Shown here: positions 1 to 45,243 of the stretch, in pieces
Layout of the letters: every line of letters starts with the position of its first letter
Position numbering within the stretch: position 1 is the first letter of the stretch
Assembly: GCA_016785955.1 (NCBI GenBank)
Contig: JAEUWH010000070.1
Span: forward strand, 1 to 45,243
DNA: 45,243 nucleotides
From: Pseudobdellovibrionaceae bacterium
Lineage (GTDB): Bacteria; Bdellovibrionota; Bdellovibrionia; Bdellovibrionales; Bdellovibrionaceae
Direction of reading: 5' to 3'
Translations under genes and position numbers: made by a program
The notes under the pieces: model-generated
The model's database searches: none
Seen by the model: only the letters and a program-made list of their open reading frames with translations
What the model was told of the DNA's origin: nothing

Positions 1-89
1 TGCCCGAGTGCCGGTCCCACGGGAGGCGCTGGATTTGCCTTTCCTGCCGGTATTTGCAATTTGATCATACCTGTAACTTTTTTTGCCAT
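1..89 (-). CDS. rplK: 50S ribosomal protein L11 (N-terminal part, cut by window edge)
   Basis: The reading frame starts at 89 on the minus strand and translates as [20 protein letters not shown] followed by APPVGPALG, the invariant N-terminus of L11, which binds the GTPase-associated region of 23S rRNA. A GGAG-type ribosome binding site lies just upstream. Only about 29 codons are inside the window; the rest is beyond the left edge. It follows nusG by about 90 bp, the usual secE-nusG-rplK order, so it is probably co-transcribed. Identity is certain from the motif and the context. Confidence 0.95.
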
Positions 90-182
90 TTCCCACTCCT
101 GCAAATATAAACGAATACCCCTTCTATTCTAAAAAGGGGTAAAATCCAAATACTTTTTAATATTATTTATAATAAATTTAAA

Positions 183-725
183 TTAAGTTTTTTCGACTTG
201 AACGAAATCAAGCTCAACCGGAGTTGAACGACCGAAGATACTTACCGCAACCTTAACCTTGCCTTTATCTTCGTTAATTTCCTCAACTACGCCATTAAAA
301 TTACTGAACGGCCCATCAACCACAATAACAGCATCTCCAACAGAGTACTTGATTTTTTGCTTTGGCTTCTCAGCTACGCCAGCCATCTGCTGAGTGACTC
401 GCAAAACTTCCGCCTCGGGAACTTCTGGCGGTCTTAGCTTACCACCTACAAAACCCGACACCTTTGAAGACTGACGAACAAGCTGCCATGTTTCGTCATT
501 CAAATTCATCTTAATGAAAATATAACCTGGGAAAAATTTTCTAGACTTTGTTTGTTTTTGACCCTTTACAAGCTCAACAACGTTCTCGGACGGAATTAAA
601 ATCTCGCCGAAATGCTTTTCCATTTTTTTTGTTTTAATTTTTTCTTCAATGGCAGACTTAGCCGTTTGCTCGCAGCCAACCTGAGTGTTTACGATGTACC
701 ATTTTTTCTGAAGTTCCTGATCCAT
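183..725 (-). CDS. nusG: Transcription elongation/antitermination factor NusG
   Basis: This 180-residue protein binds RNA polymerase and couples it to Rho or the ribosome. Residues 8-110 form the NGN domain (KWYIVNTQVGCEQTAKSAIE, then the FPGYIFIKMNLND segment), and the C-terminal 60 residues form a KOW domain containing VGDAVIVVDGPFSNFNGVVEEI. The start chosen, MDQELQKKWYI at 725, has a GGGGAG ribosome binding site; a longer frame opening at 782 would run into secE and has no family support. It lies 13 bp downstream of secE and upstream of rplK, the canonical order. Nothing unusual is visible. Confidence 0.96.
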   Translation of the reverse strand: MDQELQKKWYIVNTQVGCEQTAKSAIEEKIKTKKMEKHFGEILIPSENVVELVKGQKQTKSRKFFPGYIFIKMNLNDETWQLVRQSSKVSGFVGGKLRPPEVPEAEVLRVTQQMAGVAEKPKQKIKYSVGDAVIVVDGPFSNFNGVVEEINEDKGKVKVAVSIFGRSTPVELDFVQVEKT

Positions 726-738
726 TCTCACTCCCCGC

Positions 739-1116
739 CTAGTTAATGATACCCTTAACAATAAAATTCGACAAATAATCAAAAACCGTAATAATCACTG
801 AAGAAATCAAAACGAAAATAATCACAACAACTGTCAACGCCGTTGTGTCTTTCCTAGAAGGAAACACCACTTTACTGATTTCAAGAATAACGTCACGACC
901 CCAACCTAAAATTTTAGGATTAAACTGAAGAAATAAAAACAACCCAAAACCAACTACAACAGGCAAACCATGCTTAAAAAGATCACTTTCATTTAATCGA
1001 GCAATAACCGCAAACGCAGCCGAAAACGATTTTAAAATCAAATGCAAACTAAAACCAATCAACCCTGCGAAAATCGCAAAACTTAATGTCAAAATTTTTT
1101 CATTATTTTTATTCAT
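739..1116 (-). CDS. secE: Protein translocase subunit SecE
   Basis: A 125-residue membrane protein with three predicted hydrophobic segments, near residues 9-30, 50-68 and 90-112. The conserved SecE signature is visible before the last helix (EISKVVFPSRKDT followed by a long hydrophobic stretch). It clamps SecY in the inner-membrane Sec translocon. Length and three-helix layout match the E. coli type rather than the short one-helix type. I chose the ATG at 1116 (MNKNNEK); a GTG-initiated extension to 1152 is possible, but the upstream ribosome binding site is weak in both cases. It sits between tRNA-Trp and nusG, which confirms the call. Confidence 0.92.
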   Translation of the reverse strand: MNKNNEKILTLSFAIFAGLIGFSLHLILKSFSAAFAVIARLNESDLFKHGLPVVVGFGLFLFLQFNPKILGWGRDVILEISKVVFPSRKDTTALTVVVIIFVLISSVIITVFDYLSNFIVKGIIN

Positions 1117-1209
1117 ATAATTCTCAACTTCTAATTTAAGGTATTTAAACACCTAATTTTATGTCCAATTTTTACTATTTTTAAAACACTAAAAATTGAA
1201 CCTAAAATT

Positions 1210-1285
1210 TGGCAGGGGCGGAGGGATTCGAACCCACGACCTAACGATTTGGAGTCGTTCGCTCTACCGCTAGAGCTACACCCCT
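1210..1285 (-). tRNA. trnW: tRNA-Trp (CCA)
   Basis: The minus strand folds as a complete cloverleaf. The acceptor stem is AGGGGTG with CGCCCCT, the anticodon stem AACGA/TCGTT encloses loop CTCCAAA (anticodon CCA), and the T loop holds GTTCGAATC. The discriminator is G and CCA is encoded. It sits between tuf and secE, a common bacterial position for tRNA-Trp, and follows the tuf terminator by only a few bases, so it may rely on readthrough or on processing of the transcript. Confidence 0.97.
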
Positions 1286-1293
1286 AAACAAAA

Positions 1294-1321
1294 AAACCCC
1301 CAAGGTCACCCCTGGGGGTTT
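1294..1321 (-). terminator. Rho-independent terminator after tuf
   Basis: A 9-bp perfect stem (AAACCCCCA at 1294-1302 with TGGGGGTTT at 1313-1321) encloses a 10-base loop just after the tuf stop codon. On the minus strand the stem is followed by a run of T residues. Because tRNA-Trp, secE and nusG lie directly downstream on the same strand, it may attenuate rather than end transcription, giving high tuf and lower secE-nusG output. Confidence 0.85.
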
Positions 1322-1328
1322 ACAATGA

Positions 1329-2519
1329 CTACTCAATGATGTCTACAACAACACCAGCGCCTACCGTTCTACCACCCTCACGGATCGCAAAACGTAGCTC
1401 TTTTTCCATAGCGATTGGGTTGATCAACTCTACAGAGATCTCAACACGATCACCAGGCATAACCATTTCTGTTCCCGCTTTAAGAGTTACAACACCTGTA
1501 ACGTCTGTCGTACGGAAATAGAACTGAGGACGATATCCATTAAAGAATGGAGTATGACGTCCACCTTCTTCTTTAGTAAGGATGTACGCTTCAGCTTTGA
1601 ATTTTTTATGAGGCTTAACAGTTCCAGGCTTAGCAAGAACTTGTCCACGCTCAACTTCTTCTTTTTTAGTACCACGAAGAAGAACACCACAATTATCCCC
1701 AGCTTGCCCCTCATCTAACAATTTACGGAACATTTCAATACCCGTAACCGTTGTTTTTTGAGTTGGACGAAGACCGACGATCTCGATCTCTTCATTTACT
1801 TTAATAATACCGCGTTCTACACGGCCAGTAACAACAGTTCCACGACCAGAAATCGAGAACACATCCTCAACTGGCATTAGGAAAGTTTTATCAACAGCAC
1901 GAACTGGCTGAGGGATATAATCATCACAAGCAGCCATCAACGCTTTGATTGAAGGACGACCTAATTCTGAAGTGTCACCCTCAAGGGCTAACTTCGCAGA
2001 ACCTTTTACTATTGGAATCTTATCACCAGGGAATTCGTATTTGCTTAACAACTCACGAACTTCCATCTCAACAAGCTCAAGAAGATCTTTATCATCAACC
2101 ATGTCTACCTTGTTCATGAAAACAACAAGAGCAGGAACACCCACTTGGCGTGCAAGAAGAATATGCTCGCGAGTTTGAGGCATAGGACCATCCGCAGCCG
2201 AAACAACCAGGATCGCGCCGTCCATTTGAGCAGCACCAGTGATCATGTTTTTTACGTAGTCAGCATGCCCCGGACAATCAACGTGTGCATAGTGGCGTTT
2301 TTCAGTTTCATACTCAACGTGAGTGGTAGAAATAGTAATACCACGCTCGCGCTCTTCAGGAGACTTATCGATTTGATCATAAGACATCGCTTGAGCTTTA
2401 CCATCAGCCGCTAGGGTAGTTGTAATAGCAGCAGTTAGAGTTGTTTTTCCATGATCGACGTGACCAATGGTGCCGATATTAACATGCGGCTTACTTCTGT
2501 TAAACTTCTCTTTAGACAT
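1329..2519 (-). CDS. tuf: Elongation factor Tu
   Basis: A 396-residue translational GTPase that delivers aminoacyl-tRNA to the ribosome. All G motifs are visible: GHVDHGKT (G1), the RGITI switch region (G2), DCPGH (G3), NKVD (G4) and GSAKLAL (G5). Domains 2 and 3 follow ([23 protein letters not shown]), and it ends in the expected [11 protein letters not shown]. The length is exactly that of the family. The ATG at 2519 has a GGAGGA ribosome binding site. It lies downstream of four tRNA genes in the same arrangement as the E. coli thrU-tyrU-glyT-thrT-tufB operon, and a promoter of its own is also visible at 2552-2580. Confidence 0.98.
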
Positions 2520-2551
2520 TATATCCTCCTGAGAGATAATTTTTTTTAGTT

Positions 2552-2580
2552 TCTATAAAACCGTTATACTTCAAATTCAA
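2552..2580 (-). promoter_or_regulatory. Candidate sigma-70-type promoter for tuf
   Basis: On the minus strand, TTGAAT (2575-2580) and TATAGA (2552-2557) are separated by exactly 17 bp, about 30 bp upstream of the tuf ribosome binding site. It would allow tuf expression independent of the upstream tRNA operon promoter. Prediction from sequence only. Confidence 0.5.
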
Positions 2581-2611
2581 AATCTTTAACAATACCGTTT
2601 TTACAATAAAG

Positions 2612-2686
2612 TGGAGCCCGTGATCGGAGCCGAACCGACGACCTCACCCTTACCAAGGGTGTGCTCTACCACTGAGCTACACGGGC
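2612..2686 (-). tRNA. trnT: tRNA-Thr (GGT)
   Basis: Complete cloverleaf on the minus strand: acceptor GCCCGTG/CACGGGC, anticodon stem CACCC/GGGTG with loop TTGGTAA (anticodon GGT), T-loop GTTCGGCTC and encoded CCA. It is the last tRNA before tuf, equivalent in position to E. coli thrT. Confidence 0.97.
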
Positions 2687-2745
2687 ACTCATCAAGCCTC
2701 AGATTTCAAAATACAGCTTCCGTATTTAAAACCCTGAAACTTAGA

Positions 2746-2822
2746 TGGAGCGGGAGACGGGTCTCGAACCCGCAACCCTCTGCTTGGAAGGCAGATACTC
2801 TAGCCAATTGAGCTACTCCCGC
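2746..2822 (-). tRNA. trnG: tRNA-Gly (TCC)
   Basis: Complete cloverleaf: acceptor GCGGGAG/CTCCCGC, anticodon stem TCTGC/GCAGA with loop CTTCCAA (anticodon TCC), T-loop GTTCGAGAC and encoded CCA. Third tRNA of the operon, equivalent in position to glyT. Confidence 0.97.
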
Positions 2823-2826
2823 TTTT

Positions 2827-2961
2827 TTTAGTGAATTAAACGGCTAAGACCTTAAACATCGGCCCTTAGACCTTATCCAAAACTAAGCTTTCGCCAAAGC
2901 TTCAGACATCCTAATTTAACTAACCGAATAAATCTCGATCTTATCCGTTTAATTCACTAAA
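2827..2961 (-). ncRNA. Structured spacer with 17-bp closing inverted repeat inside the tRNA operon
   Basis: TTTAGTGAATTAAACGG at 2827-2843 is the perfect reverse complement of 2945-2961, enclosing about 100 bases. Inside are a 7-bp hairpin (AAGCTTT with AAAGCTT, four-base loop, near 2885-2905) and, on the minus strand, a CTAAG/CTTAG stem. It fills the unusually long gap between tRNA-Tyr and tRNA-Gly, so it must be transcribed with them. It could be a processing element, a stable small RNA or a degenerate mobile repeat; I recognise no known RNA family. The fold is seen in sequence; the function is unknown. Confidence 0.5.
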
Positions 2962-3020
2962 GTTTCCTCAATCGAAATTTTGTTTTCACTCAAATTCAAT
3001 TGATTTTTGCCCGCAAAACT

Positions 3021-3106
3021 TGGTGGACAGGGAAGGATTCGAACCTTCGTAGACGTAAGCCAACGGATTTACAGTCCGTCCCCTTTAGCCACTCGGGCAC
3101 CTGTCC
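3021..3106 (-). tRNA. trnY: tRNA-Tyr (GTA)
   Basis: An 86-base class II tRNA with a long variable arm, as expected for bacterial tRNA-Tyr. The acceptor is GGACAGG/CCTGTCC, the anticodon stem ACGGA/TCCGT holds loop CTGTAAA (anticodon GTA), the T-loop is GTTCGAATC and CCA is encoded. Only one base separates it from the upstream tRNA-Thr, so the two need precise processing. Confidence 0.97.
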
Positions 3107-3107
3107 A

Positions 3108-3183
3108 TGGAGCTGGTTATGGGACTCGAACCCGCAACCTGCTGATTACAAATCAGCTGCTCTACCAATTGAGCTAAACCAGC
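3108..3183 (-). tRNA. trnT: tRNA-Thr (TGT)
   Basis: Complete cloverleaf: acceptor GCTGGTT/AACCAGC, anticodon stem GCTGA/TCAGC with loop TTTGTAA (anticodon TGT), T-loop GTTCGAGTC and encoded CCA. First gene of the tRNA-tuf operon, equivalent in position to E. coli thrU. Confidence 0.97.
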
Positions 3184-3227
3184 ATTTAAATACAAAAACG
3201 CGTTCTCTTTTTAAAGATAACCAAACT

Positions 3228-3256
3228 TATTTATTAACAAATGCGGACAGAGTCAA
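3228..3256 (-). promoter_or_regulatory. Candidate promoter of the tRNA-tuf operon
   Basis: On the minus strand, TTGACT (3251-3256) and TAAATA (3228-3233) are 17 bp apart, and the region downstream to the first tRNA at 3183 is AT-rich. It is the only good -35-like hexamer correctly placed before the tRNA cluster. The -10 match is modest. Confidence 0.5.
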
Positions 3257-3287
3257 AGATAATTATTTGACTTGCATGTAACTGAAC

Positions 3288-3308
3288 GCGGCATACCTCT
3301 CTTGCCGC
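3288..3308 (-). terminator. GC-rich hairpin after rlmB
   Basis: GCGGCA (3288-3293) pairs with TGCCGC (3303-3308) around a nine-base loop, about 70 bp past the rlmB stop. No T run follows, so it may be a 3' stabilising hairpin or Rho-associated end rather than an intrinsic terminator. The rest of 3184-3378 shows only the operon promoter. Confidence 0.3.
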
Positions 3309-3378
3309 CAGTGAATTAGGCATCTAGGACACCAGAGCATTCTCGCCACAAAGGTCTAGTCACTTTTTTGCTGATTAC

Positions 3379-4143
3379 TTAGGCTTTCTTAAAATTTTGC
3401 CGACGATATTCATACATGGACAACGCTGCGGCCACCGAAACATTGAAGCTGGCTTCTGACGACGCCTGAGGAATCGACACCAGCTCGTCACACAGGGTTT
3501 CCGTCGTAGACCGCATTCCCTTGTCCTCCGCACCTAAAACCAGAATTGTTCTGGGAGCCAACTGAACGTCAAAAATAGTCTGTCTACCTTTGTGACTTAG
3601 ACCATAAACCCAAAAACCTAGCTCTTTAAAACGCTCGATCGGGTTTTTGAAATTTGTTTCCGACATGATGGGCACATGCTCGACACCACCACAAGCCACC
3701 TTATGAGTTGTCGGAGTTAAATCGACCGACCGATTATCTGGAATATAAATACCATCCGCATTTAACAACCACGCCGACCGAGTGATCGCGCCCAAATTAT
3801 GAGGATCCTCAACCCCATCTAAAAAAAGTAATAAACTTTTTTCTTTTAGATTCTCGTCATCAAACTCGGGCCGAGATTTTGCCCAAACGATCGCGTTTTG
3901 ATGATTTGTATACAAATTGTCCAATACTGATTTGGCTTTTTCTTCGGCCACAAAACCGAAACGCTTGGACATGTCCAAAATTAAATTTTTTAGCTGGACT
4001 CCTAAATCTTTTGTAAAAACTACCTTACTGATTTGCTTTGGATTTACTTTTAGAACCTCGTGGACCGCATGAGTCCCCGCAATGATTCGCTGCTGAGGAC
4101 TCGCGGCCTGACGCTGAGGACGATCAGTTCTCTTTCTGTTCAC
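3379..4143 (-). CDS. rlmB: TrmH/SpoU-family rRNA 2'-O-methyltransferase, RlmB-like
   Basis: A 254-residue SPOUT methyltransferase, probably methylating the 2'-O of a guanosine in 23S rRNA with SAM. An L30e-like substrate domain occupies about residues 18-95 (IIAGTHAVHEVLK). The knotted SpoU domain follows, with motif 1 LDGVEDPHNLGAITRSA, motif 2 ILVLGAEDKGMR and motif 3 VSIPQASSEASFNVSVAAAL. Motif 3 usually reads SLNVSVA; the Phe is a mild change. The start is a GTG at 4143 with AGGA upstream, and it overlaps the end of the preceding secreted-protein gene by 20 bp. The 23S target position is inferred from family similarity only. Confidence 0.88.
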   Translation of the reverse strand: MNRKRTDRPQRQAASPQQRIIAGTHAVHEVLKVNPKQISKVVFTKDLGVQLKNLILDMSKRFGFVAEEKAKSVLDNLYTNHQNAIVWAKSRPEFDDENLKEKSLLLFLDGVEDPHNLGAITRSAWLLNADGIYIPDNRSVDLTPTTHKVACGGVEHVPIMSETNFKNPIERFKELGFWVYGLSHKGRQTIFDVQLAPRTILVLGAEDKGMRSTTETLCDELVSIPQASSEASFNVSVAAALSMYEYRRQNFKKA

Positions 4144-4612
4144 AAACGAATCCTGACTTTTCGACAGTGGCTTTCATTTTTTCAAAAACTGATTCACACA
4201 CAGATGTCCCATTGCTTTGTCGCGCCTGAGACTTTGTGCTGCCTAACTTAGTGTAAAACAATTCGCATCCCTGACCTTTGTATTCAACATAAAGATCTCG
4301 GATCTCTCCGCCATTTTTACATACAACACGAGTTTGCTTTTCCACACCGCTCCCACTGTAAGCATGAGAAGACGTCACAGATGGCAATGGTTTTTGTGGC
4401 ATCGTAGGCGCCGCGTTCTGAGTCGGCGTGACTGTATTTTGAGTGGGTGCAATTTTGGATGATGATGGTTTTTGATTGCGACGTTCGTAATCCATTCTAG
4501 CTTTTATTTGCAAATCTTCTGACCGACTTGTTCCCAAAGGGGTTTCCTGCGCAACAACGTTGCCACCGTACAAAAGAAAAACGACGATACCTATTGTTAA
4601 AATAATTTTCAT
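4124..4612 (-). CDS. Secreted four-cysteine protein of unknown function
   Basis: A 162-residue protein with a clear Sec signal peptide (MKIILTIGIVVFLLYGGNVVAQ, cleavage expected after AQ). A Pro/Thr/Gln-rich linker at about residues 50-85 is probably flexible. The small C-terminal domain carries four cysteines (VVCKNGGEIRDLYV, GQGCELFY, TSVCESVF, GFVCEQ) that could form two disulfides in the periplasm. The ATG at 4612 has an AAGGAAA site; the upstream extension of the frame lies inside the S1-protein gene and is not real. It lies 10 bp after the S1-domain gene and overlaps rlmB by 20 bp, so it is probably in one transcript. I do not recognise the family. Confidence 0.8.
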   Translation of the reverse strand: MKIILTIGIVVFLLYGGNVVAQETPLGTSRSEDLQIKARMDYERRNQKPSSSKIAPTQNTVTPTQNAAPTMPQKPLPSVTSSHAYSGSGVEKQTRVVCKNGGEIRDLYVEYKGQGCELFYTKLGSTKSQARQSNGTSVCESVFEKMKATVEKSGFVCEQKEN

Positions 4613-4622
4613 ATCTATTTCC

Positions 4623-5837
4623 TTACTTTTTCTTTGGACCAGTTTGAGCCTTGGCCAACAAGTCGCCAAAAGTTCCCAAACCTTTTTTTCCACCCGTGGA
4701 TGAAGCCGAATGTTGCTTCCAGGTTTCATCAAGTTCTTCCAGAGGAAGACCGATTAAAACCTTGCGGCCAATGGGATCAATTTGCTCAATCTGAAGATCC
4801 AAAACATCGCCTTTGTTTTTATTGTCGTAGCTTTTCGCATCGGCCGAATCGCGCCATTTCGAACGCGGAAACAACCCATTCACCCCCGGAATAATCGTGA
4901 TGAAATACCCAAATACTTCTTTCTTTTCCACCGTTCCCTTGAATCTGGTTCCCGGTGGAAAGTCTTTTTCAAATTGAGTCCAAGGATCAGCGGCCGTTCC
5001 ACCTTCTTTAATCGATAGGGAGATTTTCATTCTGTCACCATCATCGATTTTTAGAATTTTAGCCTGAACTTGCTGACCAATGGCCACCACGTCGCTGGGG
5101 TTTTGCACTCGGCCCCACGCCAATTCGGAAATATGAACTAGCCCCTCAACGCCTGGCTGAATTTCCACAAACGCACCGTAACTTTCTAGTTTTGTGATTC
5201 GACCCGTGATGATATCGCCGACTTTATATTTTTGTAAAAATGTACCTTCGTTTTCAGCCTTTTGTAGATCTAAAATACGCCGCCGAGAAACAACGATATT
5301 GCGACCACTATTTTCAAATTGCGTGATCAAAAATTCGTATTTTTTATTTAAGTACACCGTCGGGTCTGAATCTGGCTTGGCGTCAATCTGACTAATCGGA
5401 CAAAATGCCAATTTCTTTTGAATTTCGACTCGAAAGCCGCCTTTAACTTGCTCGGTTACTCGACCCTCAACCGGAATTTCCATATCGAAAGCATCCTCCA
5501 ACGATTCCGTCGTCGAAGCCGCTAACTTCGCCGATTTATATCGAAGCATGATTTCATCATGAGTCACTCGCACAACAACGACCTCAATGATATCGCCAAC
5601 CTTGTGCGTAATTTGCTTATCGTCATTAAGAAGTTCAGCCTTGGGCAGAACACCATCCACCGGCGTCCCCGTAGAAACAAACACCGAATCACCATGCAAA
5701 GAAACAATTTCGCCACGGAACTCGTCGCCTTTTTTTAGTTTCTTAGTTCCCCCTGACATGGATTGCTCAAACATCGATGCAAAATCACCGTCTTTAACTT
5801 TAATTTCATCCCCAAATAAATCACGTTTAGTTGTCAT
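4623..5837 (-). CDS. S1 RNA-binding domain protein (ribosomal protein S1-like)
   Basis: A 404-residue cytoplasmic protein with four S1/OB repeats: about 38-105 (KGDEFRGEIVSLHGDSVFV), 120-190 (degenerate), 205-277 (the most canonical, GRITKLESYGAFVEIQPGVE with GLVHISELAWG) and 294-365 (GTVEKKEVFGYFITIIPGVN). The tail is Lys/Gly-rich. E. coli S1 is about 557 residues with six repeats, so this is shorter and could be the organism's S1 or an accessory S1-like factor; another rpsA may exist outside the window. The start at 5837 has an AAGGA site. The upstream leader contains overlapping hairpins (see 5860-5891), which would suit autoregulation of the kind known for S1. Confidence 0.85.
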   Translation of the reverse strand: MTTKRDLFGDEIKVKDGDFASMFEQSMSGGTKKLKKGDEFRGEIVSLHGDSVFVSTGTPVDGVLPKAELLNDDKQITHKVGDIIEVVVVRVTHDEIMLRYKSAKLAASTTESLEDAFDMEIPVEGRVTEQVKGGFRVEIQKKLAFCPISQIDAKPDSDPTVYLNKKYEFLITQFENSGRNIVVSRRRILDLQKAENEGTFLQKYKVGDIITGRITKLESYGAFVEIQPGVEGLVHISELAWGRVQNPSDVVAIGQQVQAKILKIDDGDRMKISLSIKEGGTAADPWTQFEKDFPPGTRFKGTVEKKEVFGYFITIIPGVNGLFPRSKWRDSADAKSYDNKNKGDVLDLQIEQIDPIGRKVLIGLPLEELDETWKQHSASSTGGKKGLGTFGDLLAKAQTGPKKK

Positions 5838-5859
5838 TTTTCCTTCTTTTCAGGCGCTG

Positions 5860-5891
5860 CTGAGGTCTCTCTGACCTCTCTGGTCTCTCAG
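5860..5891 (-). promoter_or_regulatory. Mutually exclusive hairpins in the S1-gene leader
   Basis: Just upstream of the S1-domain start, GAGGTC (5862-5867) can pair with GACCTC (5873-5878), while the same GACC (5873-5876) can instead pair with GGTC (5882-5885). The block is bounded by an outer CTGAG/CTCAG match. Such competing pairings are typical of regulatory leaders, but no switch mechanism is proven here. Confidence 0.4.
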
Positions 5892-6236
5892 GAACACCAC
5901 ATTTTTTCTATTTTTAATTTTTCTACTTTAATTTTTTACTGTACGTTTTTGCTTTTAAGTTTTTACTTTTAAGCGTTCGTTTTTAAATCTCTAATTTTCA
6001 CACCTTCAGTTTTTTAAGGTTTCAACCCTTCCTCTTTCAGGTCTATTTAAATTGACTTCGATTGATTCCGTTGCGTTCTTACCCCACGGTTCAAGTCTTT
6101 TTAGCTCTCAAGCCTTTTTACACTCCCGAGCGTCTCTACACTCTGGGGATATTTTTGAGCTATCCCCCGCTGGGCGGTTTTAGAAAACAAACAGACCCCA
6201 TCCCTAACAATCCTCGTCGATTCTTAACTGGTTTTT
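5892..6236. other. AT-rich intergenic region between proS and the S1-domain gene
   Basis: No convincing gene is present. The part next to the S1 gene (about 5900-6010) consists of repeated T-tracts on the plus strand (A-tracts on the coding strand), spaced roughly one to one and a half helical turns, suggesting bent DNA or an UP-element-rich promoter. Near 6144-6168, GGGGATA and TATCCCC form a 7-bp hairpin after proS, without a T run. Confidence 0.5.
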
Positions 6237-7994
6237 TTAGACCGAGTCAATTCTGTGATTTTTTAAGGGGACCTTTTCCATAATATAGCTGATGATCTGT
6301 CCCGCAGGAACTTTCGTCATCTGCTTGGTTTTTCGCTCAACCACTTCAACATCCCCTTGTTCTAAGGTCTTAGCACCAAAGTTAATTCGAAACGGCATAC
6401 CCAATAAGTCGGCATCTTTAAATTTAAAACCAGGACGCTCGTCTCGATCATCCAAGATCACGTCATACCCCAGACTGGTAAGTTTTTCATACGCTTCACG
6501 CGCTTTCTGCGAAACCTTTTCGTCCTTCAGATCCAACAAGCAAATATGCACTTGAAACGGAGCAATGGCCATTGGCCATATAATTCCATCGACATCATGC
6601 ATTTGCTCGATAATAGCCTGCACCGTTCGCGATACGCCAATTCCATAGCAACCCATTTCAAATGGTTGCGCCTTGCCATTTTTATCCAGAAACGTTGCTT
6701 TCATTTTTTCAGAGTATTTGCGACCAAGATAAAACACATGACCAACTTCGATTCCTCGGAACGCGTGCAGTTTGCCGTTGCTATTTGGACATTTGTCCCC
6801 TGCGCGCGCCAATCGCAAATCCGTAACCGTTTTAGGCGTAAAATCCACACCGTGGTTTATATTTTTAAAATGAAAACCATCTTCGTTCGCACCCACAATA
6901 TAGTTCTTTAAACCGCTGACACCGTTATCCATGTACACTGGAATTTGCAAACCGACAGGTCCGCACGAACCCGGGCTGGCCCCCGTCACCTGCCTGACCT
7001 CGTCATCAGTCAACATCAAAGGCTCGTTAGGTAGATTTAAAATCTTTTTCAATTTCGTCGGATTCAACTCGTCAGATCCACGAAGTAACACGGCAACAGC
7101 TTTTAACGATTTATCTTTTGCATCCAAGCCCGTGTTGGCCGAAAAGAACAAAGTCTTCACCAATTCTTTTTCAGGCGTACTCGTAAATGCCGCCAAGTCC
7201 TTAATCGTTTTCTGATTCGGGGTTGCGAACTTTTCTTTCGGCAAGGGCGAAGCACTGGAAACATGCGGCTCGCTATCAATAGCCGGACATACTTCGATGT
7301 TGGCTGCAAAATCTGTAGTATCCGAAACCAACAGCGCATCCTCACCCGCCTCGGCCAACAGCTGAAACTCATGAGTCTTAGCCCCACCAATGTTACCAGC
7401 ATCAGCTTCCACGATGCGATATTTAGCTCCTAAGCGATCAAATATAGCTTGATACGCTTCGTACATGGCTTGATACGATTTCAACGCTCCGTCCATATCC
7501 ATATCGAACGAATACGCATCTTTCATAATGAACTCTCGACCACGCATCAAACCAAATCGAGGGCGAATTTCATCACGATACTTAGTTTGAATTTGGTACA
7601 AATTTCTGGGCAAATCCTTGTAGGACTTTAAATCATTTCGAACATAGTCCGTAATGGCTTCTTCATGAGTAGCCCCTAAACAAAACCACTTTTCATTACG
7701 GTTTTTAAGCCGCATCAACCCTGGCCCCATCTCGTCCCAACGATTCGTTTCTTGCCAAAGTTCTTTTGGATGAAGCGCCGGCATAAGAACTTCTTGCGCA
7801 CCACGCTTTTCTAACTCGTCACGAATAATCGCCTCGAACTTGCGAATGGCTTTCAACGCCAACGTCCCATAGGTGAAAATACCAGGATCCAGTTTTTTCA
7901 TCATTCCCGCACGGATCATCAATTTGTGCGAAGGGATCTCGGCATCATTAGGCGCATCTTTTAAAGTGTATAAATGACTCTGAGACCATTTCAT
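6237..7994 (-). CDS. proS: Prolyl-tRNA synthetase (bacterial type with insertion domain)
   Basis: A 585-residue class II aminoacyl-tRNA synthetase that charges tRNA-Pro. Visible are the N-terminal catalytic half with motif 2 (TKYRDEIRPRFGLMRGREF), an insertion of about 180 residues in the position of the YbaK-like editing domain (about 225-400), motif 3 (MGCYGIGVSRTVQAIIEQ) and a C-terminal anticodon-binding domain (AFQVHICLLDLKDE; VILDDRDERPGFKFKDADL). The length is normal. The start ATG overlaps the stop of the upstream ntrX-like gene as ATGA, implying translational coupling. Having an essential synthetase coupled behind a two-component system is unusual. Confidence 0.96.
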   Translation of the reverse strand: MKWSQSHLYTLKDAPNDAEIPSHKLMIRAGMMKKLDPGIFTYGTLALKAIRKFEAIIRDELEKRGAQEVLMPALHPKELWQETNRWDEMGPGLMRLKNRNEKWFCLGATHEEAITDYVRNDLKSYKDLPRNLYQIQTKYRDEIRPRFGLMRGREFIMKDAYSFDMDMDGALKSYQAMYEAYQAIFDRLGAKYRIVEADAGNIGGAKTHEFQLLAEAGEDALLVSDTTDFAANIEVCPAIDSEPHVSSASPLPKEKFATPNQKTIKDLAAFTSTPEKELVKTLFFSANTGLDAKDKSLKAVAVLLRGSDELNPTKLKKILNLPNEPLMLTDDEVRQVTGASPGSCGPVGLQIPVYMDNGVSGLKNYIVGANEDGFHFKNINHGVDFTPKTVTDLRLARAGDKCPNSNGKLHAFRGIEVGHVFYLGRKYSEKMKATFLDKNGKAQPFEMGCYGIGVSRTVQAIIEQMHDVDGIIWPMAIAPFQVHICLLDLKDEKVSQKAREAYEKLTSLGYDVILDDRDERPGFKFKDADLLGMPFRINFGAKTLEQGDVEVVERKTKQMTKVPAGQIISYIMEKVPLKNHRIDSV

Positions 7995-9337
7995 GAATTT
8001 ACCTCAATTCCATAAGATTTAATTTTTCTATGCAGGTAGCTGCGTTCAAGACCAATGACTTCTGCGGTCTTTGAAATATTACCACCGTTCTCCTTGATTT
8101 TTTGAACCAGATATTCTTTTTCAAATTGAGCACGCGCATCGCGGAACGTGCTCATGGCTGCATTTGATGGCTTACTGACATCTTCAAGACCCGCAAATTT
8201 CACATCATGCACGTCAATGTATTCCAGCGGAGTCAGAATATAAACTCGCTCAACGAAGTTCTTCAATTCACGCACATTCCCAGGCCACGCATAAGACTGC
8301 ATCAACTGGATCGCCTTCTCTGAAAATACTTTTTTGGTCTCGCCACTTTCACGCGCAAAACTGTCACTGAAGTAGGACACCAATGTCGGGACGTCCGTGC
8401 TGCGCTCACGCAATGCCGGCACACGAAAAGGAACCGTTTGCAACATGTTATAAAAATCATCACGAAATTTACTTTGACGAACCAGTTCACCTAAATCTTG
8501 AGTGGTCGAAGCCAACACGCGAACGTCCGCGACGATCTCGTCACTGCCGCCAAACCGTTGGAATTTTTTTTCTTTCAAAAGCTTAAGTAATTTCATTTGC
8601 ACAAACGGCGGCACTTCGTGAATCTCTTCTAAGTACAACGTCCCACCTTGGGCCAGTTCAATTTTTCCACGACGAGTTTTATGCACTCCTGGATAAGCGT
8701 CTTTTTCGATACCAAACAATTCGCCCTCAATAAGCTCTTCTGATACCGAAGCACAATTAAATTCAATAAAAGGCTGACTGGCACGCGGACTGAAATAATG
8801 AATATTTTGCGCCACCAAGTTTTTACCCGCGCCATTCTCGCCCGTCACCAAACACCATGTGTTGGACGGTGCCAACTGAGTTACCAATTGCTTAAGAGAC
8901 TTCACGTTCTCTGCATCCCCCACCATCGCCAGGCTCTTACGAAGTTTGTTTAACAGCGCTGTTTTTTCTTCTTTTTCGTTAAGGAAATTTTTCAGATTGT
9001 TCAAAGTGATGACGATTTTATCAATCGAAAGTGGTTTCTCAATAAAATCGTAGGCTCCCAACTTGGTCGCCTTGACCGCAGTTTCGATCGTCCCATGACC
9101 GGAAATCATAATAAATTCAATTTGCGAAAATTTTTGACGAGCTTGCTTGAGCGTTTCGATCCCGTCAATTCCGGGCATCCAAATATCCAAAAATACAATT
9201 TGCGGAGACCAAATTTGCATCTTCTGCAAACCCTCCTCGCCATTGGCGGCCGACTCGACCTCGTAACCTTCGTCACGTAGGGAAGCGCTTAAGACATCTC
9301 GTATGGGTTTTTCATCATCGATTATAAGAATTTTCAT
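7991..9337 (-). CDS. ntrX: NtrX/NtrC-family response regulator with altered GAFTGA motif
   Basis: A 448-residue regulator. The receiver is at about 1-115 (acidic pocket IIDDE, phospho-acceptor in IVFLDIWMPG, Lys in FIEKPLS), the AAA+ domain at 137-360 and a Fis-type helix-turn-helix at 405-445 (NGGNISKTAEVIGLERSYLH). Walker A reads TGENGAGKN (family norm GESGTGKE) and Walker B reads GGTLYLEEI (norm LDEI). Where sigma-54 activators carry GAFTGA, this protein has DAYPGV. NtrX proteins are known to lack a proper GAFTGA, so it may act without sigma-54. It lies 18 bp after the NtrY-like kinase, its likely partner, and overlaps proS by 4 bp. I infer NtrX rather than NtrC from the partner and motif loss. 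Confidence 0.85.
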   Translation of the reverse strand: MKILIIDDEKPIRDVLSASLRDEGYEVESAANGEEGLQKMQIWSPQIVFLDIWMPGIDGIETLKQARQKFSQIEFIMISGHGTIETAVKATKLGAYDFIEKPLSIDKIVITLNNLKNFLNEKEEKTALLNKLRKSLAMVGDAENVKSLKQLVTQLAPSNTWCLVTGENGAGKNLVAQNIHYFSPRASQPFIEFNCASVSEELIEGELFGIEKDAYPGVHKTRRGKIELAQGGTLYLEEIHEVPPFVQMKLLKLLKEKKFQRFGGSDEIVADVRVLASTTQDLGELVRQSKFRDDFYNMLQTVPFRVPALRERSTDVPTLVSYFSDSFARESGETKKVFSEKAIQLMQSYAWPGNVRELKNFVERVYILTPLEYIDVHDVKFAGLEDVSKPSNAAMSTFRDARAQFEKEYLVQKIKENGGNISKTAEVIGLERSYLHRKIKSYGIEVNS

Positions 9338-9355
9338 AATCTACTTATGACCCAT

Positions 9356-11605
9356 TTAGATGGGAAATTCAATAATCATCTTGGTCCCGTGCGGGGAATT
9401 GGGACTGACGCGAATGAAGCCGTTATGATCTTCAATCGTACGTTTCACGATCGCTAGCCCCAGACCCGACCCAGTTTCTTTGGTACTAAAATAAGGCTCA
9501 AAAATACGCGCCATTTGCTGCGACGGAATACCCGTTCCATTATCAGAAACAATAATTTTAGCAATCCTCAATTCTCGATTAAAATCCGTGTTGATCTGAA
9601 TCACACCCTCTCGATCTTTCGGCAAGGCCGCAATGGAATTGTCTACTAAATTCACGATAACTCGTTGAATCTGCTCGTGATCAAAACTGAATTCCGGGAT
9701 ATCAGGGTTGTAATACTCTAGAAACTGAATGTGTGGATGCGCGGACTTAAACAGTTTTAATGCGCTTTCGATCACTTTATTCAACGACCCTAACGACGGT
9801 ATTCGCTGTGGCAATCGGGCAAATTGCGAAAACTCGTTCACCAGTTTTTTCATCTGATCCACTTGATTTACAATCATCACCGTACACTCTTGAAACGCCG
9901 GATCAGAAATCTCTGCGGCAAATTTGCGCTGCAATCGCTCGGCGGAGAGCTTGATGGGCGTAAGTGGATTTTTGATTTCATGAGCAATTCGACGCGCAAC
10001 CTCGGTCCACGCTTGAGATCGTTGCGCCGTTACGATAGGGGTCAAATCATCAAATACCAAGATCTTGCCGATTTCTTGATTATTTTCATCTTTCAGCAAT
10101 GACAGACTGATCATCAAAGGCAATGTCTCGCCGTTTAAATTCACCTGGAATTCTTTTTGGATCGATTCCATCTTGAACGTATTCATTTGCTTTAACAAAT
10201 CAGAGAATATTTTAAAATGCTCCAGCGTCAACAGTTCACGAACCGACTTGTTAATATACTCATGCTCTTTAATTTTAAGCAACTTGGCCGCATGCTGATT
10301 AATCGTCGTTATCCGACCCGACTTATCCACCGAGATAACCCCAGCCGATACGTTTTTCAAGACCACTTCGATATACGTCAAGGTCTCATACAAGCTGTTA
10401 TTCGCCGATCTGGCTTCATTGACGGACTTTTCAAGCTGGCTGGTCATACGATTAAAACTGGAAACCAGTTGAGCCATCTCCTCGCTGCCCGTATTAACCG
10501 AAATTTGCGTGTACTCGCCCTTGGAAATTAAGGACGTGGCCTTACCCAATTGAACCAGCGGAATCGACAACTGTTTGGCCAAATGAAATCCAAACCAAAT
10601 CGCCGCCATCAAAATCACCAGCGTAATCAAGAACAAAATAATCAAGTATATCGATTTCAATGGGTATTCCAAAGGATTAATATCCCGAAACTCGTCATAC
10701 GCACTGGCTACATCATTCATTCTTGAGATCAATGACAACGGTACAAACGACGATACAACGATCGCCCCCTTTTCGCTGCCTTCCTGCAAAGGCACAATAA
10801 CACGCACCAAGTTGCCTTCACCGAATTGGTGGATCGTCGAACTCTCGACCTGATTCTTGACCCCTTTCTGCAAAAAATCCAACGAGACTTTAGGGATCTC
10901 ATCAACCTGGGCATTTTCTAACGTCGATAAAATGCGCTCGCCAAAAATTCCTGGGTAAAACTCGATAGCATCAACCAAATACTCTTGCTGCAAAGATTTT
11001 ATCTTTTTCAGCATCGTCTTTCGGTCGTTCATGTTGCGAATGTGCCGCGACACTTCGTGCGCAAAATGATAGTTTTTCTTTTTCTCGTTAAAGTAATAAA
11101 AGTTTTGAACCTCTAACGAGCTTTTCAAAACTCCTACCATTTTGACACTGAACCACTTATCAAAACTGGAATTAATGTAAAACACCGAGATAATGAAAAT
11201 CAAAAACGTTGGAATGGCACTGAACGAAACAAACGACGCAATCAGTTTCGCTTTCAAACTGCTGCCAAAAATACCACTCCGTCGCTCGACAAAAACCTTC
11301 ATTATATTTCGAAAAATCAAAAACACCAATAACAGCAAAATAATGATATTGAAATTAACCAGACCAAAAAAGAAAATACTGTGAACAAACGGCAATTGTT
11401 GTGACGTCGAGAACAGGCGGATCTCGAACCAAGTCAAAAATACAAAAATGACGGACAAAATAAAAACTATGATGATCTCGCGCTTGCGCTTGCGAATCTC
11501 TTTTGAAACGGCACCCGCAATTTGAGACGGATCAAAAAGAAGACCTTTCAAATTATCATACTGTGATGATTGATCAGAGTTTTTATTTTTGTCGTCTTCT
11601 ACCAT
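9356..11605 (-). CDS. ntrY: NtrY-like membrane sensor histidine kinase
   Basis: A 749-residue inner-membrane kinase. Four hydrophobic helices lie near residues 44-63, 77-100, 120-144 and 317-340, leaving an extracytoplasmic sensor loop of about 170 residues. They are followed by HAMP (about 340-392), PAS (about 405-520), the HisKA box RRIAHEIKNPLTPIKLSAERL (phospho-His in AHEIKNP) and a HATPase with VNLVDNSIAAL, VSDNGTGIP and GSGLGLAIVKR. This three-helix N-terminus plus loop is typical of NtrY. The start codon abuts the ribH stop, and the regulator gene follows after 18 bp, so ribH-ntrY-ntrX-proS is probably one transcript. The signal sensed is unknown; in other bacteria NtrYX responds to nitrogen or redox state. 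Confidence 0.88.
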   Translation of the reverse strand: MVEDDKNKNSDQSSQYDNLKGLLFDPSQIAGAVSKEIRKRKREIIIVFILSVIFVFLTWFEIRLFSTSQQLPFVHSIFFFGLVNFNIIILLLLVFLIFRNIMKVFVERRSGIFGSSLKAKLIASFVSFSAIPTFLIFIISVFYINSSFDKWFSVKMVGVLKSSLEVQNFYYFNEKKKNYHFAHEVSRHIRNMNDRKTMLKKIKSLQQEYLVDAIEFYPGIFGERILSTLENAQVDEIPKVSLDFLQKGVKNQVESSTIHQFGEGNLVRVIVPLQEGSEKGAIVVSSFVPLSLISRMNDVASAYDEFRDINPLEYPLKSIYLIILFLITLVILMAAIWFGFHLAKQLSIPLVQLGKATSLISKGEYTQISVNTGSEEMAQLVSSFNRMTSQLEKSVNEARSANNSLYETLTYIEVVLKNVSAGVISVDKSGRITTINQHAAKLLKIKEHEYINKSVRELLTLEHFKIFSDLLKQMNTFKMESIQKEFQVNLNGETLPLMISLSLLKDENNQEIGKILVFDDLTPIVTAQRSQAWTEVARRIAHEIKNPLTPIKLSAERLQRKFAAEISDPAFQECTVMIVNQVDQMKKLVNEFSQFARLPQRIPSLGSLNKVIESALKLFKSAHPHIQFLEYYNPDIPEFSFDHEQIQRVIVNLVDNSIAALPKDREGVIQINTDFNRELRIAKIIVSDNGTGIPSQQMARIFEPYFSTKETGSGLGLAIVKRTIEDHNGFIRVSPNSPHGTKMIIEFPI

Positions 11606-12067
11606 TTATTTTTTGCTTTTTTTATTTAATGATTTCCCAAGCCCGATCATTTCCATAACTACCTGAGCGGCCTCGCGGCCTTTATGCCCATGCTTGCCCC
11701 CCACTCGATCCCATGCTTGCTCCTCATTTTCTGTCGTTAATACTCCAAAAGCAATGGGTTTATTCGTCTTCAACATCAACTGCGTAATTCCATCGGTCAC
11801 GCTACTACAAACGTAATCATAATGTGAGGTCTCACCGCGAATGACCGCCCCCAAGGCTGCCACCCCGTCAAATCCTCGATGGAGCATCCATTGACAGGCT
11901 AAAGGAATCTCTACCGCACCCGGCACACGAACAACCTCCATATAAACGTTATCACAATCCTCGAGATAATCGATCGCGCCCTCTTCCAATTTTTCAGTGA
12001 TTTCCTCGTTAAAACGAGAAACGACAATCGCTACTTTAAATTTTGTTTTTCCACTTTTCTTGGCCAT
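11606..12067 (-). CDS. ribH: 6,7-dimethyl-8-ribityllumazine synthase
   Basis: A 153-residue cytoplasmic enzyme that condenses 5-amino-6-ribitylamino-uracil with dihydroxybutanone phosphate in the penultimate riboflavin step. Conserved blocks are VVSRFNEEITEKLEEGA, VRVPGAVEIPLACQ, LGAVIRGETSHYDYVC (catalytic His region) and FGVLTTENEEQAWDR. The length matches the usual 150-156. The ATG at 12067 follows a GGGGTG ribosome binding site; a longer frame to 12115 lacks family support. The 180-bp leader behind ribB holds a nested hairpin that overlaps this binding site (see 12072-12141), so translation may be controlled. Confidence 0.95.
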   Translation of the reverse strand: MAKKSGKTKFKVAIVVSRFNEEITEKLEEGAIDYLEDCDNVYMEVVRVPGAVEIPLACQWMLHRGFDGVAALGAVIRGETSHYDYVCSSVTDGITQLMLKTNKPIAFGVLTTENEEQAWDRVGGKHGHKGREAAQVVMEMIGLGKSLNKKSKK

Positions 12068-12071
12068 AACA

Positions 12072-12141
12072 CCCCTATTTGAATTCCGCCTAGTATGAAC
12101 TAGGCGAATACACAACTCTGCAACTATACAAATAGGCCCTA
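12072..12141 (-). promoter_or_regulatory. Nested RNA structure covering the ribH ribosome binding site
   Basis: In the ribB-ribH gap a perfect 8-bp hairpin, CGCCTAGT (12087-12094) with ACTAGGCG (12099-12106) and a four-base loop, is enclosed by a second 8-bp pairing of CCTATTTG (12074-12081) with CAAATAGG (12129-12136). On the mRNA the outer stem includes part of the AGGGG ribosome binding site of ribH. It lacks the conserved core of the FMN riboswitch. The remaining 12142-12249 shows nothing recognisable. Confidence 0.5.
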
Positions 12142-12249
12142 ATGATTAATGCCTCAATGTAACTGCGTCTTCGTACAATGACATAGCTATACAGCTATTC
12201 AGAAGCAAATCATGACACAGAACAAGCGAAAAGGACAGATCCAACAAAA

Positions 12250-12909
12250 CTATAAAGTTGATTTTCTATGACTGACTAAGTCTTTGATGGTTCCCATTTT
12301 TATTTCAAACCGATGGGAAAACTGAAATAAATCTGGAACTCGAGCCATTGTGCCGTCATCATTGATCACTTCACAAATGACCGCGGCAGGATTTAATCCC
12401 GACAAAATAGCTAAATCGACGCCCGCCTCGGTATGACCATTGCGTGCTAAAACGCCTTCTTTGTTCGCCCGAATGGGAAACACGTGTCCCGGCATCTGCA
12501 CATCACTGGGAACAGCGTTCGGGTTACATGCCACCTTGACCGTATGGGCGCGATCATGCGCAGAAATGCCCGTCGTTACCCCCGACGACGCCTCGATACT
12601 GACCGTAAATGCAGTTTTATTCGGTGAGGAATTTCGATCCTCACTGACCATCTGGGGCAGTTGCAGCCGGTCTACCTGCTGAGGATGCATCGCCAGACAA
12701 ATCAACCCACGCGCATGTTTCGACATAAAATTAATGGCCTCTGGGGTAATAAAGTCGGCCGCAATGATGATATCGCCTTCGTTCTCGCGATCTTCGTCGT
12801 CCACCAAAATCACCATACGGCCTTTTTTAAAATCAGCGAGAATATCTTGAATCGAATGAAAAGTTTTTGCATCAGAAGCCAACGTCGGCCCCCTCATACT
12901 TTCTGGCAT
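12250..12909 (-). CDS. ribB: 3,4-dihydroxy-2-butanone 4-phosphate synthase
   Basis: A 219-residue enzyme that converts ribulose 5-phosphate to dihydroxybutanone phosphate for riboflavin. Signature regions are [18 protein letters not shown] (metal and catalytic acids), [45 protein letters not shown] and [20 protein letters not shown]. The length shows a single-domain RibB, not a RibBA fusion with GTP cyclohydrolase II. The start at 12909 has AAAGGA upstream and lies 38 bp inside the end of ribE, indicating coupled translation. Order ribE-ribB-ribH on one strand; ribD and ribA are not in the window. Confidence 0.95.
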
Positions 12910-13480
12910 TCAAAAATCCTTTCATGAAATAGTCGCATTCAAAGCTGACTCGCTCACCAATTTTCACGTGCTCTAAATTTGTTTTCCTTAATGTTTCCGG
13001 GATCAAGCATACCGAAAAAGAATCTATATCGATATCATTCAAGGTCAAACTAACACCATTTAAAGTGATTGAACCCTTTTTCCAAAAATACATACGAAAT
13101 TCATTGGGTAAATTAAACTCGAGAATTAAACAGTCCCCCGCTGGTTGCCGACGAATCAATGGCAATGTTCCATCGGCGTGACCGCTGACAAGATGTCCAT
13201 GGATGCGATCGCCAAATCGTAATGATCGCTCAAGATTGACCACTCGACCAAGCAAATTATCCTTTGTCCAGTTCATGATTTTCAGAGTTTCCACTCCCAA
13301 AGTGAACACTAAGTCGTTTTCAAAGTTTTCGACCGTTAGACATACACCATTCAGCGCAATACTGTCGCCCACGTGAAGGTCGTTAAAAGAATCAGGCTTA
13401 GAAACGTACACGACAAGAGTTTGGTCTTTTTCTTCGATATGAGTTATTTTTTGCGTGGTTTCGACAATTCCCGTAAACAT
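12872..13480 (-). CDS. ribE: Riboflavin synthase, alpha chain
   Basis: A 202-residue cytoplasmic enzyme that dismutates two lumazine molecules into riboflavin. It begins with the hallmark MFTGIVE and shows the internal duplication of the family: GDSIALNGVCLTV (about 38-50) and KGSITLNGVSLTL (about 133-146), plus GHLVSGHADG. The length is standard. The ribosome binding site is weak, so the start rests on the conserved N-terminus. The 3' end overlaps ribB by 38 bp. About 160 bp separate it from the upstream secreted-protein gene, with no FMN riboswitch core visible. Confidence 0.96.
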   Translation of the reverse strand: MFTGIVETTQKITHIEEKDQTLVVYVSKPDSFNDLHVGDSIALNGVCLTVENFENDLVFTLGVETLKIMNWTKDNLLGRVVNLERSLRFGDRIHGHLVSGHADGTLPLIRRQPAGDCLILEFNLPNEFRMYFWKKGSITLNGVSLTLNDIDIDSFSVCLIPETLRKTNLEHVKIGERVSFECDYFMKGFLNARKYEGADVGF

Positions 13481-13642
13481 GGGCCGGTTCTACCAAGGCT
13501 CAAGAGCCGTGTCAAAAGAGATACTCGAATTTTCAACCTGTTTTCAAAAACATCGAGAACCTAGCTATTCAGATTCCCGACGTTGGGAAAACGCCTTCGC
13601 GGCCAAAGACTTTACAGAAGACGAGGCCGTAGAAAAATACGA

Positions 13643-14737
13643 TTATTTCTTTGGTGTCTGCGTAACCGGGGCCGCTAACTGTCGAATCTTTACTTTAGAT
13701 CCCATTTTAATGGGATATCCAGATTCAGCAATCACGCGCCCATTGGAAAGCTCTTCATTAACCGACGTGATTTCAATCGTTGCAATAGGCTTATCACCGT
13801 CAACGGAACCTTTGTATTCCGACTCACAGGGAACTGGCGTTTGACCATTATTTGAAACCCACATTGTCGTTTCTTTATAAACATCAAAAACATCACCCAC
13901 CTGAACATTGTGCCCACTGCCCGCCAGGATCGTAGCCACATGCTCATCTGAAATAAGCACGCGCGTATACCATTCTTTATCTTTTAGCTGTTCTTGAATC
14001 TGTTTGACCGAATTTGTAAGTGCATTATACGAAACCCGCGCCAGTGGTGTTTGAAAATAAAAACTTGGATCCAGTAATAAATTAGAAATCGGCAAGGTAA
14101 ATGACACATTGGTCTTTGTTTGTTTTGCCGTGACATTCGCAGCCGCGCTGACCGCTGCGGTCAATGGATGACTGGCTAACAAATTCATATCTAGCTGATA
14201 AGTTTCCACGCCAAAATTCAACCCCAGTCCTCCAGAGTTCATTCCGCCGCCTTGATTAAAACCAATTCCCAGTCCGACCTTATTCAACATCTCGAAGGAA
14301 TTGATGGTTCCCTGTATCCGATACTGAGGTAGATTCACTAAACACGAAATATCATCCGACTTAATCGCACTGGTGACCCGCATTGTTTCTAGAGTTCGAT
14401 TCAGGAAATCGACATCGTTGCGGGACAAGTTTAAATTTGAAAAATAAATATTAGAGCCGAGCTGTGACGGCATTTCGTTAAAGGGAGGAGCATATCGAAA
14501 CCAAAATCCTTCACTTTCTTGCAGCACGGGATAAATTTGCTGATTGATCACATATTGAAAATCAAACTTTTGCCCGTTAGGCATATCGATCATTCGCGAA
14601 GCCACCTGACCAACGTCTACTATTTTTTTCAATTGACGTGCTTTCGGGACCTCCGCACCTTGCTTTTCACAGGATTCATTTCCCATCAACAACAAACCCG
14701 TCACCGTTAACACTAGGGTCTTGGCTATTCTTTTCAC
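13643..14737 (-). CDS. Secreted protein with CsgG/FlgT-like C-terminus, function unknown
   Basis: A 364-residue exported protein. A GTG start at 14737 has a strong GAGGAGG site; the N-terminus VKRIAKTLVLTVTGLLLMG is a signal peptide followed by NESCEKQ, where the Cys could be lipidated, although the lipobox is poor. Residues about 160-230 are glycine-rich (GLGIGFNQGGGMNSGGLGLN) and probably beta structure. The last 90 residues (VQVGDVFDVYKETTMWVSNN, IATIEITSVNEELSNGRVI, YPIKMGSKVKIR) resemble the SH3-like tail of flagellar FlgT or related envelope proteins; this is an inference from pattern. It precedes ribE by about 160 bp on the same strand. Confidence 0.72.
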   Translation of the reverse strand: MKRIAKTLVLTVTGLLLMGNESCEKQGAEVPKARQLKKIVDVGQVASRMIDMPNGQKFDFQYVINQQIYPVLQESEGFWFRYAPPFNEMPSQLGSNIYFSNLNLSRNDVDFLNRTLETMRVTSAIKSDDISCLVNLPQYRIQGTINSFEMLNKVGLGIGFNQGGGMNSGGLGLNFGVETYQLDMNLLASHPLTAAVSAAANVTAKQTKTNVSFTLPISNLLLDPSFYFQTPLARVSYNALTNSVKQIQEQLKDKEWYTRVLISDEHVATILAGSGHNVQVGDVFDVYKETTMWVSNNGQTPVPCESEYKGSVDGDKPIATIEITSVNEELSNGRVIAESGYPIKMGSKVKIRQLAAPVTQTPKK

Positions 14738-15118
14738 ACGTCCTCCTCTATTTAAGTCCAACACCTAGACAATCGGAGGATTCCCGAAAGTCTGTAGGCC
14801 TCGACTAAAATTTATTTAAAAAAACAAAGGAGCGAGAACGTGTCTACAGATAGCTGAAAATACAAATGAACTTTAAATCCATGCCCTATATAAACTTTTG
14901 ACAAAATCAAGAAACACAGACCTTTGTCGGTCTTTCTTTCTCGAGGAAGAAAACGAGAGCTAAATGCAGAAACAAAATCAAAAAAGAAAAAAATAGAGAG
15001 AGCGACAACAAGAGAAAAACGAGAAAAAGAGCATCTGTGGGAAAACAAAAAAGCCAGGGTAAGCAGCAAAGACAGAAACTGGTATCCATCTCGTGCCGTC
15101 CACGGCCCTATACGCGAA
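14738..15118. other. Intergenic region, strongly purine-skewed
   Basis: No gene can be supported. From about 14940 to 15080 the plus strand is almost all purines (runs of GAAAA, GAGAG and AAAAA), so both strands contain low-complexity open frames that are not credible genes. A 7-bp inverted repeat, TCTGTAG (14791-14797) and CTACAGA (14844-14850), lies nearer the left gene. No clear terminator was found. Confidence 0.5.
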
Positions 15119-15673
15119 CTACAGAGTTCCGCCGCCACTGAGGATGATAAAGACTTGCTGCTCGTTTTTAGGAAGTGGATTTTTGTTTTTATCAGCACGT
15201 GATTCAAAATATTGAATACTTTTGACACCAGCGCCCAATTGAATGCCGCCCAACTTGAAAATCAGGCCCGCCTCGCCAAAAGCCGCATTCCAGTTTTGCG
15301 TCGCTAACCTTACTCCGGGACCAGCAAACGCATGAAACCCAAATGACTGATCGTCTGTTAATGATGTCAATTGCAGACGCAGCGAAGAGTCTAAGCCAGA
15401 TACCGCATCCACCGATTGCCCCATGCGCGTAAACAACGAGTTCCGCCAGTTAAGAAAAGAATTCATAGTCCAATTCAACCCCAGATTGATTTCTTGATAA
15501 CTGTTGCCATTTTGCTCGCCAAACGACGCACTGATATCATATGTAATTTTGGAGTCGTCCACACGGGCCGACGTGGGCGTCGTCGGAAACGAGTATGGAT
15601 ATTTTTTCTGCGCCCAAAGAGAACTCGAGACAAATAAAGACAGTGACAGTATAAAAATTTTAAATTTAAGCAT
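15119..15673 (-). CDS. Secreted small beta-rich envelope protein of unknown function
   Basis: A 184-residue protein with a good signal peptide ([22 protein letters not shown], cleavage after AQ). The mature part alternates polar and hydrophobic residues, as in a small outer-membrane barrel or surface protein (ITYDISASFGEQNGNSYQEI, FGFHAFAGPGVRLATQNW, AGLIFKLGGIQLGAGVK), but it does not end in the usual C-terminal aromatic residue. Its ATG at 15673 overlaps the clpB stop by 8 bp (ATGCTTAA), so it is probably translated by coupling to clpB. An envelope protein in the clpB transcript suggests heat- or stress-linked expression; that is inference. Confidence 0.75.
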   Translation of the reverse strand: MLKFKIFILSLSLFVSSSLWAQKKYPYSFPTTPTSARVDDSKITYDISASFGEQNGNSYQEINLGLNWTMNSFLNWRNSLFTRMGQSVDAVSGLDSSLRLQLTSLTDDQSFGFHAFAGPGVRLATQNWNAAFGEAGLIFKLGGIQLGAGVKSIQYFESRADKNKNPLPKNEQQVFIILSGGGTL

Positions 15674-18254
15674 CTTTATTAAATTTAAAAGTCCCTCCGG
15701 TGAAATCAACTTTAATAGAATCACCTGGCTTAAAGTCCTGTGCCAAAAGCATTTTAGACAAGGGATTTAAAACTTCGGTCTGAATCGCCCTCTTTAAAGG
15801 ACGTGCCCCATAGATCGGATCATACCCCTGTGTGCCCAATTGTCGAGTCGCCTCGTCAGTAAATGCGATATTGATTTTTTTATTTTTCAAACGCTCGACC
15901 ACGGCGGCCAATTGGATTTTTACAATCCCACTGATTTGGTCTTCTTTTAAAGAATTGAAAATAATTGTTTCATCAATACGATTTAAAAACTCGGGACGAA
16001 AATGACCACGTAATGCCGTCGTGACTTCCTTTTGCTTATCACGCTCGGACATATGGGGATCTATAATCGCGGCCGAGCCGATATTGGACGTCATAATCAA
16101 AACCGTATTCTTAAAATCAACGACACGTCCTTGTCCATCCGTCAATCGCCCGTCATCTAAAACCTGCAGCAGAATATTGAAAACATCGGTGTGCGCTTTT
16201 TCAATCTCGTCAAAAAGCACCACGCTGTATGGTTTACGTCGAACAGCTTCGGTCAACTGGCCACCTTCTTCATATCCCACATAGCCCGGAGGCGCGCCGA
16301 TAAGCCGTGCGACCGAATGTTTTTCCATATACTCACTCATGTCAATGCGGACGATGGCCTGATCACTGTCAAAAAGAAACTCGGCTAAGGCCTTCACCGT
16401 TTCCGTTTTACCAACCCCCGTAGGCCCCAAAAATATAAATGTGCCGATAGGACGATTAGGATCAGAAATTTCCGCGCGCGATCTGCGAATGGCATCCGCC
16501 AGAATTTCTAAGGCGTGATTTTGCCCGACCACGCGCTGTTGCAGTTTGCTTTCCATCGAAAGCAGTTTTTGCGTCTCGCCTTCCATCATTTTGGCTACCG
16601 GAATCCCCGTCCACTTGCCCACGACTTCGGCGATATCCTCGGACGTCACTTCTTCTCTTAAAATTTGATTTCCACCTTTTTGTAATTCCGCTTTTTCTTC
16701 GATGGCTTTAATTTTCTTTTCCAACTCGGGCAATTTGCCATATTTTAATTCAGCAGCCTGTCCCAGATCACCCATACGTTGGGCCTTATCAATATCCAGC
16801 TTGAGCGTCTCCAACTCTTGTTTGTACTTCTTAAGGTTTTCAATACCACCTTTTTCGAATTGCCATTGTTCCCGTAAGACCTGATTGTTTTTTTGTAAAT
16901 TTCCTAACTCTCTATCGATCGCCTCCAAGCGCTCAATGGCCGACGACTCTTTTTCTTTCTTCAGCGCTTCTCTTTCAATCTTCAGTTGCATCATCCGGCG
17001 TTCTATTTCATCAATTTCCTCCGGCACCGATTTGATCTCGATACTCATCTTGCTGGCCGCCTCATCAACCAAATCAATCGCTTTATCCGGTAAAAAACGT
17101 GACGTGATATAACGATGAGAAAGCTTCACCGCCGAGACGATCGCGCTATCAGTGATCCGTACCCCGTGATGCACTTCATATTTTTCTTTGAGTCCGCGCA
17201 AAATCGTGATGGCCTCTTCGACAGAGGGTTCATCCACAAGTACTGTTTGAAAACGACGTTCCAGAGCCGCATCCTTTTCAATATACTTGCGGTACTCATC
17301 CGTCGTCGTTGCACCAATGCAACGGAGTTCACCACGGGCCAACGCCGGCTTTAACAACTGCCCGGCATCCATAGCCCCTTCTGACTTTCCAGCACCTACC
17401 AAGGTGTGAATTTCATCTATGAAAAGAATGATTTTACCTTCGCTGGCGGTGACTTCTTTGACAACGGCTTTGAGCCGATCTTCAAACTCTCCTCGATATT
17501 TAGCACCGGCCACCAATGCGCCCATGTCTAAACTCAAAAGTTTTTTTCCCACCAAATTTTCAGGAATGTCTTTTTGGACAATTCTTAACGCCAAACCTTC
17601 GGCAATGGCCGTTTTCCCGACGCCCGGCTCGCCTATCAACACGGGATTGTTTTTTGTCCTTCGTGAAAGCACCTGAATAACACGACGAATTTCTTCATCT
17701 CGACCAACGACGGGATCCATTTTTCCCTCGGCCGCCAATGCCGTCAAATCGCGCGCAAACTTTTTTAAAACTTCCATTTTATTTTCAGGATCGTCATCTA
17801 CCACTTTTTGATTACCTCGAGTTTCGGTTAGCGCTTTTAAAAAATTATCTAATTTCAGTTGATGCTTCTTAAATATTGTCGCCAGGTCACCGTCGTTCAT
17901 CTTGATCGCCGCCAAGAAAAAATGTTCGGTTGAAATATAACTATCCCCCATAGCCCGAACCTCGACCTCGGCCGTTTGAAATAGCTTTTGAAGTCGTGGG
18001 CTTGCATATGGCTTCTGTTGACTGCCCGTGATCTGCGCAAAACGATCAATACGATTTTGAAAATCGTACGCTAAGGATTGAATATTAACAGATAGTTTTT
18101 CTAAAATTCGCGGAACAATTCCGTCTTCTTGAGTAACCAAAGCGTGCAGCAAATGCTCGGGCTCGACCATCGAGTGTTTTTTTGCCTCTGCTTTTTGTGC
18201 GGCCACTTGCATGGCTTCCTGACTTTTCTGCGTCATCTTATCGATTTCCGACAT
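15666..18254 (-). CDS. clpB: ATP-dependent disaggregase ClpB
   Basis: An 862-residue Hsp100 chaperone that extracts polypeptides from aggregates together with DnaK. Domains in order: Clp N-domain (1-145), NBD1 with Walker A GEPGVGKT and Walker [10 protein letters not shown], the ClpB-specific coiled-coil middle domain at about 400-525 ([19 protein letters not shown]), and NBD2 with [17 protein letters not shown] and sensor [11 protein letters not shown]. It ends in a C-terminal oligomerisation domain. The middle domain and length exclude ClpA. The start at 18254 has an AGAGGTAA site. No CIRCE element is visible in the short upstream gap. Confidence 0.97.
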
Positions 18255-18330
18255 ATATTACCTCTTAAGGAAAAAGTGGGGCGCGATAAGGTCCTGTCAA
18301 ACAGCTCGATACAATTTTTTTATGATATTT

Positions 18331-19038
18331 TCAGTCCACCCATCTGAAATTGGGGCATTGTTTGGCAACGACTTGATGTAAAATTACATCGTGCATAAGA
18401 TAAGGCTGCTCATCTTTATAGTCGAATATAAGGCTATTGAGTAGCATACATTTTTGGCCAAATTGGTTCTTGAACATCGACTTATTCGATTTGACTTCAG
18501 AAGGTGATTTCCCCAATGTAAAGCCAGTATCTAAGTACACTCCATTATAGCGTAACACTTCCATTCCACCCGCGTTTTTGGCATTAACCGACGTCGCGTT
18601 CCTGATCATTATATTTTCCGTATTTAAAGGATAGATATTCTTGGTTTCAAACTGCAATGTAAGCTTATAGTTCATGCGTACTGATACCATATCGTCGTTT
18701 AAAACTACCTGCCCAGTGAATGATTCACGAGGAAAAAAATAGTACTCGCGTGCACCCGTGTGAGTGCTGTTCGGACCATATCCGTATGAATTAAACACAA
18801 ATAATAGCCCAGACGATGAAACCAAAAAGCTGCGATAAGATAATGTCTGGTAAGCATCAAAAGGACTGATAGAAAACCAACACTCACCAGTTTCCTTTTG
18901 ATAAGACTGCCCAAACTGCATATTCGCGCGGGCCGTAATATTATACCGACAATTTTCAGGTAAAGAAAAGGCAGAACTGACCATAGTTTTTAAAAGAACG
19001 CCAAATAAAATAGTGAAAAAAATTTGTGATTTTGTCAT
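18331..19038 (-). CDS. Secreted protein of unknown function
   Basis: A 235-residue protein with an N-terminal signal peptide (cleavage probably after SAFS). The mature chain starts LPENCRYNITARANMQFGQS and has four cysteines (ENC, GEC, QKC, KQC) that could form two disulfides. The body is rich in aromatic residues and beta-type alternation (YYFFPRESFTGQVVLNDD, MNYKLTLQFETKN). No known domain is recognised. The ribosome binding site is weak. It lies upstream of clpB with a 76-bp gap; the divergent neighbour at 19091 shares the promoter region. Confidence 0.7.
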   Translation of the reverse strand: MTKSQIFFTILFGVLLKTMVSSAFSLPENCRYNITARANMQFGQSYQKETGECWFSISPFDAYQTLSYRSFLVSSSGLLFVFNSYGYGPNSTHTGAREYYFFPRESFTGQVVLNDDMVSVRMNYKLTLQFETKNIYPLNTENIMIRNATSVNAKNAGGMEVLRYNGVYLDTGFTLGKSPSEVKSNKSMFKNQFGQKCMLLNSLIFDYKDEQPYLMHDVILHQVVAKQCPNFRWVD

Positions 19039-19090
19039 ATACTATAATTGTGCTTGTTCGTTTTTAGCTTTGTCATGTACTTTGGGTTTA

Positions 19091-19324
19091 ATGAAGATAT
19101 CTCAGAAAAAAATTAGACCTTCGATTAAGCGAGATCGTGTCAGCGCATTTGATTATCAACACTATGATCATCGATTCAGCTGTGAAGAATGCACTCACTT
19201 TAACCACGGCCAAGAACAATGCACCCTAGGCTATGTCTCGTCTCATCACCGCAAAAGCCAACAAGCGCACGACTTTGAACTGTCTGGCAGCCTAGCCTTC
19301 TGTCGATTTCACGAAATAGACTAA
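19091..19324 (+). CDS. Small four-cysteine protein, probable metal-binding
   Basis: A 77-residue soluble protein starting MKISQKKIRPSIKRDRVSAF. It carries a CEEC pair, a third Cys ten residues further (HGQEQCTLGY) and a fourth near the end (LAFCRFHEID), with several histidines around them (HYDH, HFNHG, SSHHRK). The Cys/His layout suggests a zinc or iron-sulfur site. A longer in-frame opening at 19013 overlaps the divergent gene and is unlikely. No strong ribosome binding site is visible, so the exact start is uncertain. A T-run terminator follows at 19398-19428. The family is not identified. Confidence 0.65.
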   Translation: MKISQKKIRPSIKRDRVSAFDYQHYDHRFSCEECTHFNHGQEQCTLGYVSSHHRKSQQAHDFELSGSLAFCRFHEID

Positions 19325-19397
19325 ACAGTTCTGACACGCAAAACGTCCTGAAAAGCAATAAGATCAACACTTTTTTTCCTTTCGAATTTTATACCCC

Positions 19398-19428
19398 ATC
19401 CACAAGTCCCAAAGGGTGGATTTTTTTT
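19398..19428 (+). terminator. Rho-independent terminator after the four-cysteine gene
   Basis: ATCCAC (19398-19403) pairs with GTGGAT (19416-19421) and is followed by eight T residues. It would also insulate the flagellin leader downstream. Confidence 0.65.
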
Positions 19429-19772
19429 CCTCGTCTTAAAGACCATATTTTTTTAAAAAATCGAATTCCTTTCTAAAGTCCTGTCAAGAAAATGTCGCAC
19501 ACCCCGAATTAGTATTTGTCAGCATCTTAACAGTTTCTCTTCGAGTAACAGATGAGATGCAAAAAGTAACAAGGATTCAGTACGAACCGGAAAGTGCAGT
19601 CAGACTTTCCAAAATTTAGAAAGGAGGCCTTCAAGGAAGATAAAGAAGAACAATAGAATGTTCATATTCAAATTTGTTCGAATAATTCGAACAAATATAG
19701 TTATAGGCCAAATTCGCAATGGATGCGTCCCTCAAGGCGAGGAGAAAACAAACATACACACGGAGGTTATTA
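19429..19772 (+). promoter_or_regulatory. Long flagellin upstream region and leader
   Basis: About 340 bp precede the flagellin micro-ORF. A TAAA-N15/16-GTCGCACA arrangement around 19474-19502 resembles a poor sigma-28 (FliA) promoter. Downstream there is a 7-bp hairpin, GGAAAGT (19589-19595) with ACTTTCC (19604-19610), an AAAGGAGG sequence at 19619-19627 without a convincing start after it, and a perfect palindrome at 19672-19696. The promoter assignment is tentative; the structures are visible. Confidence 0.4.
19672..19696 (+). repeat. Perfect palindrome in the flagellin leader
   Basis: ATTTGTTCGAA (19672-19682) and TTCGAACAAAT (19686-19696) are perfect 11-base complements around a 3-base centre. 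It may be a regulator's operator or an RNA hairpin about 120 bases upstream of fliC. Confidence 0.7.
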
Positions 19773-19802
19773 ATGAAAGATTGTAAAAAATTATTTAATT
19801 AA
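19773..19802 (+). CDS. Nine-residue leader ORF before flagellin
   Basis: The ATG at 19773 has an excellent CGGAGG site six bases upstream and encodes MKDCKKLFN before TAA. The stop codon abuts a second, equally strong ACGGAGG that serves fliC at 19818. The two near-identical ribosome binding sites, 40 bp apart, suggest that ribosomes translating the short ORF load or gate flagellin translation. The peptide is too short for homology; the case rests on the signals. It could also be a duplicated ribosome binding site whose ATG is incidental. Confidence 0.5.
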   Translation: MKDCKKLFN

Positions 19803-19817
19803 CGGAGGAATTTTTTT

Positions 19818-20651
19818 ATGGGTATGAGAGTAACAACAAATATTGCGGCTATTAACGCTCAAAGAAATTTGAATGGTAGCCAAAGAATGATCGGCAAATC
19901 AATGTCGCAATTAGCGTCTGGTAGCCGAATTAATATCGCAGCGGACGATGCTGCTGGATTGGCAATCAGCGAAGGCTTGAAAGCTAGTATCAGATCATCT
20001 GCGCAAGCGCAAAGAAATGCTAACGATGGTATCTCGATGGTTCAAACCGCAGAGGGTGGTTTAAACGAAATCGGCAATATCGTTGTTCGTCTTCGTGAGT
20101 TGGGAATCCAAGCTTCATCTGATACTGTGGGTGAAGTAGAGCGTGGGTTTCTTAACAAGGAAGTTGAGCAACTTAAGTCTGAGATCCAACGTATTTCTTC
20201 TGTAACTACTTGGGGAAAAACTAAATTGTTGGATGGATCAACTCCTCAATTTGATTTCCAAGTTGGTATATTCAACAATTCAGAAGAAGACAGAATTTCT
20301 TTCGATGCATCTCAAAACGTGGCGACACTAGATGCTTTGGGACTTGGCGGGCTTGACTATACTTCTAAAGAAGGTGCGCAAACGGCGCTTGAATCTTTAG
20401 ATTCAGCTCAAGAACTTGTTAACGGATACCGCGCAAATCTGGGTGCTCTACAGAATCGTTTAACTTCGACTGTAGATAACTTAGGCGTAGCTCATGAGAA
20501 CATGAGTGCTGCTAATAGCCGTATCAGAGATACTGACGTCGCTCAGGCTTCTTCTGAAATGGTTCGTAACAACATCTTGTTACAAGCAGGTACTTCAACA
20601 CTAGCTCAAGCGAACCAATCTAACCAGTTAGCTCTGAAGTTAATCGGCTAA
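19818..20651 (+). CDS. fliC: Flagellin FliC
   Basis: A 277-residue flagellin, the filament subunit exported by the flagellar type III system. The conserved N-terminal D0/D1 helices are present (MRVTTNIAAINAQRNLNGSQ; LASGSRINIAADDAAGLAIS), as is the C-terminal D1/D0 (LGALQNRLTSTVDNLGVAHE; RDTDVAQASSEMVRNNILLQ; ANQSNQLALKLIG). The middle is short, so surface-exposed D2/D3 domains are almost absent, as in Bdellovibrio flagellins, which form a sheathed filament. The start has a strong ACGGAGG site; an alternative Met lies at codon 3. A long leader precedes it and a strong terminator follows, so it is monocistronic. Confidence 0.96.
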   Translation: MGMRVTTNIAAINAQRNLNGSQRMIGKSMSQLASGSRINIAADDAAGLAISEGLKASIRSSAQAQRNANDGISMVQTAEGGLNEIGNIVVRLRELGIQASSDTVGEVERGFLNKEVEQLKSEIQRISSVTTWGKTKLLDGSTPQFDFQVGIFNNSEEDRISFDASQNVATLDALGLGGLDYTSKEGAQTALESLDSAQELVNGYRANLGALQNRLTSTVDNLGVAHENMSAANSRIRDTDVAQASSEMVRNNILLQAGTSTLAQANQSNQLALKLIG

Positions 20652-20678
20652 TTTAGAAGACTCTATACTAAGAAACTT

Positions 20679-20714
20679 AAAGGGGCTGTTCTTCGGAGCA
20701 GCCCCTTTCTTTTT
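20679..20714 (+). terminator. Strong Rho-independent terminator after fliC
   Basis: AAAGGGGCTGTTC pairs with GAGCAGCCCCTTT (one G-U pair) around a UUCG tetraloop, followed by CTTTTT. A stem of about 13 bp with this extra-stable loop fits an abundant transcript. Confidence 0.93.
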
Positions 20715-20762
20715 ACGTCACAGTTGACTCGCCCCTGGTCTTTATCTATGATCTTTACTCAC

Positions 20763-20837
20763 GGGCCCATGGTGAAGTTGGGATCATATGTCCATGGCAT
20801 GGATAAGTCACCAGTTCGACTCTGGTTGGGTCCACCA
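20763..20837 (+). tRNA. trnA: tRNA-Ala (GGC)
   Basis: The plus strand folds as a complete 75-base cloverleaf. The acceptor GGGCCCA/TGGGTCC carries the G3-U70 wobble that marks alanine tRNAs. The D arm is GTGA/TCAT with loop AGTTGGGA, the anticodon stem TGTCC/GGATA holds loop ATGGCAT (anticodon GGC), the T arm ACCAG/CTGGT holds TTCGACT, the discriminator is A and CCA is encoded. The variable loop has four bases. It is a lone tRNA between fliC and a repeat fragment. Confidence 0.87.
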
Positions 20838-20840
20838 TTA

Positions 20841-20895
20841 GTCAAGCGTCTCGAACCAGTATCCAAAGAAATTCGAGATGCCTGACTTTCTTCTT
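20841..20895 (+). terminator. Terminator after tRNA-Ala
   Basis: GTCA-a-GCGTCTCGAA (20841-20855) pairs with TTCGAGATGC-c-TGAC (20872-20886), with one mismatch and one G-T pair around a 16-base loop, followed by a pyrimidine stretch TTTCTTCTTC. Correctly placed to end the tRNA transcript. Confidence 0.6.
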
Positions 20896-20956
20896 CACTC
20901 CATTCATTAAAAGTAAATTTAAGGCCGTCTAGGGTAATTCCCACAAAAGGTTTTTT

Positions 20957-21002
20957 GTCATTACCAATGTTATTACCAACCTATCTAGGTCGGTCGATTT
21001 AG
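20957..21002 (+). repeat. Interspersed TGTCATTACCAA / CCTATCTAGGT repeat, copy A
   Basis: Two TG-T-(C/T)ATTACCAA units followed by CCTATCTAGGT and TCGATTTA. The same elements in the same order recur at 44882-44948 with an extra unit. It lies about 120 bp past tRNA-Ala and looks like a remnant of the end of an insertion element; no transposase is attached here. Confidence 0.6.
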
Positions 21003-21018
21003 ATGAACTACAATCTGC

Positions 21019-21843
21019 CTACCTATTTTTCTGTGGTTCTTCTTTTTTATAAAATCCCTTTCGCTCGATAAGGGCATCTAGTTTATCTATTCCTTGATTA
21101 AGATTTTCCAACGATTCATTTAACGCTTCCACCCGGGCGGTGTTTATGCGGTCCTCAGCTTCAAGAAATCTATTGTGTATTCCAGTAGGAGCCGATACCG
21201 CAAAAAAAACAAAATAGGCAATCCTTAAAGATTTAAAAACGCGATCTCTTTGCTTTTGGCGAGATGCCTCATAAAGACCTCTTATATCAACTTCTTTAGT
21301 TGAATATCCACTATCCTTTACTTCTTCAAGTACGTTCTTTGGAGGGATTTGCTTACCTAATTTTAAATCTATATATTCTAACGTTCTTGAGGATACTGAT
21401 TTTAACGAATTTATAATTTTCCACCTATTCACAAAACCAATAAAGCCGTCATCACTTTTAGGCTTTTGAAGCACATAACCTAAGAACTCTTCTTGAAAAA
21501 CATAAGATTCAACCCATTTTTGAGCCGCTAGTGGATCGTTAATATTGAAAAAACTCTTCCAATCGCTGGTTGCAACGCGATATGCCTGCTCAGCGAGTTC
21601 TCGTATTTCACTTTCAGTAAGATCCGAATTTTTCGTTTCATTTAACATTTTTAGTTGTCGGTTAATGCGTTTTTTTTTAAGAAAGGAATTTTTCTTTGCT
21701 AAAGCCTCGCCCCAAAGTTCCGTGCTAGAAATAAAATTGTTTCTAGCATCGGAGCGATAAAATGAAATACACATATTCGGGGTGCTATATGCGTTACTAG
21801 CTGCCCAGAAAATTGAAAATAAGAGAAACGAAATACTGGACAT
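21019..21843 (-). CDS. Secreted helical protein of unknown function
   Basis: A 274-residue exported protein with signal peptide MSSISFLLFSIFWAASNAYS. The mature chain begins TPNMCISFYRSDARN, the same P-x-x-C-x-x-(F/Y)-Y-(K/R)-S pattern seen in the proteins at 28477 and 34490. The rest is highly charged and helical; ESEIRELAEQA resembles NEDILELAREV in the 34490 protein. A hydrophobic stretch at about 208-222 (RIAYFVFFAVSAPTG) may anchor it, followed by a coiled-coil-like tail. It starts 12 bp after the gene at 21856, so the two are probably one operon. The family is not recognised. Confidence 0.72.
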   Translation of the reverse strand: MSSISFLLFSIFWAASNAYSTPNMCISFYRSDARNNFISSTELWGEALAKKNSFLKKKRINRQLKMLNETKNSDLTESEIRELAEQAYRVATSDWKSFFNINDPLAAQKWVESYVFQEEFLGYVLQKPKSDDGFIGFVNRWKIINSLKSVSSRTLEYIDLKLGKQIPPKNVLEEVKDSGYSTKEVDIRGLYEASRQKQRDRVFKSLRIAYFVFFAVSAPTGIHNRFLEAEDRINTARVEALNESLENLNQGIDKLDALIERKGFYKKEEPQKNR

Positions 21844-21855
21844 TGCCGCTTTGCT

Positions 21856-22410
21856 TTACTTTGAAATTTTTGAAGCAATTCTACTAACTTTCTCTTCCAT
21901 TAAAGAAATTTTTTCTGATATTTTTTGAGCCTCGGATTTAGTTAAGGACACAGCAATACCTGAGTATAAAGACGTCGCGACTCCAGCACCAGCAATTCCC
22001 AACACACTCCACACCATTTGCTGATAACTATCAATTCGCTTAGATTTCCAATTACTAAACCAACTATTTTTCCCTTCTTTACCGAAGGTTGATTCGGCTA
22101 CCGCAGTTAAAATTAAAATCAAAACGGACGCACCGGTAACTGATAGAGAAATATTTCGGATTTTTACAGACAATCTACCATCGCCAGTTTCTTCTGCTTG
22201 CTTTAAATCTTCTTTAAGGCCGGCTATCTGAGCATTGATTTCTCCCAGCGCGTTTACCATTTCTTCTTTACTCATTTTGCTAAAAATTTCTTCTGCTTGT
22301 GATACAGTTGCCGTTAGATACGCTTGATTGGAAGTTTCTGCACTATACGCATATACCGAGTTTAGAATTAAAATGCATACGACAAAGATAGATAGGTTAT
22401 TTTTTTTCAT
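21856..22410 (-). CDS. Exported membrane protein with coiled coils, unknown
   Basis: A 184-residue protein with a signal peptide or first helix (MKKNNLSIFVVCILILNSVY AYSA). It has a coiled coil at about 40-75 (MVNALGEINAQIAGLKEDLK), two transmembrane helices near 88-106 (LSVTGASVLILILTAVAES) and 135-155 (VWSVLGIAGAGVATSLYSGI), and a second C-terminal coiled coil (EAQKISEKISLMEEKVSRIA). The ATG at 22410 has a GGAG site. Gene-to-gene spacing with 21843 is 12 bp. The layout suggests an envelope scaffold or signalling partner of its neighbour; no family is recognised. Confidence 0.7.
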   Translation of the reverse strand: MKKNNLSIFVVCILILNSVYAYSAETSNQAYLTATVSQAEEIFSKMSKEEMVNALGEINAQIAGLKEDLKQAEETGDGRLSVKIRNISLSVTGASVLILILTAVAESTFGKEGKNSWFSNWKSKRIDSYQQMVWSVLGIAGAGVATSLYSGIAVSLTKSEAQKISEKISLMEEKVSRIASKISK

Positions 22411-22757
22411 TGTTTCTCCATAAATTAATTGTTTTGAATCTTTATATAGAGAAGCTTTTTGCGAAATCGATACCAGGAAAATGCAATTTTGGGCAAGACA
22501 ATAGGCAAGACAAGAAGGACCACTAGTTTATTGGGACCTTTCCTGTTAACACATGTCTAATTTGTCTACACACATGTAACTACACACACACAGCCCGCCG
22601 GGACCTTTCATCGAAAAATCAGGTTTCCGTCTAGACACGTGATTTAGGCAGTTAACGGCGCACTCAAATATCTGAGATCTTGAAAAATCAGTTTTAAAAA
22701 AATGACTTTTGGTGGGCCTATCCCCCCCCATGCTTACGATAATTTTACGAATAAAAT
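22411..22757. other. Intergenic region with short direct repeats
   Basis: No gene supported. GGGACCTTTC occurs twice (22533-22542 and 22600-22609), ACACATGT twice nearby, and GGCAAGACAA twice in tandem (about 22493-22515), beside an ACACACACAC stretch. A weak stem with TTTTT at its end lies near 22680-22712 and might terminate the receptor gene on the minus strand. The patchwork suggests past insertions. Confidence 0.45.
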
Positions 22758-24866
22758 TTAAACTGCATTTTTCCAGTGCTGTGCTGATGCGGCTTTAGCA
22801 TACTTCCCGTACTTCATATCTACACCCAAGATATGCCTCATAAGCCAATCATTCAAAAAATTCATAAGCTCTGCACTGTCATATTGGCCCTCATCTATCT
22901 TCGAGCTAAATTCCACAACCTGTGAAAGAAGTTTTCGATGAGTCGCTTTATGCGCATCTAAATCGGGGTATTTTATTGATTCCATATAGGATTCTTCGTG
23001 ATTAAAGTGAATTCGAGTATATTCTGCGAGTGCAGAAAAAGCTCTCTTTACCGCTTTGTCACGTCTGGAGTCATTGGTTAATTCTAAATTCTCGGCAAGA
23101 GCATTAATTTTTTCAATCAACACCTTGTGCTCGGCATCCATTTCCTGAACGCCAATCTGATACTCGCTAGCCCATCTAAATTTAGTCACCGTCGTTTTAC
23201 CCTCGATGACTAGACGCAAATCGGCTGAAGCACGACGCAGGCCCTTCACCTTTTCGGCAAGCTGCTCGGCCGCAACCCCACAATTTTTCGCCGATACAAC
23301 CCCAACATCGGTGGTTCGATCAATTTGTTGAATAGCCTTGGATATCTCTGTTACACCATTCGACTGTTCCTGACTGGCTAACGAAATTCCATTCACCAAC
23401 TCAGATACATGAGACGATGACGTGACAATTTCAGAAAGAATAACCTCGCACTCGTGAGCAATTTTAGTTCCCTCTTTGACACTCGCTTTAGACTCTGTCA
23501 CCAAACTCCCTACCGTAGTCTTGGTTTCTTCTACAATGTTTTTTACGTGCCCCAAACTTTGATCTAACAATGCCGTGATTTCCTTTGCTGAACGTCCACT
23601 CATTGCTGCCAAGTTTCCAATTTCTTCCGCCACCACCGCAAAGCCTTTTCCATGCTCACCAGCACGAGCCGCCTCAACGGACGCGTTAAATGACAGTAGT
23701 TTGGTTTGAAACACAATTTCATTTATCACTTTAGTTTTATTGCCAATATCCTGAATAACGGACACGATCTCTGATATTTTTTGATTTCCACTGTGAACAG
23801 CTTCAGAAACTTTATCATTTCGCTGGTTGATCTCGGTCATAGCCATGACCATTTTTTGAACCATCTTACGCCCTCGATCAGCCGAAGCTTTCGAAGCCAG
23901 AGATGCTTTTTCTGATTCTTCGGCATTGTCCGATGATTTTCTGATCATCGCCGAAATTTCCTCAATTGCCGACGCTGTTTCTTGAACAGAAGCCGACTGC
24001 TGATTTGAAGCATGCGAAAGTTCCTACGAAATTGAAAAGATTTGACTGACAGCCGAACCCACATCATTCGAGTCCGAGACCAATTTTTCAGATACACTCT
24101 TAACTCTGCTTAACGGGCCACGAACAAGCACCGCCGCAATGACAAGCGCCAGTATCAACCCGACCCCGATAAAGAGTCCAATTTGCTTGTCTGTCGACAT
24201 CAATTCAATTTTTGCTTTAGCGGCCTTCACATCATCAATATTAGTGATCAAGGCAAAAACTCCGTGCAGTTTTCCATCTCTCCAATTCTCCATTTTATAC
24301 CCAAGCACATCTTCGCCATTACCCCAGGGGCTCATCGACGGATTACCATGACAATTCAAACACCCTTGTTTTTCTGAAATACGAATCGGTCTGAATACAG
24401 TCACCACTTTTGCGTCATCACTGACCCACTCCAAAAGTTCAGGATCAGCTTCAAATTTTTTGAAAATTTCCAGTTCCGCTAACGTCGCCTTATTTTCCTT
24501 TCGTCGTGGTTCATCAGAAAAAACTCGAAAAGAATAGTGTTCCTGTTCTGCACCCTCGGCCCCAATCTTCATCGCCGCAAAAACTGGGACCTGAGCCAGA
24601 ACGGCTCGCTTGTCCTCGTCCGTCATTTCTGTAGAACTTTTATATTTTGCAGTCATGCTATCTATAATTGGCTTGAGTCCGCCTTGATTGGCGACAAAAG
24701 CCGTTGCAGCCCTAAGACGCGAATGAATAGCACGCGATTTGTCCACTATTCCAGAGTGTAGTTCCTTTTGATTGAAGTGCCTGGCCACACCAACGGCAAT
24801 ACTGAGACAGATAAGACAAGAAAATACAACGATGAGTAGAATTTTACTATTTAGTTTTTCAAACAC
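22758..24866 (-). pseudogene. Methyl-accepting chemotaxis protein with haem-type and haemerythrin domains, split by an in-frame TAG
   Basis: One frame of 702 sense-equivalent codons is interrupted only by TAG at 24024-24026 (codon 281). Before the stop: TM1 (about 10-30), a periplasmic DUF3365/Tll0287-type domain with the c-type haem motif GCLNCHG (about 193-199) and TM2 (about 229-250). After it, in the same frame, comes the coiled-coil MCP signalling region (hairpin tip near [35 protein letters not shown]). A C-terminal bacteriohaemerythrin follows, with all ligands visible ([25 protein letters not shown]). The context SIS[16 protein letters not shown] suggests a CAG-to-TAG change at a Gln. 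Either a recent pseudogene, a readthrough gene or a sequencing error; the downstream ATG at 23948 lacks a good ribosome binding site. Confidence 0.85.
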
Positions 24867-25005
24867 AGTTTACCTCAGAGACCAAGTCATCGGTTGAATA
24901 CCTTACCTTCTTAAGAAAATCCAACATATCGGATTTTGATTCTTAACATGCTCGACAATAGACATGCGCTAGAGCGCTCGTTGCGCTATCCAATTCAACT
25001 TTATT

Positions 25006-25704
25006 CTAGGCGGGTTTCTTCATCATATGATTACGAATCCATAAACGTAACGGCTGCAAAGATTTTTCACTCATACCAATAAAGTGAAGCTCCACCGAAT
25101 GTGCTACCACCGAATCCACGGTCATAGGCTTGCAACTGATGACTCGTAAGCTTGGCACCGAAATGCCAATATTATCAAAAATACCGCTTTGTAATTTTAC
25201 TTTCGCCCCAACCATCGCCGGCATTTCCGACATGACGACAACACCGATTTCAGAAATCGAAACGATCTCGGTACGCGTGTCCCAAGACGCAAGTTCAGAA
25301 ACAGTGGCCGACAAAAAGTTATTTTCGGGTTTCGCTATTTTTTTCAGCAAAGAATCAACTTTCGAAATCAAAATATCGGGGTCTATCGGCTTAATCACGT
25401 AGTCATCCGTGCCCGCATCAATTCCCTTTTCAACATCACGTTGTTCACGACGACCTGTTAAAATAATGACCGCAATAGAACCAAATTTTTCACTTTTTCG
25501 TATATTTCGCGTCAGCTCAAAACCAGTCACTCCATTGGGCATCATCACATCTGTAATCACCATATCAAATGGATAATTTTCCAACTTATCCATGGCATCA
25601 AACGCATTGGCCACACACGTGACGCTATAGCCACGAGATTGTAATATTCCTTCGACTAATTTTTGAATACTTTCTTGATCATCTACTAATAATATTCGTG
25701 ACAT
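25006..25704 (-). CDS. Response regulator with PilZ-like C-terminal domain
   Basis: A 232-residue cytoplasmic protein. The receiver spans about 1-122 (ILLVDDQES, phospho-acceptor in MVITDVMMPNG, Thr in VIILTGR, Lys in YVIKPID). The C-terminal part (about 140-225: EIVSISEIGVVVMSEMPAMV, GAKVKLQSGIF) has the shape of a PilZ domain, but the RxxxR and D-x-S-x-x-G cyclic-di-GMP motifs are degenerate (SISEIG). The ATG at 25704 has an AGAGAAGAA site; the longer frame is not needed. It follows the hybrid kinase by 22 bp and is the likely cognate output. Confidence 0.8.
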   Translation of the reverse strand: MSRILLVDDQESIQKLVEGILQSRGYSVTCVANAFDAMDKLENYPFDMVITDVMMPNGVTGFELTRNIRKSEKFGSIAVIILTGRREQRDVEKGIDAGTDDYVIKPIDPDILISKVDSLLKKIAKPENNFLSATVSELASWDTRTEIVSISEIGVVVMSEMPAMVGAKVKLQSGIFDNIGISVPSLRVISCKPMTVDSVVAHSVELHFIGMSEKSLQPLRLWIRNHMMKKPA

Positions 25705-25726
25705 ATTTTCTTCTCTCGGAAATTTT

Positions 25727-28294
25727 TCATCCTGCTTTCGTCGATCTAACTCGAACATAATTCTCTAATGCATTCTTGGCTTCTGGAATCGCCGTCTTAA
25801 ACCTGCTTAGTATCGGACCTAAATCAGCGTTGTTCCCCGCTTCTGTTTCTAAAGACTGACATAAAACTGAAAATTCTTGTAACCCAATTGTTCCGCTACT
25901 GGATTTTAAAGCATGAGCGATTGCGGCGACTTTCGATGATTCTGGTAAAATAGCATCGCGTGCAACAGCTTCTAGTTGCGGCAACGACGACGTCAGAAAC
26001 TCTTGAATCAGCACCAAATCCAATCCGACGCCACCGGAGTCAAACTTGGAGAGCTTCAATAAAACATTTTTATCTAAAACCGGAACTGCTTTCGGGCCAT
26101 TTAACCATTTCTCGAGAATACTGTTGAATTGTCCCAAATCGATCGGCTTCGATAAAAAATCATTCATACCCGCTTTAAAGCAAGCATCACGATCTTCCGC
26201 GCGTCCTTCGGCCGTTAGGGCCACAATAGGAATGGGACGCAAGCTCTGAGCCCGTTCATATTCACGCATCCTGCGAGTCGCATCGTAGCCATTCATTCTT
26301 GGCATCTGACAATCCATTAAAATCAAATCGAATTTTCCTGGTTCATTTAAATAGGCCATGATGGCCTCTTGTCCATCCGAAGTAATTTCATAAGAAAGAC
26401 CAGACTTTTCAAGATAGCTTTTTACCAACATCTTATTGACGGGTTGATCTTCGGCAACAAGAACTCGCCCTGCTAGGCTAACAAATTTTGAACTACTTGG
26501 TACACGCTCGTTGTGAGCCACTAGACTTCCCTTCTCGACTTGAATTGTAAACCAAATTCGTGTCCCTACCCCCAAAACACTTTCTACTTGAATGTTCCCC
26601 TTCATCAAATGAACAAGTTCTTTTGCAATTGTTAACCCCAAGCCACTTCCACCATATTTCTCTTTTTCTGTCCTGTGAACCTGTGAAAAACGCTCGAACA
26701 GGTTGGCCTGCGCCTCTGCGGCCATCCCAATACCCGTGTCGCGAACCTCGAACTTTAGCGTGTAGGTACCCGCATGATCATACGCCTTTGAAACCCGAAT
26801 CGAAACAAATCCTCGCTCGGTGAACTTGAATGCATTGCCAACAAGATTAACCAGAATTTGTCGAAGCCGATTTTCATCCCCGATTACGACAAGGTCTCCG
26901 TCAAAATCAAATTCTGTATAAAACTGTAGGCTGCGAGAGCGAGCCATATAAGCAAACATGTCCTGAACACTTTGGACTGTTTTATTCACTACAAAATCAT
27001 TATTCTGTAGATTCAATTTACCGGACTCAATCTGAGCATGATCAAGTATACCGTTGATCAACGATACCAATGAGTCAGCAGAGCTTTTAATTGTTTTCAC
27101 ATAAGAACGCTGGTCATCATCCAGTCTTGTTTCCAATAACAAGGTCGACATTCCAATGACACCATTCATTGGTGTCCGTATCTCATGGCTCATCGTCGCC
27201 AGAAATTCTGATTTCAAACGGGATGCTTCCAGCGCATCTTCACGCGCTCGTTGCCACTCGTCTTCGGTATTCTTTCTCTTGGTGACGTCACGAAATAAAG
27301 CCAACCCACCCAAATTGCGCCCATCAGAGGCGACCAGAGGTCGGCTATTTACACTAATTATAATGCCCTTTGGATGAGCGTCATTCTTCACCAAGATCTC
27401 GAAGTCATCAAAAGACTGCCTATGCAAAACGGCGCGTGCCATCGGCGTTTCGTTCGAAGCCATTGGCTGCTTGGTCTGAACGTCATGAAAGCCAAGATTT
27501 TTAGCACGATTTTTCATATCTTGAACTAAATCTTCAACACCCAAAATTTTTCGTGACGCTGGATTCGCTAAAACCAAAGTTCCTTTATGATCAACCACCA
27601 CCAGCCCATCACCAATACTATCCAGTATCGAATTCAAAATCAACGACTGGCGTTTTTGCTCGCGGTTGACTTGCACAAACAGATATCGGCTGATTCCCAT
27701 AATCGTCATCGCCAGAGCCACTCCCACGAGAATTAAATTTAGAACACGAAAGGCTTGATTTTCCGTATCCTGACTGCGTGACTCCAGCAAAGTCCTCTCG
27801 GTATCTTGCATTTGACCAATCAATCGACGAATTTTTACCATTGTCTCGATGTCTATATGGGATTTTAGTTTTCTATGCGATAAATGATCGTCGTGAAGAC
27901 GAATCACGTTCTCCATTTTATGAAAACGGAGAGCAATCAATTCCTCTAGCCTAAGCAGCCTTGGCCCCTGATCAGGATCTTCCTTAAAAGCGATCTTTAA
28001 GCTTTCGATGTTTTTTGCAACTCCACTTTTGGACTCGCGATAAATCGCAAGAAAATCTTTTCGATCCAACATGACGTAACCACGCTGACTGGTTTCCGCA
28101 CGTTCCATCATCAGCGCAATATCACCAAGATCTGACAATACAGCATTAGTATATTTCACCCAGCCGGCTAGATCGATAAATTGGCGCACATTGATGTAAC
28201 AAAAGACAACAATTACCAAGAATGCGACAATCCCCAAAGGAATTCCCCAACGACGAATCCAAAAAAATAATCCCGAGTTAATTTGCATGTTCAT
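25727..28294 (-). CDS. Hybrid histidine kinase (CHASE3-PAS-HisKA-HATPase-REC-Hpt)
   Basis: An inner-membrane phosphorelay kinase of about 855 residues. Visible in order: TM1 (GIPLGIVAFLVIVVFCYI), a periplasmic CHASE3-type helical sensor (AETSQRGYVMLDRKDFLAIY), TM2 (VLNLILVGVALAMTIMGI) and PAS (ILDSIGDGLVVVDHKGTLVL). Then come the HisKA box FLATMSHEIRTPMNGVIGM, HATPase motifs (NLVGNAFKFT, DTGIGM, GSGLGLTIAKEL), a receiver with LILMDCQMPRMNGYD and KPIDLGQ, and an Hpt domain (IAHALKSSSGTIGL). I placed the start at the ATG at 28294; a TTG-initiated extension to 28381 is possible. It lies directly upstream of the PilZ-like regulator. Confidence 0.9.
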   Translation of the reverse strand: MNMQINSGLFFWIRRWGIPLGIVAFLVIVVFCYINVRQFIDLAGWVKYTNAVLSDLGDIALMMERAETSQRGYVMLDRKDFLAIYRESKSGVAKNIESLKIAFKEDPDQGPRLLRLEELIALRFHKMENVIRLHDDHLSHRKLKSHIDIETMVKIRRLIGQMQDTERTLLESRSQDTENQAFRVLNLILVGVALAMTIMGISRYLFVQVNREQKRQSLILNSILDSIGDGLVVVDHKGTLVLANPASRKILGVEDLVQDMKNRAKNLGFHDVQTKQPMASNETPMARAVLHRQSFDDFEILVKNDAHPKGIIISVNSRPLVASDGRNLGGLALFRDVTKRKNTEDEWQRAREDALEASRLKSEFLATMSHEIRTPMNGVIGMSTLLLETRLDDDQRSYVKTIKSSADSLVSLINGILDHAQIESGKLNLQNNDFVVNKTVQSVQDMFAYMARSRSLQFYTEFDFDGDLVVIGDENRLRQILVNLVGNAFKFTERGFVSIRVSKAYDHAGTYTLKFEVRDTGIGMAAEAQANLFERFSQVHRTEKEKYGGSGLGLTIAKELVHLMKGNIQVESVLGVGTRIWFTIQVEKGSLVAHNERVPSSSKFVSLAGRVLVAEDQPVNKMLVKSYLEKSGLSYEITSDGQEAIMAYLNEPGKFDLILMDCQMPRMNGYDATRRMREYERAQSLRPIPIVALTAEGRAEDRDACFKAGMNDFLSKPIDLGQFNSILEKWLNGPKAVPVLDKNVLLKLSKFDSGGVGLDLVLIQEFLTSSLPQLEAVARDAILPESSKVAAIAHALKSSSGTIGLQEFSVLCQSLETEAGNNADLGPILSRFKTAIPEAKNALENYVRVRSTKAG

Positions 28295-28476
28295 CAAATC
28301 GACAAAACATGATTTATAGTTGAGGCTAGGTCCAGCCCGCTCTGAAAAGTTTGAATAAAATTTTACAAGTGCCCTTTTCAAATCACTGTCATGTTATAAG
28401 ACAATGAGTCTTACTCTGAAATCATCACAATAGATCTTGGCCTGGCATCATTTTCGTATGACCCGACACTAATCAT

Positions 28477-30540
28477 ATGCAAACATCAAAATTAGGTCTG
28501 CCATTTTTATTCTTCACTTTTATATTTGCTCTATCCCCGACCGCCCAAGCAGGCCCAGAGGCCTGCACCCAGTTCTATAAGAGTCCAGTTCAGAAGTATG
28601 CCCTTTGGCTAGAAGAAAAATCACCCGAACGAGAGGCTTGGATTCGTCGTGAATCTGGACAAACCATACAAAAGTTACACGACTCAAAAAATTATGATGT
28701 CATTTCCGACGCTGTACTCAGCATGAATTCATCATCTCGAGTTTTAAGCATCGATCAGAATGGAAACGCGCAATACCGTTTGATTTTCCAAGGCTTAAAC
28801 AAACCCCAATCGCTCGTTCGGGTCAATGGCTCAAAACGCGAAGAGATTTTAACTACGAAAACAATTAAAGACGACGGTTCATTTTCACTTTTGAAAGCTC
28901 ATTCAACGCCAAAGGATACCCATGTTGTAGTTATGGCGACAGACAATGGTAATATTGATGTTTTCCAAATGTATGTCTATGATTTAACTACAAAGAAAGT
29001 CATAGCCCAGCTGCCGACCTACGAAACACAAATCACCTGGAAAAGCGAAAAAGAATTTTACTATATCGATGCCTCTAAAAGAACCAGTACGGAAGCCAAA
29101 GAAGAAATTAAGATATACAATTTAGAAACCGGCAAAACCACGTTAGCAAAAAATCAAATGATTTCCTTCGTGGATAAAAATTCTTATGTCGAGTATGACA
29201 AAAAAAACAACTCCATCCATCTAAAGATTGCAGGTCGAAAAGACATCGCCTTACCTAAAAGCCATTTCAATACAGAAATGAACATCAACGCTTTGAGTGT
29301 TAACGCGAAAAATGAAGTTTTAATATCAGTTGCAAACAACTGGGAAAATGTTGGAAAAATTTTAAAGTATTCTGAATTAAACGGCAAATCTCGCTGGGAT
29401 CTTTTATATCAAACTGGAAAAAATGAGGTGATTGAATATGTACAATTTCGTGAACACGATATTGAAATCGGCATCTTCTGGGGAGCCTCGACCGTTTCAA
29501 AAATTCTAGATCATAGCGGCAAAGAACTATTTAAAGTGACGGCACCTGAATGTTGCCAGCTTGCCCGCATCGATTACAAAGAAGGTCAAGATATCGTAGA
29601 CATTACCCTGAGCAGCCAGTTCAAATCGAATGTATCTTTCAAATATTCAATCAAAGAGAATCGATTCCTTGACCCTACGCTCACTAACAAAATGATGAGT
29701 TTTGATGGTCAGGACTATACCAGCGCTATTCACTGGGCCAATAGTCAGGACGGAACTAAAATTCCCGTGCGATTGACGTACCGACGAAATCTAAAACGTG
29801 ATGGTCAGAACCCTTTACTCATATATGGGTATGGTGGATTCATGATAAGTGGATACACAAATTCTGTAGACTCGACGATGAACACCTTTTTCATCAAAAA
29901 TGGCGGTATTTTGGCCGGGCCGGCCCTGCGTGGTGGAAACGAATTTGGAAAACCTTGGCATGAGGCCGCCATGTTTCAAAAAAAATACAAAACGATGGAA
30001 GACTTTGCTGCAACGGCATTACTTGTTCATGACATTCAGCTTTCATCACCGGCCATCACCGCCATTCAAGGATGGTCAAATGGTGGCTTTACCACGGCCG
30101 CGACAGGTTTGCGGTTTCCAAATATTATCGGTATTGTTGTCTCGGGTAATGGCGTGAACGATCAACACCGAAAAGAGGTATTGGATCCTCATTTTGGTAA
30201 AGGATGGTCTTACGAATATGGCGATAGTCGTATCCCTTTCATTGGAAACTATTTACAAAATTGGAGTCCTGTCTATATCGGACAGTTACCACGCCCGACT
30301 CCTAAAATTTTGGTTATGAATGGTCGAGCAGACTCTCGAGTGAACTCGGCGCACTCGTTCAAATTAGTCCATGCATTGAAAACACAGTCCACGACACCCG
30401 AGAATATTAATTTGATCTCTGTTCCAAACTCGGGGCATTGGGTAACTTCCGTGGCCTATCAGAACACTATTGCTTGGAAAGCACAAACCCTGATCTGGAC
30501 TTACCTTTTTGATCAAATGGGAATGACCGCCCGATTTTAG
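28477..30540 (+). CDS. Secreted prolyl oligopeptidase family serine peptidase (S9A)
   Basis: A 687-residue exported peptidase that should cleave short proline-containing peptides. A signal peptide ends ...SPTAQA, followed by GPEACTQFYKSPVQKYALW. The POP N-terminal region (LWLEEKSPEREAWIRRES) and a seven-bladed propeller (about 70-400) precede the alpha/beta hydrolase domain. There the nucleophile Ser sits in IQGWSNGGF, Asp in MNGRADSRVNSAHSF and His in VPNSGHWVTS. The Cys-containing prefix between signal peptide and POP domain is unusual and matches the start of two other secreted proteins here. Export to the periplasm or medium would suit a predator digesting prey peptides (inference). Convergent with the lipoprotein gene, 10 bp apart. 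Confidence 0.9.
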   Translation: MQTSKLGLPFLFFTFIFALSPTAQAGPEACTQFYKSPVQKYALWLEEKSPEREAWIRRESGQTIQKLHDSKNYDVISDAVLSMNSSSRVLSIDQNGNAQYRLIFQGLNKPQSLVRVNGSKREEILTTKTIKDDGSFSLLKAHSTPKDTHVVVMATDNGNIDVFQMYVYDLTTKKVIAQLPTYETQITWKSEKEFYYIDASKRTSTEAKEEIKIYNLETGKTTLAKNQMISFVDKNSYVEYDKKNNSIHLKIAGRKDIALPKSHFNTEMNINALSVNAKNEVLISVANNWENVGKILKYSELNGKSRWDLLYQTGKNEVIEYVQFREHDIEIGIFWGASTVSKILDHSGKELFKVTAPECCQLARIDYKEGQDIVDITLSSQFKSNVSFKYSIKENRFLDPTLTNKMMSFDGQDYTSAIHWANSQDGTKIPVRLTYRRNLKRDGQNPLLIYGYGGFMISGYTNSVDSTMNTFFIKNGGILAGPALRGGNEFGKPWHEAAMFQKKYKTMEDFAATALLVHDIQLSSPAITAIQGWSNGGFTTAATGLRFPNIIGIVVSGNGVNDQHRKEVLDPHFGKGWSYEYGDSRIPFIGNYLQNWSPVYIGQLPRPTPKILVMNGRADSRVNSAHSFKLVHALKTQSTTPENINLISVPNSGHWVTSVAYQNTIAWKAQTLIWTYLFDQMGMTARF

Positions 30541-30550
30541 ATTATTAAAA

Positions 30551-31648
30551 CTATTCGGCAATTCTCATTGAAGAGATACACTTGGTATCGACACCATACG
30601 AATAGAATGGCGTTGCCTGTGCACGTGACAGTGACTTTGCATCCGGATTATACGCCAACTTTTCAATCGAGTAGTTCACCGCCGTCGTCGCATTAGAAAT
30701 TGTCGTCGCTATGTACAAGCTTTGATCATCGGGGTTGTATACCATCGAAGAAATTCCAAACAACAGATATCCAGCCGCCAGATACGTATTTGAATCATAT
30801 ATTTTGACAGGATTTGAAATCACATTTGTCGTATCATTAAAATCGTATACATAAATTGAATTCAGATTCACGGCCAAACTGTTACCCGCGTAGGCCACAA
30901 GAATTTGATTGTGAGAAGCGATGTATTGAACCGCCACAGGTTGAGCATTTACATCCGGCGATGCTTGAGCCGCCAGACAATCGGCCGCCGTGAGATATCC
31001 ATTCGCCGAAATAATGCCCCAACGGTTGTTGGACGCTGCCGCGTTCGTATATATAATTTTTCCAGACGGGGTCACCGTCACGGTATTTATATTCGCATTC
31101 GTTGCCCCACACGTTGCCCCCAACGAGGTTCCAATATACGGCGCACCCAAGCGAATTCCTTGACTGGTTATCTTTTCGATCCCAGCCGTTTTCGCCACCA
31201 GATATCCACCATCCGAAGTTTTAGCCATGCCTCGCAAAACCGCACTGAGCGCAGTGGAATTTGAAGTAAAAATGGACCGAGACGCATTGGCCGATTTTGC
31301 CAGTTTTTCGATTCTCCGACCAGAGGTCGCATTCTCGACCAACACTACTAAACTACTGGCATCGGATTCAAGCATAGCCACGGGTGAATCTCCAGGATTA
31401 GCCGGAACACTGTAATAGTCGGCAAAGCTTGTATCTTTTTGTCCGGTTGATAGATTCAATCGATAAGATTGATTAGAGGCTGTCGTGGCCGTGAAGGTAG
31501 CGACCGTTCCCGAGTAACACAAGCCAGACGACACATAAAGATACTTCGGCACCTTTGTCTCGACCTGAGACTTTGGCTCTTCTTTTTTCTTTTGCTCACA
31601 CGCTGTCAAAACCATTAGCACTAAAATCAAGATTTTTTTGCCATTCAT
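30551..31648 (-). CDS. Lipoprotein with beta-propeller-like repeats, unknown
   Basis: A 365-residue lipoprotein: MNGKKILILVLMVLTAC provides a clear lipobox (LTAC), followed by a charged linker (EQKKKEEPKSQVETKVPK). The body is beta-rich with repeated blade-like strands (SSLVVLVENATSGRRIEKLA, GGYLVAKTAGIEKITSQGI, SGKIIYTNAAASNNRWGII, NQILVAYAGNSLAVNLNSIY, QSLYIATTISNATTAVNYSI), suggesting a propeller that reports or binds surface ligands. Four cysteines remain in the mature part. The start has a GAGG site. No enzyme motif is recognised. Confidence 0.78.
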   Translation of the reverse strand: MNGKKILILVLMVLTACEQKKKEEPKSQVETKVPKYLYVSSGLCYSGTVATFTATTASNQSYRLNLSTGQKDTSFADYYSVPANPGDSPVAMLESDASSLVVLVENATSGRRIEKLAKSANASRSIFTSNSTALSAVLRGMAKTSDGGYLVAKTAGIEKITSQGIRLGAPYIGTSLGATCGATNANINTVTVTPSGKIIYTNAAASNNRWGIISANGYLTAADCLAAQASPDVNAQPVAVQYIASHNQILVAYAGNSLAVNLNSIYVYDFNDTTNVISNPVKIYDSNTYLAAGYLLFGISSMVYNPDDQSLYIATTISNATTAVNYSIEKLAYNPDAKSLSRAQATPFYSYGVDTKCISSMRIAE

Positions 31649-31887
31649 AAATACCTCGCCTTAACCATCGGCTGACCACGTTTAAATCTTTACAGTATCT
31701 TTACAACGCATTACTATGAAACACTTTCGTAGAGCGGTTTTTAGAAGATTAGGATTCTCAAGATGAAACATTTTTCTATTTTGATATTAAATTAAATAGG
31801 ATCTCTTTTACTTTTTCAGATGTGGAGAAATCTCCAAATCCTATTTTCAGATTGCCTAAAAATAGGCGACACAGGCCAGACTATTGG

Positions 31888-31932
31888 CTCAAAATGGTAA
31901 GGACACACAAAATAGTAATGACACTTAAAATG
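31888..31932 (-). repeat. Two-unit 18-bp repeat related to the GGTAATGACA arrays
   Basis: On the plus strand, TGGTAAGGACACACAAAA is followed directly by TAGTAATGACACTTAAAA, 13-14 of 18 bases identical, each flanked by AAAA. The core TAATGACAC is the complement of the TGTCATTACC units at 20957 and 44882. The remaining 31649-31887 holds no gene; it has a short GGAGA/TCTCC palindrome near 31836. Confidence 0.5.
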
Positions 31933-31938
31933 GCGCCG

Positions 31939-32394
31939 CTAACTAGATTTTTTCGCCGAACGCTTTGGAACAATTTCTGGCTCGATATCTTTTTCAGTGT
32001 TCGAAAGATTTTTCTTCTGAGGCTCAAAGACATTACGAACGGCCGCCAAGAGATTTGCATTCGTAAATGGCTTATCTAGAATATCGAGGACACCTAACCG
32101 TGAGGCCATCAGCGCATACGCCAGCGTTACATTTCCCGAAACAAATACGACCGGAGTCAAAATACCTCGTGACCGAATAAGCGAAACTAGACTGGGGCCA
32201 TCCAATTTAGGCATATTAATGTCGGACAAAATAAGATCATAAGAATACTGGTCCAGATGTCCAGGAACACGTTCTGTTTCATGGATGTAATGTACGTTTT
32301 CATACTGTTCCCGGAGAACTTCGCTAATCACCTCGCCAATTTCAATTTCATCCTCAATTACCAGTATTCGTTTTGATGATTTTACTAAACGCAT
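31939..32394 (-). CDS. Stand-alone receiver (CheY-like) protein
   Basis: A 151-residue single-domain response regulator. The acidic pocket is VIEDEIEIG, the phospho-acceptor Asp lies in LILSDINMPKLDGPS, Ser replaces Thr in VVFVSGN, and the conserved Lys is in DILDKPF. After the receiver (about 1-120) comes a charged tail (KKNLSNTEKDIEPE) with no output domain, so it must act by protein contact. The ATG at 32394 has a GGAGA site. Its stop lies next to the repeat at 31888-31932. No kinase is adjacent; its partner is elsewhere. Confidence 0.85.
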   Translation of the reverse strand: MRLVKSSKRILVIEDEIEIGEVISEVLREQYENVHYIHETERVPGHLDQYSYDLILSDINMPKLDGPSLVSLIRSRGILTPVVFVSGNVTLAYALMASRLGVLDILDKPFTNANLLAAVRNVFEPQKKNLSNTEKDIEPEIVPKRSAKKSS

Positions 32395-32550
32395 TGTTCT
32401 CTCCAAGGCTGATAACAATTCGGTAGTGGGTGAATTGCCCTATAGGAAGTTCTCAAAAAATGAAGAAATCTTGAATCCCTATTAAGACCAAAGGGCAAAC
32501 ACGATTTTGCTAGGTTCATTGTGACACATTTATGTTAAAGTTTAATCAAC

Positions 32551-33528
32551 ATGTCATTCGCAAACCTGAGTCATTTCTACAGAAACTTTGCCGAGCTATA
32601 TAGTGCCGGAATTGATGTGGCTTCGACCGTTGAATCATTAGAAAAACGATCCTCTGGCCATGACGCTCACCTTCTTAAGATTGCCAGCCACAATCTGCGT
32701 AAGGGGCGATCACTGCATTACAGCTTTAAAGTCGCTCATTGTGTACCGATATTCGACCTACCGCTGGTGAAAGCGGCAGAAGACTCTGGAAGAGTCGTGG
32801 ATGTTTTCAAAAATCTTTCTCAAAAGCATCTCGATACCCATGAATCGATAAAAAACATTCGCGGCAGCTTGATTAAGCCATTTTTCACATTCACCGCGGC
32901 ATTGATGTTTCCGGGCGTAACAGATTTATTCACTCAAAAAATAACACTTGCCCAATATCTGAAAGGCAGTTTGGGAGTTCTGGTACTGGTTTGCTCAGCA
33001 TGCTACATGATCTACAACTATTGGCAGCAATCCTATTTCAATATCCACAAAGCACGAAACCTGTATCAGATAGTAAGCTTTTTGCCCTTCCTGAATAATC
33101 TAAGTACACGTATTGCCATCGAAAAATTTTCTTCTACTTTGGCGTTCATGCAGGACTCAAGTATCGACTTTTACGAGTCCCTTAAACAATCGGCACAGTG
33201 TTCTGCCAATCCCAAAATTCAAAGTGCAGTCGATCGCATCGTACCAAAAATTCAAAATGGTCTAGATTTAAATCGTACACTTCAATCCGAAACTGTTTTC
33301 CCAATTGATCTTGTAACCGCAATATCACTAGGCTCACAAAGCGGCAAACTGCCCGATTTTTTAAAACGTTATAGTGAGGGTTTAAAGAAACAAAATGAAC
33401 GTACTATCCAAACGATGGTAAAATTTTTTCCTATTTTTCTTTACTGGATGGTGGTCGGACAAATTGTCTATTTGATTGTAAATTTTTATACTGGCTATTT
33501 GGATCAGCTTCTAAAAATTGTGCCGTAA
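32551..33528 (+). CDS. Orphan GspF/PilC-like inner-membrane protein
   Basis: A 325-residue protein with the type II secretion F (T2SSF) domain pattern twice: a helical cytoplasmic module at about 5-100 (FYRNFAELYSAGIDVASTVE; LVKAAEDSGRVVDVFKNLSQ) and another at about 195-290 (FSSTLAFMQDSSIDFYESLK; ISLGSQSGKLPDFLKRYSEG). Hydrophobic segments lie near 108-122, 138-160 and 298-318, as in GspF and PilC, the platform of type II secretion or type IV pili. It is shorter than typical GspF (about 400), and no gspE/pilB or pseudopilin gene is adjacent. It may serve a dispersed secretion or pilus machine. Confidence 0.82.
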   Translation: MSFANLSHFYRNFAELYSAGIDVASTVESLEKRSSGHDAHLLKIASHNLRKGRSLHYSFKVAHCVPIFDLPLVKAAEDSGRVVDVFKNLSQKHLDTHESIKNIRGSLIKPFFTFTAALMFPGVTDLFTQKITLAQYLKGSLGVLVLVCSACYMIYNYWQQSYFNIHKARNLYQIVSFLPFLNNLSTRIAIEKFSSTLAFMQDSSIDFYESLKQSAQCSANPKIQSAVDRIVPKIQNGLDLNRTLQSETVFPIDLVTAISLGSQSGKLPDFLKRYSEGLKKQNERTIQTMVKFFPIFLYWMVVGQIVYLIVNFYTGYLDQLLKIVP

Positions 33529-33536
33529 TGGATGAA

Positions 33537-34325
33537 TCAACGAAGTCTTTTTATGGAATACTTGCTGGAAACTGGATACCCTTGCCCTTTTATCTCGGTG
33601 CGAATAATCTCTTCAAAAAAATCGTCATCTTTATTGGCAAAACGTAGCAACTGGACATCTGTGGATATAATATATTCCTCGTTAGGATCTTCGTTCTTTT
33701 CATTTTCAGGCTCCTCACCCACTGGAAAAAGTCCTGCGTCTTCATGGAAATTGTCACGGCGGAATGCTTCGTACGTCTCTTTAGAAACACTCTCGTCTTC
33801 AATTTCATAAATGACCGTATCTGGTTCTGAAGCTTGATTGCGATCAATCTTCCAATCCACCTTCTCGGGTGATTTAGTGTTGGCCGCCATGGTCAAATGA
33901 CGTAAATAGTAAATCACACCTTTAGCATCTTGATACTGATCAATGTTTAATTCCCCGATCACTTCACGCTCTCGGTTAAATTTAATGGCCGTTTGTTTAC
34001 GATTTAACACTGTTTTCAAATTTGCCAACTTAAATGCTTCAAACGCCGAAGCCGTGGTCGATTTACCTTCGATAAAGTAATTTGTTTGTTGACGAGGCAT
34101 ATCCGCTTTAGTGTCTAGTTTAGCATCTAGCTTGGTGTCTAGCTTAGCTTCTAGTTTAAGCGTCGATTTGTTTATCTTCTTCGGGGCTGGTTTAGTGGCT
34201 ACGATCGGTATAGCGTCTGAAATTAATTTGTCAGTTTCTTCTTTTCTATCTTTCGATGTACAACTCGTAAACGTCAATAACAGCACCGAGATAAAAGTAT
34301 TTAATACAGATCCTGAAATATTCAT
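33537..34325 (-). CDS. Lipoprotein with KLDTKLDA repeats, unknown
   Basis: A 262-residue lipoprotein: MNISGSVLNTFISVLLLTFTSC gives lipobox FTSC. Residues about 56-75 are a Lys/Asp/Leu repeat (KLEAKLDTKLDAKLDTKAD) encoded by four tandem 12-bp units, probably a helical spacer from the membrane. The C-terminal 180 residues are acidic and soluble (VIYYLRHLTMAANTK, DTVIYEIEDESVSKETYEAF, VGEEPENEKNEDPNEEYIIS). The region reading AFEAFKLANLKTVLNRKQTA may be helical. The start at 34325 has only a weak ribosome binding site. Convergent with the GspF-like gene, 8 bp apart. No known family. Confidence 0.72.
   Translation of the reverse strand: MNISGSVLNTFISVLLLTFTSCTSKDRKEETDKLISDAIPIVATKPAPKKINKSTLKLEAKLDTKLDAKLDTKADMPRQQTNYFIEGKSTTASAFEAFKLANLKTVLNRKQTAIKFNREREVIGELNIDQYQDAKGVIYYLRHLTMAANTKSPEKVDWKIDRNQASEPDTVIYEIEDESVSKETYEAFRRDNFHEDAGLFPVGEEPENEKNEDPNEEYIISTDVQLLRFANKDDDFFEEIIRTEIKGQGYPVSSKYSIKRLR
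34111..34158 (-). repeat. Four tandem 12-bp units within the lipoprotein gene
   Basis: Units at 34111, 34123, 34135 and 34147 share the core TCTAG(T/C)TT and encode alternating KLDT/KLDA/KLEA. In-frame 12-bp units allow length change by slippage without frameshift. Confidence 0.8.
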
Positions 34326-34489
34326 TGCCAACAAGTCTAACAATAGCACCACTAAAAGTGGTACCAATTTTTTTTACCACACAGCATTTAAGGTCGAAAT
34401 CCGTCAATTGGCAATTTCGACCGTCTATATTTTGATTCTGCATCTAAAATTTTAATCAGCTCTTACGAATAAAGACAACAAAGTCCAAA

Positions 34490-36160
34490 TCATTGCCGTC
34501 CAGGAATACCAATATAACTTTGAGGCAAGCCATTTGACTCGTCGATTTGTACAATATAAGTCTCTTTGATAGACCCATCATTATTTCTTAAAATGGCTAG
34601 ATACGCATCTTTGCCAGCGTCTTTTGTTTGCGTGCCACCCCAAGGAGCTTGTATTGTGGCGGCTTTTGCAATATCAAATCCTGCCTGCGACATCAAAATC
34701 ATTTCTGTAGGGGCTATTTTTAAGACAGACACGATATCCTCTGAATTTAAAATTCTTCCAATAACACTCTGTTTTATTTTGTTTTCATACTTACCATTGT
34801 TTGCGGTTATAGCTTCTCTTGTCGCTTCGATGTATTTACTTTTGAATACATTGAGGCCAACAGGGTATATGTCAGGAGCACCTGTTTCTGTAAGCTGCAG
34901 ATTTAGAATGCTTCCAATATAAGGCCTTAAACCGTCGGGATAATCCGTTTTATCTAGTTTTCCAATTCCCTCTCCCAAGGTGCTTAGAAGATTTGGCAAC
35001 TTGTCCCAATTACTTTCGGTAATTTTTATGGCGAAAGTGGGTGTCACTTTGACAAATTGTCTAGAGGCTCCCGAAAATTTTCGATTGCGTACGATACCTT
35101 CCAAACTACTTTGTTTAACGACACCCATAAGCTCTAGTTTTAAACCACGACTTTCCAGTTGATCAATCTTCCTGGAAACCACGCGATCTATCGTTTGATC
35201 AAGAATCAATTTGTCAGGGGAAATATCTTCATATCGAGAACGCACCAAAACGTCCGCGGTATATCCCGCCGGCCCATTGTATTGTCCAACATAGGTATAA
35301 AGCATCCATATCATTTTATTTCTCTGTTCCGGTGTTAAAGACAAATAACGGTTACTCACGGCCAGCTCTTTAGATATTTTAGAAACAATAAAAGAGTTCA
35401 CAAGGGCGTTGATCTGATTAGACACGATTTTTTCATTCCATAAGTCACGTGATGGTTGTCTGCGAATTGCTGCACCGATGTCTCGCATATCATCAAACTT
35501 TTGCTGAAATAAATTAACTACAACATCATCCGATGCAATGACTTTAGCGATTTGATCTGCCGTCAATTGTTTTCCGGCGAGTCTAAAAAACTCGGCTTGC
35601 TGCTCGGATGTCAAAGCGTTCAGACCAAGTTTGCTGGCTTTAATTTTATTGCCCCCTTCTGCAAAATCGAAGTATGCCCTTTCGTAAGAATCCAGTCCCT
35701 GCTGTACCTTTTGGTTAGTCATTGCAATCTCTTGTAAATACTGGATTGCGGCTTCGTTAATTTTAGCACCTAACGAAGGATGTTTTACATTATCAATAGC
35801 GTCTCGTTTTTGGGGTAAGTAATATCCTGTATCTTGAACCTCTCGCGCCAATTCCAATATGTCCTCGTTGCTCATCTCCTTCTTTAGCATTTCCGCCGTC
35901 TTTTTGTGAAAACTTACTACGTAATCATAGTTATCCAACCATTCTTTCTTCGATCCATTTCTAAAATTAAAAAGCACGTCTTTATAAAAGCCAACAAAAT
36001 CCAAATTATCGATAATGTTCTTTTGAGCTTTTGTTAAAGATTTATAATATACATAACACCCATCCGGACCAGCATAGGCCGGAGTTAAACTGGCAACCGT
36101 TGTCATTGATAAAATTAAACCCAAATAGTATCTAGAAAATTTCAAAGATTTTTTTTTCAT
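34490..36160 (-). CDS. Large secreted helical protein of unknown function
   Basis: A 556-residue exported protein. The ATG at 36160 has GGAGAACAGT upstream; the signal peptide (KFSRYYLGLILSMTTVAS) ends ...TPAYA. The mature chain begins GPDGCYVYYKSLTKAQ, matching the Cys-aromatic-Tyr-Lys-Ser pattern of the proteins at 21019 and 28477. Residues 60-300 are mostly helical and charged (MSNEDILELAREVQDTGYYL; LTSEQQAEFFRLAGKQLTAD). Residues about 330-556 look like a mixed alpha/beta domain (RQFVKVTPTFAIKITESNWD; APTEMILMSQAGFDIAKAAT; GKDAYLAILRNNDGSIKETY). No catalytic motif is recognised. Codon and base use look like those of its neighbours. Confidence 0.75.
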   Translation of the reverse strand: MKKKSLKFSRYYLGLILSMTTVASLTPAYAGPDGCYVYYKSLTKAQKNIIDNLDFVGFYKDVLFNFRNGSKKEWLDNYDYVVSFHKKTAEMLKKEMSNEDILELAREVQDTGYYLPQKRDAIDNVKHPSLGAKINEAAIQYLQEIAMTNQKVQQGLDSYERAYFDFAEGGNKIKASKLGLNALTSEQQAEFFRLAGKQLTADQIAKVIASDDVVVNLFQQKFDDMRDIGAAIRRQPSRDLWNEKIVSNQINALVNSFIVSKISKELAVSNRYLSLTPEQRNKMIWMLYTYVGQYNGPAGYTADVLVRSRYEDISPDKLILDQTIDRVVSRKIDQLESRGLKLELMGVVKQSSLEGIVRNRKFSGASRQFVKVTPTFAIKITESNWDKLPNLLSTLGEGIGKLDKTDYPDGLRPYIGSILNLQLTETGAPDIYPVGLNVFKSKYIEATREAITANNGKYENKIKQSVIGRILNSEDIVSVLKIAPTEMILMSQAGFDIAKAATIQAPWGGTQTKDAGKDAYLAILRNNDGSIKETYIVQIDESNGLPQSYIGIPGRQ

Positions 36161-36337
36161 ACTGTTCTCCATTTTTTTATTACAAAAACTGAAGAAGCAC
36201 TTTTTGTTCCAACAAAGAGGCCTATAACCTATTGAAATTTTGGATGAACACGCAACACATACACTGCATATGCAGAAAAGGCTCAAAAAAGTCCCACCTG
36301 TGGCAAATCTTTAGACAGCACGTGCGCTCTTTCTTCT

Positions 36338-36370
36338 TTTTGTGGGGATTTTTAATAAATCCCCACAAAA
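36338..36370. repeat. Perfect 14-bp hairpin between two minus-strand genes
   Basis: TTTTGTGGGGATTT (36338-36351) is the exact complement of AAATCCCCACAAAA (36357-36370) around a five-base loop. It lies 20 bp after the ArsR-type gene and could end its transcript, but neither strand has a T run beyond the stem. A 12-bp palindrome CTGCATATGCAG lies at about 36258-36269 in the same gap. Confidence 0.55.
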
Positions 36371-36389
36371 TGGGGCCCGATTTTCAATA

Positions 36390-36707
36390 CTATCTATGAT
36401 GCTTTAAAATAGAGTCCAGCAAGCCCGGAAATTTTTTATCAAGTTCTAGTTTTCTTAAGGTATTAATAACCTCAACGCCAACTTTTTTCGATCGAATCAA
36501 ACCATTTTCTCGAAGGACCTTATGGTGAAATGATATCGTCGAGGGCGGCAAACCCGATGCACATGATTTTGTACAGCTCATCCCTTGGCAACTGGCCAGT
36601 TTCTTTACAATCTCGCGACGAATAGGATCGGACAGAGCATGCAATACTCCGTCGATTGTAAGGTCTTTCATGGATGGATGACTAAAATTCCTGGCCATTT
36701 CCGTCAT
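36390..36707 (-). CDS. ArsR/HTH-type transcriptional regulator with CTKSC cysteines
   Basis: A 105-residue winged-helix regulator, the length of the ArsR family (LHALSDPIRREIVKKLA; STISFHHKVLRENGLIRSKK as the recognition helix and start of wing). It has a Cys cluster, SCQGMSCTKSCASGL, placed just before the recognition helix; such cysteines could sense electrophiles or metals. It is divergent from an Old Yellow Enzyme across a 130-bp gap with a long palindrome at 36757-36791, so it probably represses both genes until an electrophile modifies it. This role is inferred from context. The start at 36707 has no strong ribosome binding site. Confidence 0.83.
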   Translation of the reverse strand: MTEMARNFSHPSMKDLTIDGVLHALSDPIRREIVKKLASCQGMSCTKSCASGLPPSTISFHHKVLRENGLIRSKKVGVEVINTLRKLELDKKFPGLLDSILKHHR

Positions 36708-36756
36708 GATAAACTAGTTCTAAAAAAAGAGCAAGTGATCGAGTTAATACTTCATT

Positions 36757-36791
36757 AATACAATATTTCAATATTATTGAAGTATTGTATT
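36757..36791. promoter_or_regulatory. Palindromic operator between the regulator and the Old Yellow Enzyme gene
   Basis: AATACAATATTTCAAT (36757-36772) and ATTGAAGTATTGTATT (36776-36791) are complementary at 15 of 16 positions around ATT. A half-site, AATACTTCA (36746-36754), lies just outside. TTGACG at 36790-36795 with TTATTA 17 bp on would form the plus-strand promoter, so a repressor here would cover the -35 element. Confidence 0.65.
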
Positions 36792-36837
36792 GACGTTTGT
36801 ATCCGAGGTCTCTTATTAGAAAAAAAGCGAGGTTTCT

Positions 36838-37884
36838 ATGACTGATATTTTGTTCCAGCCGCTCAAGGTGGGCGACTTAACACTTCCTAATCGAATTATT
36901 ATGGCACCCCTGACTCGGCAGCGCTCTGGAGTCGAGCGCGTCCCCAACGACATGATGAAAGAGTATTACACCCAACGAGCCAGTGCTGGCTTGATTTTAA
37001 CAGAAGCGACAGCTATTGATCCTATGGGCGTTGGCTACAAAGATACTCCTGGCATCTGGAACGATGCTCAAATTCAGGGCTGGAAAAAAATTACAGATGC
37101 CGTTCATGAAAAAGGGGGGCGAATTTTCCTACAGCTATGGCATGTTGGGCGTATTTCAGATCCCATTTTTTTAAATGGAGAAACACCGGTAGCTCCAAGT
37201 GCCATCGCGGCGGCAGGACATGTCAGCTTAGTTCGCCCACAACGCCCTTACACCACACCTCGTTCACTCGAAACGGCCGAGGTCAAAGCACTTGTGCAGA
37301 AATATAGGCAAGCCGGCGTACACGCACAACACGCCGGTTTCGATGGCGTCGAAGTACACGGAGCGAACGGCTATTTGATCGATCAGTTTTTACAAACTAA
37401 AACCAACCAACGCACAGATGCCTATGGTGGTTCAATTCAAAACCGCGCACGGTTCTTGTTAGAAATTGTTGATGAGCTAATAGGCGTTTGGGGACCAGGG
37501 CGTATCGGCGTGCATTTAGCGCCAGCTTCTGACAGCCATGACATGGGTGATGACAATCCTAAAGAAACATTTGGCTTTGTCGCCCGTGAACTTGGCCAAA
37601 GGAAAATTGCATTTATTTTCACCCGCGAAGGTCAGCGCGAAAATTATCTGACGGCGTACCTGAAAAAAGAATTCGGTGGCGTCCTGATTGCCAATCAAGG
37701 ACTTGACCCCGTCCAAGCCGCCAGCCTGGTTAAAGCAGGAGTTGCGGATGCGATCTCGTGGGGAAAATACTATATTTCCAACCCTGACTTACCGGAAAAG
37801 ATAAAAAAAGATCTCCCCTTTACCCCCTTTCAACCAGAGACTTTCTATACCGAAGGACCACAGGGATATATTGACTATAAATAG
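36838..37884 (+). CDS. Old Yellow Enzyme family flavin oxidoreductase (NemA-like)
   Basis: A 348-residue FMN enzyme that reduces activated alkenes, N-ethylmaleimide or nitro-compounds with NADPH. Family marks are FQPLKVGDLTLPNRIIMAPL (FMN-binding start), LQLWHVGR, the substrate-binding His/Asn pair in VEVHGANGYLIDQFLQTKTN, and the phosphate site in the last third (GVADAISWGKYYISNPDLPE). The length is typical (about 350-365). GAGG lies upstream of the ATG. Paired divergently with the Cys-containing ArsR-type regulator, it is probably an inducible electrophile-detoxifying enzyme. Confidence 0.93.
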   Translation: MTDILFQPLKVGDLTLPNRIIMAPLTRQRSGVERVPNDMMKEYYTQRASAGLILTEATAIDPMGVGYKDTPGIWNDAQIQGWKKITDAVHEKGGRIFLQLWHVGRISDPIFLNGETPVAPSAIAAAGHVSLVRPQRPYTTPRSLETAEVKALVQKYRQAGVHAQHAGFDGVEVHGANGYLIDQFLQTKTNQRTDAYGGSIQNRARFLLEIVDELIGVWGPGRIGVHLAPASDSHDMGDDNPKETFGFVARELGQRKIAFIFTREGQRENYLTAYLKKEFGGVLIANQGLDPVQAASLVKAGVADAISWGKYYISNPDLPEKIKKDLPFTPFQPETFYTEGPQGYIDYK

Positions 37885-38066
37885 GACTCTCTCGTTAAGC
37901 TCGTCCAGTTTGTTCGCAAGGTTTTAGCTCTGCCAAACGGCTTTCTGGACGCCTAAAATATAGAGATCCGACGACAGTTCATGATCAACAGACCAGGCCT
38001 TGTCGTATTTACTTGGTAAAAACAAACCCCTTTCCTATTTCACGAAACCCCATTAGTACAACGAGC

Positions 38067-38966
38067 ATGACTCGTTCAAATGTAAATAAATTTGTTAAAA
38101 ATGCCAAGCAACTTGCCATGCTGCCCACCTCGAAAAGACTGAATAAATGGGTTTTATTTGAATATCCGTTTGACGCTCAACTGTTAAACTTAAGTCCTCT
38201 TTATCTGAAAAGCCGCCAACTTTATACTGAATTGGGAGGAACATTTAACCCCAGAATTTGCTCCACCATGCGGGGTCTAAGCGCCCAAGACCTGTTTGCC
38301 GATACCATTGACTATACTCCTTCGTTAACACAAATAACTTGGTTTGCCGAAAATCTAAATGATGTCGTCGATCCCGAAAAAGAGCTTGAATCGCTAGAGC
38401 GGTATAACGAGATTTCTGTATTTCACGAACAAAACCACCGCGTGATTTGGCGACTCTTACCTCCAGCTCCGAAAGGGCAACGAGAACTAGGACGATACTT
38501 AAATTTTGCCGAAAGCTTGGTGGTCGTCCTCGACATAGCACTTGGCAACCAGTTAGGGCCAAAACACTCGCCAATTTTCGAGCAAATGAAAATCATTTAT
38601 CGCTCAGCAGGGCGCACCAGCAAATCTAAATCAAAACGCGATTATTTTTTAGCCGTGTTCGTAGCCACGTATTTGCTTTTAGAATTGATCAACCCCGAAG
38701 ATATCCAAGCCGCCGTTAATTATATTCTTCCCGGACAAAAGACACTGAATCACACGGCAGTTCACGACAGCTTAGAATTAAGCGAACTATTCACCCGTAT
38801 TACCAACCCGGAATGGCAAGCCCGCTTCTGGAAACAGGCTCAAAAAAAGCTTGCGAAAAAACATGCCGGAAACAGCATTCAAGAACTCTCTCTTCCGCAG
38901 GACCCACTTGATCTTAGCGATGATCTTGCACGTGTTCACCATATCTTAGATTTTTTCGAGGTGTAA
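38067..38966 (+). CDS. Unknown protein with an HExxH motif
   Basis: A 299-residue soluble protein without a signal peptide. I start it at the ATG at 38067 (MTRSNVNKF); the frame upstream begins with TTG. The helix EISVFHEQNHRVIWRLL contains HEQNH, an HExxH zinc-protease motif, and a Glu lies 25 residues further (NFAESLVVV), a spacing that fits gluzincin metallopeptidases. The surroundings do not match a known peptidase family, so this is a suggestion only. The C-terminal half is helical (NPEWQARFWKQAQKKLAKKH). It stands alone between the Old Yellow Enzyme and OmpA genes. Confidence 0.72.
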   Translation: MTRSNVNKFVKNAKQLAMLPTSKRLNKWVLFEYPFDAQLLNLSPLYLKSRQLYTELGGTFNPRICSTMRGLSAQDLFADTIDYTPSLTQITWFAENLNDVVDPEKELESLERYNEISVFHEQNHRVIWRLLPPAPKGQRELGRYLNFAESLVVVLDIALGNQLGPKHSPIFEQMKIIYRSAGRTSKSKSKRDYFLAVFVATYLLLELINPEDIQAAVNYILPGQKTLNHTAVHDSLELSELFTRITNPEWQARFWKQAQKKLAKKHAGNSIQELSLPQDPLDLSDDLARVHHILDFFEV

Positions 38967-39168
38967 ATCACCAGCACTTTAGGTTTGTTTCAATTCGAGG
39001 CATTTTGCTAAGGCATAAATTAAAAAAAATTTCTGTCAGAGACATCACTCACTCGACTTTTTGTTAGCAACCCTACTTTTGGCTGGCCTCCAAAATTCCA
39101 GAAATCTTGAATTGTTAAGAGCACGCACCCGTAAAATAATTAAATTTGAGGGACTAGTTCAAATCACA

Positions 39169-40659
39169 ATGAAAAACAGTTATCTAAAGATGAAGATAAA
39201 GTTAACTCTAGCTCTCTTATTTCTCCAAATTAGCGTGTTCGCTAACTTTGTCGGCAATGATACGCAAAATTTTAACCCTATCCCAAGTGGTTTGGATTTT
39301 GTCACTGTTCACAGTAGCGAAACACTGCTGCAAGGCTTTTTCAATTCAGGTATATTCATTAACTATGGTAAGAATTCACTTCCGAATACACAAGATGAGT
39401 ATGGAAAAACAGTCAGCAGCAAGGATTCAACCACTTTCACAGATCTCAGTTTTGCCTATGGAATTATCGAAGATCTGGATTTTGGACTTAGCCTTTCCTA
39501 TCTAAACACACAAGAAACAAATCGCGATGTACCAGGCGCTCAATTTGCCGGCACCGGACTAAATGAAATACGCTTACTAGGAAAATATCGCTGGCAAAAA
39601 CGTGATCCCACCGGAATTGCCTTGGTCACATCAATGAACTTTAATCAATCCTTGAACAATCCCTTTGCCGGTACCGACAGCGGCCCAACATTGAACATCG
39701 AAGGTATCGTCGATCATAAGCTGGGAAATTTTTTATTAGCCGGAAACTTAGGGTATCGGATGCGCAGCCAAGGAAAACCTATTTCCGGCGCACTCTTCCA
39801 AACACTCCCTAACCAAGTCATCACTTCTTTAGCGGCCAGCTATTATTTAAACTCGGCGGATTTAAAACTGATCGCCGAACTGTTTGCCGCCAAATCCACC
39901 GAGACAGTTCCCTTTATCGATTCCGAAAAAATTTCCTCCGAGTTTTTGTTCGGAGTGAAATACGACGCTCACACTTATGCGTCCTTCCACTTCGGCGCCG
40001 GTACACAAGTCAGCGATGGCCTCTTTACACCAGACTGGCGCATCTACACTGGCCTAAACATGAGTTTTGATATCCTTCACATACCGACGTCCCGCTCGTC
40101 GCCCTCAAAAGATTCTCGTCCCATTCAAAAAACAACCTACACCTATCAAGGATACCAACCCCGAGACATCGTCGCTCTCAAAGAAATCCCCTTTGATACA
40201 CTTGCCAAAAATCATGAATTTTACCTGGGCACAACGGTACCCGAAACCGATTTTTCTGGTATAAAACCACCTTTTGAAATTATCCGTCTAGATAATTTTG
40301 ATTTTGATTTTGGCTCTTCTAAAATTCGCCCCGAGTATTATCCTCTTTTAAATCGTCTAGCCGCTTATATCGGCTCTAACCCTCCTGTTATAAAAATTCG
40401 CGTCGAAGGCCACACCGATTCTTTAGGCTCCGAAGAGCGTAATCGCAAACGCAGCCAAAGCCGTGCCGACGCCGTCACAGATTTTATTAAAAACACAGGA
40501 CTTATTTCTCATGTCGTTACGGAACCTGTAGGCATGGGCGCCAGTCGCCCGATTGCCGACAATAGTAATTTCCAAGGACGTCAACAAAATCGTCGCGTGG
40601 AGATTCGTATTCTCCGCCAGATTCCCGCACCACCTTTTGAAAAAATAGAGACGGAATAA
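39169..40659 (+). CDS. Outer-membrane beta-barrel protein with OmpA peptidoglycan-binding domain
   Basis: A 496-residue envelope protein. The signal peptide ends ...LQISVFA. Residues about 25-310 alternate as membrane beta strands (FTDLSFAYGIIEDLDFGLSL; IRLLGKYRWQKRDPTGIALV; LLAGNLGYRMRSQGKP), forming a transporter-like or porin barrel. After a linker, the C-terminal OmpA domain (about 375-490) holds FDFDFGSSKIRPEYYPLLNR, VEGHTDSLGSEERNRKRSQS and RADAV, with the Asp and Arg that bind diaminopimelate. A second possible start lies at 39190. The long frame upstream of 39169 has no support. It could anchor the envelope near the fibre operon downstream. Confidence 0.88.
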   Translation: MKNSYLKMKIKLTLALLFLQISVFANFVGNDTQNFNPIPSGLDFVTVHSSETLLQGFFNSGIFINYGKNSLPNTQDEYGKTVSSKDSTTFTDLSFAYGIIEDLDFGLSLSYLNTQETNRDVPGAQFAGTGLNEIRLLGKYRWQKRDPTGIALVTSMNFNQSLNNPFAGTDSGPTLNIEGIVDHKLGNFLLAGNLGYRMRSQGKPISGALFQTLPNQVITSLAASYYLNSADLKLIAELFAAKSTETVPFIDSEKISSEFLFGVKYDAHTYASFHFGAGTQVSDGLFTPDWRIYTGLNMSFDILHIPTSRSSPSKDSRPIQKTTYTYQGYQPRDIVALKEIPFDTLAKNHEFYLGTTVPETDFSGIKPPFEIIRLDNFDFDFGSSKIRPEYYPLLNRLAAYIGSNPPVIKIRVEGHTDSLGSEERNRKRSQSRADAVTDFIKNTGLISHVVTEPVGMGASRPIADNSNFQGRQQNRRVEIRILRQIPAPPFEKIETE

Positions 40660-40871
40660 ATTCTCATTCTTAGATATATCAAAAATCTGTAAAGATTCAT
40701 TGTAACATGACCATCTCCACAGATGGCCCTTTACTCGGATTTTCTTGAAAATTCGTATTTCTCTTGAAACTCAACATCCTAGAGTTTTTCAAGAATTCTC
40801 GAGACAATAATTAATTCAATTCGCCGAAATATTTCTCAGACAGCAATGCAACTATTAAAGGATTTTTGCGC
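40660..40871 (+). other. Intergenic region before the lipoprotein-fibre operon
   Basis: Contains a 6-bp hairpin CCATCT (40711-40716)/AGATGG (40721-40726), possibly the end of the OmpA transcript, and repeated TTTCTTGAAA-like segments near 40741-40775. The operon promoter must lie here, but I cannot single it out. Confidence 0.35.
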
Positions 40872-41468
40872 ATGATTGTGAATAGAAAATTTCAACTGTT
40901 ACTTTATATCGTACACGTGATCGCGGCCTTCACCGTCGGTTGTGGAAAATCTGAATTTGATCCCTTACTTAAAACAATCCCCAGTTTAAAACCAGAGAAC
41001 AATGGACCCTCTTTAAAAACAAGTTCTATGGATATCAGTTCCCCAAATGTGGCCGACGGAATCAACCCGGCCATTGTAACTCTTCATTTAAAAACCGAAG
41101 ACGATAAACCCGTGACTGGTCTTCAAATGGGCCTTCAAGTTTCTGGCAGTGGCAATATCATTGTCCCCTGCACCCCGTCCGACAATTTGGGGCAATCAGA
41201 ATGCCAAATTTATTCGTTTAAAGCGGAAATTAAAAAAGTTTCTACAGTTGGTACAATCACGATGAAAGAAGAAACTATTTTTCAAAGACCACCCGTTTCA
41301 AAAAGCACTTTCGGCATCGTAAGCTCTGGACACTTTGAAACACACTCGAGCGGAATCAATATAGTTTCCATGTCTGGCATCACAGAAAGTGACACACGCC
41401 TGTACGATTCCAGTGGTGCGCTTCGAGTGAAAACATCGATTTTTAATTCAATTATTGAAAAGAAATAA
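40872..41468 (+). CDS. Lipoprotein with Ig-like domain, partner of the fibre gene
   Basis: A 198-residue lipoprotein: the N-terminus ends in lipobox TVGC followed by GKSEFDPLL. Residues about 50-140 resemble a bacterial Ig-like (Big/invasin) fold (SMDISSPNVADGINPAIVTL; HLKTEDDKPVTGLQMGLQVS; GSGNIIVPC). The tail (SSGHFETHSSGINIVSMSGI) is beta-rich. AAAGGA precedes the ATG by nine bases. It lies 14 bp upstream of the fibre gene, so the two are translated from one mRNA; it is well placed to tether or chaperone the fibre at the outer membrane. That partnership is inferred. Confidence 0.8.
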   Translation: MIVNRKFQLLLYIVHVIAAFTVGCGKSEFDPLLKTIPSLKPENNGPSLKTSSMDISSPNVADGINPAIVTLHLKTEDDKPVTGLQMGLQVSGSGNIIVPCTPSDNLGQSECQIYSFKAEIKKVSTVGTITMKEETIFQRPPVSKSTFGIVSSGHFETHSSGINIVSMSGITESDTRLYDSSGALRVKTSIFNSIIEKK

Positions 41469-41482
41469 CTGAGGGTTTGAAA

Positions 41483-43951
41483 ATGAGATCGCTATTTTTC
41501 AAATGTCTATTAATGTTTGTAATGGGTTCTAGTTTATCCCTATTTGCTACACCGGTTGGGTTCACATATCAGGGGAAAATATACAAAGCTAATGGCAACG
41601 AACCGCTTCAGGAGCCAGCCGTCGTGTTCAAAGTTCAAATTCGCTCTCCCGATGCTCAGTGTATTCTGTTTGAAGAAACTCACTCTCGGGACATGAGCGG
41701 TACGGAAGGTAATTTCAGTCTCATTATCGGCGAGGGGTCAAACACGAATGCCACCAGTCTGAACCTCCTGCAAGTATTCGACAATTCAAATGCCAAGGTC
41801 GGCTTCGGAGGCTGTAACTATACACCATCCGTCAATGATTTCCGTCGGCTGCGATTCAGCTATGATGACGGAACTACCGTCGTCACTCTGACAGGCGATC
41901 AAACGATTCGCTCGGTACCGTTTGCTATCAATGCGACGGCTTTGGGTGGACTTACCAAAGATAGCTTCATTCAAATCTCGGCACAAACGACACAACTTAA
42001 ATTGGATAATCTTCTGGCTCAATCAGCACCCCTGCTTTCCTTAGCGGCCGGCACATCGCCACAATATATTAAGGCTTCAGAGCTGCCTACATCCGGAGGG
42101 TTTCTGAATTTGTCTTCAACTGGCGTGCAAGTCCCTGATGCTCCCGCTTCTGCAAGTTATGCAGTTAATAAGAATTACGCCGATAGTTTTATTGGAGGCC
42201 GTGCGATTGATCTGTCGACAATGACCAACGGAACTCTGCTCAGTTGGAATTCTATTTCAAACAAATGGGTCGGACGTAGCATCGCCTCCTCAGATATCAC
42301 AACAGCTCTAAACTTTACGCCCGTTAACAAAGCCGGAGACACCTTTTCAGGTGCAATCAACATGGGAGGAAATAATATCACTCAAACCGGTTACATCACC
42401 ATGAACCCAGGTAAATACTTAAGCCTAGGCTCATTTGACGCCGCCGCAGAAACCAATTTGATTACAACAATACTAACCCCGGGAGGAAATTCCTACGCCG
42501 GTGTGACTTGGTATAACTCGGTGACAAAATCAATCAAGTACTGGGATGGTACTCTGGCCGTGGCCTTAACAGAACACCTGGGTGGAACGGTGAAATCTAT
42601 CACTGCCGGAGCGGGCCTGTCGGGTGGCACCATCACGAACTCGGGAACCATCTCGTTACCTAACGTCGGCGCAGTGGGAACATTCACAAAAATTACCACC
42701 GATGCACAGGGGCGAGTCAGTGCCGGCGCGACGTTATCCGCAACGGATATTCCTTCGGCCAGTGGCGATGTTAGCGGCTCCTACGACAATCTTTCGGTTG
42801 TAAAAATTCAAGGTGTGAATATCGCCAACTCGGCTCCGGCACCGGGCCAGGTACTCAGTTACAATTCCACCAATACGCGATGGGAACCGCTATCGATCAT
42901 AACCAACCTCAACGCAGCTTCACCTTTATCTGTCGCAACAGGCAGCTCGGATCGAACGATTTCTCTTGTGAATGGACAAACCCCAGGTCAAGCCATGATC
43001 TGGACAAACTCGTCTTGGGAGATCGCTTTTCCCAACGCAAGTCAGCTTCGCGGAGTCGCAGCCGCCAGACAATTGCCTACGTCCTGTTCTACAAATCAAA
43101 TATGGTCGTATCAAGTTCCCAGCGATACATATGCCTGCGTGAACATAGCAATCTCGGCAAGCCAAATTTCTGGTTTAGGAACCGCAGCGGCCCTGAACGT
43201 CGGCACTTCGGCAAGCCATGTGGTCCAAATTGACTCCAATGGCAGACTACCTGCGGTCGATGGCAGTCAGTTGACTAATCTCAATGTCGAAGCTCCGTTT
43301 AAAAACATCCAAGTACTTTCCACTCCCGGACCGGCCAGCAGTTGGCTCGTTCCTCCCGGTGTAAAAAGAATTTTTGTAGAAGTATGGGGCGGGGGCGGTG
43401 GTGGTTCTGGAGGTAAAACCTCGTCGTCAGGAGGCACCGGTGGCGGTTCAGGGGCGTATGGCGCTTGGTTTAAAACGGTAGTACCGGGAGACTCGATCAC
43501 CTTCACGGTCGGTGATGGGGGCGGGGGTGGGAATGCAAATTCAGATGGTACTAATGGTTTTGCCAGCATTTTTGATGGCACCAGTATAGCGGGTGGACAG
43601 GCCGGTACAAACGCCAGCCCAGGCGCAGCCGTCAGTGGACCTTCTGGTAGTAGCATCATTGGTATAAATGGCGCTGCGGGATCGTTTGGCTCGATTCAAG
43701 GCATACAAACATCGGTTCTCGAAATACTTGGGGTCAGCGTGCTTGGCTCGACAAGTATTTCTGGTCTAGGTGGTAACGGTGGCGCTGCACCTAAGGGCGG
43801 TACCAGCGGAACAGGCTCAAGCTCGAGCTTAACGGCTGGCTCCAACGGTGGCGCTCCCGGCGGTGGAGGGGGCGGTGGCGGCAACTCCTTAGGTTCAGGA
43901 GGATCCAGCGGGGGCAAGGGCGGTGCCGGCAGAATCATTATTTGGCACTAA
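41483..43951 (+). CDS. Tail-fibre-like secreted adhesin (MAT-like) with glycine-rich tip
   Basis: An 822-residue secreted protein. The signal peptide ends ...SLSLFA. Residues 23-155 form an N-terminal domain (TPVGFTYQGKIYKANGNEPL; VQIRSPDAQCILFEE) of the kind found in Bdellovibrio fibre proteins. Residues about 156-610 form a shaft with phage-tail-fibre motifs (KAGDTFSGAINMGGNNIT; AGAGLSGGTITNSGTISL; SATDIPSASGDVSGSY) and three G-x-x-L-x-(W/Y)-N-S...W repeats. Residues about 620-822 are a glycine-rich tip opening WLVPPGVKRIFVEVWGGGGG and closing GGAGRIIIWH, as in phage receptor-binding tips. GAGGG lies seven bases before the ATG. Likely a trimeric surface fibre that binds prey or host; the ligand is unknown. 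Confidence 0.85.
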   Translation: MRSLFFKCLLMFVMGSSLSLFATPVGFTYQGKIYKANGNEPLQEPAVVFKVQIRSPDAQCILFEETHSRDMSGTEGNFSLIIGEGSNTNATSLNLLQVFDNSNAKVGFGGCNYTPSVNDFRRLRFSYDDGTTVVTLTGDQTIRSVPFAINATALGGLTKDSFIQISAQTTQLKLDNLLAQSAPLLSLAAGTSPQYIKASELPTSGGFLNLSSTGVQVPDAPASASYAVNKNYADSFIGGRAIDLSTMTNGTLLSWNSISNKWVGRSIASSDITTALNFTPVNKAGDTFSGAINMGGNNITQTGYITMNPGKYLSLGSFDAAAETNLITTILTPGGNSYAGVTWYNSVTKSIKYWDGTLAVALTEHLGGTVKSITAGAGLSGGTITNSGTISLPNVGAVGTFTKITTDAQGRVSAGATLSATDIPSASGDVSGSYDNLSVVKIQGVNIANSAPAPGQVLSYNSTNTRWEPLSIITNLNAASPLSVATGSSDRTISLVNGQTPGQAMIWTNSSWEIAFPNASQLRGVAAARQLPTSCSTNQIWSYQVPSDTYACVNIAISASQISGLGTAAALNVGTSASHVVQIDSNGRLPAVDGSQLTNLNVEAPFKNIQVLSTPGPASSWLVPPGVKRIFVEVWGGGGGGSGGKTSSSGGTGGGSGAYGAWFKTVVPGDSITFTVGDGGGGGNANSDGTNGFASIFDGTSIAGGQAGTNASPGAAVSGPSGSSIIGINGAAGSFGSIQGIQTSVLEILGVSVLGSTSISGLGGNGGAAPKGGTSGTGSSSSLTAGSNGGAPGGGGGGGGNSLGSGGSSGGKGGAGRIIIWH

Positions 43952-44006
43952 AAACTGATGCCTTGTCATGAACCTCACCAGCCGACCACCGAGACTACTT
44001 GGATCT

Positions 44007-44720
44007 TTAAACACCAGATAAGGGGCCTGATTTGATAGAAAAGCAATATCCTTTCTTGGTTACGGCCTTCAAATGATGCCCGGTAAATGCTATCTTTTTT
44101 CTAAGTGAATAAATATGGGTATCAATCGTGTGGGCCGATACGTGAACAGAGTCTCCCCAAATAGCCATCAACAGTTCGTCCCGAGATATTACAACCCCTT
44201 CATTACGTAAAAAATGCACCAGAAGTTTAAACTCAATCGGAGTCAATTTTAATTCTGTTTCCGTATTGCCAAAGGCTACGGAAATACGATGGGCTGCTAA
44301 ATCAATAACAAAATCAGATTTACGAAATGTTGTGAGCGGCACCGACTGCAAATGGCGTTTTAATTTGGATTCAACACGAGCTTTGAATTCTTTAGGCTCT
44401 ATAGGCTTAACAATATAATCATCCGCACCTAACGAAAACCCCATGACAAGCTGATCAATGTCCGCCTTGCCAGTGAAAAATATAATAGGTAAATTTTGAA
44501 ATCTGTCTCGAGATCGAATTTTTTTACAAAAATCAAATCCATCACCATCAGGAAGATCAATATCCAATATCAATAAGGTATAAAGACCATGACTCAATTC
44601 CTGTTCGGCCCCGGCGACCGTCGTTACGCATGTCAATGCGCCGATATCTTCGATCGCCGACTGAACCATAATGTGTATACCAGGAGAGTCCTCCACCAAT
44701 AAAATCCTATGACCATCCAT
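44007..44720 (-). CDS. OmpR/PhoB-family response regulator
   Basis: A 237-residue transcription regulator. The receiver is at about 1-120 (RILLVEDSPG, phospho-acceptor in LLILDIDLPDGDG, Thr in IIFFTGK, Lys in YIVKPIEP). The winged-helix output is at 135-232 (LTPIEFKLLVHFLRNEGVVI; ISRDELLMAIWG; HTIDTHIYSLRKKI; AVTKKGYCF). The ATG at 44720 has AGGA upstream; an in-frame TTG six bases earlier is too close to it. No kinase is adjacent. It converges on the fibre gene with a 55-bp gap. A 9-bp inverted repeat upstream (44805-44831) could be its own operator. Confidence 0.92.
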   Translation of the reverse strand: MDGHRILLVEDSPGIHIMVQSAIEDIGALTCVTTVAGAEQELSHGLYTLLILDIDLPDGDGFDFCKKIRSRDRFQNLPIIFFTGKADIDQLVMGFSLGADDYIVKPIEPKEFKARVESKLKRHLQSVPLTTFRKSDFVIDLAAHRISVAFGNTETELKLTPIEFKLLVHFLRNEGVVISRDELLMAIWGDSVHVSAHTIDTHIYSLRKKIAFTGHHLKAVTKKGYCFSIKSGPLSGV

Positions 44721-44804
44721 CAACAAGTCCTATAAATTCTACAAGATATTTCAAATTATACTCTACCCAGCTTACTCTATTTTGATCATTTGTTAAGTTT
44801 AAAG

Positions 44805-44831
44805 ATAAATAAATATATTTAATTTATTTAT
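44805..44831 (-). promoter_or_regulatory. AT-rich inverted repeat upstream of the OmpR-type regulator
   Basis: ATAAATAAA (44805-44813) and TTTATTTAT (44823-44831) are perfect complements around nine bases, about 85 bp before the start codon. It may be an operator or part of an AT-rich promoter; low-complexity sequence can do this by chance. Confidence 0.35.
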
Positions 44832-44881
44832 AACTAGCCACTCATCCTGTGACCAAACAATTACCCACAACTCTATTATGA

Positions 44882-44948
44882 CTGTCATTACCAACTGTCA
44901 TTACCAACCTATCTAGGTGTCATTACCAAACAATCTAGGTCGATTTAA
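44882..44948 (-). repeat. GGTAATGACA repeat array, copy B (probable mobile-element end)
   Basis: On the minus strand the unit CCTAGATTGTTTGGTAATGACA is followed by CCTAGATAGGTTGGTAATGACA and a shorter GTTGGTAATGACA. Plus-strand units begin TG, like many insertion-sequence ends. Multiple terminal repeats of this size are a known trait of IS21-family ends; the assignment is inferred. The array shares order and sequence with 20957-21002. Confidence 0.6.
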
Positions 44949-44984
44949 TTACTACCGTAATTCGATATGCTCTATCTAGCAGTA

Positions 44985-45243
44985 TCATGAGCTGCTGCCT
45001 TTCCCTCCAGAAAATCCAGAAACACCATCAGCTACTCTCGCTCTCCGACCAAGAACGCCACCTCCAGCGGCAGCGGTAGCCCTCTGGGGGCTCACACCCG
45101 CGAGCCGGCGGATACTATCGCCCCCCTTCGTACTAGCTTTGCTCAAGCGTCCAGCAACATGCTGAGGTGATCTGTGAGTATAAGCTATCACCCCCAGAGC
45201 CTCTAACATGTTCTGAATAATGTAGAGCTTCACCAGACGATAC
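44985..45243 (-). other. Open frame running off the right edge, identity unknown
   Basis: A minus-strand frame stays open from the window edge to the TGA at 44985 (..RLVKLYIIQNMLEALGVI.., ending SGGKGSSS). A second frame is open over much of the same stretch. Base use is visibly richer in G and C than in the neighbouring genes. Lying just inside the repeat array, it may be the last part of a mobile-element gene or non-coding element DNA. I recognise no domain. Confidence 0.25.

Follow-up and report, generated by a model that had tools for sequence, protein, structure and literature searches.

A predicted MAT-family fibre with a phage-type glycine-rich tip, encoded behind an Ig-like lipoprotein gene in a Pseudobdellovibrionaceae bacterium

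Bacterial predators recognise their prey with mosaic adhesive trimer (MAT) fibres, and those studied so far in Bdellovibrio bacteriovorus relate to prey handling (PMC10769870). A stretch of 45,243 nucleotides from a Pseudobdellovibrionaceae bacterium (contig JAEUWH010000070.1, positions 1 to 45,243, referred to below as the window) was predicted to encode such a fibre with a tip full of glycine runs. This raises the question of what the tip is, how it is inherited, and what could hold the fibre on the cell. The window's fibre follows the plan of the B. bacteriovorus MAT superfamily: a secretion signal, a conserved beta-rich N-terminal domain of about 130 aa, a shaft and a C-terminal tip specific to each paralogue (PMC10769870; NF053851). 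Six B. bacteriovorus MAT tips have been solved, comprising one S74/beta-helix, two novel beta-sandwiches, two TNF-like domains and one C-type lectin; none is a glycine lattice (PMC10769870). The fibre family and the phage-type tip are each already established. Their combination, as read here from sequence, is absent from the main text of PMC10769870, in which the word "glycine" does not occur.

Architecture of the fibre and its gene block

The coordinates of the fibre gene, its parts and its neighbours are collected in Table 1. The reading frame is uninterrupted from ATG to TAA. The ATG is preceded by a Shine-Dalgarno-like GAGGG, and the stop codon of the upstream lipoprotein gene lies 14 nt before it. 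The product is predicted to be a secreted protein in which a MAT N-terminal domain is followed by a shaft like that of phage fibres and by a tip of the Pam3 gp24 type. This agrees with the three-part mosaic fibre of the original prediction, all parts of which were matched well above chance in profile searches; membership of the MAT family was borne out by the NF053851 score.

Table 1. Features of the fibre gene and its neighbours (positions in the window).
Feature	Position	Strand	Evidence
Outer-membrane-type protein, C-terminal OmpA peptidoglycan-binding domain	39190..40659	+	PF00691; same gene order in relatives
Ig-like (Big_1 / invasin D3-like) lipoprotein, directly upstream; proposed MAT partner	40866..41468	+	Adjacency; invariant Cys pair
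MAT-family fibre gene, 822 aa	41483..43951	+	Open frame; NF053851 135.5 bits, cut-off 60
Sec signal peptide, predicted by eye, residues 1 to ~22-23	41483..41551	+	Basic start, hydrophobic core, ...LFA|TP
MAT N-terminal domain, residues 12-166, beta-rich	41516..41980	+	NF053851; AF2 pLDDT 89
Phage-fibre-like shaft, length strongly variable among orthologues	42100..43280	+	PHROG 863, 28908, 31472
Glycine-rich tip, predicted Pam3 gp24 type, residues 618-820	43334..43942	+	PF21722; PDB 7YFW/7YPX
Tip stretch with pLDDT < 50, residues 722-751	43646..43735	+	Overlaps insertion missing from five aligned orthologous tips
OmpR-type response regulator, convergent with fibre gene	44007..44726	-	Adjoins fibre gene also in G062, G124

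The NF053851 model was found by profile search in three copies in the genome of the window organism and was absent from 14 of 14 control genomes. The three MATs all end differently: one with the glycine tip, one with an S74 end and one with an end matching no named domain. Folds were predicted for single chains (monomer AlphaFold2, AF2). The N-terminal domain was modelled with good confidence (Table 1) and searched against the PDB, where no clear relative was found; the best Z of 6.8 lies in the range of common beta-sandwiches, and no relative is therefore claimed. The phage-tail-fibre-like character ascribed to the shaft was confirmed by PHROG matches from residue 316 onward, with E values of 2.9e-16 for PHROG 863 and 7.7e-11 for PHROG 28908 (residues 346-416). 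A Pfam scan returned Gly_rich_2 as the sole domain and no Peptidase_S74, making the fibre an NS74 member of the MATs. Searching the PDB with the whole protein (phmmer) gave a chance glycine-linker match only.

The window, G062, G097, G098 and G124 share a gene order in which the OmpA-type protein comes first, then the Ig-like lipoprotein and then the MAT. The contigs of G089 and G090 stop short of the OmpA position, and in G006 no OmpA-type relative was found there. An OmpA-type barrel was also considered as a general companion of MATs and ruled out: the family is large and widespread, and its members were seen next to lipoprotein-MAT pairs only in this clade. The convergent response regulator follows the MAT gene in the window and in G062, and lies beside the tip fragment in G124. 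This OmpR-type regulator could conceivably control the fibre operon; in G062 and G124 the regulator is followed by a large protein with a receiver-like match. A promoter scan was uninformative (8 found, 7.7 expected).

Identity and inheritance of the glycine-rich tip

The glycine-rich terminal domain first noticed in the sequence corresponds to a match to PF21722 (Gly_rich_2: 45.3 bits, cut-off 24.3), the only one in the genome. The segments named as its two ends, VPPGVKRIFVEVWGGGGGG and GAGRIIIWH, were both located in the translated protein, and the runs of five to eight glycines were found at residues 636-641 (6), 679-683 (5) and 793-800 (8). Glycine codons in the tip are mixed (GGT 25, GGC 24, GGA 10, GGG 8), and Tandem Repeats Finder reported no array. 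An origin of the polyglycine as a DNA microsatellite or repeat artefact was ruled out on both grounds, and the glycine composition is therefore kept at the protein level.

Searching the PDB with a profile built from six orthologous tips gave only two sequences at E < 1, both of the Pam3 fibre (7YFW/7YPX, E 1.7e-7); a wider tip profile additionally found RemZ and the Bxb1 tail protein. The AF2 model of residues 572-822 (pLDDT 78, pTM 0.73; half of the residues at 90 or above) matched Pam3 gp24 (7YPX_A) with a Z of 21.2 and 2.3 Å over 188 residues. The next matches were the Bxb1 tail-tip protein (Z 13.3) and the ALK/LTK glycine-rich domains (Z about 9), all others being below 5, and many phage glycine-rich fibre proteins matched the model in BFVD. 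Because the tip had no tblastn match at 1e-5 among 50,697 phage records, a search in which the low-complexity filter may hide one, the phage link rests on the profile and fold evidence. The same evidence upheld the view of the domain as a phage-type glycine-lattice tip. The tip is predicted to be a TNF-like sandwich extended into a glycine lattice, as in Pam3 gp24, and since two other MATs bear TNF-like tips (PMC10769870), a glycine extension added to such a sandwich is in keeping with the family.

In gp24 of cyanophage Pam3, the strands of a TNF-like sandwich run into twelve glycine-rich motifs with dihedral angles near those of a beta-sheet, and these form a lattice of four layers in which the stem is conserved and the far end varies (PMC9608196). 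The modelled tip resembles gp24 in its sandwich and lattice, and also in its conserved glycine stem and variable end: in the tip alignment, glycine-majority columns are 88% conserved as against 51% in the other columns, the same trend as in Pam3 (PMC9608196). Unlike gp24, which is a phage protein with an alpha-helical N-terminus and a separate chaperone, gp25, the window tip ends a long bacterial fibre, and no gp25/Tfa-type chaperone domain was recognised among the scanned neighbours of the fibre gene. The tip insertion at 43646-43735 could be a lineage-specific contact loop. Outside the MATs, a 1484-aa protein of G073 (L083 3850-8304) lacks the MAT N-terminal domain; it has Ig repeats of the Big_12 type, five in number, and its C-terminus matches Pfam ALK_LTK_GRD, the glycine-rich domain of receptor kinases.

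A tree was made of 87 MAT N-terminal domains. The window fibre fell into a clade of eight (SH-aLRT 97: G000, G006, G062, G089, G090, G097, G098 and G124), patchily distributed over four families (f1, f4, f6 and f10). Every member with a readable C-terminus (7/7) has the glycine tip, one of them in shrunken form. Five complete proteins, the window's included, bear it in full, as does one of the two contig ends over which the G124 fibre is split; the G097 fibre is cut off before its C-terminus. In the G006 fibre (L064 5732-8014) the tip has shrunk to 43 residues, retaining its first and last strands and a single polyglycine run but none of the remaining lattice. This short tip may be a real in-frame loss or an assembly repeat collapse; the lipoprotein frame upstream of it, at 95 aa, is short as well.

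Among the five complete proteins, identity was 49-62% for the N-terminal domain and 46-57% for the tip, and the residues before the tip numbered from 341 to 882. Since the two identities are alike and the length before the tip is so variable, the tip travelled with the N-terminal domain and fibre length changed most. Judged from these alignments, the tip in this clade is inherited with the N-terminal domain and not swapped. A comparison of tips between relatives had been suggested at the outset; it showed the glycine tip retained over four families, which argues against a strain-specific ligand reader. With a tip that does not swap across families, the clade is an exception to the tip-swapping picture of MATs and points to a widely shared ligand or role. 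Two MAT lineages with unrelated N-terminal domains (G066 and G080) were also found to bear glycine tips, making three lineages in total, and MATs therefore acquired this tip type more than once.

Lipoprotein genes beside MAT genes

Three lipoproteins of the fibre block were used to search 141 genomes. It returned two kinds of protein: long ones with Ig repeats, and some 40 short ones with a single domain, most of the latter carrying a lipobox. Of 44 short-lipoprotein loci spread over the order, 34 have an adjoining MAT, as counted on extracted genome regions, the loci being related by descent and the count one of places, not of independent events. The lipoprotein always lies 5' of the MAT: 21 MATs are downstream on the same strand, 13 are head-to-head, and no other arrangement was found. 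In the other 10 short-lipoprotein loci no MAT was within reach, five of these loci being near contig ends. Control loci with long Ig proteins contained a MAT in 0 of 15 cases, and chance adjacency amounts to about 5% per locus (given up to 23 MATs in a genome of 3.8 Mb). A further search, now with 28 lipoproteins as queries, yielded two previously unused loci, in G066 and G063, both with a MAT head-to-head; the seeds of both searches were neighbours of MATs. MATs were present in 32 of the 34 genomes with a short lipoprotein and in 71 of the 107 others (Fisher p 8e-4). The pairing label changed at least four times on well-supported branches of the MAT tree. All eight members of the tip-keeping clade have the lipoprotein upstream of the MAT, and two cysteines are invariant in 28 lipoprotein copies.

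Further lipoprotein-MAT loci include L118, L177 and L178. A second head-to-head form, with spacing shorter than that of Bdellovibrio, was seen at L112, L115, L123 and L125 (G118, G048, G116 and G105; families f4 and f6).

Most Bdellovibrio genomes have one short lipoprotein gene, paired with one MAT of about 20. Genome G060 is one that we take to be B. bacteriovorus HD100. It contains 21 MATs, the number reported for HD100 (PMC10769870), and a single short lipoprotein gene at about 2,780,130-2,780,816 on the minus strand, head-to-head with that of a 626-aa MAT. Reported lengths are 626 aa for Bd2872, 627 aa for Bd2740 and 843 aa for Bd2734 (PMC10769870). Bd2740 and Bd2734 lie close together and fit the G060 loci 2,661,761 and 2,657,968; the lipoprotein-paired 626-aa MAT was assigned to Bd2872 by length and position, not from a gene table. 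A screen for predation mutants hit Bd2872 (PMC10769870, its ref. 33), as did mini-Tn-seq (PMC6561027). Like the window fibre, it is a MAT beside the same kind of Ig-like lipoprotein gene; unlike it, Bd2872 belongs to a separate MAT clade, ends in ...CDGDGDGF and is arranged head-to-head rather than in tandem. The surface element bound by the MAT N-terminal domain was left unidentified by the MAT paper, the main text of which does not mention a lipoprotein, OmpA or an operon (PMC10769870). The lipoprotein offers a small candidate for this anchor: HD100 has one short copy, paired with what is by its length Bd2872, among the few MATs reported as required for predation.

Proposed roles and alternative readings

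The link between lipoprotein and MAT is genetic, not physical. Lipoprotein-paired MATs end differently (glycine, S74 or CDGDGDGF); as they bear different tips and share the N-terminal domain, an interaction with that domain is favoured, and because the tips are unrelated the lipoprotein is not a tip-specific chaperone. We tentatively propose, at less than even odds, that the Ig-like lipoprotein may be an outer-membrane anchor binding the MAT N-terminal domain, and that the window operon may add the OmpA-type protein at the same attachment site. It could instead be a factor for fibre assembly or export, such as a periplasmic chaperone guarding the fibre. Such a factor would predict the same genetic linkage, and folding of the Pam3 fibre needs gp25, a chaperone with a beta-sandwich domain (PMC9608196); against it stands the lipobox in most lipoprotein copies, and on balance we consider this role somewhat unlikely.

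For the locus as a whole, the best explanation is a MAT fibre with a Pam3-gp24-type tip, belonging to a tip-keeping clade and encoded behind an Ig-like lipoprotein and usually, where the contig permits, an OmpA-type protein. We give it a probability of roughly two in three, with the trimer, anchor and contact steps included. Three chains would wind into one fibre, which the N-terminal domain would hold on the outer membrane of the cell, possibly via the co-encoded lipoprotein. The OmpA-type protein would tie the attachment site to peptidoglycan, and the glycine lattice would use the variable loops of its far end to contact a molecule on the surface of another cell, most likely a prey cell. It counts against this explanation that the genus of the window organism may be non-predatory, that residues 722-751 of the tip were predicted with low confidence, that the lipoprotein accompanies only one of about 20 MATs in most Bdellovibrio genomes, and that 10 of the 44 lipoprotein loci had no MAT within reach. 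A surface adhesin that serves to hold substrate, other cells or matrix rather than prey would explain one tip kept over four families, and would suit a tip co-inherited with its N-terminal domain, the patchy spread of the clade over f1, f4, f6 and f10, and the presence of three MATs in the window genome as against 21 in HD100. We nevertheless judge it improbable, given that the studied MATs are tied to prey handling (PMC10769870) and that phage glycine-lattice tips are described as receptor binders (PMC9608196, PMC12892980). The PHROG tail-fibre matches would fit a prophage or tailocin tail-fibre gene, but a signal peptide and a MAT N-terminal domain are present, the genes around it code for an OmpA-type protein, a lipoprotein, a response regulator and housekeeping functions, and the same gene order recurs in other families; a phage gene is given next to no credence.

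The type of the tip was also weighed against the S16-type polyglycine-II sandwich to which it had been likened. In S16 gp38, ten PGII motifs are packed into a lattice of three layers that sits on a beta-helix (PMC6851490). The gp38 proteins of S16 and PP01 (PDB 6F45) share lattice-packed glycine motifs and variable receptor-binding loops with the tip (PMC6851490, PMC12892980) and differ from it in having a beta-helix base and in capping the gp37 trimer as one copy. Overall look and glycine content are alike, and the Pam3 authors call both glycine domains similar in architecture (PMC9608196). However, the searches returned Pam3 gp24, the Bxb1 tail protein and ALK/LTK, with S16 gp38 neither among the PDB profile matches at E 1 in both profile searches nor among the matches listed in the two fold searches, an absence that is not proof, and the model fits the sandwich and lattice of gp24 over 188 residues rather than a beta-helix base (PMC6851490). 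Homology to S16 gp38 is unsupported, and a true gp38-type sandwich is very unlikely. The glycine lattice of the earlier claim therefore stands and its S16 type is not borne out, the nearest solved relative being Pam3 gp24.

Elsewhere in the window, positions 22761-23948 (minus strand) encode a possible oxygen-sensing chemoreceptor, in which a chemotaxis signalling domain is joined to a hemerythrin domain at the C-terminus.
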